The position numbers and the translations under genes are program-made. A stretch of DNA of 64,000 bases from Streptomyces bambusae. GTDB taxonomy: Bacteria; Actinomycetota; Actinomycetes; Streptomycetales; Streptomycetaceae. Under the pieces are notes generated by a model, which was not told where the DNA came from, did no database searches, and was given only the letters and a program-made list of their open reading frames with translations. The stretch covers positions 62,001-126,000 of the forward strand of contig NZ_JAJAUZ010000004.1 of the NCBI RefSeq assembly GCF_020532645.1. Reading direction: 5' to 3'. Position 1 is the stretch's first letter; each line of letters begins with the position of its first letter. Below, piece by piece: positions 1 through 64,000 of the stretch.

Positions 1-782
1 CAGCGGGACCGGGACTCTCGGGGTCCATCGGTTCCTACGCGGCGATCGGTGACAGCTTCACCGAAGGGGTCGGCGACCCCGGACCCGACGACACCTTCGT
101 CGGCTGGGCCGACCGGCTCGCCGTCCTCCTCGCCGACCGGCGCGACGAGCACGACTTCCGGTACGCGAACCTCGCCGTGCGCGGCCGGCTCCTCGACCAG
201 ATCGTGGCCGAGCAGGTGCCCCGCGCCAAGGAGCTCGCCCCGGAACTCGTCACCTTCTGCGCCGGCGGCAACGACATCATCCGGCCCGGCAGCGACCCCG
301 ACGACGTGGCCGAACGGTTCGAGGCGGCCGTCGCCGACCTGACCGGCGCCGTCGGCACCGTCATGATCACCACCGGGTTCGACACCCGCGGCGTACCGGT
401 GCTGCGCCACATCCGCGGCAAGGTCGCCACCTACTCGGCACACGTCCGCGCCATCGCCGACCGCTACGACTGCCCCGTGCTCGACCTGTGGTCCCTGAAG
501 TCCGTCCAGGACCGCCGGGCCTGGGACGACGACCGGCTGCACCTCTCACCCGAAGGCCACACCCGCGTCGCACTCCGCGCCGCCCAGGTCCTCGGCATCG
601 ACGTCCCCGCCGACCCCGACCAGCCCTGGCCGCCCCAGGAACCCCGGGGCTCGGCCGAGGTCACCCGCGACAACATCCAGTGGGCGCGCGAATACCTGGT
701 CCCCTGGATCGGGCGGCGGCTGCGCGGAGAGTCGTCCGGGGACCATGTGGAGGCGAAGCGGCCGGACCTGCTGCCGCTGTAG
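1..782 (+). CDS. SGNH/GDSL-family hydrolase (5' end outside window)
   Basis: The reading frame is open from base 3 at the window edge to the TAG at 780-782, so the start codon lies upstream. The visible part has the SGNH blocks in order: GDSFTEG with the nucleophile Ser about 17 residues in, a GGNDIIRPG block III with the oxyanion Asn, and DRLHLSPEGH, where Asp and His complete the triad. These enzymes are small serine esterases or lipases acting on acyl or acetyl esters; substrate cannot be read from sequence. The C-terminus ends in a short Arg-rich tail after a 'YLVPWIGRRLRG' segment common in actinobacterial members. The neighbour downstream is separated by 200 bases and is probably a separate unit. 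Confidence 0.88.
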   Translation, partial: AGPGLSGSIGSYAAIGDSFTEGVGDPGPDDTFVGWADRLAVLLADRRDEHDFRYANLAVRGRLLDQIVAEQVPRAKELAPELVTFCAGGNDIIRPGSDPDDVAERFEAAVADLTGAVGTVMITTGFDTRGVPVLRHIRGKVATYSAHVRAIADRYDCPVLDLWSLKSVQDRRAWDDDRLHLSPEGHTRVALRAAQVLGIDVPADPDQPWPPQEPRGSAEVTRDNIQWAREYLVPWIGRRLRGESSGDHVEAKRPDLLPL

Positions 783-982
783 GGTCCGGCCCGGCCGATC
801 CGGGCGCCGGCCTGTGACCTGCGGTTTTACGGCCTGGGCCGGCGGGCCCGGCGCGGGTGCCCCTGCGACCGGTGTGGCCGGGGAGGCGTGGCCGGAATCC
901 TGCGGCCCCGGCGCGCGTTGGGTAGAGGTGTAACGGACCCGTCGTCCGCTGCTCCCGCTGTCACACCGCCCCAGGAGGCGCT

Positions 983-2176
983 TTGTCCGGCACCCGACAC
1001 CTGCGCTCACAGCTGCGTGCCCTGCGCCCCGCCGCCTTCGGGGCGGACCCGTCCGGAGCCCGGATGGAGCGGATCCGCCAGTCGCCGAACTTCGCCGACG
1101 GGGTGTTCCAGAACCCCCTCGGAACCCGGCAGCGGCCCTCCGGGTCCATGGCCGAGTTCGCCAAGATCTACTTCCGTAAGGAAGAGCGGGCCCGCCGGAC
1201 GCCCGCCGCCGCCATCCCCGTCCACCCCACCACGCTCAAGGACCTGTCCCGGCCCCCCGTCACCGGGCTGCGTCTCACCTGGATGGGCCACAGCAGCGTG
1301 CTCGCCGAGATCGACGGCCGCCGCGTGCTCTTCGACCCGGTGTGGGGAGAGCGGTGCTCTCCGTTCCCGTTCGCCGGCCCGAAGCGGCTGCACGCGGTGC
1401 CGGTGCCGCTGGCCGCGCTCGGCCCGGTGGACGTCGTCGTCATCTCGCACGACCACTACGACCACCTCGACCTGCCGACGATCAAGGCCCTGGCCGGGAC
1501 CGACACCGTCTTCGCCGTACCGCTCGGCGTCGGCGCCCACCTGGAGCACTGGGGGGTGTCCGAGGACCGCATCCGCGAGCTCGACTGGAACGAGACCGTG
1601 AAGATCGCCGGCCTCGCCCTCACCGCAACCCCCGCCCGCCACTTCTGCGGCCGCGGCCTGCGCAACCAGCAGCACACCCTCTGGGCCTCCTGGGTCGTCA
1701 AGGGCGACGAACACCGCATCTACCACAGCGGCGACACCGGCTATTTCCCCGGCTTCAAGGACATCGGCGCCGAACACGGTCCCTTCGACGCCACGATGAT
1801 CCAGATCGGCGCCTACAGCGAATACTGGCCCGACATCCACATGACCCCCGAGGAAGGCCTCCGCGCCCACCTCGACCTCCAGGGCGGCAGCCCGCACGGC
1901 ATCCTCCTCCCCATCCACTGGGGCACCTTCAACCTCGCCCCCCACCCCTGGTCCGAACCGGGCGCATGGACCCGCGAAGCGGCCAGGTCCGCCGACCAGC
2001 CCGTCGCGCTCCCCCTGCCCGGCGAACCCTTCGAACCGACCGGCCCGAACGTCCCCTCCGAAGCCTGGTGGAACGCGTACGAGGTCCCGGGCCCGCGCGC
2101 CTGGCGCGTGGGCGGCGTGCCGGTGGAGGAGCAGGAGCGGGAGCGGGGGGACTGGGACCTGGCGGGGGAGAGGTGA
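983..2176 (+). CDS. MBL-fold metallohydrolase (UlaG/NAPE-PLD-like)
   Basis: A 397-residue metallo-beta-lactamase-fold hydrolase. The metal motif HDHYDHLD begins at residue 156, and further metal-ligand blocks follow in order: ARHFCGRG, HSGDTGYFPGF and a late PIHWGTFNL. The 'GHSSVLAEIDG...LFDPVW' entry is typical of the branch holding UlaG-type lactonases and N-acyl-phosphatidylethanolamine phospholipase D. No signal peptide is seen, so it should be cytosolic. The start is a TTG at 983 placed 4-5 bases after a strong CCAGGAGG (971-978); no better start lies nearby. The last 20 residues are rich in Glu/Arg and look disordered. The substrate is unknown. Confidence 0.88.
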   Translation: MSGTRHLRSQLRALRPAAFGADPSGARMERIRQSPNFADGVFQNPLGTRQRPSGSMAEFAKIYFRKEERARRTPAAAIPVHPTTLKDLSRPPVTGLRLTWMGHSSVLAEIDGRRVLFDPVWGERCSPFPFAGPKRLHAVPVPLAALGPVDVVVISHDHYDHLDLPTIKALAGTDTVFAVPLGVGAHLEHWGVSEDRIRELDWNETVKIAGLALTATPARHFCGRGLRNQQHTLWASWVVKGDEHRIYHSGDTGYFPGFKDIGAEHGPFDATMIQIGAYSEYWPDIHMTPEEGLRAHLDLQGGSPHGILLPIHWGTFNLAPHPWSEPGAWTREAARSADQPVALPLPGEPFEPTGPNVPSEAWWNAYEVPGPRAWRVGGVPVEEQERERGDWDLAGER

Positions 2177-2226
2177 GGGGTGCCGGGGGGCGGTGAAGGG
2201 AGGGGCAGCGGGGTCGGGTGCGGGGT

Positions 2227-2299
2227 TTGCGCTTGAGCGGTGTCCCTTCTCCCCCCGTCCCCCGTTGCTGCGGGGCGGCACCCGCCCTCCGCCCCCCGG
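2227..2299. repeat. dispersed GC-rich repeat, copy 1
   Basis: This roughly 73-base stretch between the MBL gene and cvnA is about 80% identical by eye to 45253-45323. Shared blocks are TTGCGCTTG, CCTTCTCCCCC, GCTGCGGG and GCCCTCCGCCCCC. It is non-coding in both places and follows the stop codon of the upstream gene in both, so it may act in 3' end formation. I recall similar blocks downstream of genes in other Streptomyces, but this is not verified here. Confidence 0.5.
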
Positions 2300-2442
2300 A
2301 TTCGGCCTGCCGTGCGAGGGGTCCTTCCGTCGCGGGAAGAGCGGGGAAGGCGGGGTTCGGGGCGCAGGGGGCGGGCTAGCGTGGGGGCTGGTGATCAACG
2401 TCGGCCACGTGGCCCGCGACCCCCCCCGTACCGAGGACGTCG

Positions 2443-4260
2443 ATGTCCGGACCCCGTACACCCGCCGCGCAACCCGACCGCAGAGACGGCGGTGGCCGGC
2501 GCGCCCGCCCGCATGCGCGGTACCGGCTGCGCAGTCAGCTGGTGCGGGCGGCCGTGCTGCCGACGGTGGCCGCCGGGCTGAGCGGCGCGGCGGCCGTGAC
2601 CTTCGCGTTGCAGCTGGGGGCCGCGCGGGCCGCGGATCCGCGGTTGTGGCCCGTGCTGGCCGGGTGCGGGCTGCTGTTCGCGGCCGCGCTGGGGGCCGCC
2701 GTGCTCGGGGCGCAGCGCGGGGCGCGCAGCGTGCAGGAGCGGTGCGAGGCGTTGCGGCGGTCGAGCGCGCGGGGGCGGCAGGAGCTGAGGGTCGCCGCCG
2801 AGCGGCTGGAGCGGGGCGAGGCGCCGCAGCCGCGCCGGGCGGCGGCGCCGGGTCCCGGAGGCGACGAATTCGAGCTGCTCTCGCAGGAGCTGCGGATGGC
2901 CCGGGACCAGTCGTACGCGGTGCTTGCGCGCAGCGTGGCGCCGGGCGGGCCCAGTGACAGCGAGCTGAAGGTCGAGGTGTTCGTGAACCTCGCGCGCCGG
3001 CTGCAGTCGCTCGTGCACCGGGAGATCCAGTTGCTGGACGGGCTCGAAGACGTGGTGGAGGATCCCGACCTGCTCCGGGAGCTGTTCCACGTGGACCACC
3101 TCGCCACCCGGATCCGCCGGCACGCGGAGAACCTGGCCGTGCTCGGCGGGGCCGCCTCGCGGCGGCAGTGGACGCGGCCGATCGACATCAGCGAGGTGCT
3201 GCGGTCGTCGGTGGCGGAGGTCGAGCAGTACACGCGGGTGAAGGTGGTGCCGCCGACGGGAGGGTCCGTACGGGGTCACGCGGTGGCGGACGTGGTCCAC
3301 CTGCTGGCCGAACTCGTCGAGAACGCCACGGTGTTCTCCGCCCCCGACACGGACGTGGTGCTGCGCGCGGAACGGGTCACGGCCGGGATCGCCGTCGAGG
3401 TCGAGGACCGCGGCCTGGGCATGCCGGCCGACGAGCAGCAGCGGATGAACGCGCTGCTCGCAGACCCGGACCAGGTCAGCGTGCGCAGGCTGCTCCAGGA
3501 CGGCCGGATCGGCCTGTTCGTGGTCTCGGCACTGGCCCGGCGGCACGGGATCGCCGTGGAGCTGAAGTCCAACATCTACGGCGGCGTCCTCGCGGTCCTC
3601 GTCCTCCCCCAGGACCTGCTGGGCACCCCGGCCGCAGCGGGCCCCGCCTCCGCAGGCGAAACCCGCGCCGGCGCCGGCGTACTCCTGGAACCCGCCCACG
3701 TCACCGGCTGGACGCCCGCTTCGCCCGCTCCCGTTCCGCCCGCTCCCGCTCCGCCCGCTCCCCACCCCGCCGACCGCCCGGCTCCCGTCGCCAGGTCGGT
3801 CGGACATCCGGACCCCGCCCCCGCCTCCGCCCCCACACCCCGCACCGCCGGGCCCGTGGCTCCGCAGACCGGCCCGGCGGGGGCAGAGCAAGCCCGACCG
3901 GCGAATGAGGACCGGGGTCCGGGGCGGAGCCCCGGGGGAGCCGGCGGAGCGCCGCCCCGCCCCGACCCCCGCGTTGCCGTCGCCGTCGGACCCGCCCCCG
4001 CCACCCCGCCGGCACCCGACCCCCGCCTCCGCCTCGGCGGACTCGGCGAGCGGGATGCGGCCGGGCCGCGGCCCCGCGGGACGGAGCCGCGCCCCGAACT
4101 GCCCCGCCGCCGCGTACAGACGCACGTCGCCCCGCAGCTCAGGGCGCCCGCACCGGTGCGGCGGACCGGCGGGGAGCAGCCCGTGCACGATCCGGGGCTG
4201 ATGGCCGCATTCCAGCGTGGCTTCGGACAGGCGCAGGCCGAGTCCGGGCACCAGAAGTGA
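2443..4260 (+). CDS. cvnA: conservon sensor ATPase CvnA
   Basis: First gene of a conservon (605 aa). Two transmembrane segments lie in the first 90 residues, followed by a helical linker and a histidine-kinase-like ATPase domain: N-box LLAELVENA near residue 287-295, EDRGLGMPAD near 320 and DGRIGLFVVSALARRHG near 352. There is no clear phosphoacceptor His domain, which is normal for CvnA. In known conservons it assembles at the membrane with CvnB, C and D into a G-protein-like signalling complex. The ATG follows GAGGA at 2433-2437. From about residue 390 the protein is a Pro/Ala-rich disordered tail, which contains an intergenic-type palindromic repeat (3889-3936) translated in frame. Confidence 0.9.
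   Translation: MSGPRTPAAQPDRRDGGGRRARPHARYRLRSQLVRAAVLPTVAAGLSGAAAVTFALQLGAARAADPRLWPVLAGCGLLFAAALGAAVLGAQRGARSVQERCEALRRSSARGRQELRVAAERLERGEAPQPRRAAAPGPGGDEFELLSQELRMARDQSYAVLARSVAPGGPSDSELKVEVFVNLARRLQSLVHREIQLLDGLEDVVEDPDLLRELFHVDHLATRIRRHAENLAVLGGAASRRQWTRPIDISEVLRSSVAEVEQYTRVKVVPPTGGSVRGHAVADVVHLLAELVENATVFSAPDTDVVLRAERVTAGIAVEVEDRGLGMPADEQQRMNALLADPDQVSVRRLLQDGRIGLFVVSALARRHGIAVELKSNIYGGVLAVLVLPQDLLGTPAAAGPASAGETRAGAGVLLEPAHVTGWTPASPAPVPPAPAPPAPHPADRPAPVARSVGHPDPAPASAPTPRTAGPVAPQTGPAGAEQARPANEDRGPGRSPGGAGGAPPRPDPRVAVAVGPAPATPPAPDPRLRLGGLGERDAAGPRPRGTEPRPELPRRRVQTHVAPQLRAPAPVRRTGGEQPVHDPGLMAAFQRGFGQAQAESGHQK
3889..3936 (-). repeat. 48-bp palindromic repeat inside cvnA (copy 1)
   Basis: The reverse complement of these 48 bases matches 61816-61863 with three mismatches. 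The core is a hairpin, CCGGGGC-TCC-GCCCCGG. In the cvnA frame it encodes roughly residues 483-498 (…ANEDRGPGRSPGG…) within the disordered tail, without breaking the frame. The second copy is intergenic, the usual position for this kind of element. Confidence 0.85.
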
Positions 4261-4297
4261 TCCGACGAACGTGAAACCGGCAAGGAGCGCGACCCCC

Positions 4298-4729
4298 ATG
4301 GCCACCGAAGTGCCGACCAGTCAACTCTCCGATCTGGACTGGCTGCTGAGCGGGCTGGTTCAGCGAGTCCCCTACACCCGCAGTGCGGTGCTGCTCACCG
4401 CCGACGGGCTCGTCACCTGCGTCCACGGCCTCGACGCCGACCGCGCCGACCACATGGCCGCGCTGGCCTCCGGGCTGTACTCGCTCGGCCGGAGTGCCGG
4501 GGCGCGGTTCGCGGACGGAGCCGAGGTCCGGCAGGTGGTCGTCGAGCTGGACACCGCGCTGGTGTTCGTGTCCGCGGCCGGTTCGGGCACCTGCCTGGCG
4601 GTGCTCGCCGACCGGGAGGCGGACGCGGGAGTGCTCGGCTACGAGATGGCGATGCTCGTGAAGAGCGTGCGGCCGTACCTGGCGGCGCCGCCGCGGCTGC
4701 CCGTGCCGCCGGGTTCGCCGGAGTTGTGA
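4298..4729 (+). CDS. cvnB: conservon roadblock/LC7 protein CvnB
   Basis: A 143-residue roadblock/LC7-domain protein. The N-terminus reads QLSDLDWLLSGLVQRVPYTRSAVLLTADGL, the standard opening of actinobacterial CvnB, followed by the 'ARFADGAEVRQVVVELDTALVFVSAAGSGTCLAVL' sheet region. In conservons this protein binds the CvnA/CvnD signalling complex, and its relative MglB acts on a small GTPase. I chose the ATG at 4298, ten bases after CAAGGAG (4281-4287); an upstream in-frame start at 4217 would run back into cvnA and lacks a site. The stop overlaps the cvnC start by four bases (GTGA). Confidence 0.92.
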   Translation: MATEVPTSQLSDLDWLLSGLVQRVPYTRSAVLLTADGLVTCVHGLDADRADHMAALASGLYSLGRSAGARFADGAEVRQVVVELDTALVFVSAAGSGTCLAVLADREADAGVLGYEMAMLVKSVRPYLAAPPRLPVPPGSPEL

Positions 4730-5121
4730 GGGCGTACCTCGCCGTGCACGACATGCCGTGGGTCGACGATTCGGCGGGGCGGGTGGCGCGGCCGTACACG
4801 GCGAGCGGCGGCCGGACCCGGCCGAGTGCCGTGCTCGACCTGCTGTCGCTGATGACGGCCACCGGCGTACGGCCGCGGACCCCGCTGGGGCCCGAGCACA
4901 CGATGGCGCTGAAGCTGTGCGCCGGGACCGTGTCGGTGGCGGAGATCGCCGCCCAGCTGCGGCTGCCCGCGGTCGTGACCAAGGTGCTGCTGGGAGACCT
5001 GCTGGACTGCGGGGCGGTACGGGCGACCGCGCCGCGCTTCCCCGGCGCCGCGGGGTGCCCGGCGGCCGACGACCAGTCCCTGCTGAGGGCGGTGCTCGAT
5101 GGTCTGCGCCGACGGCTCTGA
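4726..5121 (+). CDS. cvnC: conservon DUF742 protein CvnC
   Basis: A 131-residue DUF742 protein, third member of the conservon. It shows the family's 'VRPYTASGGRTRPS' like segment (here VARPYTASGGRTRPS at about residue 18-32) and a winged-helix-like region (VSVAEIAAQLRLPAVVTKVLLGDLLDCGAV). The GTG start overlaps the cvnB stop as GTGA, indicating translational coupling. Its last 23 bases overlap the start of cvnD. Confidence 0.92.
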   Translation: MRAYLAVHDMPWVDDSAGRVARPYTASGGRTRPSAVLDLLSLMTATGVRPRTPLGPEHTMALKLCAGTVSVAEIAAQLRLPAVVTKVLLGDLLDCGAVRATAPRFPGAAGCPAADDQSLLRAVLDGLRRRL

Positions 5122-5698
5122 GGCCGCCGCCCCGTCGCCCGCCACGCTGAAGGTGCTGGTGGCGGGCGGGTTCGGGGTCGGCAAGACCACCTTCGTCGGT
5201 GCGGTGAGCGAGATCGAGCCGCTGAGTACGGAGGAGCTGGTGAGCGGGCTCGGCGCGGCCGCGGACGGGCCGGATCCGGGCGGCGCCAAGGCCGCCACGA
5301 CCGTGGCCCTGGACTTCGGCCGGATCACCCTCGGAGCCCGGCACGTCCTCTACCTGTTCGGGATGCCCGGGCAGGAGCGCTTCTGGTTCCTGTGGGAGGA
5401 GCTGTGCACGGGGGCGCTGGGGGCGGTGGTCCTCGCGGACACCCGGTGGCTGGCCGGCTGCTTTCCCGCCGTGGACTTCTTCGAAAGCCGCGGGATCGCC
5501 TTCGTGGTGGCCGTCAACGAGTTCGACGGCGGCCACCGCTACACGGCCGAGGAGGTACGGGACGCGGTCGGGCTGCCGGACCGGGTGCCGGTCGTCCGCT
5601 GTGACGCCCGCGAGCGGGGGTCGGGGACCGGGGTGCTGGCCGCCCTCGTCGAGCACCTGCTCGCGGCAACGGTTTCCGAACAGGGGGTACTGCCATGA
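5099..5698 (+). CDS. cvnD: conservon GTP-binding protein CvnD
   Basis: A 199-residue Ras-like/MglA-like GTPase. The P-loop GGFGVGKTTFVGAVSEI lies near residue 22; the G3-equivalent is LFGMPGQERFWFLW and the G4-equivalent is AVNEFDGG, with Asn-Glu replacing the Asn-Lys of canonical GTPases, as is common in CvnD. The ATG at 5099 is inside cvnC, so the two genes overlap by 23 bases and are probably translationally coupled. It should switch between GDP and GTP states in the membrane-associated Cvn complex. The stop overlaps the ATG of the next gene by four bases. Confidence 0.92.
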   Translation: MVCADGSEAAAPSPATLKVLVAGGFGVGKTTFVGAVSEIEPLSTEELVSGLGAAADGPDPGGAKAATTVALDFGRITLGARHVLYLFGMPGQERFWFLWEELCTGALGAVVLADTRWLAGCFPAVDFFESRGIAFVVAVNEFDGGHRYTAEEVRDAVGLPDRVPVVRCDARERGSGTGVLAALVEHLLAATVSEQGVLP

Positions 5699-6249
5699 CG
5701 TACTACGAATCGACCGGGCACCTGCTGCTGACGCCCGTGGACCGGGAGGCGCCCGCGCGGGCCGAACGGCTGCGCACCCTGGGCCTGGGGGAGCGGGCCG
5801 ACACCGAGTTCGACGCGTTCGCCCGCAAGGTCGCCGACACCGCCGGCACCCCGTACGCGGCCGTCAACTTCATCGACGAGGAGCGGCAGTTCTTCGCCGG
5901 GCTCTACCACCGGCCGGACGCCCCGGCGGGTGCGTACACCGGGCGCCGGCTGGCCCGTGACCACGGCTACTGCCCGCACGTGGTGGTCCGTCGGCGCGCG
6001 CTGGTGCTGGAGGACGTACGGGACTTCCCGCGGTTCGCGCCGAACGCCGTGGTGGACGAGAGCGGAGTCCGGTCCTACCTGGGCGCCCCGCTCACCGACC
6101 GGCAGGGGTTCGTGCTGGGGACGGTGTGCGCGGTGGACCTGGAGCCCCGCCGGTGGGGGCGGGACGGGCTCGACACGATCAAGGGGCTGGCGGCCGAGCT
6201 GGTGGCGGTGATCCACGGCCGGGAGGACGGGCGGACGGCGGAGGGGTGA
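5695..6249 (+). CDS. GAF-domain protein, fifth conservon gene
   Basis: A 184-residue single GAF-domain protein. Visible features are 'DTEFDAFARKVADTAGTPYAAVNFIDEERQFFAG', a GYCPHVV segment and 'VRSYLGAPLTDRQGFVLGTVCAVD', the typical C-terminal GAF strand pattern. Its start codon overlaps the cvnD stop as ATGA, so it belongs to the same transcript. Some Streptomyces conservons carry a P450 in this position; here it is a putative small-molecule or redox sensor. Ligand is not predictable. It is followed by 165 bases of GC-rich sequence containing a repeated ACCGGCGGGCTC unit, where this operon converges with the reverse-strand transketolase genes. Confidence 0.88.
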   Translation: MTYYESTGHLLLTPVDREAPARAERLRTLGLGERADTEFDAFARKVADTAGTPYAAVNFIDEERQFFAGLYHRPDAPAGAYTGRRLARDHGYCPHVVVRRRALVLEDVRDFPRFAPNAVVDESGVRSYLGAPLTDRQGFVLGTVCAVDLEPRRWGRDGLDTIKGLAAELVAVIHGREDGRTAEG

Positions 6250-6414
6250 GCACCGGCTCCGGCGAGGCCGAACCGGCGGGCTCACCGGCGGGCTCACCGG
6301 CGGGGGTCCCGCCCCGGTCGTGCCCGTCGCGCCGTTCGTGCCCGTGTCGCCGGTCCCGCCCGGCCCGCCTGTCCCGCCCGGTGCCGGATGGCACGCGGTG
6401 GTGCGTGCCGCGGG

Positions 6415-7320
6415 TCACGCCTTCGGGAGGAAGGCCGTGATCCGGTCCCGGAGGGCGGCCGGGTCCAGGCCGTGGTCGGCCGTGTGCTCGTCCATGCTGC
6501 CGTAGCGGCGCAGCTCCGCGCGGGAGACGCCCAGGCCGAGGACCCGGTGCGGCACGTCGACGAGGGCGTCCGAGGCCGCGCGGGTCGAGGTGCCGGCGAG
6601 GTAGGGCTCGACCAGGACCACGTCGGCGTCTGTGCCGCGGGCTGCCGCGGCGCGCAGGGCGTCGTCGTCGAAGGGCCGCACGGTGCTCGCGTAGAGCACG
6701 GTCACGTCGAGCCCCTCGGTGGCGGCGAGGACGTCGTCCAGCATCGGTCCGACGGCCACGACCACGCCGGCCCGGCCCTCCCGCACGGTCAGGAAGCGGG
6801 CCCCGTCCACCGGCTGCGCGGTGCGGTTCGACTGGAGGGACAGGCGGACGTAGACCTTGTCGTCGCCGGCCGCGTAGGCGTGCCGCAGGAGGGCCTCGGC
6901 CTCGTCGGGGTGGCCCGGCACGTGCACGGTCCAGTCGTCGAGGGTGTCGAGCAGTGCCACGTCGCCGGGCGACATGTGGGTGAACCCGCCCGCCGGCCAG
7001 TCGTACGAGGCGCCCGCGCTGACCAGGACGCCGCCGGTGCCCTGGTGCCCGAAGTCCAGCTTGATCTGCTCGAACGGCCGCTCCACCAGGAAGCTGGCGA
7101 AGGTGTGCATGACCGGCCGCAGGCCGGTGAGGGCCAGGCCGCCGCCGGTGCCGATGAGCAGCTGCTCGCGGATGCCGACGTTGATCACCCGCTCGGGGTG
7201 GCGGTCCTGCGCGGGCCGGAACCCGTCCTTGCTGATCTCGGCCAGGACCAGCGCCAGCCGCGGGTCCTCGTCCAGCACCTGCGAGGTCACCGAGATGAAA
7301 CGTTCCCGCATCGTGTCCAT
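6415..7320 (-). CDS. transketolase C-terminal subunit
   Basis: A 301-residue protein holding the pyrimidine-binding and C-terminal domains of transketolase/DXS-type ThDP enzymes: 'RFISVTSQVLDEDPRLALVLAEIS', 'RVINVGIREQLLIGTGGGLALTGLRPVMHTFASFLVERPFEQIKLDFG' (with the ThDP-binding Glu in GIREQ) and a C-terminal 'DVTVLYASTVRPFDDDALR…VVLVEPYLAGTSTRAASDAL'. It is expected to form a heterotetramer with the upstream 233-residue subunit. The start is ATG at 7320, and 96 bases separate it from the partner. The substrate of split transketolases of this type is often uncertain. Confidence 0.88.
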   Translation of the reverse strand: MDTMRERFISVTSQVLDEDPRLALVLAEISKDGFRPAQDRHPERVINVGIREQLLIGTGGGLALTGLRPVMHTFASFLVERPFEQIKLDFGHQGTGGVLVSAGASYDWPAGGFTHMSPGDVALLDTLDDWTVHVPGHPDEAEALLRHAYAAGDDKVYVRLSLQSNRTAQPVDGARFLTVREGRAGVVVAVGPMLDDVLAATEGLDVTVLYASTVRPFDDDALRAAAARGTDADVVLVEPYLAGTSTRAASDALVDVPHRVLGLGVSRAELRRYGSMDEHTADHGLDPAALRDRITAFLPKA

Positions 7321-7416
7321 GGTCTTTCGTCCTCCCCTGGGTCCTGCTGCTCGTCTGCTCTGCTGCTGTTCTGGTTTCCGGTACTGCTGCTGTGGCGGTG
7401 CGCGCGGGCCGCGCGG

Positions 7417-8118
7417 TCAGTTCTTCTGCTCGACGCGGGCCACGACCGCGTGCGGGCGGCCGGGGTGGGCGGCGGTGAAGGCCGCGTGCAGTGCCTCGTG
7501 GTCCCGGCCGTCCACGGTTGCCGCGGACCAGCCGGCCGCCTCGAAGCGGGAGGCGATGCCGCCGCGCCAGCCGTGCGTGGTGGAGTCGTTGTCGATCACG
7601 AGGGTGTGCAGCCGGTCCAGTCCTGCGGCCCCGGCGTAGGCGAGGGCCTCGTGGTTGCTGCCCTCGTCCAGCTCGGCGTCGCCGATCAGCACCCACACGG
7701 CGGGGTCGGTCAGGCCCTGCGCCCGCAGCCCCAGGGCGCTGCCGACGGCGAGGGGCAGACCGTGCCCGAGGGAACCGCTGCCGATCTCGGCGCCCGGGAC
7801 GAGCAGCCGGTCGGGGTGGTGGCCGAGCGGGGAGCCGTACCCGCCGAAGCCCTCCAGCCAGTCCACCGGGAAGAAGCCCTTCGCGGCGAGCACCGCGTAG
7901 TACGCCATGGGGCCGTGTCCCTTGGAGAGCAGGAACCGGTCCCGGCCCGGATCGTCCGGGTGCCGGGGGTCCACCCGCAGCACCCGGTCGTAGAGCACCC
8001 AGAGGGCGTCCAGCGTGGAGGTGGCGGCGGGCCCGTGCTTCTCGTCCCCGGTCATCAGCCCCATGAGCGGCCCGAGGTCCTGGTAACCGTACGTCGTCTG
8101 CGCTGTCGTCTGCGTCAT
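7417..8118 (-). CDS. transketolase N-terminal (ThDP pyrophosphate-binding) subunit
   Basis: A 233-residue thiamine-diphosphate-binding subunit. It carries 'DRFLLSKGHGPMAYYAVLAAKGF' (the SKGH motif), 'LGHGLPLAVGSALG', and the Mg/ThDP motif GDAELDEGSNHEALAYAG ending in 'LVIDND'. With the next gene it makes up one full-length transketolase. I use the ATG at 8118, preceded by AAGGTAAGGGC; an in-frame TTG at 8139 adds seven unlikely residues. The operon is transcribed away from the tRNA-Pro gene. Confidence 0.9.
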   Translation of the reverse strand: MTQTTAQTTYGYQDLGPLMGLMTGDEKHGPAATSTLDALWVLYDRVLRVDPRHPDDPGRDRFLLSKGHGPMAYYAVLAAKGFFPVDWLEGFGGYGSPLGHHPDRLLVPGAEIGSGSLGHGLPLAVGSALGLRAQGLTDPAVWVLIGDAELDEGSNHEALAYAGAAGLDRLHTLVIDNDSTTHGWRGGIASRFEAAGWSAATVDGRDHEALHAAFTAAHPGRPHAVVARVEQKN

Positions 8119-8251
8119 GCCCTTACCTTGCAACCTCAAGCCGACTTGAGGTCAAGCGCGGCTCGGGAAAAGGTGCGCGCAAGCACCCGGCGAAGTGCGG
8201 TATTGTTCTCCTGCGCGTTCAACCAGGGGAAATCCCCAGGTCAACGGGCAT

Positions 8252-8328
<77 letters not shown>

Positions 8329-8347
8329 TGCGGAAACGCAGGTCGGA

Positions 8348-8380
8348 GGCCGTTCTCTCATCCGTGAGAGGGCGGCCTTT
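8348..8380 (+). terminator. intrinsic terminator of tRNA-Pro
   Basis: GGCCG at 8348-8352 pairs with CGGCC at 8373-8377, and inner CTCTCA pairs with TGAGAG across a TCCG loop; TTT follows. The same hairpin follows the second tRNA-Pro. The 3' end of the converging MBL gene runs into it. Confidence 0.85.
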
Positions 8381-9140
8381 CGTGTGTCCCGGGCGATCCG
8401 TTCAGGCGGGGCCGGGCCGACAGGCGTCGGTCTTCGCGGGCGGCCCAGCGGCGGACGCGGTCGGGGTCGAGCGGGGTGCCGTGGCCGACGTGGAGCCGGG
8501 CGGGGTTCAGGGCGAGCATTCTGCGGAGGCTGGCGAGGTTCTGCAGCGGGTCGTCGTGGAAGGGCGGGTTGGCCGGACGGCCGCGGACGAGGCCGAAGAA
8601 GGAGTTGGCGATCAGGTCGCCGGCGACGAGGTCGCCCCCGTCGGTCAGGACGGAGACCGATCCGGCGGTGTGACCGGGGGTGGGCATGATGCGGGCCGCG
8701 ACCCCGAAGTCCGACAGGTCGGTCTCGCCGGTCACGAGGACGTCGGGCTCGAACGGTTCGACCCGCATGTGGAGGTTCTTGTTCCTGGCCATGAGCCGGC
8801 CCATCGGACCGGTGGGCCGGTACGGTTCGCGGGCCCGGCCGGTGCGGAACGGGCCGAGGTCCGCGACGTGGCCCGCCACGGGTGCCCCGGTCAGGCGGTG
8901 CAGTTCGGCGGCGGAGCCGAAGTGGTCGATGTGGCCGTGCGTGACGACGATCAGCGACACGTCGGCGGGGTCCACCCCGTGGGCGGCGACCTGGTCGCGG
9001 ATCCGGCGGCCGCTGCCGGGCGTTCCCGCGTCGACGATGACGGGCCGGCGGCCCAGCAGCAGGTACGCGTTGATGTGGTGCCGGCCCATGACGGGGATCG
9101 GGACGACCTTGGTTCGGGACACGGTGCTCTCCTCGGGCAT
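8358..9140 (-). CDS. MBL-fold metallo-hydrolase (glyoxalase II-like)
   Basis: A 260-residue metallo-beta-lactamase-fold hydrolase. Metal motif THGHIDH lies near residue 69-75; further ligands are in PTPGHTAGSVSVL, the 'GDLVAGDLIA' Asp region and HVGHGTPL. Its layout resembles small glyoxalase-II-like or quorum-quenching-type hydrolases, but substrate is unknown. The ATG at 9140 has GGAAG six bases upstream. The last residues (…ERPPSHG) and stop codon are encoded within the tRNA-Pro terminator hairpin (8348-8377), so this gene and the tRNA share 3' sequence. Confidence 0.87.
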   Translation of the reverse strand: MPEESTVSRTKVVPIPVMGRHHINAYLLLGRRPVIVDAGTPGSGRRIRDQVAAHGVDPADVSLIVVTHGHIDHFGSAAELHRLTGAPVAGHVADLGPFRTGRAREPYRPTGPMGRLMARNKNLHMRVEPFEPDVLVTGETDLSDFGVAARIMPTPGHTAGSVSVLTDGGDLVAGDLIANSFFGLVRGRPANPPFHDDPLQNLASLRRMLALNPARLHVGHGTPLDPDRVRRWAAREDRRLSARPRLNGSPGTHERPPSHG

Positions 9141-9232
9141 GACGTCTTCCGCCGCACGGTGGTCCGCGGGCGGTCGGGGACGGGGTGGTGGGGGTGTGGG
9201 GGACGGCGTGGGCGGGGCGGGGCGGGCCGGGC

Positions 9233-10207
9233 TCAGCGGAAGCGGCGCCGGTAGGCGGCGGGAGTGGTGCCGAGACGGCGGCGGAAGGAGCGGTGCAGGC
9301 TCTCCACGGAACCGAGGCCGCTGCGGGCGGCGATCTCGGGCAGGCCGTGGCCGCTGTCCTGGAGCAGCCGCCGGGCGGCCTCCAGACGGACGGACTCGAC
9401 GTACGCGGCCGGGGTGGTGCCGGTGCGCCGGTGGAACAGCCGGGAGAAGTGGCGCACGCTCACGTGCAGCCGCGCGGCCAGGGCATCGGCGGACAGGTCC
9501 TCGGTGAGGTGATCTCCGATCCACACGCGCAACTCGTCGATCCGGTCGCCGGGTTCGGCGGGCGCCGTGAGCGGCACGCTGAACTGGCTCTGACCGCCCG
9601 CGCGTTTGACGTCCATCACCATCGTGCGGGCGGTGGCCAGAGCGAGTTCGGGCCCGTGGTCCTCGGTGACCATGGCCAGCGCCATGTCCATTCCCGAGGC
9701 GATCCCGGCACAGGTCCACAGCCGGCCCTCGCGCAGGTAGATCGGGTCCGGCTCGACGGTGACCAGCGGGTGGTCGGCGGCCAGCCGGGCGGCGGTCCGC
9801 CAGTGGGTCGTGGCCGACAGCCCGTCCAGCAGGCCCGCCGCGGCCAGCAGGTGCGCGCCCGAGCAGACGGACGCCAGCCGTGGGACACCCGGGGCCGCCT
9901 CCCGCAGCCAGCCGACGATCCGGCCGTCCAGCACCGGCTCCACCCCCTGGTCGCCCACGCGGACCGCACCCGACACGATCAGGGTGTCCACGTCACCGCG
10001 CACCTCCTCCAGCGCCAGGTCGGCCATCAGCCGGACCCCGGCGGCGGTGGCCACCGGCTCGCCCCCGGGCGAGGCGATGCGGACGGCGTACCCGGGCCGG
10101 CCCGCGCCCGCGACCCGGGTGGCGACCGAGAACACCTCGGCCGGTCCCGTGACGTTGAGCAACTCGACGCCGGGGAAGGCGACGACGACCCTGTGCGGCT
10201 GCGGCAT
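9233..10207 (-). CDS. GlxA-family transcriptional regulator (DJ-1/PfpI + AraC HTH)
   Basis: A 324-residue regulator. Residues 1-170 form a DJ-1/PfpI-like domain (VVAFPGVELLNVTGPAEVF, then ASVCSGAHLLAAAGLLDG with the nucleophile-elbow Cys). Residues 215-324 are an AraC/XylS double helix-turn-helix (LSADALAARLHVSVRHFSRLFHRRTGTTPAAYVESVRLEAARRLL, then GLGSVESLHRSFRRRLGTTPAAYRRRF). Family members such as ArgR and CdhR respond to amino-acid-related compounds; the effector here is unknown. A 9-bp inverted repeat at 10219-10241 lies just upstream of its start. Confidence 0.92.
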   Translation of the reverse strand: MPQPHRVVVAFPGVELLNVTGPAEVFSVATRVAGAGRPGYAVRIASPGGEPVATAAGVRLMADLALEEVRGDVDTLIVSGAVRVGDQGVEPVLDGRIVGWLREAAPGVPRLASVCSGAHLLAAAGLLDGLSATTHWRTAARLAADHPLVTVEPDPIYLREGRLWTCAGIASGMDMALAMVTEDHGPELALATARTMVMDVKRAGGQSQFSVPLTAPAEPGDRIDELRVWIGDHLTEDLSADALAARLHVSVRHFSRLFHRRTGTTPAAYVESVRLEAARRLLQDSGHGLPEIAARSGLGSVESLHRSFRRRLGTTPAAYRRRFR

Positions 10208-10218
10208 GCCCCGATCAT

Positions 10219-10241
10219 GCGGCCCTCACAGGGAGGGCCGC
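10219..10241. promoter_or_regulatory. inverted repeat between MFS and glxA-like gene
   Basis: Perfect arms GCGGCCCTC and GAGGGCCGC flank five bases. It sits 11 bases upstream of the GlxA-type start codon and 45 bases past the stop of the MFS gene on the same strand, so it could be an operator of the regulator or a terminator of the transporter. Confidence 0.5.
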
Positions 10242-10286
10242 AATGACCATGTTCTGTCGGATCCGGACATGGGGCCGGCCTGCGGG

Positions 10287-11537
10287 TCAGCTGCCGTCGT
10301 GGACTCCCCGGTGCCTGCGCGGGTGTCCGGAGCCGAGCCCCGCTGCCGTCAGGACGGTCAGGGCGGCCAGGGACAGGAGGCCGGACAGGGAGAGGGCGGT
10401 GGTGGTGCCGAGGGCGTCGGACGTCAGGCCGCCGAGGAGGGCGCCCAGGGCGATGGCTGCGTTGAAGACGCCCACGAACAGGGCCGATACGCCCTCCTGC
10501 GCCTCGGGGGCTGAGGACAGCAGCAGGGTCTGGGTGGCGACCGATACGCCGCCGTACGCGAGTCCCCACACCGCGAGCAGGGTTCCCACGGTCACGGCGG
10601 AGCCGCCGAGCAGCGGGAGCAGGGCGACCGTTCCCGCCAGGACGCCGCTGATCACGAGGAGGGTGCCGCGCGGTGCGCGCGCGGCGCCCGCGCCCGCGGC
10701 GAAGTTGCCCGCCACGCCGGCGAGTCCGAACACCAGCAGCAGCGTGCCGATGGTTCCGGCGCTCGCCCCGGAGACCTCCTCCAGGACCGGGCGTACGTAC
10801 GTGTAGGCGGCGAAGTGCCCGGTGACCAGCAGGGCCGTCACGGCCAGGCCCGTGCGCACGCGCGGCTTCCCGAACAGCCGCAGGACGCCGCCGAGTCGTA
10901 GGTCCTGTACGGCGGGCAGGGGCGGCAGGAGGGCGGCCAGTGCGATCAGCACCGCCAGGGCCAGGCCGCCCGCCGCGGCGAACGCCGCCCGCCAGTGGGC
11001 GAGTTCGCCGAGGTACGTGCCCGCGGGTACGCCGAGCACCGACGCCACCGCGACCCCGCCGAAGACCAGGGAGGTCGCCGGCCCGGCCGACTTCGGCGGT
11101 ACGAGCCGCACCGCCAGCCCCGCCGCGATCGCCCACACCCCGCCCATGCCGATGCCGACGAGCACCCGGGCCGCCACCAGCACGGCGAAGGACGGCGCCC
11201 AGGCCGCGAGCAGATTGCCCGCCGCCAGGACCGCCATCAGCGCACACAGCACCGCCCGCCGGTCGGAGCGCCCGAACAGCGGTGTCAGCAGCGGCGCCGA
11301 CACCGCACCCACCAGCCCGGTGACGGTCAGGGTCAGTCCGGCGGTGCCCTCCGACACCGCCAACGCGTCGCCGATGGGCGTCAGCAGGCCCACCGGCAGC
11401 ATCTCCGACGTCACCACGGTGAACGTCGCGCCCGTCACCGCCGCCACACCCGGCCAGCCGCGCGCCGCGGGCGGTCCGGCGGGTCCGGGCGGTCCGGGCG
11501 GTCCAGTGGGGTCCGTCGTCTTCTCGATCTGTGCCAT
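10287..11537 (-). CDS. MFS exporter (DHA1-type)
   Basis: A 416-residue major facilitator with 12 predicted membrane helices, beginning after a Pro/Gly-rich cytosolic leader. The family motif A region is LLTPLFGRSDRRAVL, and ARVLVGIGMGGVWAIAAGLAVRLVPP is typical of the drug/arabinose-exporter subgroup (AraJ/YdhP-like). It is divergently arranged with a LysR regulator 124 bases away, which is the standard arrangement for a regulated efflux pump. The ATG at 11537 is preferred over a TTG at 11549. The transported substrate is not predictable. Confidence 0.9.
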   Translation of the reverse strand: MAQIEKTTDPTGPPGPPGPAGPPAARGWPGVAAVTGATFTVVTSEMLPVGLLTPIGDALAVSEGTAGLTLTVTGLVGAVSAPLLTPLFGRSDRRAVLCALMAVLAAGNLLAAWAPSFAVLVAARVLVGIGMGGVWAIAAGLAVRLVPPKSAGPATSLVFGGVAVASVLGVPAGTYLGELAHWRAAFAAAGGLALAVLIALAALLPPLPAVQDLRLGGVLRLFGKPRVRTGLAVTALLVTGHFAAYTYVRPVLEEVSGASAGTIGTLLLVFGLAGVAGNFAAGAGAARAPRGTLLVISGVLAGTVALLPLLGGSAVTVGTLLAVWGLAYGGVSVATQTLLLSSAPEAQEGVSALFVGVFNAAIALGALLGGLTSDALGTTTALSLSGLLSLAALTVLTAAGLGSGHPRRHRGVHDGS

Positions 11538-11582
11538 GTCCCCAGCCAACGCGCCCCGACCTGCGGGAACAACGGCCGATCG

Positions 11583-11598
11583 CTCATCCTTCGATGAG
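11583..11598. promoter_or_regulatory. candidate LysR operator
   Basis: The dyad CTCATC-CTTC-GATGAG lies midway between the divergent MFS and LysR genes, the place where LysR-type regulators normally bind. It resembles a T-rich/A-rich interrupted dyad of that class, though the spacing is not an exact T-N11-A. Confidence 0.45.
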
Positions 11599-11660
11599 GT
11601 GGGCTACTCGATCGGCTGCGGCCGGAGCGCACCCGGAAGGGGCCACGTGGAGGGGACGGC

Positions 11661-12596
11661 ATGAGCGGTGTGGAGATACGCGAACTGGAGGCGTTCCTCG
11701 CCCTGGCCGAGGAACTGCACTTCGGCCGGGCCGGAGAGCGGCTCTACGTGTCGCAGAGCCGGGTGAGCCAGCTGCTGCGGTCGCTGGAGCACCGCATCGG
11801 GGCACCGCTCGTGGCCCGCACCAGCCGCCGGGTGGCCCTGACCCCGCTCGGTGAGAGCCTCCTCGCCGGTCTGCGTCCCGCGTACGACGCCCTGCGCGCC
11901 AGCGTCGACGAGGCCCGGGCCGCAGCCCGCGGCACCGGCGGGGTGCTCCGCATCGGCTTCCAGGGTGCCGTCGACGGCCAACTCGGCCTGGCAGTGGCCC
12001 GGTTCGGCGACGGCCACCCCGAGTGCGGCATCGAACTCGTGGAGATACCGCTCTCCGACCCGTTCGGGCCGCTGCGCCGGCAGGAGGTGGACTGCGCGGT
12101 GGTCCTGCTGCCGGTCGCCGAGGACGACCTGGCTCTCGGGCCGGTCTTCTCCCGGCAGCCGCAGACCCTCGCCGTGTCGGTGCGGCACCCGTTCGCCGCC
12201 CGGGAGGCGCTGACCGCCGAGGACCTCGCCGGCTGCCCGCTCATCGGCATCGGCGGCAGCGCCCCCGACTACTGGCGGCGCGCCCAGGCGCCGGACCGGA
12301 CCCCGGGCGGCCTGCCGGTGCCGGCCGGCCCCCGGGTCAACACCCTCCAGGAAGGGCTGAGCCAGGCGGCGGCCGGCCGCGGCGCGCTGCTGCTGTGCCG
12401 CGCCACGGCCGAGTACCACGCGCGCCGCGGCTCCCTGGCCTTCGTCCCCGTACAGGGGCTGCCCGACTCCGAGCTGGGCCTGGTCCGGCACCGGCTGAAC
12501 CCGTCGGCCCGGGCGGACGCCTTCGCCGAGGCGGTCGCCCGGGCCACCACGGGCGCGACGCCCCAGGCAGGCCGGAGGCCGTTTACCGGTGCGTGA
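11661..12596 (+). CDS. LysR-family transcriptional regulator
   Basis: A 311-residue LysR regulator. The N-terminal winged helix is textbook (ELEAFLALAEELHFGRAGERLYVSQSRVSQLLRSLEHRIGAPLVART), followed by a linker helix and a two-lobed effector domain from about residue 95 (VLRIGFQGAVDGQ). ATG at 11661 has GGAGGGGAC upstream. It probably controls the divergent MFS exporter and itself. The last eight bases overlap the region before the downstream permease. Confidence 0.93.
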   Translation: MSGVEIRELEAFLALAEELHFGRAGERLYVSQSRVSQLLRSLEHRIGAPLVARTSRRVALTPLGESLLAGLRPAYDALRASVDEARAAARGTGGVLRIGFQGAVDGQLGLAVARFGDGHPECGIELVEIPLSDPFGPLRRQEVDCAVVLLPVAEDDLALGPVFSRQPQTLAVSVRHPFAAREALTAEDLAGCPLIGIGGSAPDYWRRAQAPDRTPGGLPVPAGPRVNTLQEGLSQAAAGRGALLLCRATAEYHARRGSLAFVPVQGLPDSELGLVRHRLNPSARADAFAEAVARATTGATPQAGRRPFTGA

Positions 12597-12651
12597 GAGG
12601 GTGTCCGTGCCCGGGGTCCGGGCGGTGCGCGGTGCAGGGGAGAGGAACGTC

Positions 12652-13914
12652 ATGGGAGAGCCGGTGGCTGCGGGGAGCGCGCCGGGCGGGCTGCGGCGGA
12701 CGCTGGGCGTCGGGGACGCAGTCGTGATCGGCCTCGGGTCGATGATCGGCGCCGGCGTGTTCGCCGCCCTCGCGCCCGCGGCCCGCGCGGCGGGGTCCGG
12801 GCTGCTCATCGGGCTGGCGCTGGCCGCCGTCGTCGCCTACTGCAACGCCACCTCCACCGCCCGGCTCGCCGCCCGCCACCCGCAGTCCGGCGGGACGTAC
12901 GTGTACGGGCGCGAGCGGCTGGGGGAGTTCTGGGGGCACCTCGCCGGCTGGGCCTTCGTCGTCGGCAAGACCGCCTCGTGCGCGGCGATGGCCCTCACCG
13001 TCGGCGCGTACGCGTGGCCCGGCCAGGCGCACGCGGTCGCCGTGGCCGCGGTGGTCGCCGTGACCGCCCTCGACTACGCAGGCGTCCAGAAGTCGGCGCT
13101 GATCACCCGGGTGATCGTGGCGTTCGTGCTGGCGGTGCTGGCCGCGGTCGTCGTCGCCGTGCCGGCCTCCGGGGGCGCCGCGGCCGCCCGGCTGGCGCCC
13201 GGCCCCGACGCCACCGTGGGCGGCGTACTCCAGGCCGCCGGCCTGCTGTTCTTCGCTTTCGCCGGGTACGCGCGGATCGCCACGCTCGGCGAGGAGGTGC
13301 GCGACCCCGCCCGGACCATCCCGCGGGCCGTGCCGGTCGCGCTCGGCATCACGCTCGTCGTGTACGCCCTGGTCGCCGTGGCGGTGCTCGCGGTGCTCGG
13401 CCCGCAGGAGCTGGCGCAGAGCCGGGCGCCGCTGACCGACGCGGCCCGGGCGGCCGGCGCGGACTGGCTGGCACCCGTGGTGCGGACCGGCGCGGCCGTT
13501 GCGGCCCTCGGCTCGCTGCTCGCGCTGGTCCTGGGGGTTTCCCGGACCACCCTGGCGATGGCCCGGGACCGGCACCTGCCGCACGCTCTGGCCGCCGTGC
13601 ACCCGCGGTTCCACGTGCCGCACCGGGCCGCCCTGGCCGTCGGGGCCGTCGTCGCCGTGCTCGCGGCCACCGTCGACGTGCGCGGGGCCATCGGCTTCTC
13701 CTCCTTCGGCGTCCTCGCCTACTACGCCGTCGCGAACGCGGCCGCCTGGACCCTGCGTCCCGAAGAGGGGCGGCCCGCCCGGATCGTCCCGGTGGTGGGG
13801 CTGGCCGGATGCGTCGCGCTGGCCTTCGCGCTCCCTGCCGCCTCGGTGGTTGCCGGATCGGCCGTGCTGGCGGCCGGTGCCGCCGCGTACGGGCTGCGAC
13901 GCGTACGGCGCTGA
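12652..13914 (+). CDS. APC-family amino-acid permease
   Basis: A 420-residue amino acid-polyamine-organocation transporter with 12 predicted membrane helices. The first helix has the family's substrate-binding GxG motif (VIGLGSMIGAGVFAALAPAARAAG), and 'ARIATLGEEVRDPARTIPRAV' is the conserved loop of the family. ATG at 12652 is preceded by AGGGGAGAGG; the open frame from 12589 has no such site. It may follow the LysR gene on the same transcript. Substrate unknown. Confidence 0.9.
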   Translation: MGEPVAAGSAPGGLRRTLGVGDAVVIGLGSMIGAGVFAALAPAARAAGSGLLIGLALAAVVAYCNATSTARLAARHPQSGGTYVYGRERLGEFWGHLAGWAFVVGKTASCAAMALTVGAYAWPGQAHAVAVAAVVAVTALDYAGVQKSALITRVIVAFVLAVLAAVVVAVPASGGAAAARLAPGPDATVGGVLQAAGLLFFAFAGYARIATLGEEVRDPARTIPRAVPVALGITLVVYALVAVAVLAVLGPQELAQSRAPLTDAARAAGADWLAPVVRTGAAVAALGSLLALVLGVSRTTLAMARDRHLPHALAAVHPRFHVPHRAALAVGAVVAVLAATVDVRGAIGFSSFGVLAYYAVANAAAWTLRPEEGRPARIVPVVGLAGCVALAFALPAASVVAGSAVLAAGAAAYGLRRVRR

Positions 13915-13915
13915 G

Positions 13916-13960
13916 CCCCAGGCCGTGACCCCCCAGGCCGTGACCCCCCAGGCCGTGACC
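13916..13960. repeat. three perfect 15-bp tandem repeats
   Basis: CCCCAGGCCGTGACC occurs three times head to tail immediately after the permease stop codon, followed by a partial copy (GGCCGTG). It is non-coding on the forward strand. Confidence 0.95.
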
Positions 13961-14129
13961 TCGGGCCGTGTCCCCGGGCCCCTGCCCCCGGTACGGTTCG
14001 TCCCCGGCCGGGTCAGGGGCGCGTATGAGGACGTCACTCCGGCGTCAGAAGAGCGTCAATAGAGCGTGCTGCTGTTCGATCGGCGCTGTTCCATGAACGG
14101 GTCGGGTGACGGACAGGAGGGGGTGGGCC

Positions 14130-14645
14130 ATGCAGCCTCGGGTCGTGGTGGGGACGGACGGGTCGCCGGGGTGCGCGGGGGCCCTGCACCGGGCGGCGGC
14201 GGAAGCACGGGTCCGGCAGGCCGAGTTGTGGGTGGTGCTGGCCTGGCAGCCGCCCGGCGGCGGCCTCGGCAGCCGGCACGCCCCTGGTCTGCCCGTCGCC
14301 GACGGCTGCCGGGCGACGGCCGCCGAACGGCTCCTGGAAGCCCTCGACTCCGCCTTCGGGACCACTGGTCCGGGCGTGGCCTCGACCGGGCTGATCGTGC
14401 GCGCCACCCCCGGCGCCGCGCTCGTCGACTCGGTCCGCGACGCCGCCGACCTCATCGTCGTCGGCACCGGACGGCGCGGACTGCTCCAGCGCGCCCTGCG
14501 GCCCTCCGTGGCCCGCTACTGCCTGAGCCACGCCCCGTGCCCGGTGCTGGCCGTGCCGCCCAGCCCGCTCCGGGCCGACCTGGACGCCGTCCGCCGCCGC
14601 AACGCCTGGCGGATCCCGCTGGACGTGCGCGACCTCGTGCGGTGA
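14130..14645 (+). CDS. universal stress protein (UspA domain)
   Basis: A 171-residue single-domain Usp. It begins VVVGTDGSPGCAGALHRAAAEA and ends with the ATP-binding signature region VVGTGRRGLLQRALRPSVARYCLSHAPCPVLAVP. The ATG at 14130 follows GGACAGGAGG closely. Cytosolic, presumably stress-induced. A further 24 residues after the fold (DLDAVRRRNAWRIPLDVRDLVR) are an unexplained tail. Confidence 0.9.
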   Translation: MQPRVVVGTDGSPGCAGALHRAAAEARVRQAELWVVLAWQPPGGGLGSRHAPGLPVADGCRATAAERLLEALDSAFGTTGPGVASTGLIVRATPGAALVDSVRDAADLIVVGTGRRGLLQRALRPSVARYCLSHAPCPVLAVPPSPLRADLDAVRRRNAWRIPLDVRDLVR

Positions 14646-14770
14646 GCGCGGCGGGGGGCGCACGGGAGCACGGCACCCGACGCACCCTTGGCGGACGCGC
14701 CCGACACCGGCAGGGTGGTCCCCGGCCGCACAGGCCCCGAGGTCGTGAACAGCCCTACCGGGAGCAGCCC

Positions 14771-15337
14771 ATGGCAGCGAAGATCCTCATCGTGACCGGC
14801 GACGCGGCGGAGTCGCTGGAGGTCCTCTACCCCTACCAGCGCCTGCGCGAGGAAGGGTACGAGGTCCACATCGCCGCGCCCTCGCGCAAGAAACTGCGCT
14901 TCGTCGTGCACGACTTCGAGGACGGCTTCGACACCTACACCGAGAAGCCCGGCTACACCTGGCCCGCCGACCTCGCCTTCGCCGAGGTGGACCCGGCGGA
15001 GTACGCGGCGCTGGTGATCCCCGGCGGGCGGGCGCCCGAGTACCTGCGCAACGACCCCGAGGTGCAGCGCATCCTCACCGCCTTCGGCGCCGCGGACAAG
15101 CCGGTCGCGCAGATCTGCCACGGTCCGCTGATCACGGCCGCCGTCGGTGCGCTCGGCGGCCGCCGGGTCACCGCCTACCCGGCCCTGGCGCCGGACATGA
15201 AGGCTGCGGGCGCCGACTTCGAGGACGCCGAGGCGGTCGTCGACGGCACCCTGGTCTCCGCCCGCGCCTGGCCCGACCACTCCGCCTGGATGCGGGAGTT
15301 CCTGACCGTGCTCCGCTCCAAGGCCCCGCTGAGCTGA
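14771..15337 (+). CDS. DJ-1/PfpI-family protein (class I glutamine amidotransferase-like)
   Basis: A 188-residue DJ-1/PfpI protein of the PfpI/YhbO type. The nucleophile elbow is QICHGPLITAA (Cys at about residue 117), and VIPGGRAPEYLRND supplies the conserved Gly-Gly-Arg loop. Members act as chaperone/deglycase or protease-like stress proteins. ATG at 14771 has GGGAGCAG upstream. It follows the Usp gene by 125 bases, consistent with a stress-related pair. A strong hairpin (15362-15388) closes the unit. Confidence 0.9.
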   Translation: MAAKILIVTGDAAESLEVLYPYQRLREEGYEVHIAAPSRKKLRFVVHDFEDGFDTYTEKPGYTWPADLAFAEVDPAEYAALVIPGGRAPEYLRNDPEVQRILTAFGAADKPVAQICHGPLITAAVGALGGRRVTAYPALAPDMKAAGADFEDAEAVVDGTLVSARAWPDHSAWMREFLTVLRSKAPLS

Positions 15338-15361
15338 GCCCCGCGCGGCTCCGCGGCCGCC

Positions 15362-15388
15362 GCCGGCGCACGGGACCCGTGCGCCGGC
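15362..15388 (+). terminator. hairpin after DJ-1/PfpI gene
   Basis: Arms GCCGGCGCACGGG and CCCGTGCGCCGGC are perfect complements around a single A. There is no U-tract, which is common for Streptomyces terminators. Confidence 0.65.
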
Positions 15389-15472
15389 CGTGCCGTAGCC
15401 GGGTGCCGGCCGTGCGGAACCCGCCGCGGGGCGCCGCACGGGGGCGGCCGGCCACCGCCTAGGGTGGCGCGC

Positions 15473-15868
15473 ATGCAGCAATACACCATTGGACAGGCGG
15501 CCCGGCTGCTCGGCGTGAGCCCCGACACCGCGCGCCGCTGGGCGGACGCCGGGCGGGTGAACACCTACCGCGAGGACTCCGGGCGGCGGCTGATCGACGG
15601 CCGTGACCTGGCCGCGTTCGCGGTCGAGCTGGGTCAGGGCGGCGCGGACGAGGACGCCCCGGACCGCACCTCGGTCCGCAACGCCTTCCCCGGCATCGTC
15701 ACCGCGGTGAAGCTCGGCGACGTCGCCGCGCAGGTCGAGATCCAGGCCGGACCGCACCGGCTGGTCTCGCTCCTCACCCGGGAGGCCGTGGAGGAACTCG
15801 GCCTGGAGGTCGGCATGCAGGCCACCGCCCGGGTGAAGTCGACGAACGTGCACGTCGACCTCGTCTGA
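15473..15868 (+). CDS. HTH-TOBE molybdate-binding-type protein
   Basis: A 131-residue protein with an excisionase/MerR-like helix-turn-helix (YTIGQAARLLGVSPDTARRWADAGRVNTYREDSGRRLIDGRDLAAF) joined at about residue 65 to a Mop/TOBE domain (SVRNAFPGIVTAVKLGDVAAQVEIQAGPHRLVSLLTREAVEELGLEVGMQATARVKSTNVHVDLV). The TOBE fold binds molybdate or tungstate in ModE- and Mop-like proteins, so a molybdate-responsive regulator is the best guess. No modABC genes are adjacent in this window. ATG at 15473; the Shine-Dalgarno site is weak. Confidence 0.9.
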   Translation: MQQYTIGQAARLLGVSPDTARRWADAGRVNTYREDSGRRLIDGRDLAAFAVELGQGGADEDAPDRTSVRNAFPGIVTAVKLGDVAAQVEIQAGPHRLVSLLTREAVEELGLEVGMQATARVKSTNVHVDLV

Positions 15869-15948
15869 CCCGGACCCGGCCGGGGCACGGCACCGGACCT
15901 CGGCCCCGGTGTGCCGCGCAGCCCTCGGCCGGACATGCCGTACACCCC

Positions 15949-16491
15949 TCAGCCTGACATGCCGTACAGCCGCGCCAGTGCGGGCAGCCGCCGGGACAGC
16001 TCGGCGGTGTCGTCGAAGTCGAAGGCCCAGGCCGGGTCCAGGGCCGGATAGCTGATCGTGAAGGCGCCGGCGGGCAGGTCGGCGCCGGTCCGGGCCCGGT
16101 GCGCGTCCCAGGCCAGCGCCAGGGCGCGCTCGCACTCCAGTTCGCACCCGGTGGGCGCGGCCGCCCGTATCTGCGGCAGCGTCGCGAGGGTGTCCGGATC
16201 GGCCACCGCCCGCTCGAACGCCTCCCGGCCCTGCAGGATCAGCCAGCCCCGGAAGTAGTCGAAGCCGTCGTCCGAGCAGCCGCCGTTCACCAGATGGGCC
16301 GCAGCCCACAGCGGACCGCGGTACGACTCGCCCAGCAGGTCCCACAGCACCTGCTGGGTCGCCGTGATCTCCGCGACCGGCAGCACGGCCAGCAGCGCCG
16401 AGGCGCGCCGCGCCACCGCGTCGCCGTCCGCCCCCGCGGGCTCCTGCGCACGCGCCTCGTCGATCAGCTTCCAGAACTGTTCCTTGTCCAT
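15949..16491 (-). CDS. DUF4240 domain protein
   Basis: A 180-residue cytosolic protein of unknown function. The opening MDKEQFWKLIDEAR and the central DDGFDYFRGWLILQGREAFERAVADPDTL are the hallmarks of DUF4240. The start at 16491 is chosen because the family begins exactly there; the longer open frame to 16599 adds a low-quality Arg-rich segment. It is divergent from the ABC-transporter operon with about 107 bases between. Confidence 0.85.
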   Translation of the reverse strand: MDKEQFWKLIDEARAQEPAGADGDAVARRASALLAVLPVAEITATQQVLWDLLGESYRGPLWAAAHLVNGGCSDDGFDYFRGWLILQGREAFERAVADPDTLATLPQIRAAAPTGCELECERALALAWDAHRARTGADLPAGAFTISYPALDPAWAFDFDDTAELSRRLPALARLYGMSG

Positions 16492-16598
16492 GCGTGCGAG
16501 CGTGGCACACCCCTCTGACAACGTCCGGGAACCGGAGGCCCGTTCCGCCCGACCCTGTGGACAAGCAAGGACGCGGGCACGGAGGCGGGGCGGACGCA

Positions 16599-17270
16599 AT
16601 GGAACGCAATCAGGGGGCGGACCGGCCGGACGGGCCCGGCCCGCTCGGCATACGGATGCGCGGCGTCGCCTGCCGGCACGGCCGGGTGGACGCCGTACGC
16701 GCCGTGGACCTGGACGTCGAACCGGGCAGCCGGGTGGCGCTCACCGGCACCAACGGCTCGGGCAAGACCACCCTGCTGCGGGCCGTCCTCGGCCTGCACC
16801 GCGGGGCCGGCGGCGAGATCCGGGTCGGCGGCCGCAGCGCCCGCACCCCCGCCGAATGGGCCTGGCGGCGGCGCGCCTGCGCCTGGATCCCGCAGAAGCC
16901 GGCCACCGGCCGGTTCCCGCTCGGCGGCGGCGAACTGCTCGACAGTTCCGGTGCCCCCGCGCAGGCCCGCGAGGCCGCCGCCGCGCTGGGCGTCGGAGAC
17001 CTCGCCGACCGGGCCCTGCACACCCTCTCCGGCGGCCAGTTGCAGCGCATGTACCTGGCCCGCGCGGTGGGGTGCGTGGCCGCCGGGGCCGGCGTGCTGC
17101 TCGCCGACGAACCCACCGCCGCCCTGGACTTCGCCGGTCAGGAGGAGGCCGCCGACGTGCTGCTCGGCCTGCCGGCCACCCTCGTCGTCGTCACCCACGA
17201 CCGGACCCTCGCCGAACGCTGCGACCGGGTCCTGGAGATGGCCGCCGGCAGCCTCCGGGAGCGGGTGTGA
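16599..17270 (+). CDS. metal-type ABC transporter, ATP-binding subunit
   Basis: A 223-residue ABC ATPase: Walker A GTNGSGKTT, signature LSGGQLQRMYLARAV, Walker B VLLADEPTAALD, H-loop VVVTHD. Size and order (ATPase, permease, lipoprotein) match Zn/Mn-type importers. I use ATG 16599, preceded by GGAGGCGGGG; the open frame starts at 16494 but without a good site. The stop overlaps the permease start (GTGA). I see no Zur-type box upstream. Confidence 0.9.
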   Translation: MERNQGADRPDGPGPLGIRMRGVACRHGRVDAVRAVDLDVEPGSRVALTGTNGSGKTTLLRAVLGLHRGAGGEIRVGGRSARTPAEWAWRRRACAWIPQKPATGRFPLGGGELLDSSGAPAQAREAAAALGVGDLADRALHTLSGGQLQRMYLARAVGCVAAGAGVLLADEPTAALDFAGQEEAADVLLGLPATLVVVTHDRTLAERCDRVLEMAAGSLRERV

Positions 17271-18145
17271 GCGGCCCGCCGACGGCGCTCGCCGCCGACC
17301 TCGCCGAGCTGCTGCAGCTCGTGCCCGTGCAGCGGGCCGGGATCGCGCTGCTGCTGGCCGCCGTCGGGCTGCCGGTGGTCGGCGTCGTGATCGTGGGCCT
17401 CGACATCATGCCGGTGCGGTTCGCCATGATGCACGTGGCACTCCTCGGCATCGCCGTCGGGCTGCTGACCGGCCTCGACCCCATGCTGTGCGCCCTCGTC
17501 GCCTGCGCCCTCGGAGGCGCCGGAGTGGCGCCACTGGCCCGCACCCCGGACGGGCTCTCCGGCGCCATGGGCCTGCTCATGAGCCTGGCGATCGCGGCGG
17601 CCCTGCTGCTGCTGGCCGTCTCCGGGGTCAACGCCGCCGGCGCGTTCGCCCTGCTGTGGGGGTCCATCCTGGCCGTGGGAACGGCCGATCTGGTCGTCGT
17701 CGCCGTCCTCGCCGTGCTGGTGCCCGCGCTGTTCTGGTGGCGCCGCCGGGACCTGGCCCTGCTCCTGTACGACCGGGAGCTCGCCCTGTCCTCCGGGGTG
17801 GCCGTGGAACGCCTGACCCTCCTGCTGCTCGTGCTGGTGGCCGTGGCCGTCGCCGGTGCCATCAAGCTCACCGGCGCCCTGCTCGTCGACGCCCTGACCC
17901 TGCTGCCCGCGCTGGCGGCCCGCAGGCTCGGCACCTCGCTGACGTCGATCACCCTGTGGGCGGTCGGCATCGGCATCACCGTCAACGTCACGGGCTTCCT
18001 CATCGCCCTGTCCCTGGACTGGCCGCCCGGCCCCGTCCTCGTCCTCACGGCGGGGGCGGTCGTCCTCGCCGTCCATCTCGTACCCGAACGGAGAACCACC
18101 TCATGGCGCGCACCCGCGGCCGCATCCCTTCCCTCCTCGCACTGA
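17267..18145 (+). CDS. metal-type ABC transporter, permease subunit
   Basis: A 292-residue permease of the ABC-3 (ZnuB/MntB-like) type with about eight or nine hydrophobic segments; 'VDALTLLPALAARRLGTSLTSITLWAVGIGITVNVTGFLIAL' corresponds to the family's conserved 'AxLLxPAxxA' region. The GTG at 17267 overlaps the ATPase stop, and the last 43 bases overlap the start of the substrate-binding protein, so the three genes are one operon. Confidence 0.9.
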   Translation: MSGPPTALAADLAELLQLVPVQRAGIALLLAAVGLPVVGVVIVGLDIMPVRFAMMHVALLGIAVGLLTGLDPMLCALVACALGGAGVAPLARTPDGLSGAMGLLMSLAIAAALLLLAVSGVNAAGAFALLWGSILAVGTADLVVVAVLAVLVPALFWWRRRDLALLLYDRELALSSGVAVERLTLLLLVLVAVAVAGAIKLTGALLVDALTLLPALAARRLGTSLTSITLWAVGIGITVNVTGFLIALSLDWPPGPVLVLTAGAVVLAVHLVPERRTTSWRAPAAASLPSSH

Positions 18146-18930
18146 CCGCGAGCCTGGCCCTGGTGGCGGGCTGCGGCGGCGCGGACGGCGGTACGGCCGA
18201 CGGCCGGCCGGCGGACCGGGGCAAGGCGGGCGGCAACCCGCCCGCCGGATCGCCCGTCGTCGTGGCCACCACCACCTGGGAAGGCGCCCTGGCGAAGGCC
18301 GCCGGCGCCGAGAACGTCACCGTGATCGTGCCGCAGTCGGTGCAGCACGCCCCCGACTACGACCCCAAGCCGTCCGACCTGGCGGCCGTCGCCAAGGCCG
18401 ACTTCGTGCTGTACGCGCCGTTCGAGCCGTACGCCGGGAAGATCAAGGAGGCGGCGGGCTCCAAGGCCCAGCTGGTCGAGGTGGGACTCGACAACGACGC
18501 GGACAAGACGGCCGCCGAAGTGGCGCGGCTTGGCGCGAAGTTCGGCACGCAGGCGCGGGCGGGAGCCTGGCAGAAGACGTTCCGTGCGGAGTACGCGAAG
18601 CTCGCCGGGCAGCTCCGGTCCGCCTGGCCGGGCGGACGTCAACCGCAGGTGGTGGCCCAGGTGTTCACCGCCTGGTCGGCGAAGATGGCCGGCGCCGGAC
18701 TGGTCGGCACGTACGGACCCGAGGCCGTCACCCCCGGACGTCTGGCCGAACTGACGGCCAAGAAGCCGCAGTTCGTGCTGGACAACGCGCACATGACGAC
18801 GGGGAGGGTGCTGCCGGGCGCCGGAGCGGAGCAGCTGGAGATCGTCAACTATCCGGGCGAGGACCTCGACCTGCTGGGCGTCTACCGCAAGGCCGCCGAC
18901 GAGATCGGCAAGGCGCTGGCCGGATCCTGA
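18103..18930 (+). CDS. metal-type ABC transporter, substrate-binding lipoprotein
   Basis: A 275-residue lipoprotein with a signal peptide ending in the lipobox LVAGC (Cys near residue 24). It resembles cluster A-I metal-binding proteins: VVVATTTWEGALAKAAGAENVTVIVPQSVQHAPDYDPKPSDL carries the first expected His ligand (H82). The usual second His region reads FTAWSAKMAGAGL and has no His, while a His is found at residue 230 (DNAHMTTGR). Metal specificity is therefore unclear, or the ligand may not be zinc. The ATG lies inside the permease gene. A 23-bp-arm terminator follows. Confidence 0.85.
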   Translation: MARTRGRIPSLLALTASLALVAGCGGADGGTADGRPADRGKAGGNPPAGSPVVVATTTWEGALAKAAGAENVTVIVPQSVQHAPDYDPKPSDLAAVAKADFVLYAPFEPYAGKIKEAAGSKAQLVEVGLDNDADKTAAEVARLGAKFGTQARAGAWQKTFRAEYAKLAGQLRSAWPGGRQPQVVAQVFTAWSAKMAGAGLVGTYGPEAVTPGRLAELTAKKPQFVLDNAHMTTGRVLPGAGAEQLEIVNYPGEDLDLLGVYRKAADEIGKALAGS

Positions 18931-18938
18931 GCAGCGAG

Positions 18939-18990
18939 CCGGAAGGGGCCGGCCGCCGACCACGTACGGTCGGCGGCCGGCCCCTTCCGG
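18939..18990. terminator. large bidirectional hairpin terminator
   Basis: Two perfect 23-base arms (18939-18961 and 18968-18990) around ACGTAC. It lies between the convergent ABC operon and CoA-ligase operon and should stop transcription from both sides. Confidence 0.9.
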
Positions 18991-19001
18991 TGTCCGGCCC
19001 G

Positions 19002-20696
19002 CTACACCGGACGGGTGACCGGTGTGCCGAACCGTTCCCTCAGGAGGGCGCGGTCGGGCTTGCCGGCCGGGGTGAGCGGCAGCTCCGGAAGGACCACCAG
19101 CCGTTCCGGGTGCTTGCGCGGCTCCAGACCCCGGCCGTCGAGGTACGCGCCGAGGTCCGCCAGGTCCGGGACCGGCGCACCCTCCCGTACCACCACGCAG
19201 GCCGCCAGCCGCTCGCCCATCAGCGGATCGGCCACCCCCACGCACATGACGTCCCGTACCGACGGATGCCCGGCGAGCGCCAGCTCCACTTCCGCCGGGC
19301 TGATGTTCGCGCCGCCGCGGATCACCACGTCCTTGAGCCGCCCCACCACCCGGAGCGTGCCGTCCTCCGCCAGGAGTCCCAGGTCGCCGGTGCGGACCCA
19401 GCCGCCGGGGGTGCGGTAGCGCGCGTTCAGGCCGGGGTCGCCGACGTAGCACAGCGGGGACATCGGGCCCCGCGCGAGGATCTCGCCGACCACGCCCGCG
19501 GGCTCCGCCTCGGTGTCCGGCGCGCCCGGGGCCACGATCCGGATCTCGGTGACGCGCGGGTCCGGACGGCCGATCGGAACACCCCGGGTCTCCGCGTCAA
19601 CGCCCTTGCCGTGCCGTCCGGTCGAGTCCTCGGCGGGCGCATCGGGCAGTCCCGTATGGCAGTTGACGCCGTCGGCCGAACCGTACAGGTTCACCACCGG
19701 GCAGCCGAACGCCGTACGGGCCTCCGCGGCCGTCGCCTCGTCCAGCGGCGCGCCGCCCAGCACCAGGGCGGTGGGCGCGGGCAGTTCGCGCGGTGCCTCG
19801 GCGAGCCGGTCCAGCATCATGCGGACCATGGTCGGCACGCCCAGGACATGGGTGGGTGCGTGCGCGGCGATCGCGTCCAGGGCCGCGTCCGGGCTGAAGT
19901 GGTCGAGCAGGACCAGCGTCCCGCCGTGCCGGGCCAGCGCCACCGCCGTTCCGTTGCTGCCGAACGCCGAGGCGAGCGGCACCAGGAACAGGCAGCGCGG
20001 CGGCTCGCCGTCCCGCAGCAGCGACCCGAGGAAGTTCCCGCGGCCGCCGGCCAGCGCGTTGTGCGAGTACGCGATCATCTTCGGCTCCGCCTCGGAGCCC
20101 GAGGAGACCAGGATCCGCACCGGCGCGTCCGGATGCGGCCGGGCCGGCGTGAACGCACCCGGATCGGTGCGCAGCAGCTCCGCCATCGGCACGCACCCGG
20201 CGGGCACGCCGGCGGCCGGTCCGGCGCCGATCACGTGCCGCAGCGACGGGAGCCGGTCGGCCAGGCCGAGGAGTTCGGCGGCGGGCCGCGCGGACCGGTG
20301 CCCGGTCGCCGCGATCACCGCGACCGCCTCCGAACGTCCCAGCAGCGACAGCGCCTCCCGGCTGCCCCGGCCCACCGGGAACGGCAGCCCGACGGCACCC
20401 AGCGCGGCCAGCGCCAGATCGGCGATGACCGCGTCCCGTCCGGCGGGCAGCTGTACGGCCACCACCTCGCCGGGACGCACCCCGAGGCCGGCGAGACCGG
20501 CCGCCAGGGCCCGCACCTTGCGGTCCAGTGCGGTGTAACAGAGCTTGCCCTTGGCGTCGAGCAGGGCCGTGCGGTGCGGATCGGACGTCAGACGGGCCCG
20601 GTAGAGGCTGTACACGTCGAGGTCGGGGCAGGACCCGTCCACGGCCCAGGACCGGCGCAGGGCAGCAGGCAGGAGATCGTCGAGGGTGACGGTCAT
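19002..20696 (-). CDS. AMP-forming acyl-CoA ligase (ANL superfamily)
   Basis: A 564-residue adenylate-forming enzyme. The P-loop analogue is ILVSSGSEAEPKMIAYSH (A3; the common TSGTTGxPK is altered), A5 is NLYGSADGVNC, A7 is GGWVRTGDLG, A8 is GRLKDVVIRGGANISPAEVE and A10 is PLTPAGKPDR with the catalytic Lys. It should activate a carboxylic acid to acyl-AMP and then acyl-CoA. The ATG overlaps the CoA-transferase stop as ATGA. Together with the CoA transferase and the divergent acyl-CoA dehydrogenase it forms a small acyl-CoA module; the acid is not identifiable. Confidence 0.9.
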   Translation of the reverse strand: MTVTLDDLLPAALRRSWAVDGSCPDLDVYSLYRARLTSDPHRTALLDAKGKLCYTALDRKVRALAAGLAGLGVRPGEVVAVQLPAGRDAVIADLALAALGAVGLPFPVGRGSREALSLLGRSEAVAVIAATGHRSARPAAELLGLADRLPSLRHVIGAGPAAGVPAGCVPMAELLRTDPGAFTPARPHPDAPVRILVSSGSEAEPKMIAYSHNALAGGRGNFLGSLLRDGEPPRCLFLVPLASAFGSNGTAVALARHGGTLVLLDHFSPDAALDAIAAHAPTHVLGVPTMVRMMLDRLAEAPRELPAPTALVLGGAPLDEATAAEARTAFGCPVVNLYGSADGVNCHTGLPDAPAEDSTGRHGKGVDAETRGVPIGRPDPRVTEIRIVAPGAPDTEAEPAGVVGEILARGPMSPLCYVGDPGLNARYRTPGGWVRTGDLGLLAEDGTLRVVGRLKDVVIRGGANISPAEVELALAGHPSVRDVMCVGVADPLMGERLAACVVVREGAPVPDLADLGAYLDGRGLEPRKHPERLVVLPELPLTPAGKPDRALLRERFGTPVTRPV

Positions 20697-22525
20697 GCGA
20701 AGCTCCAGGGGTCGGAAACGGCAGCCGCGCCATGGGCGTCCCGGCCGGTGAGGCCGGGCAGGCGCGGGTCGTCGTGCAGGGCGTGCAGGTCGCGGGTGAC
20801 GGCGGTGGCGGCCAGGCCGTCGGCCCGCAGCCGGGCCACCGCCTCGGCGGTTCCCCAGACGCCGGTCCGGCGGGGATCCCCGGCCGCGGCGTCGGTGTCG
20901 GCGAGCGCGACCCAGCCGTCGGCGGTGCGCAGCGGCCGTCGGAAGCCGGCCGGCGGCCGCGGGTCGCCCCCTGCCGCGGCCCGCTGCCGGGCCGCGGCCG
21001 TGACCAGGTCGGCGGCGCCGAGCAGCGAGGAATCGGCCCGGACCCCGCGGCCGGTCCGCTCGCGCAGCAGCAGCCCTGCGAGGACGGCCTGGGTGCCGAG
21101 CAGCCCGCCCAGCACGTCGAGCAGGGTCATCAGGGAGGGTGCGGGCGGCTCGTCCGCGGGACGCACGGCGGCGCCCACGCCGGTGCGGGCCTGCACCATG
21201 AAGTCGGTGCCGATCGGCGCCGCGGGCAGCCGGCCGGCCCAGCCGCCGGTGTACGCGTACACGAGCGCCGGGTTGGCGACGGCCAGGTCCTCGTGGTCGA
21301 GGCCGAGGGCGGCGGCCTTGCCGGGGGCCCAGTTGTGCAGGAACACATCGGCTCCGGCGGCCAGTTCACGCAGCCGGGTCCGGCCCGACGGGCAGGTGAT
21401 GTCGACCTCCTCGGCCTTCTTGCCGCGGTTGAGGGCCAGCCAGCGCGCGGAGATCCCGGAACAGGCCGGCGGCATCCCGCGCAGCGGGTCGCCGCCCGGC
21501 GGCTCGATGCGGATCACGTCCGCGCCGAGCAGGCCCAGCAGGTGGGCGGCGAGCGGGGCCTGGATCCGGCGCCCCGCCTCCAGCACGGTCAGCCCGGCCA
21601 GGGGAGGGGACGGCGCCGGCGGGTGGCACTCCGGCGCGGGCCGACGGGGCCCGCGCGTCCGGCCGGCGTCCGGAGCGCCGTGGTCCGGGCCGTCCGGGCC
21701 GTCGTACGGCCGCAGGCGTACGGGCGGCCCGTCCGCTATCCCCTCGCGGGTCGGCCCGTACAGCGGGCACACCTCGGCGCCCGCGCTGCCGGCCGCCGCC
21801 CGGAGGCGCTCCCACGGGCTGCGCCGGGCCGTGGCGTGCAGCTCCTCGGGGAACGGGGCGCAGGCGGTCGCGTAGCGGAACTGGAAGGGGCGCCAGCCCG
21901 ACCGGACCGCCGCCTCGGGGGCGCCGAGCGTCCGCCAGAACACGGCCCAGGCGCCCGGGTCGAGGGTCTCCAGCTCGAAGACGGTCCCGTCGGAGGAGGT
22001 GAACGGCGGTCCCCCCGGCGCGAGTTCGGCGGCCTCGCCCTCGTCGGCACCGGCTGCCGCGAGGTACTGCGAGACGGCGAGCAGGCCCGCCCGGGCGGCG
22101 CTGGTGCGCACGGCCGAGGGGGCGCGGCCGCCGCGTGCCTGCGCCAGCAGGCCGGCGAGCACGCCCTGCACGGTGAGGGCGCCCGTGGCCGTGGCCACGT
22201 AGTCCGCGCCCAGGCCGCGCGGCGAGCCGTCCCGGCGGCCGTGGACCTCCATCACCCCGGTGGCGGCCTGCACGGTCGCCTCGTCGCACAGTTCGGCCGC
22301 CGGGCCGGTGGCGCCGTGCTCGGCCCATTGCGGGTCGGCGGTCAGCGGCGCGAATCCGGCGCCGCCGACGGTGAGGTGCGGGCCGTCGCCCCTGCCCGGC
22401 CTGGCGCCGAGCAGCCGGAGCTGGTCTGCGGCCAGGCCGGCGCCCGGGCCGGCGGGCGGCTCCGGGGCGAGGGACAGGCCGTCGAGGGGACGCCGGACGG
22501 GTGGGGTGGCGGATGCTGCTGCCAT
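20693..22525 (-). CDS. tandem CaiB/BaiF-type CoA transferase
   Basis: A 610-residue protein, longer than a standard family III CoA transferase (about 400). From residue 310 it is clearly CaiB/BaiF: GLTVLEAGRRIQAPLAAHLLGLLGADVIRIEPPGGDPLRG, then NRGKKAEEVD and the region with the catalytic-Asp candidate MTLLDVLGGLLGTQAVLAGLLLRERTGRG. The first 300 residues look like a second, degenerate CaiB-like half (GLGADYVATATGALTVQGVLAGLLAQARGG). ATG at 22525 follows GAGGAGCGGC. It is first in the operon with the CoA ligase and is divergent from the acyl-CoA dehydrogenase. Confidence 0.85.
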   Translation of the reverse strand: MAAASATPPVRRPLDGLSLAPEPPAGPGAGLAADQLRLLGARPGRGDGPHLTVGGAGFAPLTADPQWAEHGATGPAAELCDEATVQAATGVMEVHGRRDGSPRGLGADYVATATGALTVQGVLAGLLAQARGGRAPSAVRTSAARAGLLAVSQYLAAAGADEGEAAELAPGGPPFTSSDGTVFELETLDPGAWAVFWRTLGAPEAAVRSGWRPFQFRYATACAPFPEELHATARRSPWERLRAAAGSAGAEVCPLYGPTREGIADGPPVRLRPYDGPDGPDHGAPDAGRTRGPRRPAPECHPPAPSPPLAGLTVLEAGRRIQAPLAAHLLGLLGADVIRIEPPGGDPLRGMPPACSGISARWLALNRGKKAEEVDITCPSGRTRLRELAAGADVFLHNWAPGKAAALGLDHEDLAVANPALVYAYTGGWAGRLPAAPIGTDFMVQARTGVGAAVRPADEPPAPSLMTLLDVLGGLLGTQAVLAGLLLRERTGRGVRADSSLLGAADLVTAAARQRAAAGGDPRPPAGFRRPLRTADGWVALADTDAAAGDPRRTGVWGTAEAVARLRADGLAATAVTRDLHALHDDPRLPGLTGRDAHGAAAVSDPWSFA

Positions 22526-22648
22526 GCCGCTCCTCGGGAGGCAGGGGGTACGGGCGCGGGAACCGGACGGGGGTCCGCCCCGACCAGTTCCACGCAGCAA
22601 GCAGTCGGACAACCGTTCCCATGGGTTCCCGGAGGTCGGAGGAAAGTG

Positions 22649-23842
22649 GTGGCAGCGCACGCGGGGTTTCCCGAATGCCCTCCCGAGGCGAGGGAGCTGA
22701 AGGCGCGGGTGGAGGTGTTCGTCCGGGACCGGGTGATGCCGTCCGAGCCGCTCCTCGACGCCGGCGGCGCCGCGGCCGCCACCGCACTCGAAGGCCTCCG
22801 CAGGGAGGCCCGCGACCGCGGCCTGTGGGCCCTCCCGCTGCCCGCCGAACTCGGCGGCCAGGGAATGCCGTTGGATCTGTACGCGCACGTCGCCGAGGCC
22901 GAGGGGGCCAGCGAGCACGGTCCCGCAGCGCTCGGCTCGGCGACCCTCCTCGACGCGCTCATGCTGCACCGGCACGGCACCGAACGGGTCCGCGAGCAGT
23001 ACGTACGCCCGCTGGTCGCCGGGGAGTTGAAGGCCTGCTACGCGATGACCGAGCCGGACACCCCCGGCACCGACCCCTACCTGACCGCCACCCGCGCCGA
23101 GCCGGTGGGGGACCGAGACGGCGGCCGCGACGACAGCGGCTGGCGGATCAGCGGGGGGAAGTGGTTCACGAGCGGCGCCGGTGACGCCGACCTGGTCACC
23201 GTCCTCGCCCGCACCGACGGCACCGCCCCCGAGCGCGGCGGACTCTCACTGCTCCTCGTGCCCACGTCCGCCCCCGGGTTCAGGGTGGTCCGCGAGCTGC
23301 CGGTGCTCGGCGCGGCGGGCCCGTACGAGATCCGGTTCGACGGCGTGCAGGTCGCGGCCGACCACCTGCTGGGGGAGCGGGGCGCGGGGCTGGCGGTGGC
23401 CGCCGAACGGCTCCAGCTGGGCCGGACCCTGCGCTGCCTGCGCTGGCTCGGGCAGGCCAGGCGGGCGTACGAGCTGATGCGCGAGCGGGCCCTGGCGCGC
23501 AGCGGATCCCGGGGTGCACTCGGTGAATTCCAGCTGGTGCAGCGGCACTTGTTCGAGTCGTTGCTGATGCTGCGGACCACCCGGCCGCTGGTCCACGAGG
23601 CCGTGGCCCGGCTCGCGGCCGGCCGTGACGCCCACATCGAGGTGGGGCTGGCCAAGGTGGCGGCGGCCCGCACCCTCCAGCAGGTCGCCGACGCCGCCAT
23701 CCAGGTCCACGGGGCGGCCGGGCTCGGCCCCGACACCCCGCTGCCGGCGCTGTTCCGCACCGGGCGGGCCGCGCGGATCCTCGACGGTCCCGACGAGCTC
23801 CACATCGCGGCCGTGGCGCGGCGGGTGCTGAAGGGGGAGTGA
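22649..23842 (+). CDS. acyl-CoA dehydrogenase family protein
   Basis: A 397-residue FAD-dependent acyl-CoA dehydrogenase. It shows the FAD/substrate signatures CYAMTEPDTPGTDPYLTATRA and WRISGGKWFTSGAGDADLVTVLARTDG, a 'RTLRCLRWLGQARRAYELM' helix and the C-terminal 'AIQVHGAAGLGPDTPLPALFRTGRAARILDGPDELH' block, where the catalytic base would normally be a nearby Glu. Two adjacent GTG codons (22646 and 22649) could start it; I choose 22649, better spaced from GGAGGA (22637-22642). It is divergently transcribed from the CoA transferase. Confidence 0.88.
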   Translation: MAAHAGFPECPPEARELKARVEVFVRDRVMPSEPLLDAGGAAAATALEGLRREARDRGLWALPLPAELGGQGMPLDLYAHVAEAEGASEHGPAALGSATLLDALMLHRHGTERVREQYVRPLVAGELKACYAMTEPDTPGTDPYLTATRAEPVGDRDGGRDDSGWRISGGKWFTSGAGDADLVTVLARTDGTAPERGGLSLLLVPTSAPGFRVVRELPVLGAAGPYEIRFDGVQVAADHLLGERGAGLAVAAERLQLGRTLRCLRWLGQARRAYELMRERALARSGSRGALGEFQLVQRHLFESLLMLRTTRPLVHEAVARLAAGRDAHIEVGLAKVAAARTLQQVADAAIQVHGAAGLGPDTPLPALFRTGRAARILDGPDELHIAAVARRVLKGE

Positions 23843-23864
23843 GCGGGCCGGGGCGGGGTCCGGG

Positions 23865-24965
23865 TCAGATCTCGTCCGGGGCGGCCAGGCCGGTGAGGCA
23901 GGCCAGGCCGAAGGCCAGGAAGAAGCTGCCCCAGACCAGTTCGTGCCGGACCGCGGTGGGACCGGCGAGGTCGTAACAGCCGTCCAGGAGACGGCCGTCC
24001 GCGGTCAGGTGGCGGGCGGCGAGCTCACCGAGCACGGCCTCCGCAGGCACCCGGCGGCCCGACTTCAGCAGCGCCACCGCGGTGATCGCGGCCGCGGAGG
24101 TGTCCCGCGGCCCGTCGGGCCGGGCCGTGTCCGCCGGCGGCACCGCCCACGGGTGGTCCGGCAGCCCGGCCGCGAGCGCGCGCAGCCCGGCCGCGCCCGG
24201 CAGCCGGTGCGCGTCCGCGGCGGCCAGCCGCAGCCAGGCGTGGCCGCGGGTCCAGCCGGGGGACGGCTCGGCGAGCGCGGTCCAGCCGGTGCCGGGCCGG
24301 TACGTCCGGGAGTGCCCGGCCCCGCACAGGCGCAGCTGGGTGCGCAGGTGCGCGGCGGCGGTGTGCGGGTCGGCCAGCGCCAGGAGCGGGACGGTGCCGG
24401 GAGCCGCATCGGGCCGGGCCGTCAGCCGGGGCCCGCCGAACTCCGCACCCCAGGGCACCAGGTGGAGATCCGGGTCGAAGGCGTCGTGGCAGGCGCGGGC
24501 GGCCCGGTCGCGGAGGGCCCTGCTCTCCGGGTCGTCCGCGAGCGCGGTGCCGTACCAGAGGATCAGACCGCGGGCCGCGGTGTCGGCGGCCACCCAGCCC
24601 GCCAGCCGGGCGCCGGCGGCGACGGCCGCGGCCCGGTCGGCCGCCGCTCCGGTGCGCCGGGCCCGCAGCCACAGCAGCCCCGCCCAGCAGCCACCCGCCC
24701 ACGAGCCGCGGGCGGTGGTCTTCCAGACCCCGCCGACGGGGTCCGCGAACAGCGGGAATCGGTCCCCGACCCGGTCCGCGGTGACGGCGACCCGCGCGAG
24801 CACGGCGTCGAGCGCACGCCCGGCCCAGGGCGCGGGCTGCCCCGTGGGTGCAGGGGGACCGGGACCCTGCACCGCGCCGCCGCCGGACGGCCCCGACGGA
24901 ACGCGCGGACGCGCGCCTCGGCCACGGGGCAGTTCCGCCCCGGCGGCTCCGGACCCGGGGTTCAC
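23865..24965 (-). CDS. GH88-like glycoside hydrolase (glucuronyl-hydrolase fold)
   Basis: A 366-residue protein with features of the (alpha/alpha)6-barrel GH88/GH105 group: 'GGCWAGLLWLRARRTG', 'HDAFDPDLHLVPWGAEFGGP', the 'PGWTRGHAWLRLAAADAHRL' helix resembling the RGQGWA motif of unsaturated glucuronyl hydrolases, and 'RDTSAAAITAVALLKSG' resembling D[ST]SA.AIAA. No signal peptide, so cytosolic. The GTG at 24965 overlaps the stop of the MFS gene (GTGA), suggesting coupled uptake or export and hydrolysis of a glycoside. Only moderate similarity is visible, so the exact family is an inference. Confidence 0.72.
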   Translation of the reverse strand: MNPGSGAAGAELPRGRGARPRVPSGPSGGGAVQGPGPPAPTGQPAPWAGRALDAVLARVAVTADRVGDRFPLFADPVGGVWKTTARGSWAGGCWAGLLWLRARRTGAAADRAAAVAAGARLAGWVAADTAARGLILWYGTALADDPESRALRDRAARACHDAFDPDLHLVPWGAEFGGPRLTARPDAAPGTVPLLALADPHTAAAHLRTQLRLCGAGHSRTYRPGTGWTALAEPSPGWTRGHAWLRLAAADAHRLPGAAGLRALAAGLPDHPWAVPPADTARPDGPRDTSAAAITAVALLKSGRRVPAEAVLGELAARHLTADGRLLDGCYDLAGPTAVRHELVWGSFFLAFGLACLTGLAAPDEI

Positions 24966-26176
24966 GCCGCCGCTCCCGCGCCGGTACGGGCAGCGTCCGT
25001 GCGGCGTTCCCGGACCGCCCAGAGGGCCGCCACCGCCGCCGCGGCGGCGAACTCGGCGGCCACGAGCAGCCAGCCCGCCCCGTACCGGCCCGCGTCGGCC
25101 AGCAGACCGAACAGGGGCGGCCCCAGGGCGAACCCCGCGAAGAAGCCCGCCGAGACCAGGGCCGAGTCCCGACCGGCCCGGCCGGCGGCGGCGCGCTGCA
25201 TCACCAGGACCATCGAGACCGCGTTGCCGGCCACCGCGAACACGCCCATGCCGACCGCCGCCGGCCAGGCCAGCGCCGGCAGCCGGTCCGCCGCCGCGAG
25301 CAGCAGGGCCGCTCCGACCGCACCCCCGGCCAGCGCCCCGGGCAGCCGCACCGCCCGCTCCGGCCGTCCGGCGACGCGCGACCAGCCCACCCGGCCGGCG
25401 ATCCCCGCCACGCCCAGCACCGCGACCAGGGCGGCCGCGGCCGTCGGCCCCAGACCGAGCCGCCGGGTGCCGTACAGGGCCACGTACGTGTTCACCGAGG
25501 CGATCCCGCAGCCCAGCAGCAGGGAGAACCCCGTCAGCCAGGCGATCGCACCCCGCGGCCGCAGCCCGCCGGGCCCGGGCGCCCCGGCGGGCGCCGGATC
25601 GGGCGGCAGCAGCAGCGCCGCCCACAGCGCGCAGGCCAGCGCGGCGGCGGCCGCCGTCCAGACGGCGAACCGCCACCCGGCCGGTCCGGCCAGCGCCGCC
25701 AGCGGCAGACCCGCGGCGAACGCCCCCAGCTGTACGCCCGACTGCTTCAGCCCGGTCACGGGGCCCCGCCGGGCGGCGGGCACCGACGCCAGGACGGCGC
25801 GGTTGGTCGCCGGGTTCGCCAGTGCCTGCGGCAGCCCGCCGAGCGCGACCGCCGCGAGGAGCAGCCCGGGCCCGCTCGCCGCCCCGATCAGGGCCAGGGC
25901 GACCGCCGAACCCGCGAACAGGGCGACGATGCAGCGCCGCGGCCCCAGCCGGTCCACCACCCGCCCGCCGACCGGCGACAGCAGCGCGGCGGCCCCGAAC
26001 CCGACCGTCGTGGTGACGCCCAACAGGGCCGGGGAGATGGAGAGTTCGCCGACCAGCCGGGGGCCCAGCGCGCCCAGCAGGAACAGCTGCAGCATGGAGA
26101 ACGCCATGGCGCAGGTCAGCAGGGCGGTCAGCGCGCGCGGTGCGGGCGCGGCGGACGGGGCGGCCACGGTGCTCAC
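24962..26176 (-). CDS. MFS transporter
   Basis: A 404-residue major facilitator with 12 predicted membrane helices; motif A is LLSPVGGRVVDRLGPRRCIVAL and the mid-loop holds 'VLASVPAARRGPVTGLKQSGVQLGAFAAGLPLAAL'. The GTG at 26176 follows AAGGAGAGG and is preferred to ATG 26194 or the longer frame to 26275. It is first in the two-gene operon with the GH88-like hydrolase, so a sugar or glyco-conjugate is a reasonable but unproven substrate. Confidence 0.88.
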   Translation of the reverse strand: MSTVAAPSAAPAPRALTALLTCAMAFSMLQLFLLGALGPRLVGELSISPALLGVTTTVGFGAAALLSPVGGRVVDRLGPRRCIVALFAGSAVALALIGAASGPGLLLAAVALGGLPQALANPATNRAVLASVPAARRGPVTGLKQSGVQLGAFAAGLPLAALAGPAGWRFAVWTAAAAALACALWAALLLPPDPAPAGAPGPGGLRPRGAIAWLTGFSLLLGCGIASVNTYVALYGTRRLGLGPTAAAALVAVLGVAGIAGRVGWSRVAGRPERAVRLPGALAGGAVGAALLLAAADRLPALAWPAAVGMGVFAVAGNAVSMVLVMQRAAAGRAGRDSALVSAGFFAGFALGPPLFGLLADAGRYGAGWLLVAAEFAAAAAVAALWAVRERRTDAARTGAGAAA

Positions 26177-26338
26177 TTCCTCTCCTTCGGGCATCGGGGA
26201 GTTGGGTCGGCCGGGCGGCTCCGGAAGTTCCGCACACGGCTGTGTGATGCGGGTCACGTCTGGCGAAGTTGTCATGTGTGACAGGACTTTGACCTGCCGT
26301 ATCCCGAACGTCGGCCACGGGTGCGAAGATGGGCCGCC

Positions 26339-27007
26339 ATGGCCACAGGGTGGGAGTTACGCACAGCACGCGTCGCGGTGTTCACCGCGGTCTGCGTGCT
26401 CCTCACCACGCTCGGACACGTCATGATGTCCGGCCACACCGTGCCCTGGTGGGTGCCCGCCGCCGGCGCGGCCGCCCTCGGCGGACCCGCCTGGCTCCTC
26501 GCGGCCCGGGAACGGCGCCGCACCGAAGTCCTCGTGTTCGCCATGGCTGCACAGGGGCTGCTGCACACCGCGTTCTCCCTGGTCCCGCAGCCTGCCGGCA
26601 CCGGGGCGGCCCCGGCGCCGACGGCGGGCGCATCCGGGGCCGGCCACCTCTCGATGCACCACCCGCCCGCCCCGCACCCGCCCGCGGGCACCCCGCCCGG
26701 CGGCCCCGAGGCCATGGACCACCTCGCCGCCGGCGGCACCCGGATGCTCGCCCTCCACCTGCTCGCCGCCCTCCTCTGCGCCTGGTGGCTCGCCTGCGGC
26801 GAGAGCGCCGCCTTCCGGATCCTGCGGGCCGTCGGCACCCGGCTGGCCGCCCCCTTCCGGCGGCCGCCGCACCCGCCCGCGCCCCTGGTCCCGCACCGCC
26901 CCCGCGTCCGGCACGGCCGCCCGGCACCCGCCCGGCCGCTGCGCCGCCTGCTGCTCTCCAGCGCCCTCACCTTCCGGGGTCCGCCCGTGGGGCACGCCGC
27001 CGGCTGA
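26339..27007 (+). CDS. His-rich integral membrane protein
   Basis: A 222-residue protein with about four membrane segments (residues 10-30, 38-55, 64-82 and 140-160) and a His/Pro-rich loop between the third and fourth ([16 protein letters not shown], then MDHLAAGG). The C-terminal 60 residues are Arg/Pro-rich and probably cytosolic. I recognise no family. The His/Met cluster suggests transition-metal (copper-like) binding. It precedes an ECF sigma factor gene by 176 bases on the same strand, so it may supply sensing or anti-sigma input. ATG at 26339. Confidence 0.8.
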
Positions 27008-27183
27008 CCGCCGACGGCAGGCTCCCCGGCGCCGCAACGCCGGGCGAACCGGCCCGCCCCCGCACCTCCGCCCGGCCCGCCGGGACCGGCGCGGCGGGCG
27101 CCGCCGCAGACCTCACCGGACCGCCGCACCGCCCTTCGGCATGCGCCCGTCCGGATCCGGAACTCCGCGAAGGACCTCAGGCG

Positions 27184-27876
27184 ATGACCCCTGCCCTGCT
27201 CACCTCCCGGCCGGCCCCGGCCGCGCTCCTCCCGCAGCCCGCCCCGGCCACCACCGGCCGGGCCGGCCGCACCTCCGCCGCTGCTTCCCGTACCGCCACC
27301 GCCCCTGCGGCGACGGCCCGCCCCGCCGACGAGGACGCCACCCGCTGGGCGATGGCCGCGCGGACCGGTGACCCCGAAGCCGTCGAGCAGTTCGTCCGGG
27401 CGCTCCAGCGCGACGTGCGCCGCTACGTCGCCTACCTCAGCGCCGACCCGCAGGCCGCGGACGACCTCACCCAGGAGACGTTCCTGCGGGCCCTCGGCAG
27501 CCTGCACCGGTTCGAGGGCCGCTCCTCGGCCCGCACCTGGCTGCTCTCCATCGCCCGCCGCACCGTGGTGGACAGCATCCGACACGTCGCGGCCCGGCCC
27601 CGGCTCGCCGACACCGACGACTGGCAGTCCGCCGCCGAACGGGCCCAGGCCCGCGGCCTGCCCGGCTTCGAGGACGGCGTGGCCCTCGCCGAACTCCTCG
27701 GCCGGCTCCCCGACGAGCGCCGCGAAGCGTTCGTCCTCACCCAGCTGGTGGGGCTGCCGTACGCGGAGGCGGCGGAGGTCGCCCGATGTCCCGTCGGCAC
27801 CGTCCGCTCCCGCGTCGCCCGCGCCCGCACCGCCCTGGTCGCCCTGCTGCGGGACGCCGAGACCGCAGCCTGCTGA
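27184..27876 (+). CDS. ECF sigma-70 family sigma factor
   Basis: A 230-residue ECF sigma factor. Region 2 is [57 protein letters not shown] and region 4 is [45 protein letters not shown]. An Ala/Thr-rich N-terminal extension of about 45 residues precedes the sigma domain. ATG at 27184 follows a GGACC-type weak site. No anti-sigma gene follows; the His-rich membrane protein upstream is the only candidate partner. Confidence 0.93.
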
Positions 27877-27895
27877 CGGTCCGGCCGCACGCGAA

Positions 27896-27927
27896 GGAGC
27901 CGGGGGCGGTCACACGCCCCCGGCTCC
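27896..27927. terminator. bidirectional hairpin between sigma gene and meaB
   Basis: Arms GGAGCCGGGGGCG and CGCCCCCGGCTCC are perfect 13-base complements with loop GTCACA, lying between two convergent genes. Confidence 0.88.
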
Positions 27928-27957
27928 TCGTACTCCCTGCCCGCCCCCGGCGGCCGC

Positions 27958-28953
27958 TCAGCCGCCCGATCCGCCGCGGAACGCCGCGAGGATCCGGTCC
28001 GCGGCCAGAGTGGCCGTCAGTTCCCCGTCCCTGACGCGCTGTTCGAGCCCGGGCGCGACCTCGCGCACCGCCGGATCCGACCGCAGCCGCTCCAGCAGCT
28101 CCTCGCGGACCATCGACCAGGTCCACTCGATCTGCTGCTCCCGCCGCTTCGCCGCCAGCCGGCCCGTCGAGTCCAGCACCGCACGGTGCTGCTCCAGCCG
28201 CTCCCAGACCACGTCCAGGCCGGCCGACTCGCGGGCGCTGCACGTCAGCACCGGCGGCGTCCACGAGGAGTCCGCCGGGTGCATCAGACGCAGCGCGCCC
28301 GACAGTTCCCGCGCGGCCGTCCGCGCCTCCCGCTCGTGCGGGCCGTCCGCCTTGTTGACCGCCAGCACGTCCGCCAGCTCCAGCACGCCCTTCTTGATGC
28401 CCTGGAGCTGGTCGCCGGTCCGCGCCAGCGACAGCAGCAGGAAGGAGTCGACCATGCCGGCGACCGTGGTCTCCGACTGGCCGACACCGACCGTCTCGAC
28501 CAGCACCACGTCGTACCCGGCGGCCTCCATCACCACCATCGACTCGCGGGTGGCCTTGGCGACCCCGCCCAGCGTGCCCGCCGACGGCGACGGCCGCACG
28601 AACGCGGCCGGGTCCACCGACAGGCGCTCCATCCGGGTCTTGTCACCCAGGATGGAACCGCCCGTACGGGTCGACGACGGGTCGACGGCCAGCACCGCCA
28701 CCCGGTGCCCCAGCCCGGTCAGCAGCGTGCCGAACGCGTCGATGAACGTGGACTTGCCCACGCCCGGCACCCCGCTGATGCCGATCCGGCGCGCGCGGCC
28801 CGAATGCGGCAGCAGCTCCGTCAGCAACTGCTGGGCCAGCAGCCGGTGATCGGGGCGGGTGGACTCGACGAGCGTGATGGCGCGCGCAATGTGCGCCCGC
28901 TTCCCGTCGAGCACCCCCTTCACATACGTGTCGAGATCGATCCTCGGTGGCAT
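27958..28953 (-). CDS. meaB: methylmalonyl-CoA mutase-associated GTPase MeaB
   Basis: A 331-residue G3E-family GTPase. P-loop ISGVPGVGKSTFIDAFG, 'AVDPSSTRTGGSILGDKTRM' and 'VETVGVGQSE' are diagnostic of MeaB/ArgK; the NKxD motif is VNKADG. It gates cofactor loading and protects the adenosylcobalamin-dependent mutase. The gene is last in mutA-mutB-meaB, 17 bases after mutB. ATG at 28953. Confidence 0.96.
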   Translation of the reverse strand: MPPRIDLDTYVKGVLDGKRAHIARAITLVESTRPDHRLLAQQLLTELLPHSGRARRIGISGVPGVGKSTFIDAFGTLLTGLGHRVAVLAVDPSSTRTGGSILGDKTRMERLSVDPAAFVRPSPSAGTLGGVAKATRESMVVMEAAGYDVVLVETVGVGQSETTVAGMVDSFLLLSLARTGDQLQGIKKGVLELADVLAVNKADGPHEREARTAARELSGALRLMHPADSSWTPPVLTCSARESAGLDVVWERLEQHRAVLDSTGRLAAKRREQQIEWTWSMVREELLERLRSDPAVREVAPGLEQRVRDGELTATLAADRILAAFRGGSGG

Positions 28954-28970
28954 CGCCGACCCCGCCCCGC

Positions 28971-31169
28971 CTAGAGCTCGTGGCCCAGATCCGCGGCCAG
29001 CCGCGTCACCAGGTCGTAGGCGGCGTCCGGGATCACGGTGCCGGGCGGGAACACCGCCGTCGCGCCCATCTCCAGCAGCGTCGGCACGTCCTGCGGCGGG
29101 ATCACCCCACCCACGACGATCATGATGTCCTCGCGGCCCTCCTCCGCCAGCTGCTCGCGCAGCGCCGGGACGAGGGTCAGGTGGCCGGCCGCCAGCGACG
29201 ACACGCCCACGACGTGGACGTCCGCCTCGACGGCCTGGCGGGCCACCTCCGCCGGGGTCTGGAACAGCGGGCCGACGTCCACGTCGAAGCCCAGGTCCGC
29301 GAAGGCCGTCGAGATCACCTTCTGGCCGCGGTCGTGCCCGTCCTGGCCCATCTTCGCGACCAGGATGCGCGGCCGGCGGCCCTCCGCCTCCTCGAACCGG
29401 TTGACCAGCGCGCGGGTGCGCTCCACGGACGGGGACTCTCCTGCCTCGTTGCGGTACACGCCGGAGATGGTACGGATCTGACTCGCGTGCCGCCCGTACA
29501 CCTTCTCCAGGGCGTCCGAGATCTCGCCGACCGTCGCCATCGCCCGGGCCGCGTCCACGGCCAGCGCCAGCAGGTTGCCCTCCAGGCCCGGGCCCGAACC
29601 CCGCTCCGCGGCGTTCGTCAGCTTCTGCAGCGCGTCCTGGCAGCGGGTCTCGTCGCGCTCCTCGCGCAGCCGCTTCAGCTTCGCGATCTGCTGGGCCCGC
29701 ACCGACGAGTTGTCGACCTTCAGGACGTCGATCTGCTCGTCGCTGTCCACCCGGTACTTGTTGACGCCGATCACCGGCTGGCGGCCCGAGTCGATCCGCG
29801 CCTGGGTACGGGCCGCGGCCTCCTCCACGCGCAGCTTCGGAATGCCCGCGTCGATGGCCTGCGCCATGCCGCCGGCCGCCTCGACCTCCTCGATGTGCTG
29901 CCACGCCTTGCGCGCCAGGTCGTACGTCAGCTTCTCGACGTACGCGCTGCCGCCCCACGGGTCGATGACCCGGCAGGTGCCCGACTCCTGCTGGATGAGC
30001 AGCTGGGTGTTGCGGGCGATCCGCGCGGAGAAGTCCGTCGGCAGGGCCAGCGCCTCGTCGAGCGCGTTCGTGTGCAGTGACTGGGTGTGCCCCTGGGTCG
30101 CCGCCATCGCCTCGACACAGGTGCGCGTCACGTTGTTGAAGACGTCCTGCGCTGTCAGCGACCAGCCGGAAGTCTGCGAATGCGTGCGCAGCGAAAGGGA
30201 CTTGGGGTTCTGCGGGTCGAACTGCCGGACCAGCTTGGCCCACAGCAGACGGGCCGCACGCAGCTTGGCGACCTCCATGAAGAAGTTCATGCCGATCGCC
30301 CAGAAGAACGACAGCCGCGGCGCGAACGCGTCCACGTCCAGCCCCGCCCCCCGGCCCGCCCGCAGGTACTCCACGCCGTCCGCGAGGGTGTACGCCAGCT
30401 CCAGGTCGGCCGTCGCCCCCGCCTCCTGGATGTGGTACCCGGAGATCGAGATGGAGTTGTAGCGCGGCATCTTCTGCGAGGTGTACGCGAAGATGTCGGA
30501 GATGATCCGCATCGAGGGCTTCGGCGGATAGATGTAGGTGTTGCGGACCATGAACTCCTTGAGGATGTCGTTCTGGATGGTCCCCGCCAACTGCTCAGGA
30601 GCCACCCCCTGTTCCTCGGCCGCGACGATGTACAGCGCCAGCACGGGCAGCACCGCGCCGTTCATCGTCATCGACACCGTCATCTTGTCCAGCGGGATCC
30701 CGTCGAACAGCTGACGCATGTCGTAGATGGAGTCGATGGCCACGCCCGCCATGCCGACGTCACCGGTCACCCGCGGGTGATCGCTGTCGTAGCCGCGGTG
30801 CGTCGGCAGGTCGAAGGCGACCGACAGGCCCTTCTGGCCCGCCGCGAGGTTGCGGCGGTAGAAGGCGTTGGACTCCTCGGCGGTGGAGAAACCCGCGTAC
30901 TGGCGGATCGTCCACGGCTGGTTCACGTACATCGTCGGGTACGGACCGCGCAGGTACGGGGCCGCACCCGGGTACGTCGCCAGGAAGTCCAGGCCCTCCA
31001 GGTCGCGCCCGGTGTACAGCGGCTTCACGCCGATGCCCTCGGGGGTCTCCCACAGCAGGTCGTCGGTGGCCGACCCGGTGGCCTCCTTCACCGCGGCGCG
31101 CCACAGTTCCTCGGAACCCGCCGCGGCGGGCGAGCCCAGGTCGATACCGGAGAAGTCGGGGATCCGCAT
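28971..31169 (-). CDS. mutB: methylmalonyl-CoA mutase, large subunit
   Basis: A 732-residue catalytic subunit converting (R)-methylmalonyl-CoA and succinyl-CoA, feeding polyketide extender and propionate pools. The TIM-barrel part has [51 protein letters not shown], and the C-terminal cobalamin domain carries the base-off motif in [34 protein letters not shown] (DxHxxG). The ATG at 31169 overlaps the mutA stop by one base; a GTG one codon earlier is also possible. I see no cobalamin riboswitch upstream of the operon. Confidence 0.97.
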
Positions 31170-33022
31170 CACGCCACTCCCATGCGGTCGAGGACGGAGG
31201 TCAGCACGGCCACGGCGTCACAGCCCGCGAACACGTAGGCGTCGACCGCATCGGCGGCCGTGCCCGGCTTCCCGGCGAGGAACACCGTCTCGGCGCCCGC
31301 CGAGCGCAGTGCCGCCGCCACGCCCTCGGCCTGCTCGTCGTACAGCTTGTCGCTGGAGACCAGGCACGCGATCGAGGCACCGCTCGCGGCGAACGCGGCC
31401 GCCGCGGAACCGGCGTCCACGGACACCGGATCGTGCACCGGCTCGATGCCGCCGGCCTGGAACAGGTTCGAGGCGAACGTGGCCCGCGCGGTGTGCGCGG
31501 CCGCCGACCCGAGGGCCGCCAGGAAGATCCGCGGCCGGGACCCGGTCGCTGCGAGGTGCGCGTCGGAACGGGCCCGCAGCGCCTCGTACGCCTCGTCGCG
31601 GCGCACCTGCGGCAGGCCGCCGGACGGCGCCGCCGGTGCGGGCTCCCGCTCGACCGGCTTCTCGGCCAGGTTGGGGAACTCGCTGACGCCCGTGATGGGT
31701 TCGCGGCGCTTGGCGAGCTTCTTCGACCGCTCCGCCCAGGTGGCGGCGAGCCGCTCGCCCACCAGACCGCTGTCCAGCGCGGCGGCGACCCCGCCGGCCT
31801 GCTCGACGGTCTGGAAGAACTCCCAGGCGGCGTGCGCCAGTTCGTCCGTGAGCCGCTCCACGTACCAGGAGCCGCCCGCCGGGTCGATGACCCGGGCCAG
31901 GTGCGACTCCTCCAGCAGGATGGTCGACGTGTTGCGGGCGATCCGGCGCGAGAACGGGTCGGACAGGCCGAGCTCGTGGTCGAAGGGCAGCACGGTCACC
32001 GAGTCGGCGCCGCCGACACCCGCCGCGAGGGTGGCCACGGTGGTCCGCAGCATGTTCACCCACGGGTCGCGGCGCGTCATCATCACCGCGGACGTCACCA
32101 CGTGCTGCCGCTGTGCCCCGGCCTCCGGCGCACCGCAGGCCTCCGCCACGCGCGACCACAGCCGGCGGGCCGCCCGCAGCTTGGCGATCGTCAGGAACTG
32201 GTCGGCGCTCGCCGCGTACCGGAACTCCAGCTGTCCGCACGCCTCTTCGAGGCTCAGGCCGCCGTCGGTCAGCGCACGGAGGTACGCCACACCGGTCGCC
32301 AGGGACAGGCCCAGCTCCTGCGCGGCGCTGCCGCCCGCCTCGTGGTACGGGAGCGCGTCGACGGCCAGGGCGCGGATGCCCGGCCAGTCGCCGGCGCAGT
32401 CCCGGGCGAGGGCGACCGCGTCCGTCAGGCCGGCGGTCTCACCGGTCCGGGCCTGATGGCCCAGCGGGTCGGCGCCGAGCACCGCACGGGCCGCCGCGGG
32501 TGCCACGCCGCGCGCACCGTAGAGGCGCAGCAGTTCCCGGGCCGCGGCCGCGGTGTCCGGGCCGGCGTCGAGGACCACCGGCGCGAGGTCGAGGTAGACC
32601 CCGTCCAGGGCCCGCTCCAGACCTTCCACCGGGATGCCGGCCCGGCCGACGGCCAGCCACAGCGAGGTGACCCCGTTCTCCAGGTCGGCCAGTGCGGCCT
32701 CGTTGATCCGGGCCGGGTCGGAGCCGGCCAGCCGCTGGCGTACGTCCCAGCCGGCGGCGGCACCTCCCTCGGCCCGGCCACCCCGTACGAACGGGGCGAA
32801 ACCGGGATAACCCGCTTCGGGCGCGGAGTTCCGCGCGGTGTACAGGGGCCGGGTGCTGAGCCCGTCCTCGAGCGATGTGGACAAAGCCTCCTCGGCGGCC
32901 TCGCCGGAAGCTTCCTTGCCCGACTTTCGCAGGACGCCTTCAACCAGGCGTTGCCACTGCTCATGCGTCGCATCAGGGAACTCGGCGGCCAGCGAAAGCC
33001 CGTCGTCAGGCAGGACCGTCAT
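31169..33022 (-). CDS. mutA: methylmalonyl-CoA mutase, small subunit
   Basis: A 617-residue structural subunit homologous to mutB but without the DxHxxG cobalamin motif: the C-terminal Rossmann domain reads [32 protein letters not shown]. Barrel landmarks include [30 protein letters not shown] and [31 protein letters not shown]. First gene of the operon, ATG at 33022. Confidence 0.96.
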
Positions 33023-33256
33023 GGCTCCGACTGTAGGGCAGCGCCCTCAAGGCTCAGCAGAGCCGACCGGTGTGACCTTGACCTCTCCGTCCGTGTGCGC
33101 GGGAACCCGGGGGGTAGCGGCGCCGACGCGGCCGTCCGCGGGCGGACCGGATCCGTCCGCAGCGCGCCGCCGCGACACGGCCGCCCGGGGGTGCCAGGGT
33201 GCATCGGGTGACGGGCGCGTCGCGGCCGGTGCGGGGCGCGGGAAGGGCGGGGCGGC

Positions 33257-34324
33257 ATGGAGCTCACCAGTACGGGGTTCTTCGCCCTGCTCATCGCCCT
33301 CACCGTGCTCGCCGTGGCGGCGACGCTGGTGCTCTGGGGCAGCCTCCCCGGCCCCGGCTGGGTCCGCTGGCCGGTGCGTCTGCTGATGATCCTGCTCTGC
33401 CAGCTGACGGCCATCGCCACCGTCGCCACCTGGATGAACAACAGCTACGGCCTCTACGCCTCGTGGAGCGACCTGCTCGGCACCGAGGACGCCGGCACCC
33501 TCGGTCCGATGACCGGCCCGCCGGTCGGCCGTGCGAAGTTCGCCGACAGCGGCAACGGGGTGCTCACCACGTCCTTCCGCGGCACCCACTCCAAGCTCGC
33601 CGGGCAGGTCCTCGTCTGGACGCCGCCCGAGTACCGGGCGGCCGGTGCGGAGAAGACCCGCTTCCCCGTGCTGCTGCTCCTGCACGGCGTACCGGGTGCC
33701 CCGCAGGGCTGGCTGGACGCCGGCGGGATGCCCGACGCGTTCGCGGAGTACGCGGCGCAGGGGCGGACCCACCCGTTCGTCCTCGTCATGCCGGTCGTCG
33801 ACCCCGGCGGCGTCGACACCGACTGCAGCGACACCCCGCAGCGCAAGGTGGCCACCTGGCTGGCCCGGGACGTCCCCGACCTGGTCGCCCGCCATTTCCG
33901 CACCCTGCCCGGGCCCCGCGCCTGGGGTCTGATGGGCTTCTCCACGGGCGGGTTCTGCGCGGCCAAGCTGCCGCTCCAGTACCCGCGGGTGTTCGGGGCG
34001 GGCGTCGCCCTCGACCCCGATCCGCTGACCGGCGACCCCGACGTGCTGCCCGATGCCCGGCTGCGGGAACGCAACAGCCCGCTGTGGCTGGTCCGGCACG
34101 CGCGGCCGGCTCCGGACGTGGCGCTCTTCCTCGCCACCTCCCGGCAGGACCGGCTGAGCCCGCCCCGGTTCATCGAGGAGTTCGCCCGGGCGGCCGCGGG
34201 CACCGGCGTCACCGTCAGGACCCTGGTGCTGCCGACCGGCGGCCACAACTTCGACACCTGGCAGCGGATGTACCCCGAGGTCATCCCCTGGCTCGGTGAC
34301 CGGCTGGACGCCCCGAAGCGCTGA
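33257..34324 (+). CDS. membrane-anchored alpha/beta hydrolase (esterase D/antigen 85-like)
   Basis: A 355-residue protein with two N-terminal membrane helices (residues 6-28 and 38-60) followed by an extracytoplasmic alpha/beta hydrolase domain. Catalytic features are HGVPGAPQGW (oxyanion), GLMGFSTGGFCAAKLPLQYP (nucleophile Ser), the Asp in TSRQDRLSPP and His in PTGGHNFDTW. The closest recognisable group is the putative-esterase family that includes antigen 85 proteins. ATG at 33257 with GGGAAGGGCGG upstream. The natural substrate is unknown; a cell-envelope acyl ester is plausible. Confidence 0.87.
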   Translation: MELTSTGFFALLIALTVLAVAATLVLWGSLPGPGWVRWPVRLLMILLCQLTAIATVATWMNNSYGLYASWSDLLGTEDAGTLGPMTGPPVGRAKFADSGNGVLTTSFRGTHSKLAGQVLVWTPPEYRAAGAEKTRFPVLLLLHGVPGAPQGWLDAGGMPDAFAEYAAQGRTHPFVLVMPVVDPGGVDTDCSDTPQRKVATWLARDVPDLVARHFRTLPGPRAWGLMGFSTGGFCAAKLPLQYPRVFGAGVALDPDPLTGDPDVLPDARLRERNSPLWLVRHARPAPDVALFLATSRQDRLSPPRFIEEFARAAAGTGVTVRTLVLPTGGHNFDTWQRMYPEVIPWLGDRLDAPKR

Positions 34325-34377
34325 CCGGGCGGCGGGGGAGCTTCCGCTTCGGCGCCGCGGGAGGTTCGGACCCCGGC

Positions 34378-34401
34378 CCACCCGATCGTTCGGTCGGGTG
34401 G
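34378..34401 (+). terminator. hairpin after the esterase gene
   Basis: Arms CCACCCGA and TCGGGTGG around an 8-base spacer that itself contains TCG-TTCGG. It lies 54 bases after the stop. Confidence 0.6.
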
Positions 34402-34910
34402 CAGAATGCTTCACCGTATCCCTACAGATCCGGACACGGGCCGCACACCGGGGTTGCACGCCGACCCGCCCCGGCCCCCGGGAACCCCGGATTCCCCGCG
34501 GCCCCCCGGCCCCACCGCCTGGGACGCAACCTTGCTGGTCAGCGGGCAAGTTGGAGGCGCGGGCGGGACGGGCCGGTGAGGGAAACAGGGGCGTAACAGG
34601 GGCCGGACAAGGGTTTTCCCTGTATCGGGTTCATGTGGGGTTTGCCTACTGTCTGCCCACCGGCGATCTGATCCGGCCGAACGGCCCTCCCGCCAACCCC
34701 ACATGGCAGGAAGCCGTCCGAACCGGCCGATTCCGGTACTGCCGTTGCCCCCGCCTCGCAGAAGCGGCCGGGGCAGCGCGACGCGCAGCGGTGTCCGAAG
34801 CCGGCTGGAGCGAGCCCGCTCCGGACGCCGCAGCGCGTCGTACACCTCCCACACCGCACCAACCCCGGCCGCCTCCGGCCCGTTCGGATACGGCCTTGAA
34901 AGGGAAGAAC
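34402..34910. other. gene-free leader region upstream of the S8 protease
   Basis: About 500 bases without a convincing gene. The part at 34590-34680 is less GC-rich (GGGTTTTCCCTGTATCGGGTTC, split here only by description; then TTGCCTACTGTC) and is the best place for the protease promoter. ACAGGG...CCCTGT forms a short dyad there. The long transcribed leader that this implies is unusual but I see no riboswitch fold. Confidence 0.5.
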
Positions 34911-36719
<1,809 letters not shown>

Positions 36720-36730
36720 TGATCGGGGGG

Positions 36731-36759
36731 CCGGCCGGGTCCACCACGGACCCGGCCGG
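36731..36759 (+). terminator. terminator after S8 protease
   Basis: Perfect 12-base arms CCGGCCGGGTCC and GGACCCGGCCGG around ACCAC, beginning 11 bases after the stop codon. Confidence 0.85.
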
Positions 36760-36833
36760 ATTCCGAACCCGGTTCCGGAAGCGGCACGGCCTCCTCCGGA
36801 ACCGGAATTAGTACAGACCAAAGAGACCCGCAA

Positions 36834-36864
36834 GACCTGCCGGTACCCCACAAACCGGCAGGTC
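36834..36864. terminator. second hairpin downstream of S8 protease
   Basis: Arms GACCTGCCGGT and ACCGGCAGGTC around a 9-base loop; an alternative pairing uses CCCCACA with TGTGGGG just beyond, followed by TTT. The two overlapping pairings could form mutually exclusive structures. Confidence 0.7.
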
Positions 36865-36987
36865 CTGTGGGGTTTCCGGCTGCCCGGACTGATTTCTGCG
36901 TCACAATCCGGAGCCGCCGCCCGGCCAACCTCGTATCCTCAGCGCTCACAGGACAGGCCCAGGACAGCGAGAGGCGGGTGACTGTGC

Positions 36988-39729
36988 GTGGCGGCGACGG
37001 GGAACGCTGACACGAGCGTCGGACGCGGTGAGCTCATCGAGACCGTCGGACGTGCGCTGACCACGCACGGACGCGCGATCCTGACCGGCCCGGCCGGCGT
37101 GGGCAAGAGCACTGTGGCCGACGCCCTCGCCGCGGCAGCCACCGCGCGCGGCGAATCCGTACTGCGGCTGGCCCCCGAGGCCGCCGACCGCTGGATACCC
37201 GAGGCCTCCGCCGCCGCGCTGCTCGCCTCCGTACCCACCACCGCCCTCGACCGGCTCGCCGGACCCCAGCGGACCGCCGTCGCCTGGCTGCGCCGCGAAA
37301 CCGACGCCCCGCGCGCCGGCCGCGACCACGTCGCCCTCCGGCTCGCCGTCGTCGCCGTCCTGCGCACCCTCTCCGCCACCGACCCCGTCCTCCTCGTCGT
37401 CGACAACGCCCAATGGCTCGACATCGAGACCACCGACCTGCTGCGCTTCGCCCTGCGCCTCACCCCGCCCCGGGTCCGCGTCCTCGTCGCCGAATGCGTC
37501 CAGGGCGGCGCCTCCGTCGCCGAATCCCTCTGCGGCCCCGGCACCCCCGGCCGCCGGGTCCCCCCGCTCGGCGCCGACGACCTCGCCGAACTCCTCGTAC
37601 GCCACGGCCTGCCCGCCCGCCTCGCCGGCCGCATCCACCAGGCCAGCGGCGGCAACCCCCGGCTCGCCCTCGCCCTCGGCCGCTCCCTCGCCGAAGCCCG
37701 CGAAGGCGTCCACCACGCCGACCCGCTGCCCATCTCCGGCCAGGCCCGCGAAGTCGCCCGCCGGCTGCTCGCCGAAGCACCCGCCCGCACCCACCCCACC
37801 CTGCTGCTCGCCGCCCTCGCCGCCCGCCCCACCACCACCCTGCTCCGCCGGGCCGGCCGCCCCGACGCCGAAGCCGAGCTCACCGACGCCGAACGCGCCG
37901 GACTCGTGACCGTCGGCGAGGACGGCGCCGTCGCCTTCACCGCCGGAGCCCTGCCCTCCGCCCTCGCCGCCGACGCCGGCTGGCCCGACCGGGCCGCCGG
38001 CCACGCCGCCCTCGCCGCCGCCGTCGACGACCCCGTCGAAGCCGTACGCCACCGCGCCCTCGCCACCGACACCACCGACGAGCCGCTCGCCGAGGAAGTC
38101 GCCCAGGCCGCCGCCGCCTGCCGCCGCCGAGGCAACCGGGCCCTCGCCGCCGAACTCGGCATGCTCGCCGCCGAACGCACCCCCGTCGACCGGCCCGACG
38201 CCGCCCTCGCCCGCCTCGTCGCAGCCGCCGAGGACGCCGGCTGCGCCGGCCGCGCCGACCTCGCCCGCCGCGCCACCCGCGCCGTCCTCGCCCGCGACTC
38301 CTCGCCCACCGACCGGGTCCGCGCCCGCCTCGCCGTCATCGACGCCGCCGGCCAGGCCCTCGCCGACCTCGACGAGACGTTCGCCCACGCCATGGACGAC
38401 GCCGCCGACGACCCCGCCCTGCTCGCCGCCGTCCAGCTCCGCCTCGCCTGGAAACTCAACCTCAGCGACGGGGACCCCGTGCGCTCCTGCGCCGTCGCCG
38501 CCCACGCCGGGGAACTCGCCGCCGCCGGCGGAGACCCCGGCGCCGAGGCCATGGCCCTGACCGTACGGGCCCGCATGGGCCGCATCCTCGGCGATCCGGA
38601 CGCCGAGGAGATCCTCGCCGAGGCCCTCGCCCTGCCCGACCCCGAAGTGCCGCTCGTCATGCGCAACGCGCCGCAGTTCCTCGCCGTCCGGCACGCCTTC
38701 TTCGACGACCGGCTCGCCGACGCCCGCAGCCAGCTGCTCGTGCTGCTGCCCGCCGTCGAACGCTCCGGCTCCGCCGAAGACGTCTTCGAAGTCCTCCGCA
38801 GCTTCACCGAGGTCGAGCTGCGGCGCGGCCGGTGCGCCGCCGGCGCCGGGCACGCCCGCCGCGCCCTGGAACTCACCATCGACGCCGGCCTCTCCCCGGG
38901 ACCCGCCTGGTACGTCGCCGCCATGGCCGAAGCCACAGGCGGCAGCTTCGCCCGCGCCACCGCCTACGCCCGCCGCGGAATCCAGGCCTCCGAGGAGGAA
39001 CGCGACCTCGTCTTCCTCTCCCGCAGCCTTTACGCCCTCGGCCTCGTCGAACTCGCCATGGGGGAGACCGCCAAGGCCGTCGCCACCCTCCGCCGCGTCG
39101 CCGAACTCGAAGCCGCCCAGCAGGTCGTCGACCCCTCCATCCTGCGCTGGCACGGCGAACTCGCCGAGGCACTGGTCGCCGCCGACGAACCCGACGAGGC
39201 GGGCCGGCTGATCGACTCCGTGGGCGCCGTCGCCGCCGAGCTGGGCCGCACCGGGGTCCTCGCCGCCCTCGACCGGGCCCGCGGCCTGCTGCTCTCCGCC
39301 TCCGGGGAACCCGCCGGGGCCGTCGCCCTCCTCGAATGCACCGCCGACCGGTTCGACGCCCTCGACCTGCCGCTGGAACGCGGCCGTACGCTGCTGGCGC
39401 TGGCCCGCGTCGAACGCCGCCGGCGGCGCCGGGCCCCGGCCCGGGCCGCCCTGCTGGCCGCCGCCGACGTGTTCACCCGGGCGGGCGCCAAGCCCTGGGC
39501 GGAACTCGCCCGGGAAGCACCCGCCGGCGGCCCCGACCACCCGGGTGCGGCCGCCCTCACCGATGCGGAGACCCGGCTGGCGCTGCTCGTCAGCCAGGGG
39601 GCCAGCAACCAGGAGGCCGCCGACAAGCTGTTCGTCAGCGTCAAGACGGTCGAGGCCCGGCTGACCCGGATCTACCAGAAGCTGGACGTACGGTCACGGG
39701 CCCAGCTGGCCACGGCACTGCGACGGTGA
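36988..39729 (+). CDS. large AAA-type LuxR-family regulator
   Basis: A 913-residue LAL/MalT-type regulator. The P-loop GPAGVGKSTVADAL is near residue 34, the Walker B-like PVLLVVDNAQWLD near 133, a long helical repeat region spans about 330-840, and the C-terminal LuxR HTH is LTDAETRLALLVSQGASNQEAADKLFVSVKTVEARLTRIYQKLDVRSRAQLATALRR. Such proteins are ATP-dependent activators of antibiotic, sugar or developmental genes, but no biosynthetic cluster is adjacent. GTG at 36988; upstream GTG codons are out of frame. Confidence 0.93.
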   Translation: MAATGNADTSVGRGELIETVGRALTTHGRAILTGPAGVGKSTVADALAAAATARGESVLRLAPEAADRWIPEASAAALLASVPTTALDRLAGPQRTAVAWLRRETDAPRAGRDHVALRLAVVAVLRTLSATDPVLLVVDNAQWLDIETTDLLRFALRLTPPRVRVLVAECVQGGASVAESLCGPGTPGRRVPPLGADDLAELLVRHGLPARLAGRIHQASGGNPRLALALGRSLAEAREGVHHADPLPISGQAREVARRLLAEAPARTHPTLLLAALAARPTTTLLRRAGRPDAEAELTDAERAGLVTVGEDGAVAFTAGALPSALAADAGWPDRAAGHAALAAAVDDPVEAVRHRALATDTTDEPLAEEVAQAAAACRRRGNRALAAELGMLAAERTPVDRPDAALARLVAAAEDAGCAGRADLARRATRAVLARDSSPTDRVRARLAVIDAAGQALADLDETFAHAMDDAADDPALLAAVQLRLAWKLNLSDGDPVRSCAVAAHAGELAAAGGDPGAEAMALTVRARMGRILGDPDAEEILAEALALPDPEVPLVMRNAPQFLAVRHAFFDDRLADARSQLLVLLPAVERSGSAEDVFEVLRSFTEVELRRGRCAAGAGHARRALELTIDAGLSPGPAWYVAAMAEATGGSFARATAYARRGIQASEEERDLVFLSRSLYALGLVELAMGETAKAVATLRRVAELEAAQQVVDPSILRWHGELAEALVAADEPDEAGRLIDSVGAVAAELGRTGVLAALDRARGLLLSASGEPAGAVALLECTADRFDALDLPLERGRTLLALARVERRRRRRAPARAALLAAADVFTRAGAKPWAELAREAPAGGPDHPGAAALTDAETRLALLVSQGASNQEAADKLFVSVKTVEARLTRIYQKLDVRSRAQLATALRR

Positions 39730-39905
39730 GCAGCGCTCCCCTGCGGGACCGGTGCTCCGGCGCGGCGGGACCGGTGCTCCGAGGCGGGACCGGTGCTCCG
39801 GTGTGTGAGCGGTGCTCTCGTGACGGAGGGGCGCTCGGCTGGGTGAGCGGTGCTCCGACGGCGGCGCGGCGCTCCGGTGTGTGAGCGGTGCTCCGCCGGC
39901 GGGTC
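39727..39905. repeat. degenerate ~20-bp tandem repeat array
   Basis: Eight or nine imperfect copies of a unit with core GCGGTGCTCCG fill the gap between the LuxR and CDF genes. Sub-types are GCGGGACCGGTGCTCCG (three copies) and GTGTGAGCGGTGCTC (two exact copies, plus GGTGAGCGGTGCTCCG). No open frame is convincing here on either strand, although the minus-strand frames also read as peptide repeats (…EHRS…GAP…). Confidence 0.85.
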
Positions 39906-39948
39906 GTGAGGGGAGGCGGAACCGGGTGGGGCGTGGTCCGATGTGATC

Positions 39949-40875
39949 ATGGGTCACGACCACGGCGCTCCCACCGCAGCAGGCGGCACGCTCACGGGCG
40001 GCCACCGCAAACGGCTCGTGTGGACCATCTGCATCAGCACGGCCATCACCCTCATCCAGGTGATCGGCTCCCTGATCTCCGGCAGCCTCGCCCTGCTCGC
40101 CGACGCCGCCCACAGCCTCACCGACGCCGTCGGCGTCTCCCTCGCCCTCGGCGCCGTCACCCTCGCCCAACGCGCCCCCACCCCCCGCCGCACCTTCGGC
40201 TTCTACCGCGTCGAGATCTTCTCCGCCGTCCTCAACGCCCTCCTGCTCCTCGGCATCTTCGTCTGGGTGCTGTGGTCGGCGATCCGCCGGTTCAGCGAAC
40301 CCGTCGAGGTCAAGGGCGGGCTGATGTTCGCCATCGCCGTCCTCGGTCTCGCCGCCAACCTCGTCGGACTGTGGCTGCTGCGCGACGCCAAGGACCAGAG
40401 CCTCAACCTGCGCGGGGCCTACCTGGAGGTGCTCGGCGACGCCCTCGGCTCCGTCGCCGTCATCGTCGGAGGCCTCGTCATCCTCCTCACCGGCTGGCAG
40501 ACGGCCGACCCCATCGCCTCGATCGTCATCGGCGTACTGATCGTGCCCCGCGCGTACGGGCTGCTACGCGACGCCACCCACGTACTGCTGGAGGCGACCC
40601 CGCAGGACATGGACATCGCCGAGGTGCGGCGGCACCTGCTGGAGGAGCCGGGCGTGGTCGGCGTACACGACCTGCACGCCTGGACCGTCACCTCCGGCAT
40701 GCCCGTACTCACGGCCCACGTGGTCGTCGCCGACGCCACCCTGCGCAGCGAGGACCACGGCCACCTGCTCACCCGGCTCCAGTCCTGCCTGGGCGACCAC
40801 TTCGACCTCGCCCACTCGACGCTGCAACTGGAACCCGCGGGGCACCGGGAAGCGGTGCACGTGCTGCACGAGTAG
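39949..40875 (+). CDS. cation diffusion facilitator (CDF) metal exporter
   Basis: A 308-residue CDF transporter with six membrane helices and a C-terminal ferredoxin-like cytoplasmic domain (from about residue 210). The N-terminus starts MGHDHG. Helix II holds HSLTD (the HxxxD metal site: LLADAAHSLTDAVG), while helix V reads EVLGD, giving ExxxD where Zn-specific exporters have HxxxD. FGFYRVEIFSAVLN is the family signature loop. Probable export of Zn or a related divalent metal. The ATG at 39949 has no nearby Shine-Dalgarno site. Confidence 0.92.
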   Translation: MGHDHGAPTAAGGTLTGGHRKRLVWTICISTAITLIQVIGSLISGSLALLADAAHSLTDAVGVSLALGAVTLAQRAPTPRRTFGFYRVEIFSAVLNALLLLGIFVWVLWSAIRRFSEPVEVKGGLMFAIAVLGLAANLVGLWLLRDAKDQSLNLRGAYLEVLGDALGSVAVIVGGLVILLTGWQTADPIASIVIGVLIVPRAYGLLRDATHVLLEATPQDMDIAEVRRHLLEEPGVVGVHDLHAWTVTSGMPVLTAHVVVADATLRSEDHGHLLTRLQSCLGDHFDLAHSTLQLEPAGHREAVHVLHE

Positions 40876-41027
40876 GCGGTGCGCGTAGCGTTGGGTAGGG
40901 GTGGCGTCGCCCTGTGCTGCGCTCCAATGTCGCTTGAAGCCAAGTGATTTGATCATGTGTCGGATGTCTACCTAGCATTGGGCGCTCCCCCCACCCCAGC
41001 CGCCGCCCAGCCCTCCAGGACACCCCG

Positions 41028-42284
41028 ATGCGCAACCAGCGGATATTCACCGCGACCGCCCTCCTCGCCGCCCTCGCCACCACCGTCACCGGGTGCCGTG
41101 ACACGCAGGCCGGCTCCGTCGCCGCCGACGGCACCGCCGCCGCGCCGGCCCGTTCGGCGTCCCCGGCAACGGCCGCCGGTGCCGCCGGTGCGACCGGAGG
41201 GGGAGCGGCCGCCGCGGGACGGAGCGGGCTGGACGACGTACGGACGCTGGAGGACGCACAGCGGTACGTGCGGCAGTGGCGGGCCCAGTGCGAGGACCTC
41301 TCGAACGCGCCCACGGACTCGCGGCTGCCGCTGACCGACCTGACCAACGTCGGCCGGTGGGGCGTCACCGAGCGGGGCGTGTGCAGCGACCGGGTCGAGG
41401 ACGGTGAGCTGATCTTCTACATGACCTCGGACATGAAGGCCTTCCAGGCCGGATACAAGAAGCGCGTCCGCGAGCGGATCGACGCCGGCGACACCGACTA
41501 CGGGATGATGAGCCGGGTCTTCGTCGGCAAGCACTTCGCCGTCACCCCCACCTCCACCCGCACGGCGCTGGAACTCGCCAAGTCCGACCTGCGGGTCCTG
41601 ACGTGCAACCCCTTCTTCGGAGTGCCCCGCAAGTACAAGAAGGAGAAGGCGCTCGTCGAGCACTGCGTCCTCAGTGACTGGGTGGGTGCCGAGAACGACG
41701 AGGGCAGCCCCAACTTCGACCGGCCGCAGCAGGGCCCCTCGGGCGAACTCGGGCAGCCGAAGCAGGGCACCGGCGGCCTCGCACAGGCCGGCAGCCTCGC
41801 CGAACTGAAGAAGCTCGTCCACCCGAACCTGGTCGACTGCACCAACATGTACACCGACGCCGAGTCGATCGGGGTGCGCTCCATCGACTACAACCCGGCC
41901 GTCACGGATGACGACTGGCGCTCCTGGGGGATCAAGGACCGCGCGATCTGCGGACAGCTCGGCGGCGCCCGGCGCGCCCACAACCTCAACTGGCTCAGCA
42001 CCGTGCGCGACATGAAGGTGCTCCAGACGAAGGCGAGGGACGCCCAGCAGGAAGACCTCAAGGACGGCCGGCTCGAGGCCACCACCGCCAAGCTGATGCT
42101 CGGCGGCAACGTCGCCGTGGAGGCCACCGATCCGTCCGTGCGGTTCGGGCTCTACCAGGCCCAGTTCCTCTACCTGAACTGCGAACCCGGCTTCGGCGCC
42201 CCGTCCGGCTACCGCGTGGAGAAGTCCCTGGTGGACGGGTGCGTGCTGACCAACTACGAGAAGGACCACCCGGCTGCCGGGTGA
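41028..42284 (+). CDS. lipoprotein with internally duplicated Cys domain
   Basis: A 418-residue putative lipoprotein: signal peptide with lipobox TVTGC (Cys about residue 23), an Ala/Gly-rich linker to about 65, and two homologous halves. Matching segments are WGVTERGVCSD / WGIKDRAICGQ and CNPFFGVPRKYKKEKALVEHCVLSDW / CEPGFGAPSGYRVEKSLVDGCVLTNY, with conserved Cys pairs in both. I recognise no named family. ATG at 41028 follows CCAGGACA. A MerR-type regulator gene follows 37 bases later on the same strand, so they may be co-transcribed. Confidence 0.82.
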   Translation: MRNQRIFTATALLAALATTVTGCRDTQAGSVAADGTAAAPARSASPATAAGAAGATGGGAAAAGRSGLDDVRTLEDAQRYVRQWRAQCEDLSNAPTDSRLPLTDLTNVGRWGVTERGVCSDRVEDGELIFYMTSDMKAFQAGYKKRVRERIDAGDTDYGMMSRVFVGKHFAVTPTSTRTALELAKSDLRVLTCNPFFGVPRKYKKEKALVEHCVLSDWVGAENDEGSPNFDRPQQGPSGELGQPKQGTGGLAQAGSLAELKKLVHPNLVDCTNMYTDAESIGVRSIDYNPAVTDDDWRSWGIKDRAICGQLGGARRAHNLNWLSTVRDMKVLQTKARDAQQEDLKDGRLEATTAKLMLGGNVAVEATDPSVRFGLYQAQFLYLNCEPGFGAPSGYRVEKSLVDGCVLTNYEKDHPAAG

Positions 42285-42321
42285 CGTACGGTGGAGGGCC
42301 GCTGAGGGGGGTGCGTGCGCC

Positions 42322-43302
42322 GTGGTGGCCGAGGTCGGTGAAGTTGCTTGGAGTATTGGGGAGTTGGCCGAGCGTGCCGGGGTGACCGTCAAGGCGGTCA
42401 GGTTCTACTCGGATGCCGGACTGCTCCCCGAGGCGGGACGGAGCGGCGGTGGCCACCGCCGCTACGGGGAACCGGCGTTGGACCGGCTGCTGCTCATCCG
42501 GTCGCTGCGCACCCTCGACCTGCCGGTGTCCGACGTCGGCCGGGTGCTGGAGCGGGACGACCTCAAGGACGACGTGCTCGAGGACGTCATCGCCGACCGG
42601 CTGCGCGACGTGGGATCGCAACTCACGGCGCTGCGCTGGCGCGAGGCCGCCCTGCAGATCGTCCACGCAGCCCCGCCGGGTGAACGGGCCGAGCGGCTGA
42701 GGTTGGTGGGGGCGGTTTCCGCGCCGCCCAGCACCGATGTGATGGCCGGGTTCTGGCGAGGGCTGCTGCCGCCGCGGCTGTCGGTGAGACTGCGGTCCGC
42801 GATCGTCGAAGCGGCGGTGCCGCAGCCGCCCTCGGACCCGACTCCGCAGCAGGTGCTGGCATTCGCGCGCCTCCATGCACTGGTGGCGGAGGTGCTGCCG
42901 TTCCTGGCCTCCTGCCGCCCCGGAGTGCGCGGGGTCGAGGGCGAATTGCACCCGGATGTGCTGTACGGCGGACTCGGGCAGGCGTACGACATCGCGGCGG
43001 GGGAGCTGCGCGCCGGGCGGGCACCGGGGGACGGCGCCTCGCTGGATGCGTTCGTCGGGGCGCACGCAGACGCCCGGGGAGTGAAGGACACGCCCGGGTT
43101 CCGGCTGGAGTTGGGGCAGCTGCTGGACCGCAGCTCGGATCCGTTCCTCGACCGGTACTGGGACCTGGCGGCGCAGGTGGCAGGGGTGCCGGGTGAGGCG
43201 GCGGAACCCAATATGGGGGCCGCGCACGGCTGGTTGCGGGCAGCGCTGGAGCGGGGGACCGAAGTGGGGCCGGAGGGCTTCCGGGCGGGTGGCGAGGCGT
43301 AG
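42322..43302 (+). CDS. MerR-family regulator with large C-terminal domain
   Basis: A 326-residue regulator. The N-terminal MerR winged helix is clear (WSIGELAERAGVTVKAVRFYSDAGLLPEAGRSGGGHRRYGEPALDRLLLIRSLRTLDLPVSDVGRVLERDD). The remaining roughly 200 residues are helical, with an 'HADARGVKDTPGFRLELGQLL' segment, and form an effector domain I cannot name. The GTG at 42322 follows TGAGGGGGG. The only neighbour on the same strand is the duplicated lipoprotein upstream. Confidence 0.88.
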   Translation: MVAEVGEVAWSIGELAERAGVTVKAVRFYSDAGLLPEAGRSGGGHRRYGEPALDRLLLIRSLRTLDLPVSDVGRVLERDDLKDDVLEDVIADRLRDVGSQLTALRWREAALQIVHAAPPGERAERLRLVGAVSAPPSTDVMAGFWRGLLPPRLSVRLRSAIVEAAVPQPPSDPTPQQVLAFARLHALVAEVLPFLASCRPGVRGVEGELHPDVLYGGLGQAYDIAAGELRAGRAPGDGASLDAFVGAHADARGVKDTPGFRLELGQLLDRSSDPFLDRYWDLAAQVAGVPGEAAEPNMGAAHGWLRAALERGTEVGPEGFRAGGEA

Positions 43303-43508
43303 GACGCGTGGTCCCCGTGACGTACGTGCCGGGGGCCGCCGGGGAAGAGAACGGTTGTTTGCCGGGCGTTAATCCGATCTACTGCTGCCGTGTCTGCCAG
43401 GCAGGCATATGCAGGAATGCGTGCCCAGGACCCCGCCCCGTCATGTACGCGGGACCGGACCGAGGCGGCGCATGACCGAGTTTTTGCACGCGAGCCCCGG
43501 GAGGCACG

Positions 43509-45224
43509 ATGAGCGCGGATCCGGTGAAACGACGGGGCCGGAGACGGCCCTCCTCACACCGGCGCAAGGGCGCGGGCGGCAAGCGGTCGCTGCTGGCCTT
43601 CCTCATCGCGGGCTTCCTGCTCGTCGGCGCGTTCGCCGCCACCGGAATCGCCTGGGACCCGTTCCCGGCCGGCGGGAGCGGGGAGAGGAAGGACCGGGCG
43701 GAACCGGAGATCGGACAGCCCTGGTCCACCGGGCCCGGCGACGGGCGCGGCGGCGGACCGGGCGAGGTGACCTCCTACCCGAAGCCGGGCGCGTCGGGCG
43801 GCCCGAGCCGGCCCGGCCGTACGGTGCCGCCCACCGAGCCGCCCGGCGGCACACCCGACGGGACGCGGCGGCCCAGCGAGGCGCTGCCGTTCAACCTGCC
43901 GCCGGCCGCCGAACTGCGCAAGAGCGGCAAACTGGTCTTCGCGCACTACTTCACCCCCTACCCGCTGTCCCTGGACAACGCCCGCTCCGAGCGCGACTAC
44001 TACACGCGCAACTACCTCAACCCGGCGGGAGAGAGCGGGAAGCATCAGCGGTACGGCGGACTGCTGCGCGACCGGCCGCTGCCGGTGGCGCCGAAGGCCG
44101 GTAACTGGGAACTGGCCAACCTGAAGGAAGAAGTGCGCACCGCGCGCGACGCCGGGCTCGACGGCTTCACCCTCGACATGCTGTCGCTGTCGGGGAAGAA
44201 CTGGGAACGGTCCGTGATGCTGCTGGAGGCAGCACGGTCCGTGGACTCCCGGTTCAAGATCATGCTGATGCCGGACATGACGTCGCTGAACACCGACCCG
44301 GCCGGCCTCGCCCATGCGGTCGCGAAGCTGGCGGCCTCGCCGGCAGCGCACCGGCTGGGCGACGGGCGGCTCGTCGTCTCGCCGTTCAAGGCGGAGGCGA
44401 AGTCGGTGGACTGGTGGCGCCAGTTCATGGCGGAACTGAAGCAACGGCACGGAATTCGGACGGCGTTCGTGCCGCTCTTCCTCGATTTCGGCGCCCACAG
44501 CGGGGAGTTCGCCCCCATCAGTTACGGGTTCTCCGAGTGGGGGAGCCGGTCGTACGTCGGGCAGGAGAGCGCCAGCCGCGACGTGCGGCGGGCCCATGGG
44601 ATGGGGAAGAAGTGGATGCAGCCGGTGTCCGTACAGGACGCCCGGCCCAACCAGGGCATCTACGACGAGGCCGGCAACACGGCCACCCTGCGCGCCACCT
44701 GGAACCACGCGATCGACGACGGCGCGGACTGGGTCCAGCTGACGACGTGGAACGACTACTCGGAGGGCAGCCACTTCGCACCCTCGCTCCACAACGGGCA
44801 CACCTACCTGGACCTCACCTCCTACTACCTGACCCGCTTCAAGACCGGCACCTGGCCGAAGATCCTCCGGGACACCCTGTACCTGACGTCCCGCGTCCAG
44901 TTCGCCTCGGCCGACCCGACGGGACGGCAGTCCCTCGTGATGTCCGTCAGGGGCGGGTCCGCGGCGGCCCGCGACCGGGTGGAAATCCTCAGCTTCCTGA
45001 AGTCACCCGCGACGGTCGGCACCAAGGTCGGCGGAACTGCGGGCAGCCACCGGGCCCCCGGTGGAGTGCACGCGGAACTGATCCCGCTGAGGAGCGGGCT
45101 GAGCTCGGCCACGGCGAGCAGGAACGGGCGGAAGGTGGCCGAGGTCCGGTCGCGGTACGCGGTGTCGAGGGTGGTTGCAGTGCAGGACCTGCAGTATTAC
45201 GGGGTCAGTGGGGGGAGGGGGTAG
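43509..45224 (+). CDS. membrane-anchored GH71-family alpha-1,3-glucanase-like protein
   Basis: A 571-residue protein: Arg/Lys-rich cytosolic N-terminus, a membrane anchor at about residues 27-47, a Pro/Gly-rich extracellular linker to about 130, then a glycoside hydrolase family 71-like domain (LVFAHYFTPYPLSLDN, GLDGFTLDMLSLSGKNW, FKIMLMPDMTSL, and DDGADWVQLTTWNDYSEGSHFAPS). GH71 enzymes cleave alpha-1,3-glucan of fungal walls; the bacterial substrate is uncertain. ATG at 43509 after CGGGAGGCACG. The region before it (43330-43420) has lower GC and probably holds the promoter. Confidence 0.88.
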   Translation: MSADPVKRRGRRRPSSHRRKGAGGKRSLLAFLIAGFLLVGAFAATGIAWDPFPAGGSGERKDRAEPEIGQPWSTGPGDGRGGGPGEVTSYPKPGASGGPSRPGRTVPPTEPPGGTPDGTRRPSEALPFNLPPAAELRKSGKLVFAHYFTPYPLSLDNARSERDYYTRNYLNPAGESGKHQRYGGLLRDRPLPVAPKAGNWELANLKEEVRTARDAGLDGFTLDMLSLSGKNWERSVMLLEAARSVDSRFKIMLMPDMTSLNTDPAGLAHAVAKLAASPAAHRLGDGRLVVSPFKAEAKSVDWWRQFMAELKQRHGIRTAFVPLFLDFGAHSGEFAPISYGFSEWGSRSYVGQESASRDVRRAHGMGKKWMQPVSVQDARPNQGIYDEAGNTATLRATWNHAIDDGADWVQLTTWNDYSEGSHFAPSLHNGHTYLDLTSYYLTRFKTGTWPKILRDTLYLTSRVQFASADPTGRQSLVMSVRGGSAAARDRVEILSFLKSPATVGTKVGGTAGSHRAPGGVHAELIPLRSGLSSATASRNGRKVAEVRSRYAVSRVVAVQDLQYYGVSGGRG

Positions 45225-45252
45225 GAGGGGCGGGGGGTGTTGCGTGGGGGTG

Positions 45253-45323
45253 TTGCGCTTGCGCGGGGTTCCTTCTCCCCCTATCCCGTCGCTGCGGGAC
45301 CGGATCTGCCCTCCGCCCCCGGG
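45253..45323. repeat. dispersed GC-rich repeat, copy 2
   Basis: Second copy of the element at 2227-2299, about 80% identical by eye, starting 29 bases after the GH71 stop codon. Confidence 0.5.
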
Positions 45324-45410
45324 GTGGGGCGGGGTCTGGGGTTGGCGGTGGCGGGGCCGGGCGGGGTTGTGGGGGCTCCGGGGGTTGCCCGCTGGTCTGA
45401 TGGTGTGGTC

Positions 45411-45491
45411 GGCACGGTGGCCGGCGTCAAGGGCGCTTCGCGTCGCTGCGCGATGGCCCTTCGGGCCACCCTTGACTCCGGCCACCGTGCC
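45411..45491. repeat. 81-bp compound palindrome
   Basis: Arms of 23 bases (45411-45433 and 45469-45491) are complementary with one mismatch; the left arm starts GGCACGGTGGCCGG and the right arm ends CCGGCCACCGTGCC. The 35-base centre contains smaller hairpins, including TGGCCC-TTC-GGGCCA. No coding sense in either direction. The architecture (outer stem with inner stems) is like a MITE or REP-type element. Confidence 0.85.
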
Positions 45492-45603
45492 GCCGGTGTC
45501 CAGACCTGCGACCACCCCCCGGAGGGGGAGGGGCGGGCAGGGGGACGGGTGCGGCCGTGGCGTGTCCGGTAGTCCTGCGGGGTGCGGGCGCAGCCTGCGC
45601 CTC

Positions 45604-45767
45604 CGATCGCTACGAAGTCGCCCCGGCCCGGCGGCCGCCGGGCCGGTCAGCGGCTGGGCACAGGCCGCCCACGATCGCTACGCAGCCAATTCCGTATGGC
45701 GGCCGCCGGGCCGGCCGTGGTCGGACATAAGCCGCCCGCGATCGCTGCGTGTGCACCCCGCCGGGCG
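45604..45767. repeat. 67-68-bp degenerate tandem repeat, about 2.4 copies
   Basis: Copies begin CGATCGCTACG at 45604 and 45672 and CGATCGCTGCG at 45739. The first two share GGCGGCCGCCGGGCCGG in the middle and end in an AGCCGCCC/GGCCGCCC motif. Confidence 0.75.
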
Positions 45768-46249
45768 TCTGCCGTCCGCGGGCGTGGACAGCGCTGTGAC
45801 CTGCGGTTTTCTGGCGGGCGCCTGCCCGTCCCGGGAGCGGCTCGCGCTTGCCGTCAATAAAGTGCGCTGAGCGGCCCATCCGGCCCCGTCAGGGGCCCAC
45901 CCCCTCCGGCGGGGGACGGCCGCCAACGAGAGCCGAACCACCCACCAGCGGCTCCGCATCCGGATGCCTTGCACGGGTGGTGCGGGTGGGAGAACACGCC
46001 CGCGCGAAGCGCGGGGCACCCCCGGCGGGGGAAGGCCGCCGATGACGGCCCGGCCCCCGCCGGCCGCGCGACACCCCACCGGCGGCAAGTCGGACACGGA
46101 GACCGCGCCCGGCACGGGCAGCCCCGAACCCCCACAAGCCAAGCGCAGCGAACTGGCATGATCGCAAGCGAACGCCCCGCCCCCACCCGGGCGGCCGCGT
46201 TCAACCGGCTGAACGAACAACGAATGCCGCTACTCCGGAGGCGACCGCC

Positions 46250-47416
46250 GTGACCGAGAAGAATCCCGTGGCCGAATTCCCGCAGGGCAGCGCACTGTTC
46301 CGGCTCGATCCCGAGATCGCGCATCTCAACCACGGGTCGTTCGGGGCCGTGCCCATACCCGTGCTGGACGTCCAGGCCGGGCTGCGGGCGCAGGTGGAGG
46401 CCGACCCGGACGCCTTCTTCACCGGCGCCCCCGACCTGATCGAGGGCGCCCGCGGGCGGGTCGCCGCGCAGCTGGGGGCGGACGCGGACGGCATCGCGTT
46501 CGTGTCCAATGCGACCGAGGCCGCGAACATCGCGATCGCCGCGCTGCCCCTCGACGACGGGGACGAGATCCTCGTGACGGACCACGGGTACGGGACGGTC
46601 ACTGCGGCCGCCGCGCGCCGGGCGCCGTTGCAGACGGTGGCGCTCGGACTGGAGCTGCCCGATGAGGACGCGGTCTGCGAGGCCGTCCTGGCGGCGGTGA
46701 CGCCCCGTACGAAGGTGGCCGTGCTCGATCACATCACCTCGCCCACGGCACGGATCGTGGCCGGGCCGCGGCTGCTGGCGGCGCTCGCCGAGCGCGGGGT
46801 GATCACCGTGGTCGACGGGGCGCACGCGCTGGGCATGCTGGCCGATCCGCTGGCCGGCGGGGCGGACTTCTGGTTCGGGAACCTGCACAAGTGGGGGTAC
46901 GCGCCGTCCGGGAGCGCGATCCTCGCGGTGGCTCCGCGGTTCCGGGGGGCCGTTCGGGCGCTCGTACCGTCGTGGGAGGACCACCACGGGTTCCCGCGGA
47001 ACGTCGAGAACCGGGCGACCGCCGACTACACCGGGTGGCTCGCCGCCCCCGAGGGACTCGACCTGCTGAACCGGCTCGGAGCGGACAAGGTGCGGGCGCA
47101 CAACAGCGCGATGGCCGCGCACGGCAGTGCGGCGCTCGCCGAGACCGCCGGGCTGGTGCCGCTGCCGTACAGCGAGGAGGTGGCGATGCGGGCCCTGCGG
47201 CTGCCGGCCGGCTTCGCCGAGGACCAGGCCGCGGCGCGGGCGCTGCGCATCGAGGTCTTCGAGCGGCTCCGCGCGCGGGTGAACACCTTCGCGTGGCCGG
47301 GCGGCGGCGGCCTGCGGGTCTGCGGGCAGATCTACAACCGGCCGGAGGAGTACGAGCGGCTGGCCGAGGGCGTGGCCCGCCTGATCGCCGGGCACCAGGC
47401 CGAACGCCGGGCCTGA
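46250..47416 (+). CDS. class V aminotransferase-fold PLP enzyme (isopenicillin-N-epimerase-like)
   Basis: A 388-residue PLP enzyme. Recognisable blocks are HLNHGSFGAVPIPVLDVQ, FVSNATEAANIAIAAL, VLDHITSPTARI, VVDGAHALGM (PLP Asp) and FWFGNLHKWGYAPSGSAIL with the Schiff-base Lys. This order matches the isopenicillin N epimerase/cysteine desulfurase-like subgroup, though no beta-lactam genes are nearby, so the reaction is open. The GTG at 46250 lies after GGAGGCGACC. Confidence 0.9.
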   Translation: MTEKNPVAEFPQGSALFRLDPEIAHLNHGSFGAVPIPVLDVQAGLRAQVEADPDAFFTGAPDLIEGARGRVAAQLGADADGIAFVSNATEAANIAIAALPLDDGDEILVTDHGYGTVTAAAARRAPLQTVALGLELPDEDAVCEAVLAAVTPRTKVAVLDHITSPTARIVAGPRLLAALAERGVITVVDGAHALGMLADPLAGGADFWFGNLHKWGYAPSGSAILAVAPRFRGAVRALVPSWEDHHGFPRNVENRATADYTGWLAAPEGLDLLNRLGADKVRAHNSAMAAHGSAALAETAGLVPLPYSEEVAMRALRLPAGFAEDQAAARALRIEVFERLRARVNTFAWPGGGGLRVCGQIYNRPEEYERLAEGVARLIAGHQAERRA

Positions 47417-47473
47417 GGACACCCCCCGGAGAGTCCCCGCGGCGCACTTGTCGACCGTCCCGCCGGCCGCCGG

Positions 47474-47541
47474 CTACGCCCGGCCGTCCGCTACGCCCGG
47501 CCGTCCGCTACGCCCGGCCGCCAGCTACGCCCGGCCCCCCG
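47474..47541. repeat. four 17-bp tandem repeats at the end of the ArsR-type gene
   Basis: CTACGCCCGGCCGTCCG occurs at 47474 and 47491, then CTACGCCCGGCCGCCAG at 47508 and CTACGCCCGGCCCCCCG at 47525. The CTA of the last unit is the reverse complement of the TAG stop of the reverse-strand gene, so every unit carries a potential stop in that frame. Confidence 0.95.
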
Positions 47542-48583
47542 TGAGCGCGTCCGCGAGGGGGGTGCGGGTGTAGAGCACGCGGCGGCCTTCGCGGGTGCGG
47601 GTGACGAGGGCTGCGGCGTGCAGGACGCGCAGGTGCTGGGAGACGGCGCTGGGGGTGACGTGCAGGCGGCGGGCCAGGTCCACGGTGGCCAGGGGTTCCG
47701 CGAGGAGGGTCAGGAGGCGGGCCCGGGGGGCGCCGAGGAGGGGGACCAGGTCGGGGGCGGCGGGGGGCGGGGCGGACTCCCAGAGCGTCGCCACGCCGCG
47801 GCTCGGGTACATGAGGCCGGGCGGTTCCTGCGGGTCGACCGGTGGGGCCGGCTTGTGGGCGAACACGGACGGGACCAGGAGCAGGCCGCGGCCGGCCGCC
47901 TGGGCCTCGTAGCCGAGGACCGTGCGGTGGATGTGGAGGACGCCCCGGGAGCCGGCGTCCTCCCACCGGATCCGGGGGTGCATGTCCGCGAAGAGGAGGC
48001 GGGCGCCGCCGCGGGCCAGGCGGCGGGCCCGGTACGTCATGTCGGCCTCGACGACGCGGCGGATCTGCGGCCAGGACGGTGCGACGGCGATCTGCCAGTA
48101 GCGGTGCAGGAGTTCGCACAGGGTGTCGCGGAGGTCGGCGGCGCCGGCGTCGTCCGTCGCCGCCGCGTGCAGGGGGGAGGGGAGGGGGTCCGGGGCGTGC
48201 GCGGCCAGCAGGTCGCGGCGGACCACGGCGGGCGGGGTGCGACGGACGGCCGCCAGTTCCTCCTCGAAGGCCGGCTCGAAGGACGCCGGGCGCGGGGTGA
48301 GGAAGTCGGGGAGGGTGAGGCGGTTCGCGACCAGCGACAGCAGGAGCCCGCTGTCCAGGGCGCCGAGCCGGGCGAGGACGGAGCGGCGCCACGGCAGGTG
48401 GAGGGCGGCGATCCCGGGATCGCGCAGTACCCGCAGGCTCAGCACGGTCTCGCCCAGGGGGGAGAAGGCGAACCGGGTGTCGGCCAGGTCCTCGACGCCC
48501 AGCTGGAAGCTGATCGTGCCCATGCCCATGCCCACGCTCATGCCCGTGCCGGTTCCGGTGCCCGTGCCGAAGGTGGTGATCAT
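47525..48583 (-). CDS. ArsR-type winged-helix regulator with DUF5937-like N-terminal domain
   Basis: A 352-residue regulator. The C-terminal 90 residues form an ArsR/SmtB winged helix (LLTLLAEPLATVDLARRLHVTPSAVSQHLRVLHAAALVTRTREGRRVLYTRT). The preceding domain (GTISFQLGVEDLADTRFAFSPLGETVLSLRVL…) resembles the DUF5937 domain of actinobacterial ArsR proteins. It starts with GT/GM dipeptides encoded by a hexanucleotide repeat, giving several in-frame ATGs. The ATG at 48583 has no Shine-Dalgarno site, so it may be leaderless or a downstream ATG (48541-48520 region) may be used. Divergent from an MFS transporter, its likely target. Confidence 0.87.
   Translation of the reverse strand: MITTFGTGTGTGTGMSVGMGMGTISFQLGVEDLADTRFAFSPLGETVLSLRVLRDPGIAALHLPWRRSVLARLGALDSGLLLSLVANRLTLPDFLTPRPASFEPAFEEELAAVRRTPPAVVRRDLLAAHAPDPLPSPLHAAATDDAGAADLRDTLCELLHRYWQIAVAPSWPQIRRVVEADMTYRARRLARGGARLLFADMHPRIRWEDAGSRGVLHIHRTVLGYEAQAAGRGLLLVPSVFAHKPAPPVDPQEPPGLMYPSRGVATLWESAPPPAAPDLVPLLGAPRARLLTLLAEPLATVDLARRLHVTPSAVSQHLRVLHAAALVTRTREGRRVLYTRTPLADALTGGRA
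48515..48568. repeat. nine-unit hexanucleotide repeat in the ArsR-type gene
   Basis: On the coding strand the units are variants of GGCACG/GGCATG (nine in a row), encoding alternating Gly with Thr/Met/Val. In the translated frame unit changes of any number keep the reading frame but alter the N-terminus and the number of ATG codons. Confidence 0.9.
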
Positions 48584-48626
48584 TAAGCAATACGCTACAT
48601 CAATTGGCAGGGGGGTGGGTGGTCCC
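48584..48626. promoter_or_regulatory. AT-rich divergent promoter/operator between ArsR-type and MFS genes
   Basis: A short island of low GC (AATACGCTACATCAATTG at 48589-48606) in an otherwise GC-rich region, with CAAT...ATTG as outer dyad. TTGATG on the reverse strand (48604-48599) could be a -35 element for the regulator gene. ArsR-type regulators usually bind such AT-rich dyads. Confidence 0.4.
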
Positions 48627-49973
48627 GTGGACTGGGCGCATGCCGATGCCGCCGCAGACACCGCTGCCGATCACCGGAGCCCCGACGACCCGGACGGCCT
48701 CCGGGCGCCTTCCCTGCTTCGCCCCGCAGTGCTGCGGGGGGTGGCGGTGAGCCGGCGGTTGATGCTGCTGCTGGCCGTCACCTGCGCCGTGGCGGTCGGG
48801 AACCTGTACTTTCCGCAGGCCGTGGGGCCGCTCATCGCCGAGGGGATGGGGGTGTCGGAGGAGTCGGCCTCGCTGGTGGTGACCGGCACCCAGATCGGCT
48901 ACACGGCGGGGATGGTGTTCCTGGTGCCGCTCGGGGACCGGATCCGGCACCGGACGCTGCTCGTCGTGATGCTCTGCCTGACCGGGCTGGCGCTGCTGGC
49001 CGCCGGGCTCGCGCCGGCGCTGCCGCAACTGGTCGCGGCGAGTGCGCTCGTCGGGCTGACCACGGTGGCCGCGCAGATCATCGGGCCGATGGCAGCCGGG
49101 ATGGTCGCCCCCGACCGGCGGGGCGCCGTGCTCGGCACCCTGCTCAGCGGGTCCACCGGCGGCATGCTGCTGGCCCGTACGTTCAGCGGGGTGCTGGGGG
49201 AGTGGCTGGGCTGGCGGGCGCCGTACCTGGTGGCCGCGGTCGTGGTGCTGGTGCTGGCGGGCGTGATGGCGTACGCGGTGCCGGACACCGGGGCGGGCGC
49301 GGCGGCCCGGCAGCCGTACGCGTCGTTCCTGGCCGAGCCGTTGCGGCTGCTGCGGGCGGAGCCGGAGCTGCGCCGGTCCTGCCTGTACCAGGCGGCTTCG
49401 TTCGGCGGGTTCTCGGCCGCCTGGACCACGGTGGCGCTCCTGCTCGACGGGCCCGTGTACGGGCTGGGCGCGCACGCCGTGGGACTGCTCGCACTCGTCG
49501 GCGGCGTGACCATGCTGTGCACGCCGTACGCCGGGCGGCTCGTCGACCGGTACGGGTCCGACCCCGTGAACACCGTCTCCCTGCTGGGCATCCTCGGGGC
49601 GACGGCGGTCCTCGCAGCCGGCGGGCTCGGGGGCGTGACCGGGCTGGCCGGGCTCACCGTGGGCACACTGCTGCTCGACGTCGCCATGCAGTGCGGGATG
49701 GTCGCCAACCAGGCCCGGGTGTACGCGCTGCGGCCCGACGCCCGGGCCCGCCTCAACACGGCGTACATGACCTGCGCGTACCTGGGCGGCACGGTCGGTT
49801 CGTGGCTGGGCGTGCGGGCGTACACCGGGTTCGGGTGGATTGCGGTGTGCGGGCTGGTGGCCGGACTGGCGGGGGTGGCCCTGGCGCGGCACCTGGTCGC
49901 GGGCTTCGGCCGGCGGGGTCCCCGGGCCGTGGCGGAGGAGGCCCCGGTGGAGAGCCGGGAGCGGGCGGGGTGA
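48627..49973 (+). CDS. MFS transporter
   Basis: A 448-residue major facilitator with 12 predicted helices; motif A region LVPLGDRIRHRTLLVVML, and 'GPMAAGMVAPDRRGAVLGTLLSGSTGGMLLARTFSGVLGEWLGWRAPYLV' typical of actinobacterial drug-efflux-type members (AraJ/YgaY-like). The GTG at 48627 is the most upstream reasonable start; a GTG at about 48749, closer to the first helix, is also possible. Divergent from the ArsR-type regulator. Substrate unknown. Confidence 0.87.
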   Translation: MDWAHADAAADTAADHRSPDDPDGLRAPSLLRPAVLRGVAVSRRLMLLLAVTCAVAVGNLYFPQAVGPLIAEGMGVSEESASLVVTGTQIGYTAGMVFLVPLGDRIRHRTLLVVMLCLTGLALLAAGLAPALPQLVAASALVGLTTVAAQIIGPMAAGMVAPDRRGAVLGTLLSGSTGGMLLARTFSGVLGEWLGWRAPYLVAAVVVLVLAGVMAYAVPDTGAGAAARQPYASFLAEPLRLLRAEPELRRSCLYQAASFGGFSAAWTTVALLLDGPVYGLGAHAVGLLALVGGVTMLCTPYAGRLVDRYGSDPVNTVSLLGILGATAVLAAGGLGGVTGLAGLTVGTLLLDVAMQCGMVANQARVYALRPDARARLNTAYMTCAYLGGTVGSWLGVRAYTGFGWIAVCGLVAGLAGVALARHLVAGFGRRGPRAVAEEAPVESRERAG

Positions 49974-50042
49974 ATCCTTTTGCCGGGGCGGCGCCTCTTA
50001 TCACCGTGCCGGCGAACGCCGGCCCGTGACGAGGAGGTTGTG

Positions 50043-50132
50043 GTGGTCGTGGGAATCGGAATTGCCGCCGGGCTCGTGCTGCTGTGCACGTGCATGCTGG
50101 TCCTGAAGCGCCGGCGGGGTGCGCGTGGCTGA
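50043..50132 (+). CDS. 29-residue membrane peptide ahead of the ECF sigma gene
   Basis: A short frame with a strong GAGGAGG (50031-50037) five bases before the GTG. The product is one hydrophobic helix with a CTC motif and a basic tail (IAAGLVLLCTCMLVLKRRRG). Its last eight bases overlap the preferred sigma-factor start, suggesting translational coupling. The start could also be the preceding GTG at 50040. Too short for family assignment. Confidence 0.55.
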   Translation: MVVGIGIAAGLVLLCTCMLVLKRRRGARG

Positions 50133-50712
50133 CACGGTGTGGCCCGGGGAGCAGCTGGTCGCCGCCGCGCAGCGCGGTGACGTCGGCGCGCTCACGGCAC
50201 TGGTGTCGGGTTCGCATCCGAACGTGCAGCGGTTCGCCCGGTCGTTGTGCGCGACTCCGGAGGACGCCGAGGACGCTGCGCAGGAGGCCCTGATCATCCT
50301 GTACCGCAAGATCGGGATGCTGCGGGCGTCCGGCGCGCTGGCCTCGTGGATGTTCCGGATCGTCCGCAACGAGTGCCTGCGGCGCGCGCGGACCCTCGTA
50401 CGGGACGTCCCGGCGCCGGACGTCGCGCCGGAGGCCCGGGCGGAGTCGGCCGAGGCGGAGGCGCTGCGGCGGCTGGACGCGGGCCGGGTGGCGGCGGCGG
50501 TCGCGGCCCTGCCGGCCGACCAGCGGCTGGTACTGGTGATGCGGGACGTGCAGGGCCACAGCGGTCGGGCCGTCGCTGAGGCGCTCGGGATCGGCACGGC
50601 GGCCATGAAGTCGCGTCTGCACCGGGGGCGGGCCGCGGTCCGCAAGACCCTCCTCGACACGTACGCGTACGAACCGGACCCGGGAGGCGACCGTGACCGC
50701 GAAGACCACTGA
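50125..50712 (+). CDS. ECF sigma factor
   Basis: A 195-residue ECF sigma factor. Region 2: VQRFARSLCATPEDAEDAAQEALIILYRKIGMLRASGALASWMFRIVRNECLRRAR; region 4: LPADQRLVLVMRDVQGHSGRAVAEALGIGTAAMKSRLHRGRAAVRKTL. I choose GTG 50125 (CGGGG five bases upstream) over GTG 50119. It overlaps a tiny membrane ORF at its 5' end and a Cys-containing membrane protein by 20 bases at its 3' end, forming a tight three-gene unit. Confidence 0.9.
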   Translation: MADTVWPGEQLVAAAQRGDVGALTALVSGSHPNVQRFARSLCATPEDAEDAAQEALIILYRKIGMLRASGALASWMFRIVRNECLRRARTLVRDVPAPDVAPEARAESAEAEALRRLDAGRVAAAVAALPADQRLVLVMRDVQGHSGRAVAEALGIGTAAMKSRLHRGRAAVRKTLLDTYAYEPDPGGDRDREDH

Positions 50713-51007
50713 CGGGCCCGACTACGCGAGCGCTTCGCTGCCCCGGCACCTGGCGCGCGGCGCGGTCGGCTTCGGCGCACTGGCCGGGGCGGTCGCACTG
50801 CTCCCGGTGGTGGGGCCGGTCGGTCTGCTGCTCCTGCCCGCCGGGCTGTTCGCGCTGCGCGGCTGCCCGATGTGCTGGGCGGTGGGGCTGGCGCAGACCG
50901 TGTCCCGGGGGCGGCTGCGGCGGTCGTGCGAGGGCGGGCAGTGCAGCCTGACCGTGGCGGGGGGGCCGGAAGGGCCCGTGAGGGGGCGGGGGCTCAGGCG
51001 GGTGTGA
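50693..51007 (+). CDS. small Cys-containing membrane protein, possible anti-sigma partner
   Basis: A 104-residue protein with one or two hydrophobic segments (residues 23-52) followed by a Cys-rich juxtamembrane stretch, LRGCPMCWAVGLAQTVSRGRLRRSCEGGQC, holding a CxxC pair and two further Cys. The GTG start overlaps the ECF sigma gene by 20 bases. Co-translation with an ECF sigma factor and a CxxC motif suggest a redox- or metal-responsive regulator of that sigma factor, but no anti-sigma fold is recognisable, so this is inference. The 3' end overlaps the convergent neighbour by 14 bases. Confidence 0.75.
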   Translation: MTAKTTDGPDYASASLPRHLARGAVGFGALAGAVALLPVVGPVGLLLLPAGLFALRGCPMCWAVGLAQTVSRGRLRRSCEGGQCSLTVAGGPEGPVRGRGLRRV

Positions 51008-51365
51008 GGACGTCCTCGTCGGTGCCGTCGAGGACGAAGCCGTTGTCGAGGCGGACTCGGGCCGTCACCCGGGCGCCGCGGGCCTGGAACGCCGTCCACT
51101 CGGGTTCCAGGGCGGCGACCTCCTCCGCGAGGCGGTTGCGGCTCTCCTCGGGCATCGTGTGGCCGTAGTCGTCGAGGAGGGCCCGCAGGCGCTCGTACTC
51201 GCGGACCCCGTGGGCGGGCTGCTGCCCGTCGACCCGTTCGACGGTGCCCTCGGTGCCCGCCGCCAGCGACAGGAAGCCGGCGGCGGCGCCCGACGGCCCG
51301 GCGACGGCCTCGCCCAGGGCGAGGTCCACCGCCAGCCGGACCCGGAGGCCTGCGTGCAGGGTCAT
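50994..51365 (-). CDS. hypothetical protein
   Basis: A 123-residue cytosolic protein with no family I recognise. It has a helical middle (YERLRALLDDYGHTMPEESRNRLAEEVAALEPEWTAFQARG) flanked by beta-like segments (LRVRLAVDLAL; VTARVRLDNGFVLDGTDEDVL). ATG at 51365; the open frame extends to 51542 but overlaps cobF and has atypical Ser/Arg-rich sequence. Lies 37 bases downstream of cobF on the same strand and may be co-transcribed with it. Confidence 0.7.
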   Translation of the reverse strand: MTLHAGLRVRLAVDLALGEAVAGPSGAAAGFLSLAAGTEGTVERVDGQQPAHGVREYERLRALLDDYGHTMPEESRNRLAEEVAALEPEWTAFQARGARVTARVRLDNGFVLDGTDEDVLTPA

Positions 51366-51402
51366 CGTTGCTCCGTCCGTGCCGGTCGCCGGGCCGCCGC
51401 CG

Positions 51403-52155
51403 TCACGCGCGGCGCAGCAGGTAGGTGTCCATGATCCAGCCCTTGCGGGCGCGGGCCTCGGTGCGCAGCTCCTCGATCCGCCCGGAGACCTCCGCGAGCT
51501 TGCCCGAGACCAGGATCTCGTCGGGCGTGCCGACGTACGCACCCCAGTAGATCGTGAGGTCCTGGTCGAGGTGGCGGGTGAACGCGTGCCGGGCGTCGAG
51601 CATGACCACGACGTCGTCGGCGTCCTGCGGCCAGCCCTCGGCGAGCCGTCGGCCGGTGGTGATCTGGACCGGGCGGCCCACCCGGTTCAGGTTCGTACGG
51701 TGCTTCGCGAGCAGCGCCGAGACGCTGCTGATGCCCGGGACCACCTCGTACTCGAAGGCGACGCGGCCGCGTTCGGTGACCTCTTCGAGGATCGCGAGCG
51801 TCGAGTCGTACAGCGACGGGTCGCCCCACACCAGGAAGGCGCCGGTGCCGTCCTCGGCGAGGTCCTCGGCGATGAACCGCTCGAAGATCTCCGCGCGGGC
51901 ACTGCGCCAGCCGTCGACGGTCGGCGCGTACTGCGCCGGGGTCCGGTCGCGGTCCGGGTCGCGGCCCTCGACCAGCCGGTGTCCGGGCCGGGCGTGTGCC
52001 GCCAGCATGGCGCGCCGCAGGCCGGTCAGGTCCGCCTTCTCCTCGCCCTTCTCCAGGATGAGGAACGCGTCCGTGGCCGCGATCGCCTTGACCGCCTGCA
52101 GGGTCAGGTGGTCCGGGTCGCCCGCGCCGATGCCGATGACATAGAACTTTCTCAC
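51403..52155 (-). CDS. cobF: precorrin-6A synthase (deacetylating) CobF
   Basis: A 250-residue SAM-dependent methyltransferase of the tetrapyrrole methylase family. The opening VIGIGAGDPDHLTLQAVKAIAATDAFLILEKG, the FLVWGDPSLYDSTLAILEEV loop and VVPGISSVSALLAKHRTNLNRVGRPVQITTGRRLAEGWP are diagnostic of CobF, which methylates C-1 of precorrin-5 and releases acetate in aerobic cobalamin synthesis. It stands alone here, away from other cob genes. Cobalamin is also the cofactor of mutAB in this window. GTG start at 52155. Confidence 0.93.
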   Translation of the reverse strand: MRKFYVIGIGAGDPDHLTLQAVKAIAATDAFLILEKGEEKADLTGLRRAMLAAHARPGHRLVEGRDPDRDRTPAQYAPTVDGWRSARAEIFERFIAEDLAEDGTGAFLVWGDPSLYDSTLAILEEVTERGRVAFEYEVVPGISSVSALLAKHRTNLNRVGRPVQITTGRRLAEGWPQDADDVVVMLDARHAFTRHLDQDLTIYWGAYVGTPDEILVSGKLAEVSGRIEELRTEARARKGWIMDTYLLRRA

Positions 52156-52216
52156 CCTGCCGAGTCTGCCCCATGCGGTCCCGGCCCGTGCCGTCAGGTC
52201 CCGCTATCCTCCGGGC

Positions 52217-53002
52217 ATGCGTGTCGCCCTGTTCGTCACCTGCGTCAACGACGCGCTGTACCCGGGCACCGGCATCGCCGTCGTGCGCCTGCTGGAGCGG
52301 CTGGGCGTGACCGTGGACTTCCCCGCCGCGCAGAGCTGCTGCGGGCAGGCCGTGTACAACACGGGGTACCGGTACGAGACCGAGCCGCTGGTACGGCGCA
52401 CCGCGCGCGCCTTCGAGGGGTACCGGTACGTGGTCACCCCGTCCGGGTCCTGCGCGGCGATGGTCCGCGAGCAGTACCCGCGGATCGGGCGGCGGGCCGC
52501 GGCCGAGGGGCGCGGCGGGGAACTCGCGGAGCTCGCCGCGGGGCTCGCGCCGCGGGTGTACGAGCTGACGGAGTTCCTCGTCGACGTGCTGGGCGTGACC
52601 GACGTCGGTGCGTACTTCCCGCACCGCGTCGCCTACCACCCGTCCTGCCACGGGCTGCGTGCACTGGGGCTCGGCGACCGTCCGCGCCGGCTGCTCGCGG
52701 CGGTCCGCGGGCTGGAACTGCGGGAGCTGGAGGGGGCGGAGGAGTGCTGCGGCTTCGGCGGCACGTTCGCCCTGAAGAACCCCGACGTGTCGGTGGCCAT
52801 GGGCGTCGACAAGGTCCGGGCGGTCGGGGCTTCGGGGGCGGACGTGCTGTGCGGGGGCGACAACTCCTGTCTTGCACACCTGGGCGGGCTGCTGGACCGT
52901 CGGGGGCAGGCCGTGCGGGCCGTGCACCTTGCGGAGGTCCTCGCGGCCACGGAGGAGCGGCCGTGGCCGGGGACGTTGCGAGAACGGGGGTCACGGTGGT
53001 GA
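52217..53002 (+). CDS. lutA: lactate utilisation protein A (Fe-S protein)
   Basis: A 261-residue (Fe-S)-binding protein with two CCG domains: SCCGQAVYNTG near residue 41 and EECCGFGGTFALKNPDVS near residue 176, plus SCHGLRALG. This is LutA/LldE, a component of the LutABC L-lactate dehydrogenase complex that oxidises lactate to pyruvate at the membrane. ATG at 52217. Translationally coupled to lutB by a GTGA overlap. Confidence 0.95.
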   Translation: MRVALFVTCVNDALYPGTGIAVVRLLERLGVTVDFPAAQSCCGQAVYNTGYRYETEPLVRRTARAFEGYRYVVTPSGSCAAMVREQYPRIGRRAAAEGRGGELAELAAGLAPRVYELTEFLVDVLGVTDVGAYFPHRVAYHPSCHGLRALGLGDRPRRLLAAVRGLELRELEGAEECCGFGGTFALKNPDVSVAMGVDKVRAVGASGADVLCGGDNSCLAHLGGLLDRRGQAVRAVHLAEVLAATEERPWPGTLRERGSRW

Positions 53003-54462
53003 GCGGTGCTTTCCTCGGCATGCCCGCGTTTCCCGAGGCCGCCCGGGCCGCGGTCCACGATGCGACGCTCCGCGCGAACCTCCGGCACGCCACCCGCACC
53101 ATCCGCGACAAGCGGGCCCGGGCCGTCGCCGAGCTCGCGGACTTCCCGCAGCTGCGCGCCGCCGGGCACGCCGTCAAGGACCACACGCTCCGCCATCTCG
53201 ACACGTACCTGCTCCGGTTGGAGGCCGCGGTGACCGCCGCCGGCGGCACCGTCCACTGGGCCGCCGACGCCGCCGAGGCCAACCGGATCGTCACCGAGCT
53301 GGTGCTGGCCACCGGCGAACGCGAAGCCGTCAAGGTCAAGTCCATGGCCACCCAGGAGACCGGTCTCAACGAAGCCCTCGCCGAGGCCGGCATCCGGGCC
53401 TACGAGACCGACCTCGCCGAACTCATCGTGCAGCTGGGCCACGACCGGCCCTCCCACATCCTGGTGCCCGCCATCCACCGCAACCGGTCCGAGATCCGCG
53501 ACATCTTCCGCGCGGAGATGGGAGGTTGGGGCCGCCCGGCCCCCGAAGGGCTCGGCGACGACCCGCGGGAACTCGCCGAAGCCGCCCGGCTGCACCTGCG
53601 CGAGAAGTTCCTCCGCGCCAAAGTCGGCATCTCCGGCGCCAACTTCATGGTCGCCGAGACCGGCACCCTCGTCGTCCTCGAATCCGAGGGCAACGGCCGG
53701 ATGTGCCTGACCCTCCCCGAGACGCTGATCTCCGTCGTCGGCATCGAGAAGGTGGTGCCGACCTTCCGCGACCTGGAGATCTTCCTCCAGACCCTGCCGC
53801 GCTCCGCCACCGCCGAGCGGATGAACCCGTACACCACCCTGTGGACCGGCACCACCGACGGCGACGGCCCCCGCACCTTCCACCTGGTGCTCCTCGACAA
53901 CGGCCGCACCGACACCCTCGCCGACGACGTCGGCCGGCAGGCCCTGCGCTGCATCCGCTGCTCCGCGTGCCTCAACGTCTGCCCCGTCTACGAGCGCGCC
54001 GGCGGCCACGCGTACGGCTCCGTCTACCCCGGCCCCATCGGCGCCATCCTCAGCCCCCAGCTCCGCGGCACCGCAAGCGGGATCGACGCCTCGCTGCCGT
54101 TCGCCTCCACCCTGTGCGGAGCCTGCTACGAGGTCTGCCCGGTCGGCATCGACATCCCCGAGGTCCTCGTCCACCTCCGCGAACGCATCGTCCAGGGCGG
54201 GCCGGTGACCCGCGCCGGTGCCCGGGTCCGGATCAGGCCCGCGCGCGGCCACGCCGCCGAACGCGCCGCCGTGCGCGCCGCCCGCCTCCTCCTCGACCGG
54301 CCCACCGCCCTCCACACCGCCGAACGCCTCCTCGCCCGCGCCCGCCGCCTGCGCCACCTGCCCGGCCCCGGCCGCGCCTGGACCGACACCCGCGCCCTCC
54401 CCGCCGTCCCCGCCGAGCCCTTCCGCGACTGGTGGCGACGCGAACGCGAGCCGCAGCGGTGA
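52999..54462 (+). CDS. lutB: lactate utilisation protein B (4Fe-4S oxidoreductase)
   Basis: A 487-residue LutB. Characteristic blocks are VKVKSMATQETGLNEALAEAGI and GISGANFMVAETGTLVVLESEGNGRM, and two ferredoxin-type clusters, CIRCSACLNVCPVY and CGACYEVCPVGIDIP. GTG at 52999 overlaps the lutA stop, and its own stop overlaps the lutC start (GTGA), so the three genes are one coupled operon. Confidence 0.95.
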   Translation: MSGAFLGMPAFPEAARAAVHDATLRANLRHATRTIRDKRARAVAELADFPQLRAAGHAVKDHTLRHLDTYLLRLEAAVTAAGGTVHWAADAAEANRIVTELVLATGEREAVKVKSMATQETGLNEALAEAGIRAYETDLAELIVQLGHDRPSHILVPAIHRNRSEIRDIFRAEMGGWGRPAPEGLGDDPRELAEAARLHLREKFLRAKVGISGANFMVAETGTLVVLESEGNGRMCLTLPETLISVVGIEKVVPTFRDLEIFLQTLPRSATAERMNPYTTLWTGTTDGDGPRTFHLVLLDNGRTDTLADDVGRQALRCIRCSACLNVCPVYERAGGHAYGSVYPGPIGAILSPQLRGTASGIDASLPFASTLCGACYEVCPVGIDIPEVLVHLRERIVQGGPVTRAGARVRIRPARGHAAERAAVRAARLLLDRPTALHTAERLLARARRLRHLPGPGRAWTDTRALPAVPAEPFRDWWRREREPQR

Positions 54463-55133
54463 CCGCCCACGACACCTCCGCGAACGGGGCCCCGCGCATG
54501 ACCGGCCGTGACGTCGTCCTCGCCCGGATCCGCCGCGCCCTCGCCGGCGCGCCGCCGGCCGCACCCGTACCCCGCGACTACCTGCGGGTGCACGCCGACC
54601 GGAGCCCGCAGCAGTGCGCCGACCTGCTCGCCGAACACCTCGCCGACTACCGCGCCCGGGTCCACCGCACCGGCCCCGACGGCCTGCCCGCCACCCTCAC
54701 CCGGCTGCTCTCCGCAGCCCGCGGCGTCCTGGTCCCCGACGGCCTGCCCGGCACCTGGCTCGCCGCCGCCACCGCGGCCGGCGCCGTCCTCCTCGCCGAC
54801 CGGCCCGAGGACACCCCCGCCGAACTCGACCGCGCCGACGCCGTCCTCACCGGCTGCGCCCTCGCCATCGCCGAGACCGGCACCATCGTCCTCGACGGCG
54901 GCCCCGCCCAGGGCCGCCGCCGCCTCACCCTCGTCCCCGACCACCACGTCTGCGTCGTCCACGCCCCCGCCCAGGTCGTCGACTCCGTCCCGCAGGCCCT
55001 CGAACGCCTCGACCCCACCCGGCCCCTCACCTGGATCTCCGGGCCCTCCGCCACCAGCGACATCGAACTCGACCGAGTGGAGGGCGTTCACGGCCCCCGC
55101 ACGCTGGATGTCGTCCTCGTGTGGTCACAATGA
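54459..55133 (+). CDS. lutC: lactate utilisation protein C
   Basis: A 224-residue LUD-domain protein. It shows VLVPDGLPGTWL, GCALAIAETGTIVLDGGPAQGRRRLTLVPDHHVCVVHAPAQVVDSVP and a C-terminal ISGPSATSDIELDRVEGVHGPRTLDVVLV, the conserved LutC/YkgG tail. Third gene of lutABC. No regulator (LutR) is adjacent in this window. Confidence 0.95.
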   Translation: MTAHDTSANGAPRMTGRDVVLARIRRALAGAPPAAPVPRDYLRVHADRSPQQCADLLAEHLADYRARVHRTGPDGLPATLTRLLSAARGVLVPDGLPGTWLAAATAAGAVLLADRPEDTPAELDRADAVLTGCALAIAETGTIVLDGGPAQGRRRLTLVPDHHVCVVHAPAQVVDSVPQALERLDPTRPLTWISGPSATSDIELDRVEGVHGPRTLDVVLVWSQ

Positions 55134-55137
55134 GCCC

Positions 55138-55530
55138 ATGCCCACGCATATCGCCCTGACTGCGCTCGTCGTCACCGACTACGACGAGGCCATCGACTTC
55201 TACACCCGGGCCCTCGGCTTCGACCTCGTCGAGGACACCCCCCGCCCCGACGGCTCCCGCTGGGTCGTCGTCAGGCCGCCCGGCGCCACCGAGTCCGCCC
55301 TGCTCCTGGCCCGCGCCAAGAACGACGCCCAGCGCGCCCGCGTCGGCGACCAGACCGGCGGCCGCGTCGGCTTCTTCCTCTACACCGCCGACTTCGCGAC
55401 CGACCACACCCGCATGACCCGCGCCGGCGTCCACTTCCTGGAAGAGCCCCGCCACGAACCGTACGGCTCGGTCGCCGTCTTCGAAGACCTCTACGGCAAC
55501 CGCTGGGACCTACTCCAGCCCGCCGAGTAG
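55138..55530 (+). CDS. VOC-family (glyoxalase/bleomycin-resistance-like) protein
   Basis: A 130-residue single VOC module (ALTALVVTDYDEAIDFYTRALGFDLVEDTPRPDGSRWVVVRPPG…GVHFLEEPRHEPYGSVAVFEDLYGNRWDLLQ). The metal-site pattern with a terminal Glu (VFEDLYGN) is present. ATG at 55138, five bases after lutC, so it is in the same operon. Its last 21 bases overlap the convergent DUF309 gene. Function beyond the fold is unknown. Confidence 0.9.
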   Translation: MPTHIALTALVVTDYDEAIDFYTRALGFDLVEDTPRPDGSRWVVVRPPGATESALLLARAKNDAQRARVGDQTGGRVGFFLYTADFATDHTRMTRAGVHFLEEPRHEPYGSVAVFEDLYGNRWDLLQPAE

Positions 55531-56037
55531 CCGCGGCGCCTCGGCCGCTGCGTCCACCGCCCCCGCGGCGGCCTCCACCCGTCCCGCCAACCCCTCGGCC
55601 CACGCCACCAGTCCCGGCAGGTCGAACCCGTGCGGGCCGCGCCCCGCACCGGCGTACGCGCCCTCCCCGTACGCCCCCTGCACCCCCGTCAGGCCCTGCG
55701 CCCCGCGCCGCAACAGCCGCGCCCCGCCCACCGCATTGCCGCGCGCCGCATGGGTGAGCCCCACCGCCAGCTGCGCCAGCGCCCGCCACAGCGCCGCCTC
55801 CTCGGTCGGCCGCGACTTCCACGCGTCCTCGAACACCTCGTGCGCGTGGAACGGCATCCCGGCGTCCAGCAGCCGCTGCGCCTCCCGCACGGTCTCCGCC
55901 GGCGCCCGAACGACGCCCTCGGGCTGCCGCTCCACCCCGGCCGCCCCGTACGCCAGCGGCCGCCCCAGCCCGTCCCGGGGCCGCGCGTTCCGCGCCCGCC
56001 CCGCCCCGTCCCGATCCCGCCGCTCCGACCCGCTCAC
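55510..56037 (-). CDS. DUF309 domain protein
   Basis: A 175-residue protein of the DUF309 family: ETVREAQRLLDAGMPFHAHEVFEDAWKSRPTEEAALWRALAQLAVGLTHAARGNAVGGARLLRRGAQGL, with the HEVFEDAW signature at about residue 65. The N-terminal 40 residues are Arg-rich and disordered. GTG at 56037. It converges on and overlaps the VOC gene. Confidence 0.85.
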   Translation of the reverse strand: MSGSERRDRDGAGRARNARPRDGLGRPLAYGAAGVERQPEGVVRAPAETVREAQRLLDAGMPFHAHEVFEDAWKSRPTEEAALWRALAQLAVGLTHAARGNAVGGARLLRRGAQGLTGVQGAYGEGAYAGAGRGPHGFDLPGLVAWAEGLAGRVEAAAGAVDAAAEAPRLLGGLE

Positions 56038-56153
56038 ACCCCCATTCTCGCCCGCCCCAGCCCCGAACGATCACCGGTACGCACGCACCCCCTGCCGTGG
56101 GGTAATGTTCTTCCTGCACGCCGACCCGGGCGAAACCCCAGGTCAGCAGGCAC

Positions 56154-56227
<74 letters not shown>

Positions 56228-56248
56228 CTTGCGAGTACGCAGGTCGGA

Positions 56249-56280
56249 GGCCGTTCTCTCATCCGTGAGAGGGCGGCCTT
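56249..56280 (+). terminator. intrinsic terminator of second tRNA-Pro
   Basis: Same hairpin as at 8348 (GGCCG...CTCTCA-TCCG-TGAGAG...CGGCC) with TT after the stem. Confidence 0.85.
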
Positions 56281-56313
56281 CCGTGTGTTCCGGGCCGGTG
56301 CCCGACATCGCCG

Positions 56314-56652
56314 TCACGTGCGGGTGACGCCCGGGTCCTCCGGATCCTCCAGCGACAGGGTGAGGGCGAGCTGTTGCAGGATCTGGGCGCTGGTCTGCGG
56401 GGGGTCGGTGCCGTCGTGGGCGTCGGCCAGGGCCTCGAAGGCCATGAGGAAGCCGTTCACCAGGGCGCTCAGCGGCTCGGACAGCTGCTCCAGCACCGCA
56501 CCGCCCGCCTCCGCGGCCGTGGCGTCGGCCGGCACCTGGAACCGGGTCGGGATCGCCTCGCCCAGCAGGTCGGAGACGTAGTCGTCACCCGCGCCCGCCC
56601 GGGTGGCGGTCAGGGCGGCGATGGCGGTGAGCTTGACCTCGTTCTCGTTCAC
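56314..56652 (-). CDS. hypothetical small acidic protein
   Basis: A 112-residue acidic, mostly helical cytosolic protein (NENEVKLTAIAALTATRAGAGDDYVSDLLGEAIPTRFQVPADATAAEAGGAVLEQL). No family recognised. GTG at 56652, weak ribosome site. Stands alone between the tRNA and a divergent small gene. Confidence 0.7.
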   Translation of the reverse strand: MNENEVKLTAIAALTATRAGAGDDYVSDLLGEAIPTRFQVPADATAAEAGGAVLEQLSEPLSALVNGFLMAFEALADAHDGTDPPQTSAQILQQLALTLSLEDPEDPGVTRT

Positions 56653-56816
56653 GCCTGCCTGCGTTCTGTCGGCTCCCGGGCCCCCGGCACGTCTGCCGGA
56701 CCCCGGCTCACCCTGGGCGTCTGTCCCGGGCGCCGCGCTCCGAAACCCTGCGCCGACGGCTGCGGCAGGTGCGGGCGCTCCGGACGCGGGACACTGGACC
56801 CGACAGGAGGTCCGCC

Positions 56817-57065
56817 ATGGGCAGCGCGCGTGAAGCAGGGGACGTCCGGGAGTACGAGGTGGTGTTCGCGGCGCCGGACGGTGCCGCCGAGGACGTCGTG
56901 CGCATGACCCGCACGGCCGCGGCCGGTCCCGGCGGCCATCCGGTCTACGAGGACGGCAGCGGCATCGTCCGCGCGGAGATCAGCGACCGCGGGGAGGTGC
57001 GGGTGCTGGCGACCGGGGGCGGCCAGCAGGCGGCCCGGGTCCTCAGGGTCCGCCCGCTCGCCTGA
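56817..57065 (+). CDS. small protein, DUF6296-like
   Basis: An 82-residue protein with a beta-rich pattern (REYEVVFAAPDGAAEDVVRMTRT…PVYEDGSGIVRAEISDRGEVRVLATGG). It matches my memory of the DUF6296 group found in many copies in Streptomyces; not verified. Strong GACAGGAGG before the ATG at 56817. Function unknown. Confidence 0.75.
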   Translation: MGSAREAGDVREYEVVFAAPDGAAEDVVRMTRTAAAGPGGHPVYEDGSGIVRAEISDRGEVRVLATGGGQQAARVLRVRPLA

Positions 57066-57071
57066 CCGCCG

Positions 57072-57257
57072 TCATGCCGCGCGGGCGCGGTGCGGCTCCT
57101 CGGCCTCCGCGCCGGGGCCCGGCCCGGCGGGGCGGCGGGCACTCAGCAGGCCGAGCATCTCCTCCATGACCGTGCCGAAGTCCCGCCAGGGCTCCGGCGG
57201 GGCCTCGGCGCGCGGGCGGCCGGCAGCCGGCCGGCGACCACTCCCGGATGACGGCAT
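57072..57257 (-). CDS. small hypothetical protein
   Basis: A 61-residue frame with GGAGGAG nine bases before its ATG at 57257. The middle is a plausible helix (EPWRDFGTVMEEMLGLLSARR) between disordered Arg/Pro and Glu/Ala segments. It converges on the DUF6296-like gene six bases away and lies downstream of the agmatine deiminase gene. No family. Confidence 0.45.
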   Translation of the reverse strand: MPSSGSGRRPAAGRPRAEAPPEPWRDFGTVMEEMLGLLSARRPAGPGPGAEAEEPHRARAA

Positions 57258-57387
57258 CGCGATCGACTCCTCCGGTCGGGCGGGCGCACCCCGGCACGGG
57301 CGCGCACGGTTGCGGACAGGGCGTCTGCCCCGATCCGCCGCAGCCATGCGCGCCCGCGGGCCCGCCGGGGCCCGGGACGCCGCCCGG

Positions 57388-58545
57388 TCAGTCGACCGGC
57401 TTGCCCGGCTGGTCGTGGGTCGCGCAGTGGATGCCGCCGCCACCGGTGGCGATGGTGTCGATGGACACCGGGACCACGTCCCGCTTGGGGAAGTGCTCGC
57501 GGAGGATGCCGCGGGCCCGGTCGTCCGCCTTCCGGTCGCCGAACTTGGGCATGAACACAGCGTCGTTGGCGACGTAGAAGTTGGCGTAGGTGGACAGGAA
57601 GTCGTCGCTGTAGCCGGTGATCCGGTCCGGGTCGGGCTGCGGGAGGTCGATGATCTCGAAGCGCCTGCCCCGGGCGTCGGTCGACCGGTCGAGGACGGCC
57701 TTGGCCTGGTCGGACGAGCGGGACCAGGAGTCCGGCGGGGTGCCCGGGAACGCCCGGTCCAGCAGGATGACGCCGGGCTCGGTGAACCGTACGAGGCTGT
57801 CGACGTGGGCGTCCGTGATGTCCTCGCCGCGCACGCCGGCCAGCCAGATGACCTTCTGCATGCCCAGCAGGTCCTTCAGCTCGGCCTCGATCCGGTCCCG
57901 GCTCTTCCCCCGGTTGCGGTTGTCGTTGACGATCGAGCTCTCGGTGATCAGCAGGGTGCCCTGGCCGTCGGTCTCGAACGAGCCGCCCTCGGCGATCAGC
58001 GGGGCCTGCACGCGGGGCACCCGGTACTTCGACAGCAGGGCCCGGCCGACCTTGCCGTCGTTGCCGTGCTGCTGCTTGTTGCCCCAGCCGTTGAAGTTGA
58101 AGTCGATGCCGGTGACCTTGCCGGCCTCCTCGACGAAGACCGGGACGGTGTCCCGGGCCCACAGGTCGTCGACCGGCAGCGCCAGCACCTCGACCTGCGA
58201 GCCGCACGCCCGCTGCGCGGCGGCCTGCTGGTCCGGGCGGGCGAGCACCACGACGTACTCGTACTCGGCGATGGCCCGCGCCACCCGCGCGATGTCCTTG
58301 CGGACGTACGGCAGGTCCTCGCCCCACACCGACTCCAGCGCCGGCCACGACATGAAGGTGCGGGCGTGGCTCTCCCACTCGGCCGGCAGCCGGCGGCCGC
58401 CCTCGGCGCGCGCCGAGCGGGCCAGGGCCGCCGTGTCCGAGGACTCCGGGTCGCCGGGCCCGCACGCCGAGGCGCCGAGCGCGAGGACGCCGGCCCCGGC
58501 GAGCGTACGCAGCGCCGCGCGGCGGGAGGGGAGGAAGTCGAACAT
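57388..58545 (-). CDS. Tat-exported agmatine/peptidyl-arginine deiminase-family protein
   Basis: A 385-residue deiminase of the agmatine deiminase/porphyromonas-type PAD family. N-terminus FLPSRRAALRTLAGAGVLALGASAC is a twin-arginine signal with a lipobox-like end, so it is probably an exported lipoprotein. Catalytic features are 'LWARDTVPVFVEE', 'GGSFETDGQGTLL', 'HVDSLVRF' and the terminal GGGGIHCATHDQP with the nucleophile Cys. It would convert agmatine or an arginine-like guanidine to the carbamoyl product and ammonia. ATG at 58545 after GGAGCC. The promoter carries an 18-bp palindrome (58674-58691), repeated at the TetR/kinase gap. Confidence 0.92.
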   Translation of the reverse strand: MFDFLPSRRAALRTLAGAGVLALGASACGPGDPESSDTAALARSARAEGGRRLPAEWESHARTFMSWPALESVWGEDLPYVRKDIARVARAIAEYEYVVVLARPDQQAAAQRACGSQVEVLALPVDDLWARDTVPVFVEEAGKVTGIDFNFNGWGNKQQHGNDGKVGRALLSKYRVPRVQAPLIAEGGSFETDGQGTLLITESSIVNDNRNRGKSRDRIEAELKDLLGMQKVIWLAGVRGEDITDAHVDSLVRFTEPGVILLDRAFPGTPPDSWSRSSDQAKAVLDRSTDARGRRFEIIDLPQPDPDRITGYSDDFLSTYANFYVANDAVFMPKFGDRKADDRARGILREHFPKRDVVPVSIDTIATGGGGIHCATHDQPGKPVD

Positions 58546-58663
58546 GAGGGCTCCGATCGTGGGGCGGACGAGCGCGGGGGCGGCCGGACCCCGTTGTGAC
58601 CAGGGTGCGGTCCGGTGCCGTGTTCCGCCCGGTGTGAGCGGGCGGTGCGCTTTTCGTGCCGCC

Positions 58664-58692
58664 ACTCTGGCACTGACTGAAATTTCAGTCAA
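58664..58692 (-). promoter_or_regulatory. promoter of the deiminase gene with TetR-type operator
   Basis: Reading the reverse strand, TTGACT (58692-58687) lies 17 bases from CAGAGT (58669-58664), a plausible -35/-10 pair. The perfect palindrome TGACTGAAATTTCAGTCA (58674-58691) covers the -35 and spacer, so binding would block transcription. The related palindrome at 59425 has the same position relative to a TTGACT. Confidence 0.75.
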
Positions 58693-58780
58693 ACTCGACG
58701 TCCCGGCGAAGCGGCACCGTCGCGCGGGCCGGAGCCACGGGTCAGAGCCGCGGGCCGGAGCCGCAAGCCGGAGTCGCGGG

Positions 58781-59380
58781 TCAGAGCCTCCCCAGGTGCC
58801 CGATCTCGACCTCGACCGCCTCGCGCATCAGGTCGCGGGCGTGCTCCTCGCGCAGCAGGCCGCTCAGCCACCGGGTGCTCAGGCCCTCCAGCAGGGCCGT
58901 CAGGCGCTCGGCGGACGCGGTCAGGGCGGGGGCGGGGGCCTGCGGGGCGCTGCGGCCGAGCAGCTCGGCGACCTCGTGCACCCAGACCAGCCCGGCCCGC
59001 GCGAGATCGGTGCGCAGCGCCGGGTCGAAGACCGCGCTGGCCCGCAGCTCGCCCCAGGCGGTGCTGTTCTCGCGGACCTCGGGCACGTCCTGGAACTCCA
59101 GGAGGAGCGTCCGCGCCAGCTCCCGGCGGGGGTCGTCGTCGGTCCCGTCCGCGCGCCCGGCGTCCGATTCGGCGGCCGTGTAGCGGTCCGCGCGGTCGCT
59201 GATGAACTCCAGCGTGTGGTGCAGGATCCCGGCCCGGTCCTTGAAGTGGTAGTAGACCAGGGCGGTCGACACCCCGGCCTCGGCGGCCAGTTCCTCCACG
59301 CGCAACCCGCGGACCCCGCGCCGGGCGATGACCCGCGCCGCGCCTTCCAAGATCGCCGTGCGCCGGTCCGTCGACACCAT
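58781..59380 (-). CDS. TetR-family regulator 1
   Basis: A 199-residue TetR regulator: RRTAILEGAARVIARRGVRGLRVEELAAEAGVSTALVYYHFKDRAGILHHTLEFISDRADRY is the HTH domain, followed by a helical ligand domain (VPEVRENSTAWGELRASAVFDPALRTDLARAGLVWVHEVAELLG). ATG at 59380 with CCGGAGGGA upstream. It is a close paralogue of the regulator at 61222. It is the likely repressor acting at the palindromes at 58674 and 59425, the second of which lies in its own promoter region. Confidence 0.93.
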   Translation of the reverse strand: MVSTDRRTAILEGAARVIARRGVRGLRVEELAAEAGVSTALVYYHFKDRAGILHHTLEFISDRADRYTAAESDAGRADGTDDDPRRELARTLLLEFQDVPEVRENSTAWGELRASAVFDPALRTDLARAGLVWVHEVAELLGRSAPQAPAPALTASAERLTALLEGLSTRWLSGLLREEHARDLMREAVEVEIGHLGRL

Positions 59381-59424
59381 TCCTCGTTCCCTCCGGGTGG
59401 TCTGCACCAGTCAGTGTCTCATAT

Positions 59425-59442
59425 TGACTGAAACTTCAGTTA
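59425..59442. promoter_or_regulatory. second TetR-type operator, between TetR 1 and kinase genes
   Basis: TGACTGAAACTTCAGTTA differs from the perfect palindrome at 58674 at two positions. A forward TTGACT overlaps it. CAGTCA at 59409-59414 and TGACTG at 59425-59430 add an overlapping dyad. Placed between the divergent TetR (start 59380) and kinase (start 59510) genes. Confidence 0.72.
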
Positions 59443-59509
59443 GGGTCACGATGCCTCCGTTCCCTGCGGCTCACTTCGTTCCGCACCGCCCTCGCCGAAG
59501 GAGCCCCGC

Positions 59510-61132
59510 ATGTCCGCCCGGCTGCCCGCTCTGCCGCCCGCCCACGAGGCCCTGACCGCCGACGACCCCCGCGAGATCGGCGGCTACCGGCTGCACGCCC
59601 GGCTGGGAGCCGGCGGCATGGGCGTGGTCTACCTCGCCCACACCCCGGGCGGCCGGCCGATCGCCCTCAAGGCGGTCCGGGAGGAGTTCGCCGGCGACCC
59701 CGAGTTCCGCAGCCGGTTCGCACAGGAGGTGGCCAGTGCCCGGCGGATCCACGGCCTGTTCACCGCCCAGGTCGTCGACTCCGGCGTGGACGCCCGGACC
59801 CCCTGGCTGGCCACCGCGTACGTGCCCGGCCCGTCGCTGCACCAGGTCGTCCGACGGCACGGCCCGCTGCCGCCGCGCACCGTGCTGCTGCTGATGGCCG
59901 GGGTGGCCGAGGCCCTCCAGGCGATCCACGCGGCCGGGGTCGTGCACCGGGACCTCAAGCCCGCGAACGTGCTCCTCGCCTCGGACGGTCCCCGCGTGAT
60001 CGACTTCGGCATCGCCCGCGCCGCCGACGCGACCGCACTCACCGGGACCGGCCTGCGGATCGGCACGGCGGCGTTCATGGCTCCCGAGCAGGCGCTCGGC
60101 CTGCCGGTCACGCCCGCCACGGACGTCTTCGCGCTGGGTGCGCTCGCGGCGTACGTGGCGAGCGGCGCGGCCCCGTTCGGCGCCGGTCCGGAGTCGGCCG
60201 CGCTCTACCGGGTGGTGCACGAGCACCCTGACCTGGCCGCCGTGCCGGCCGGGCTGCGCGACCTGCTGGCCTGGTGCCTGACCAAGCGGCCCGAAGACCG
60301 CCCGGCGCCGGGCACGCTCATCGCCGCCGTGCACGCGCACCCGCTGATGGGTGCGGGGCACGGGTTCGCGGAGGGCTGGCTGCCGCACGAGGTCGGCCGC
60401 GAACTGGCCGGCCCCCCCGCCGGGCCGCCCTCCCTGCCGGTGCACGACCAGCCGACGGCGGTGGGGGCACCGCCCTTCCCCGCCCCGACCGCCCCGGGGC
60501 CGGTGCCCACGGCTCCCGGTTTCCCGGTGCAGGCGCCCGGCGGGCCGTCCGCTGAGGCGCCGCGCCGGGGGCGCCGCACCGAGCGTCGCCGCCGGTCGGT
60601 CGTGGTGCCGGCGGTGGCCGCGACGGTGGCGCTGGCCGGCGCCGCCGGGGCCGGCGTGTGGTTCCTCGGGCCGCAACCGGAGGCCCGCGGAGCCGTGCGC
60701 ACGCCGCGGACGCCGGCGGCCGCGGCCCCCGCGGGCACGGGCGGGACGGCCCGGGCCGGTGCGTACGCGCCCACCGCGGCCGGCGTCGAGCTGACCGCGC
60801 CCGACGCGAGCTACGAGTTCGACCTCGCCGCCGCGAAGGTGGTGCCCGCGGACACCGCCCAGTGGTATCTGGCCCGGGACGAGCGGGACTTCGTGGTCCC
60901 CGAGGCGGCCGATGCGTACGTGGCCGCCGGCGACGGGCTCGGACCCGAGGAGTGCGTCCGCGGCATCGAGACCGAGCCGGTGACCGTGCTGGCCGTCGAC
61001 GAACTGGCCGACGAGCGGCCGTTCTGCGTACGGAGTCCCGACGGCAGGGACCTCGCGGTCGTACGCCTCCTGGAGACGGAGCCGGACGGTGGGGCGGTCA
61101 CGGTGCTCGTGGACCGGTACCGGTGGGGCTGA
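59510..61132 (+). CDS. transmembrane Ser/Thr protein kinase
   Basis: A 540-residue Hanks-type kinase. Kinase domain residues 25-280: LGAGGMGVVYLA, IALKAV (Lys), VVHRDLKPANVLL, VIDFGIA and AAFMAPEQALG. A Pro-rich linker follows to about 350, a single membrane helix at about 365-385 (VVVPAVAATVALAGAAGAGVWFLG), then an extracellular domain of about 120 residues with two Cys (EECVRGIE; PFCVRSPDG) and no PASTA repeats. ATG at 59510 after GAAGGAG. Divergent from a TetR gene with a shared operator, so probably under the same control as the deiminase. Confidence 0.93.
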   Translation: MSARLPALPPAHEALTADDPREIGGYRLHARLGAGGMGVVYLAHTPGGRPIALKAVREEFAGDPEFRSRFAQEVASARRIHGLFTAQVVDSGVDARTPWLATAYVPGPSLHQVVRRHGPLPPRTVLLLMAGVAEALQAIHAAGVVHRDLKPANVLLASDGPRVIDFGIARAADATALTGTGLRIGTAAFMAPEQALGLPVTPATDVFALGALAAYVASGAAPFGAGPESAALYRVVHEHPDLAAVPAGLRDLLAWCLTKRPEDRPAPGTLIAAVHAHPLMGAGHGFAEGWLPHEVGRELAGPPAGPPSLPVHDQPTAVGAPPFPAPTAPGPVPTAPGFPVQAPGGPSAEAPRRGRRTERRRRSVVVPAVAATVALAGAAGAGVWFLGPQPEARGAVRTPRTPAAAAPAGTGGTARAGAYAPTAAGVELTAPDASYEFDLAAAKVVPADTAQWYLARDERDFVVPEAADAYVAAGDGLGPEECVRGIETEPVTVLAVDELADERPFCVRSPDGRDLAVVRLLETEPDGGAVTVLVDRYRWG

Positions 61133-61221
61133 CGGAGCCGCCCGTGCCGGATGCCGGGTCCGCTCCGCGCAGGTCAGGGGCGTCACCGCGCGGCCGCCGG
61201 GGCCCCGGTAAGGTTCGGTCC

Positions 61222-61800
61222 ATGGCGTCTCGCAGTACTCAGATCCTCGAAGCGGCCGCCCGGGTCATCGCCCGGCGCGGGGTCCGCGGGCTGCGCGTGG
61301 AGGAGCTGGCCGCCGAGGCGGGCGTGTCCACGGCGCTCATCTACTACCACTTCAAGGACCGCACCGGGATCCTGCGGCAGACGCTGGAGTTCATCAACGA
61401 CCGCGCGGAGCGGTACACGACCGAGCGCGATCCCGACGCGGAGCCGCTGAGCCCGCGCGAGGAGCTGGACCACACACTGCTGCTGGAGCTGCAGGACACC
61501 ACCGAGGTGCGGGAGAACAGCAGCGCGTGGGGCGAGCTGCGGGCCAGTGCCGTCTTCGACGAGGAGCTGCGGGAGGACCTGGCGCGGGCGACGCTGGTGT
61601 GGGTCCAGGAGGTTGCCGCACTGCTCGGGCAGGTGCGGCCCATGGCGCCGGCGGTCGCGCTCGCGGCGGCGGCGGAGCGGCTCACCGCGCTGCTGGAGGG
61701 GCTGAGCATGCGGTGGCTGAGCGGGACGCTGCAGATCGGGCACGCGCGGGTCCTGATGGCCGAGGCGATCGAAGTCGAGCTGGCTCGGCTGGGGCGCTGA
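61222..61800 (+). CDS. TetR-family regulator 2, paralogue of regulator 1
   Basis: A 192-residue TetR regulator. Its first 65 residues are almost identical to the 58781 gene product (AARVIARRGVRGLRVEELAAEAGVSTAL[IV]YYHFKDR), and VRENS.AWGELRASAVFD is shared, so both probably recognise similar DNA. The ligand-binding half differs more. ATG at 61222. It lies 89 bases after the kinase gene on the same strand. I found no copy of the palindrome directly upstream of it. Its stop is followed by a palindromic repeat. Confidence 0.92.
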   Translation: MASRSTQILEAAARVIARRGVRGLRVEELAAEAGVSTALIYYHFKDRTGILRQTLEFINDRAERYTTERDPDAEPLSPREELDHTLLLELQDTTEVRENSSAWGELRASAVFDEELREDLARATLVWVQEVAALLGQVRPMAPAVALAAAAERLTALLEGLSMRWLSGTLQIGHARVLMAEAIEVELARLGR

Positions 61801-61815
61801 CCTTCGCGGCTGCTT

Positions 61816-61863
61816 CCCGGGGCTCCGCCCCGGACACCGGTCCTCAATCGCCGGACGGGCTTG
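61816..61863 (+). repeat. 48-bp palindromic repeat, copy 2 (intergenic)
   Basis: Starts CCCGGGGCTCCGCCCCGGAC and ends GCCGGACGGGCTTG. Matches the reverse complement of 3889-3936 with three mismatches. The hairpin CCGGGGC-TCC-GCCCCGG could act as terminator for the preceding TetR gene. Confidence 0.85.
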
Positions 61864-61919
61864 ACTGGGGCCACTGCCGGCTGTGGAGTGCCGGACGAGG
61901 GTGATTTATCCCGTGACGT

Positions 61920-61955
61920 ATCCAGCCGTCGGATTTTCCGGCGGCTGGATTCTTT
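61920..61955 (+). terminator. hairpin with T-rich tail upstream of eshA
   Basis: ATCCAGCCG (61920-61928) pairs with CGGCTGGAT (61942-61950), with an extended inner stem around GATTTTCC; TTCTTTGTGTGTG follows. It could end readthrough from the TetR gene or act as an attenuator in the leader of eshA. The surrounding 250 bases are unusually AT-rich for this window and probably contain the eshA promoter. Confidence 0.6.
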
Positions 61956-62023
61956 GTGTGTGTCCGAATAGTGGTCGGCGGTCGGATAAACCCGGAGATC
62001 GGCAAGATCACCGCATCGAGGTA

Positions 62024-62131
62024 ATGAACACGCTTCCCAAGGTCAACTGGGCGAATGGGCCATTACTGTTCCTCGTGTTCTGGAGGGATTCCCGAACAAA
62101 TGCCCCTTTCCTCCTCTTTCCGGTGACGTGA
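62024..62131 (+). CDS. possible 35-codon leader ORF before eshA
   Basis: ATG at 62024 follows ATCGAGGTA, and the frame reads MNTLPKVNWANGPLLFLVF… to TGA at 62129, 42 bases before eshA. The sequence has lower third-position GC than real genes here, so it may be an unselected frame in promoter DNA. Listed because of its position and a GAGG site. Confidence 0.2.
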   Translation: MNTLPKVNWANGPLLFLVFWRDSRTNAPFLLFPVT

Positions 62132-62173
62132 CAGGTGCGCCGGTGACGATCCTGACCAAGGAGAGCCCGTCCG

Positions 62174-63586
62174 ATGACCGTTGAGACCAGCCCCGAGGTG
62201 CAGCCGGACGCACCCCGGCAGGCCAGCCTGGCCACGGCAGCCGCCCGCAACCTCGCCTCCACGACCAAGTCCGCCCCGCAGATGCAGGAGATCACCTCCC
62301 GCTGGCTGCTGCGGAGCCTTCCCTGGGTGGAGACCAAGGGCGGCACGTACCGGGTGAACCGACGGCTGAGCTACACCGTCGGCGACGGGCGCATCGAGTT
62401 CGTCCAGGACGGTGCCGACGTCCGCGTCATCCCCCGCGAACTCGGCGAACTCGCCCTGCTGCGCGGCTTCGAGGACGAGGGCGTGCTGATCGCGCTCGCC
62501 AACCGGTGCGTCCAGCGCGACTTCCGCGCCGGCGAGGTCCTCGTCGAGCGCGGCACCCCCGCCGAGCACATCCACCTGATCGCGCACGGCCGGATCAGCC
62601 AGAGCGCCCCCGGCAAGTACGGGGACGAAGTCGCGGTCGCCGTCCTGGCCGACGGCGACCGCTACGGCGAGAACGCGCTGCTCGACGCCGACGCCACCTG
62701 GGACTACACGGCCACCGCCGAGACCCCCGGCACCCTGCTGACGCTGTCCCGCGCCGACTTCGAGGCGATCCGCAGCCAGGCACCCGGACTCCATTCGCAC
62801 ATCGAGCAGTTCAGCTCGCTGCCGCTCCAGCGCCAGAACCGGCACGGCGAGGCCGAGATCGCGATGTCCGCCGGCCACACCGGCGAGCCCGAACTCCCCG
62901 GCACCTTCGTCGACTACGAGCTCAACCCCCGCGAGTACGAGCTGTCCATCGCGCAGACCGTGCTCCGTGTCCACACCAGGGTCGCCGACCTCTACAACGG
63001 TCCGCACAACCAGACCGAGGAACAGCTCCGGCTCACCATCGAGGCGCTGCGCGAGCGCCAGGAGTACGAGCTGGTCAACAACCGGGAGTTCGGCCTCCTC
63101 CACAACGCCGCCTTCAAGCAGCGCATCCAGACCCACTCCGGACCGCCCACCCCGGACGACCTCGACGAGCTGCTCTGCCGCCGCCGCGGCACCCGCTTCT
63201 TCTTCGCCCACCCCAAGGCGATCGCCGCGATCGGCCGCGAGTTCAACTCCCGCGGGCTCTACCCCTCCCACGTGGACGTCGGCGGGCAGCAGGTGCCGGC
63301 CTGGCGCGGGGTGCCGATCCTGCCGTGCAACAAGATCCCGATCTCCAAGGACAACACCACCTCGATCCTCGCCATGCGCACCGGCGAGGACAACCAGGGC
63401 GTCATCGGCCTCCGCCAGACCGGGCTGCCCGAGGAGTACGAGCCGGGCCTGTCCGTGCGGTTCATGGGCATCAGCGACCAGGCGATCATGTCGTACCTCG
63501 TCACGACGTACTACTCCGCCGCGATCCTGGTCCCCGACGCGCTCGGCGTCCTGGAGAACGTCCAGATCGCCCGCCGGCGCGACTGA
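62174..63586 (+). CDS. eshA: family 2B encapsulin shell protein (EshA-type) with cyclic-nucleotide-binding-like domain
   Basis: A 470-residue protein of the EshA/SrpI group. Residues 1-90 form an N-terminal arm ([25 protein letters not shown]…). Residues about 100-200 are an inserted cyclic-nucleotide-binding-like cassette ([27 protein letters not shown] … [27 protein letters not shown]). Residues 235-470 carry the HK97-type shell fold ([40 protein letters not shown] … [51 protein letters not shown]). Known relatives assemble into nanocompartments loaded with terpene cyclases. AAGGAG precedes the ATG. The next gene is a probable 2-methylisoborneol synthase. The phosphate-binding Arg expected in the cassette is missing. 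Confidence 0.93.
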
Positions 63587-63611
63587 GAGCCCCGCCCGCC
63601 CGAAGGCCGTC

Positions 63612-63631
63612 GGCCCGGACCGCTCCGGGCC
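63612..63631 (+). promoter_or_regulatory. intra-operon hairpin between eshA and the terpene synthase gene
   Basis: GGCCCGGA and TCCGGGCC around CCGC, 26 bases after the eshA stop. It could lower downstream expression or stabilise the shell mRNA. Confidence 0.45.
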
Positions 63632-63697
63632 CGGCCGGGCATGCCCGGGACCAGGGAACGAACCGGGACAGCCCACCCACCCCTCTAGGAGTCACGG

Positions 63698-64000
63698 ATG
63701 CCCGAGCCCGGGCTCTCCCCGCTTCAGTCGAGCCTGCCCTCCGCCGCGGCACACTTCGGGGCACACGTCCTCGCGCACGCCGTCAACGACCCCGCCGCCG
63801 GTGCCGGGGCGGCGGTCGGCGGCCGCCCCACCGTGCCCGCCGCACCCGCCACCGCGACCGTGCCGGAGCCGCCCGCTCCGGAGCCGCCCGCTCCGGCGCC
63901 GCCGCCGGCGGGCCGGCCCCTCCCCTCCGTCCCGTCCCTGGTTACGTCGCTCGCCGCGCCGCCGGCCGAACCGGAAGCCGCCCCCGTGGCACACGGCTCC
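63698..64000 (+). CDS. probable 2-methylisoborneol synthase, N-terminal part only
   Basis: The frame opens at ATG 63698 after CTAGGAG and is still open at the window end (101 codons). The visible part is an Ala/Pro-rich disordered segment (…AATATVPEPPAPEPPAPAPPPAG type composition; starts MPEPGLSPLQSSLPSAAAHFGAHVLAHAV). No catalytic motif is inside the window. The call rests on position directly after an eshA-type encapsulin gene, as in Streptomyces loci with a 2-MIB synthase and a GPP methyltransferase, and on the Pro-rich N-terminal extension those synthases carry, thought to help load cargo into the shell. Confidence 0.7.
   Translation, partial: MPEPGLSPLQSSLPSAAAHFGAHVLAHAVNDPAAGAGAAVGGRPTVPAAPATATVPEPPAPEPPAPAPPPAGRPLPSVPSLVTSLAAPPAEPEAAPVAHGS

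Follow-up and report, generated by a model that had tools for sequence, protein, structure and literature searches.

Two questions are raised by the protein shell gene that lies close to the end of the window (the whole 64,000-nucleotide stretch of Streptomyces bambusae DNA analysed here, G000:C103:62001-126000 of an 8.3 Mb assembly in 168 contigs): which enzyme the shell would enclose, and by what feature that enzyme would be addressed to it. The initial annotation had proposed a complete family 2B encapsulin gene, and this was confirmed, since the open reading frame starts with ATG, encodes 470 residues and scored well above the cut-off of 400 of the NCBIfam family 2B encapsulin model (Table 1). 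The predicted protein aligned with PDB 9bhu across residues 1–467 (834 bits) and is identical at 365 of 470 residues to its S. griseus counterpart (L331), which matches the 9bhu chain letter for letter over the first 102 residues. The 9bhu structure presumably derives from bioRxiv 590730, an entry in the reference list of PMC12407261. By analogy with this homologue of solved structure, the window shell would be predicted to self-assemble into an icosahedral particle. The match to a cyclic-nucleotide-binding fold precedes that to the capsid domain, and the insertion domain includes a 19-residue stretch which we take to lack the arginine of the usual phosphate-binding cassette. The available text of PMC12407261 places the cNMP-fold domain of family 2B shells within the E-loop and cites work in which this domain showed no cyclic nucleotide binding. 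A profile search of the genome's contigs produced one shell match on contig C103 and a second on C129; the window shell gene, with approximately 100 kb of the 226-kb C103 on each side, has no second shell gene within 10 kb, the spacing taken to mark two-component systems.

The next frame begins on the same strand with an ATG at 63698, 111 bases past the shell stop, confirming that shell and cargo genes are neighbours on one strand, and runs off the window end. Reading was continued on the same contig (locus L009, in which position equals window position minus 59999), showing that the in-window part comprises only the first 101 codons of a 476-residue protein. This protein scored 481.8 bits against the family 2 encapsulin cargo terpene cyclase model NF041167 (cut-off 400), 646.6 bits over residues 41–476 against the 2-methylisoborneol synthase PDB 3v1v, its closest solved structure, and 107 bits against the terpene cyclase domain PF19086. 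Residues 1–152 contain 35 Pro and 35 Ala, with the catalytic domain starting at about residue 153, and a tail motif, GPSGIGT, occupies residues 109–115. Long N-terminal tails with a GPTGLGT-type motif, mostly disordered, are characteristic of this cargo family. The proposal that the gene with the Pro-rich N-terminus is of 2-methylisoborneol synthase type is supported by these data. Past position 64000 the frame contains both an Asp-rich motif (DDCYCED, residue 233) and an NSE-type motif (NDLYSYTKE, residue 381), the cyclase signatures that had been expected there, and the opposite outcome foreseen at the outset, a downstream frame devoid of a terpene cyclase domain, did not occur. The GPP methyltransferase gene sought in the same region was found directly after the cargo gene, with a start 2 or 14 bases past its stop (ATG or GTG). 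Searched as a protein beginning one residue past the ATG, this geranyl diphosphate 2-C-methyltransferase scored 471.7 bits against NF041943 (cut-off 400) and 564.9 bits against PDB 4f84. By analogy, the cargo product would be 2-methylisoborneol (2-MIB) formed from 2-methyl-GPP.

Table 1. Positions of features in and next to the operon in the window, with the evidence for each
Feature	Position	Strand	Evidence
Hairpin with T-rich tail, 14 pairs	61920..61950	+	consensus scan, 2 sites vs 0.7 expected
Partly conserved promoter/operator region of operon (candidate)	61986..62093	+	class A upstream alignment
Family 2B encapsulin shell gene (EshA type), 470 aa	62174..63586	+	NF041163 765.8 bits; PDB 9bhu
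Insertion domain, cyclic-nucleotide-binding fold, shell residues 115-201	62516..62776	+	Pfam PF00027 (cNMP_binding) 58 bits
HK97-fold capsid domain (SrpI-like), shell residues 219-467	62828..63574	+	Pfam PF19307 464.1 bits
Intergenic stretch shell/cargo, RBS AGGAG 63687-63691	63587..63697	+	sequence
2-Methylisoborneol synthase, first 101 codons, Pro/Ala-rich tail	63698..64000, on to G000:C103:127128	+	NF041167, PDB 3v1v

The same three genes in the same order constitute eshA-mibA-mibB of S. venezuelae (as described in the available text of PMC6428758) and of S. griseus (L331), from which the window differs only by sequence-level divergence, with tail length and spacer varying as elsewhere. The operon is of an already known type; the initial annotation had correctly described the arrangement as known in Streptomyces, but the special cargo tail and shell variant that it also suggested were not borne out, both being typical of the genus. 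In the accessible part of PMC8346489, terpene cyclases are reported in 904 family 2B operons, and GPTGLGT is put forward as the targeting motif of 2-MIBS-like cyclases. The systems described there resemble the window in having a capsid with a cNMP insertion, an adjacent 2-MIBS-like cyclase with a Pro/Ala tail and a C-methyltransferase, whereas the window carries GPSGIGT in place of GPTGLGT and one shell gene in the operon. The two-component encapsulin of S. lydicus (PDB 9bix and 9bje, 645 and 608 bits, assigned to this pair by loop motifs printed in the available text of PMC12407261) shares the family 2B fold with the window shell but has two shell genes, a putative xylulose kinase system and a different inner loop motif. 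The second shell of the present genome, on C129, is homologous to the window shell (307 of 470 residues identical), but its cargo is a polyprenyl transferase (NF041169) and no cyclase gene was found beside it.

In S. venezuelae, eshA-mibA-mibB is a single operon directly activated by BldC according to the available text of PMC6428758, and the part of PMC8549240 at hand describes direct control by BldM and the attraction of springtails by 2-MIB. The hairpin upstream of the window shell gene is the probable terminator of the preceding TetR gene, which ends at 61800, and because this terminator-like structure closes that gene the shell operon probably has a promoter of its own. Over the 300 bases compared upstream of the shell, the candidate promoter/operator region shows blocks where the window base is shared by 70% or more of the 37 class A sequences (classes are defined below; the window's own region is included), interspersed with less conserved stretches. 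BldC and BldM may bind in this region, as judged from S. venezuelae; no BldC or BldM site was identified upstream of the shell gene and a sigma-70 promoter scan of the DNA upstream of the shell found none. A hairpin between the shell and cargo genes had also been claimed. A stem can indeed form in the intergenic RNA, but it is no better than chance (z −0.11, 84 of 200 shuffled sequences being no less stable); it consequently carries no weight and was rejected as a regulatory element.

To place the cargo within its genus, the window cyclase was compared with all 95 other congeneric cargo-model matches. Matches to the cargo model at E 1e-60 were present in 83 of 150 genus genomes (81 above cut-off) and matches to the shell model in 147 of 150, the own genome included in both counts, and 76 of the 80 named loci among the closest cargo relatives (best 80 of 248) were from Streptomyces. 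A 2B shell gene lies upstream on the same strand in 75 of the 96 cyclase genes, and a methyltransferase gene lies downstream in 75 of these 75. By identity to the window catalytic domain the genes were divided into class A (77–100%, 42 genes), class B (48–58%, 28 genes) and class C (31–42%, 26 genes), the window cyclase being by sequence a member of class A. A loose motif, GPxGxGT, and a stricter version were counted in the tails (Table 2), both patterns having been chosen after the tails were read; in shuffled tails the expected number of loose motifs was 0.64 for shell-linked class A and 0.30 for shell-linked class C, and that of strict motifs at most 0.01. The one shell-linked class A gene without the motif (L076) has no readable tail. 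In 23 of the 24 shell-linked class B genes only 18–34 residues separate the shell stop from the catalytic domain, and LPGPP or MPGPP is present in all 23; the remaining gene, L112, has a long tail with GPTGIGT. As a separate observation, the 24 loci L113–L137 except L117 encode short-tailed 2-MIBS-like cyclases with an LPGPP-type peptide, with a 2B shell gene directly upstream in all except L122.

Table 2. Tail motif counts by cyclase class and position of the shell gene
Class	Shell position	Genes (n)	Loose motif	Strict motif
A	upstream	37	36	33
A	no shell in sequence examined	2	2	2
A	contig ends	3	1	1
B	upstream	24	1	1
B	no shell in sequence examined	3	2	2
B	otherwise placed	1	1	1
C	upstream	14	14	10
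C	no shell in sequence examined	9	6	4
C	otherwise placed	2	1	0
C	contig end	1	1	0

A strict requirement of the motif for a linked shell gene was rejected, as the loose motif is kept by cyclases with no shell in the sequence examined (up to 7.9 kb) in two of two cases in class A, two of three in class B and six of nine in class C. The shell-less genes without it were L122, which has LPGPP, L082, with the near miss GPTGLGI, and L138 and L139, both of which score under the cut-off of the family model and lack a methyltransferase match. The loci L071, L081, L052 and L067 encode 2-MIB-type cyclases that carry the loading motif with no shell gene in the upstream sequence examined. When the own genome was scanned at the DNA level for GPxGLGT-like codons, 15 matches were obtained and a reversed control gave 22, so that the scan carries no information.

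Tail type was then set against shell phylogeny, using a tree that covered 86 of the 131 extracted shells and was built by a quick method with SH-aLRT support only. One group united the 10 class A shells (99) and a second the six class B shells sampled from short-tail loci (100); class C shells, which occurred in several places, included two among the polyprenyl-transferase-type shells, and the L112 shell was placed among those of class C. In a cyclase tree of 47 of the 96 genes the L112 catalytic domain was sister to short-tailed class B (99). With its shell in class C and its catalytic domain beside class B, the L112 locus is an informative mosaic, the only one, in which tail type therefore follows the shell. 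This would fit an address read by the shell, although with a single case retention of an old long tail explains the arrangement equally well, and, linked genes being inherited together, the way in which tails are distributed over shell clades does not prove that they are matched. The comparison across the family suggests how enzymes may be addressed to shells, and as three tail types sort with shell clades in the loci compared, family 2B loading, for which the literature consulted only proposes addresses, becomes testable by tail and shell swaps. The value of the operon is thus comparative, since it is itself a further example of an odour-producing compartment that is already known. What the comparison adds is a second tail type, which is short and found with a separate shell clade, the single mosaic, and geosmin-synthase tags mostly without a neighbouring shell gene. 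In the literature searched no paper on tail-to-shell matching in Streptomyces was recognised, which is not proof that none is in print.

We consider it very likely that the window ends in an eshA-mibA-mibB operon whose 2-MIB synthase is packed in a family 2B shell via an address in its tail. Three genes with the order, domains and catalytic motifs of such an operon are present and the tail motif is conserved; assembly, loading, product and regulation can be envisaged from relatives and published work. The encapsulin would assemble into its icosahedral shell, the GPSGIGT-type address within the long Pro/Ala-rich tail would bind the shell interior, and the cyclase would be packed during assembly. 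Geranyl diphosphate 2-C-methyltransferase, probably outside the shell, would methylate GPP, and the resulting 2-methyl-GPP would enter via shell pores and be cyclised inside to 2-MIB, made at sporulation under BldC/BldM control and drawing springtails by its odour. Comparative support indicates that the cyclase is probably inside the shell by virtue of its tail; as to the reason for enclosure, we would guess that a tail-regulated, volatile-making enzyme is held in one place. Several observations count against a packed cyclase. Within the available text of PMC6428758, eshA was not required for 2-MIB biosynthesis, and enclosure is therefore not needed for the chemistry. In the accessible part of PMC10520479 the Pro-rich domain is found to decrease enzyme activity and to improve solubility over the long term, which would give the tail another function. 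In 13 of 80 named loci (best 80 of 248) the tail motif is retained and no shell was found in the upstream sequence examined. These observations would also be expected if the tail were mainly a solubility aid and activity brake, the shell being co-transcribed for another purpose and the cyclase not enclosed. Such an arrangement appears improbable given that, of the shell-linked genes, 36 of the 37 in class A and all 14 in class C keep a short motif in an otherwise diverging tail, and that tail type goes with shell clade, in the L112 mosaic too.

The composition of the shell and the identity of the product were weighed in the same way. Mixing of the window shell protein with the second 2B shell protein of the genome is conceivable from their overall identity, which rises to 184 of 245 residues in the capsid part, and from the existence of mixed two-component 2B shells in S. 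lydicus. In the available text of PMC12407261, however, the S. lydicus pair is encoded by neighbouring genes and has diagnostic loop motifs, from which the loops of the two shells of this genome (DVGGQQVP and EVGGHHIP) differ, and the second shell has a polyprenyl-transferase cargo gene of its own; a mixed shell is accordingly quite improbable. A methylated monoterpene other than 2-MIB, such as 2-methylenebornane, might be considered in view of the two further cyclase classes of the genus, at the lower identities given above, many members of which lie beside a 2B shell and a methyltransferase. The window cyclase falls, however, in the class A clade with SH-aLRT 100 and aligns with 3v1v over all but its first 40 residues, making another product very improbable.

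The second 2B shell gene (L010, contig C129) was examined as a cargo-less orphan, and this was rejected, the next gene downstream encoding a polyprenyl transferase (NF041169 484.6 bits, cut-off 450); each of the 18 congeneric single-shell loci chosen for comparison has a homologue downstream of its shell. Flavohemoglobin and Rrf2 neighbours, present at only 3 of the 18 loci, were dropped as partners. In the polyprenyl transferase gene (L010:8773-9801, minus strand, G000:C129) no ATG, GTG or TTG occurs between 8 codons upstream and 11 codons downstream of the apparent domain start, and the likeliest start is a CTG overlapping the shell stop (CTGA), leaving almost no tail.

Geosmin synthase was present in 147 of 150 congeners, and a tag-like motif was found in the linker or C-terminus of 48 of 51 genus geosmin synthases. 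These comprised 30 of 30 best matches to a model spanning the C-terminal tag, a sample biased because the search model itself spans that tag; 17 of 20 chosen mainly as matches stopping short of it (G014 excepted), with flanks too short for a shell search; and the own copy. This own synthase (L170, G000:C118:41006-43189) has no C-terminal tag and only the linker version PKGLGTSALDL. In 28 of the 30 flanks (1.5 kb or less) no shell gene was found near the geosmin synthase, the exceptions being L140 and L141. Across 345 genomes of the class a 2B shell was found in 78 of 81 with a geosmin synthase versus 6 of 264 without, a count in which kinship is uncontrolled, 14 capsid-half-only genomes are scored as without 2B and G313 (capsid-half, over the cut-off alone) as with. 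In five of the six shell genomes without geosmin synthase, the shell gene has genes for a methyl-terpene cyclase and a methyltransferase as neighbours. Among 45 genomes from other genera of the class that have both geosmin synthase and a 2B shell, 35 encode the two within 6 kb of each other, and the available text of PMC12224551 reports encapsulins in all myxobacterial geosmin clusters compared. Matches to the 2B shell and to geosmin synthase are both missing from one congener (G008, 98% complete, 740 contigs), and the two may have been lost together.

It is possible, if doubtful, that such tags are portable addresses matched to shell lineages, including shells encoded elsewhere. In favour of this stand the tag counts, the neighbourhoods in other genera and the co-occurrence figures given above. 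The shell encoded with the polyprenyl transferase, present in almost the whole genus, would then take up geosmin synthase in trans, and its locus could provide the prenyl diphosphate substrate, while short-tailed methyl-terpene cyclases would use LPGPP as a second address read only by their own shell clade. If geosmin synthase were so loaded, shells would be the site of synthesis of both familiar soil odours. Tagged geosmin synthases with no detected 2B shell (L263 and L264) speak against strict dependence, and the portable-tag reading is weakened by these two loci, by the resident cargo at the shell and by the linker-only tag of the own synthase; because of that resident cargo the geosmin idea is reduced to loading beside it. 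No paper on geosmin synthase loading in Streptomyces was recognised in the literature searched, which does not prove that none has been printed.

Elsewhere in the window, two TetR-type regulator genes (58781-59407, minus strand, and 61222-61800, plus strand) flank a protein kinase gene (59510-61132), and the regulators look like paralogues, having nearly the same N-terminal part. The gene at 57388-58692 (minus strand) encodes an agmatine-deiminase-type protein (PF04371, 360 bits) with, by eye, an apparent twin-arginine lipoprotein signal.
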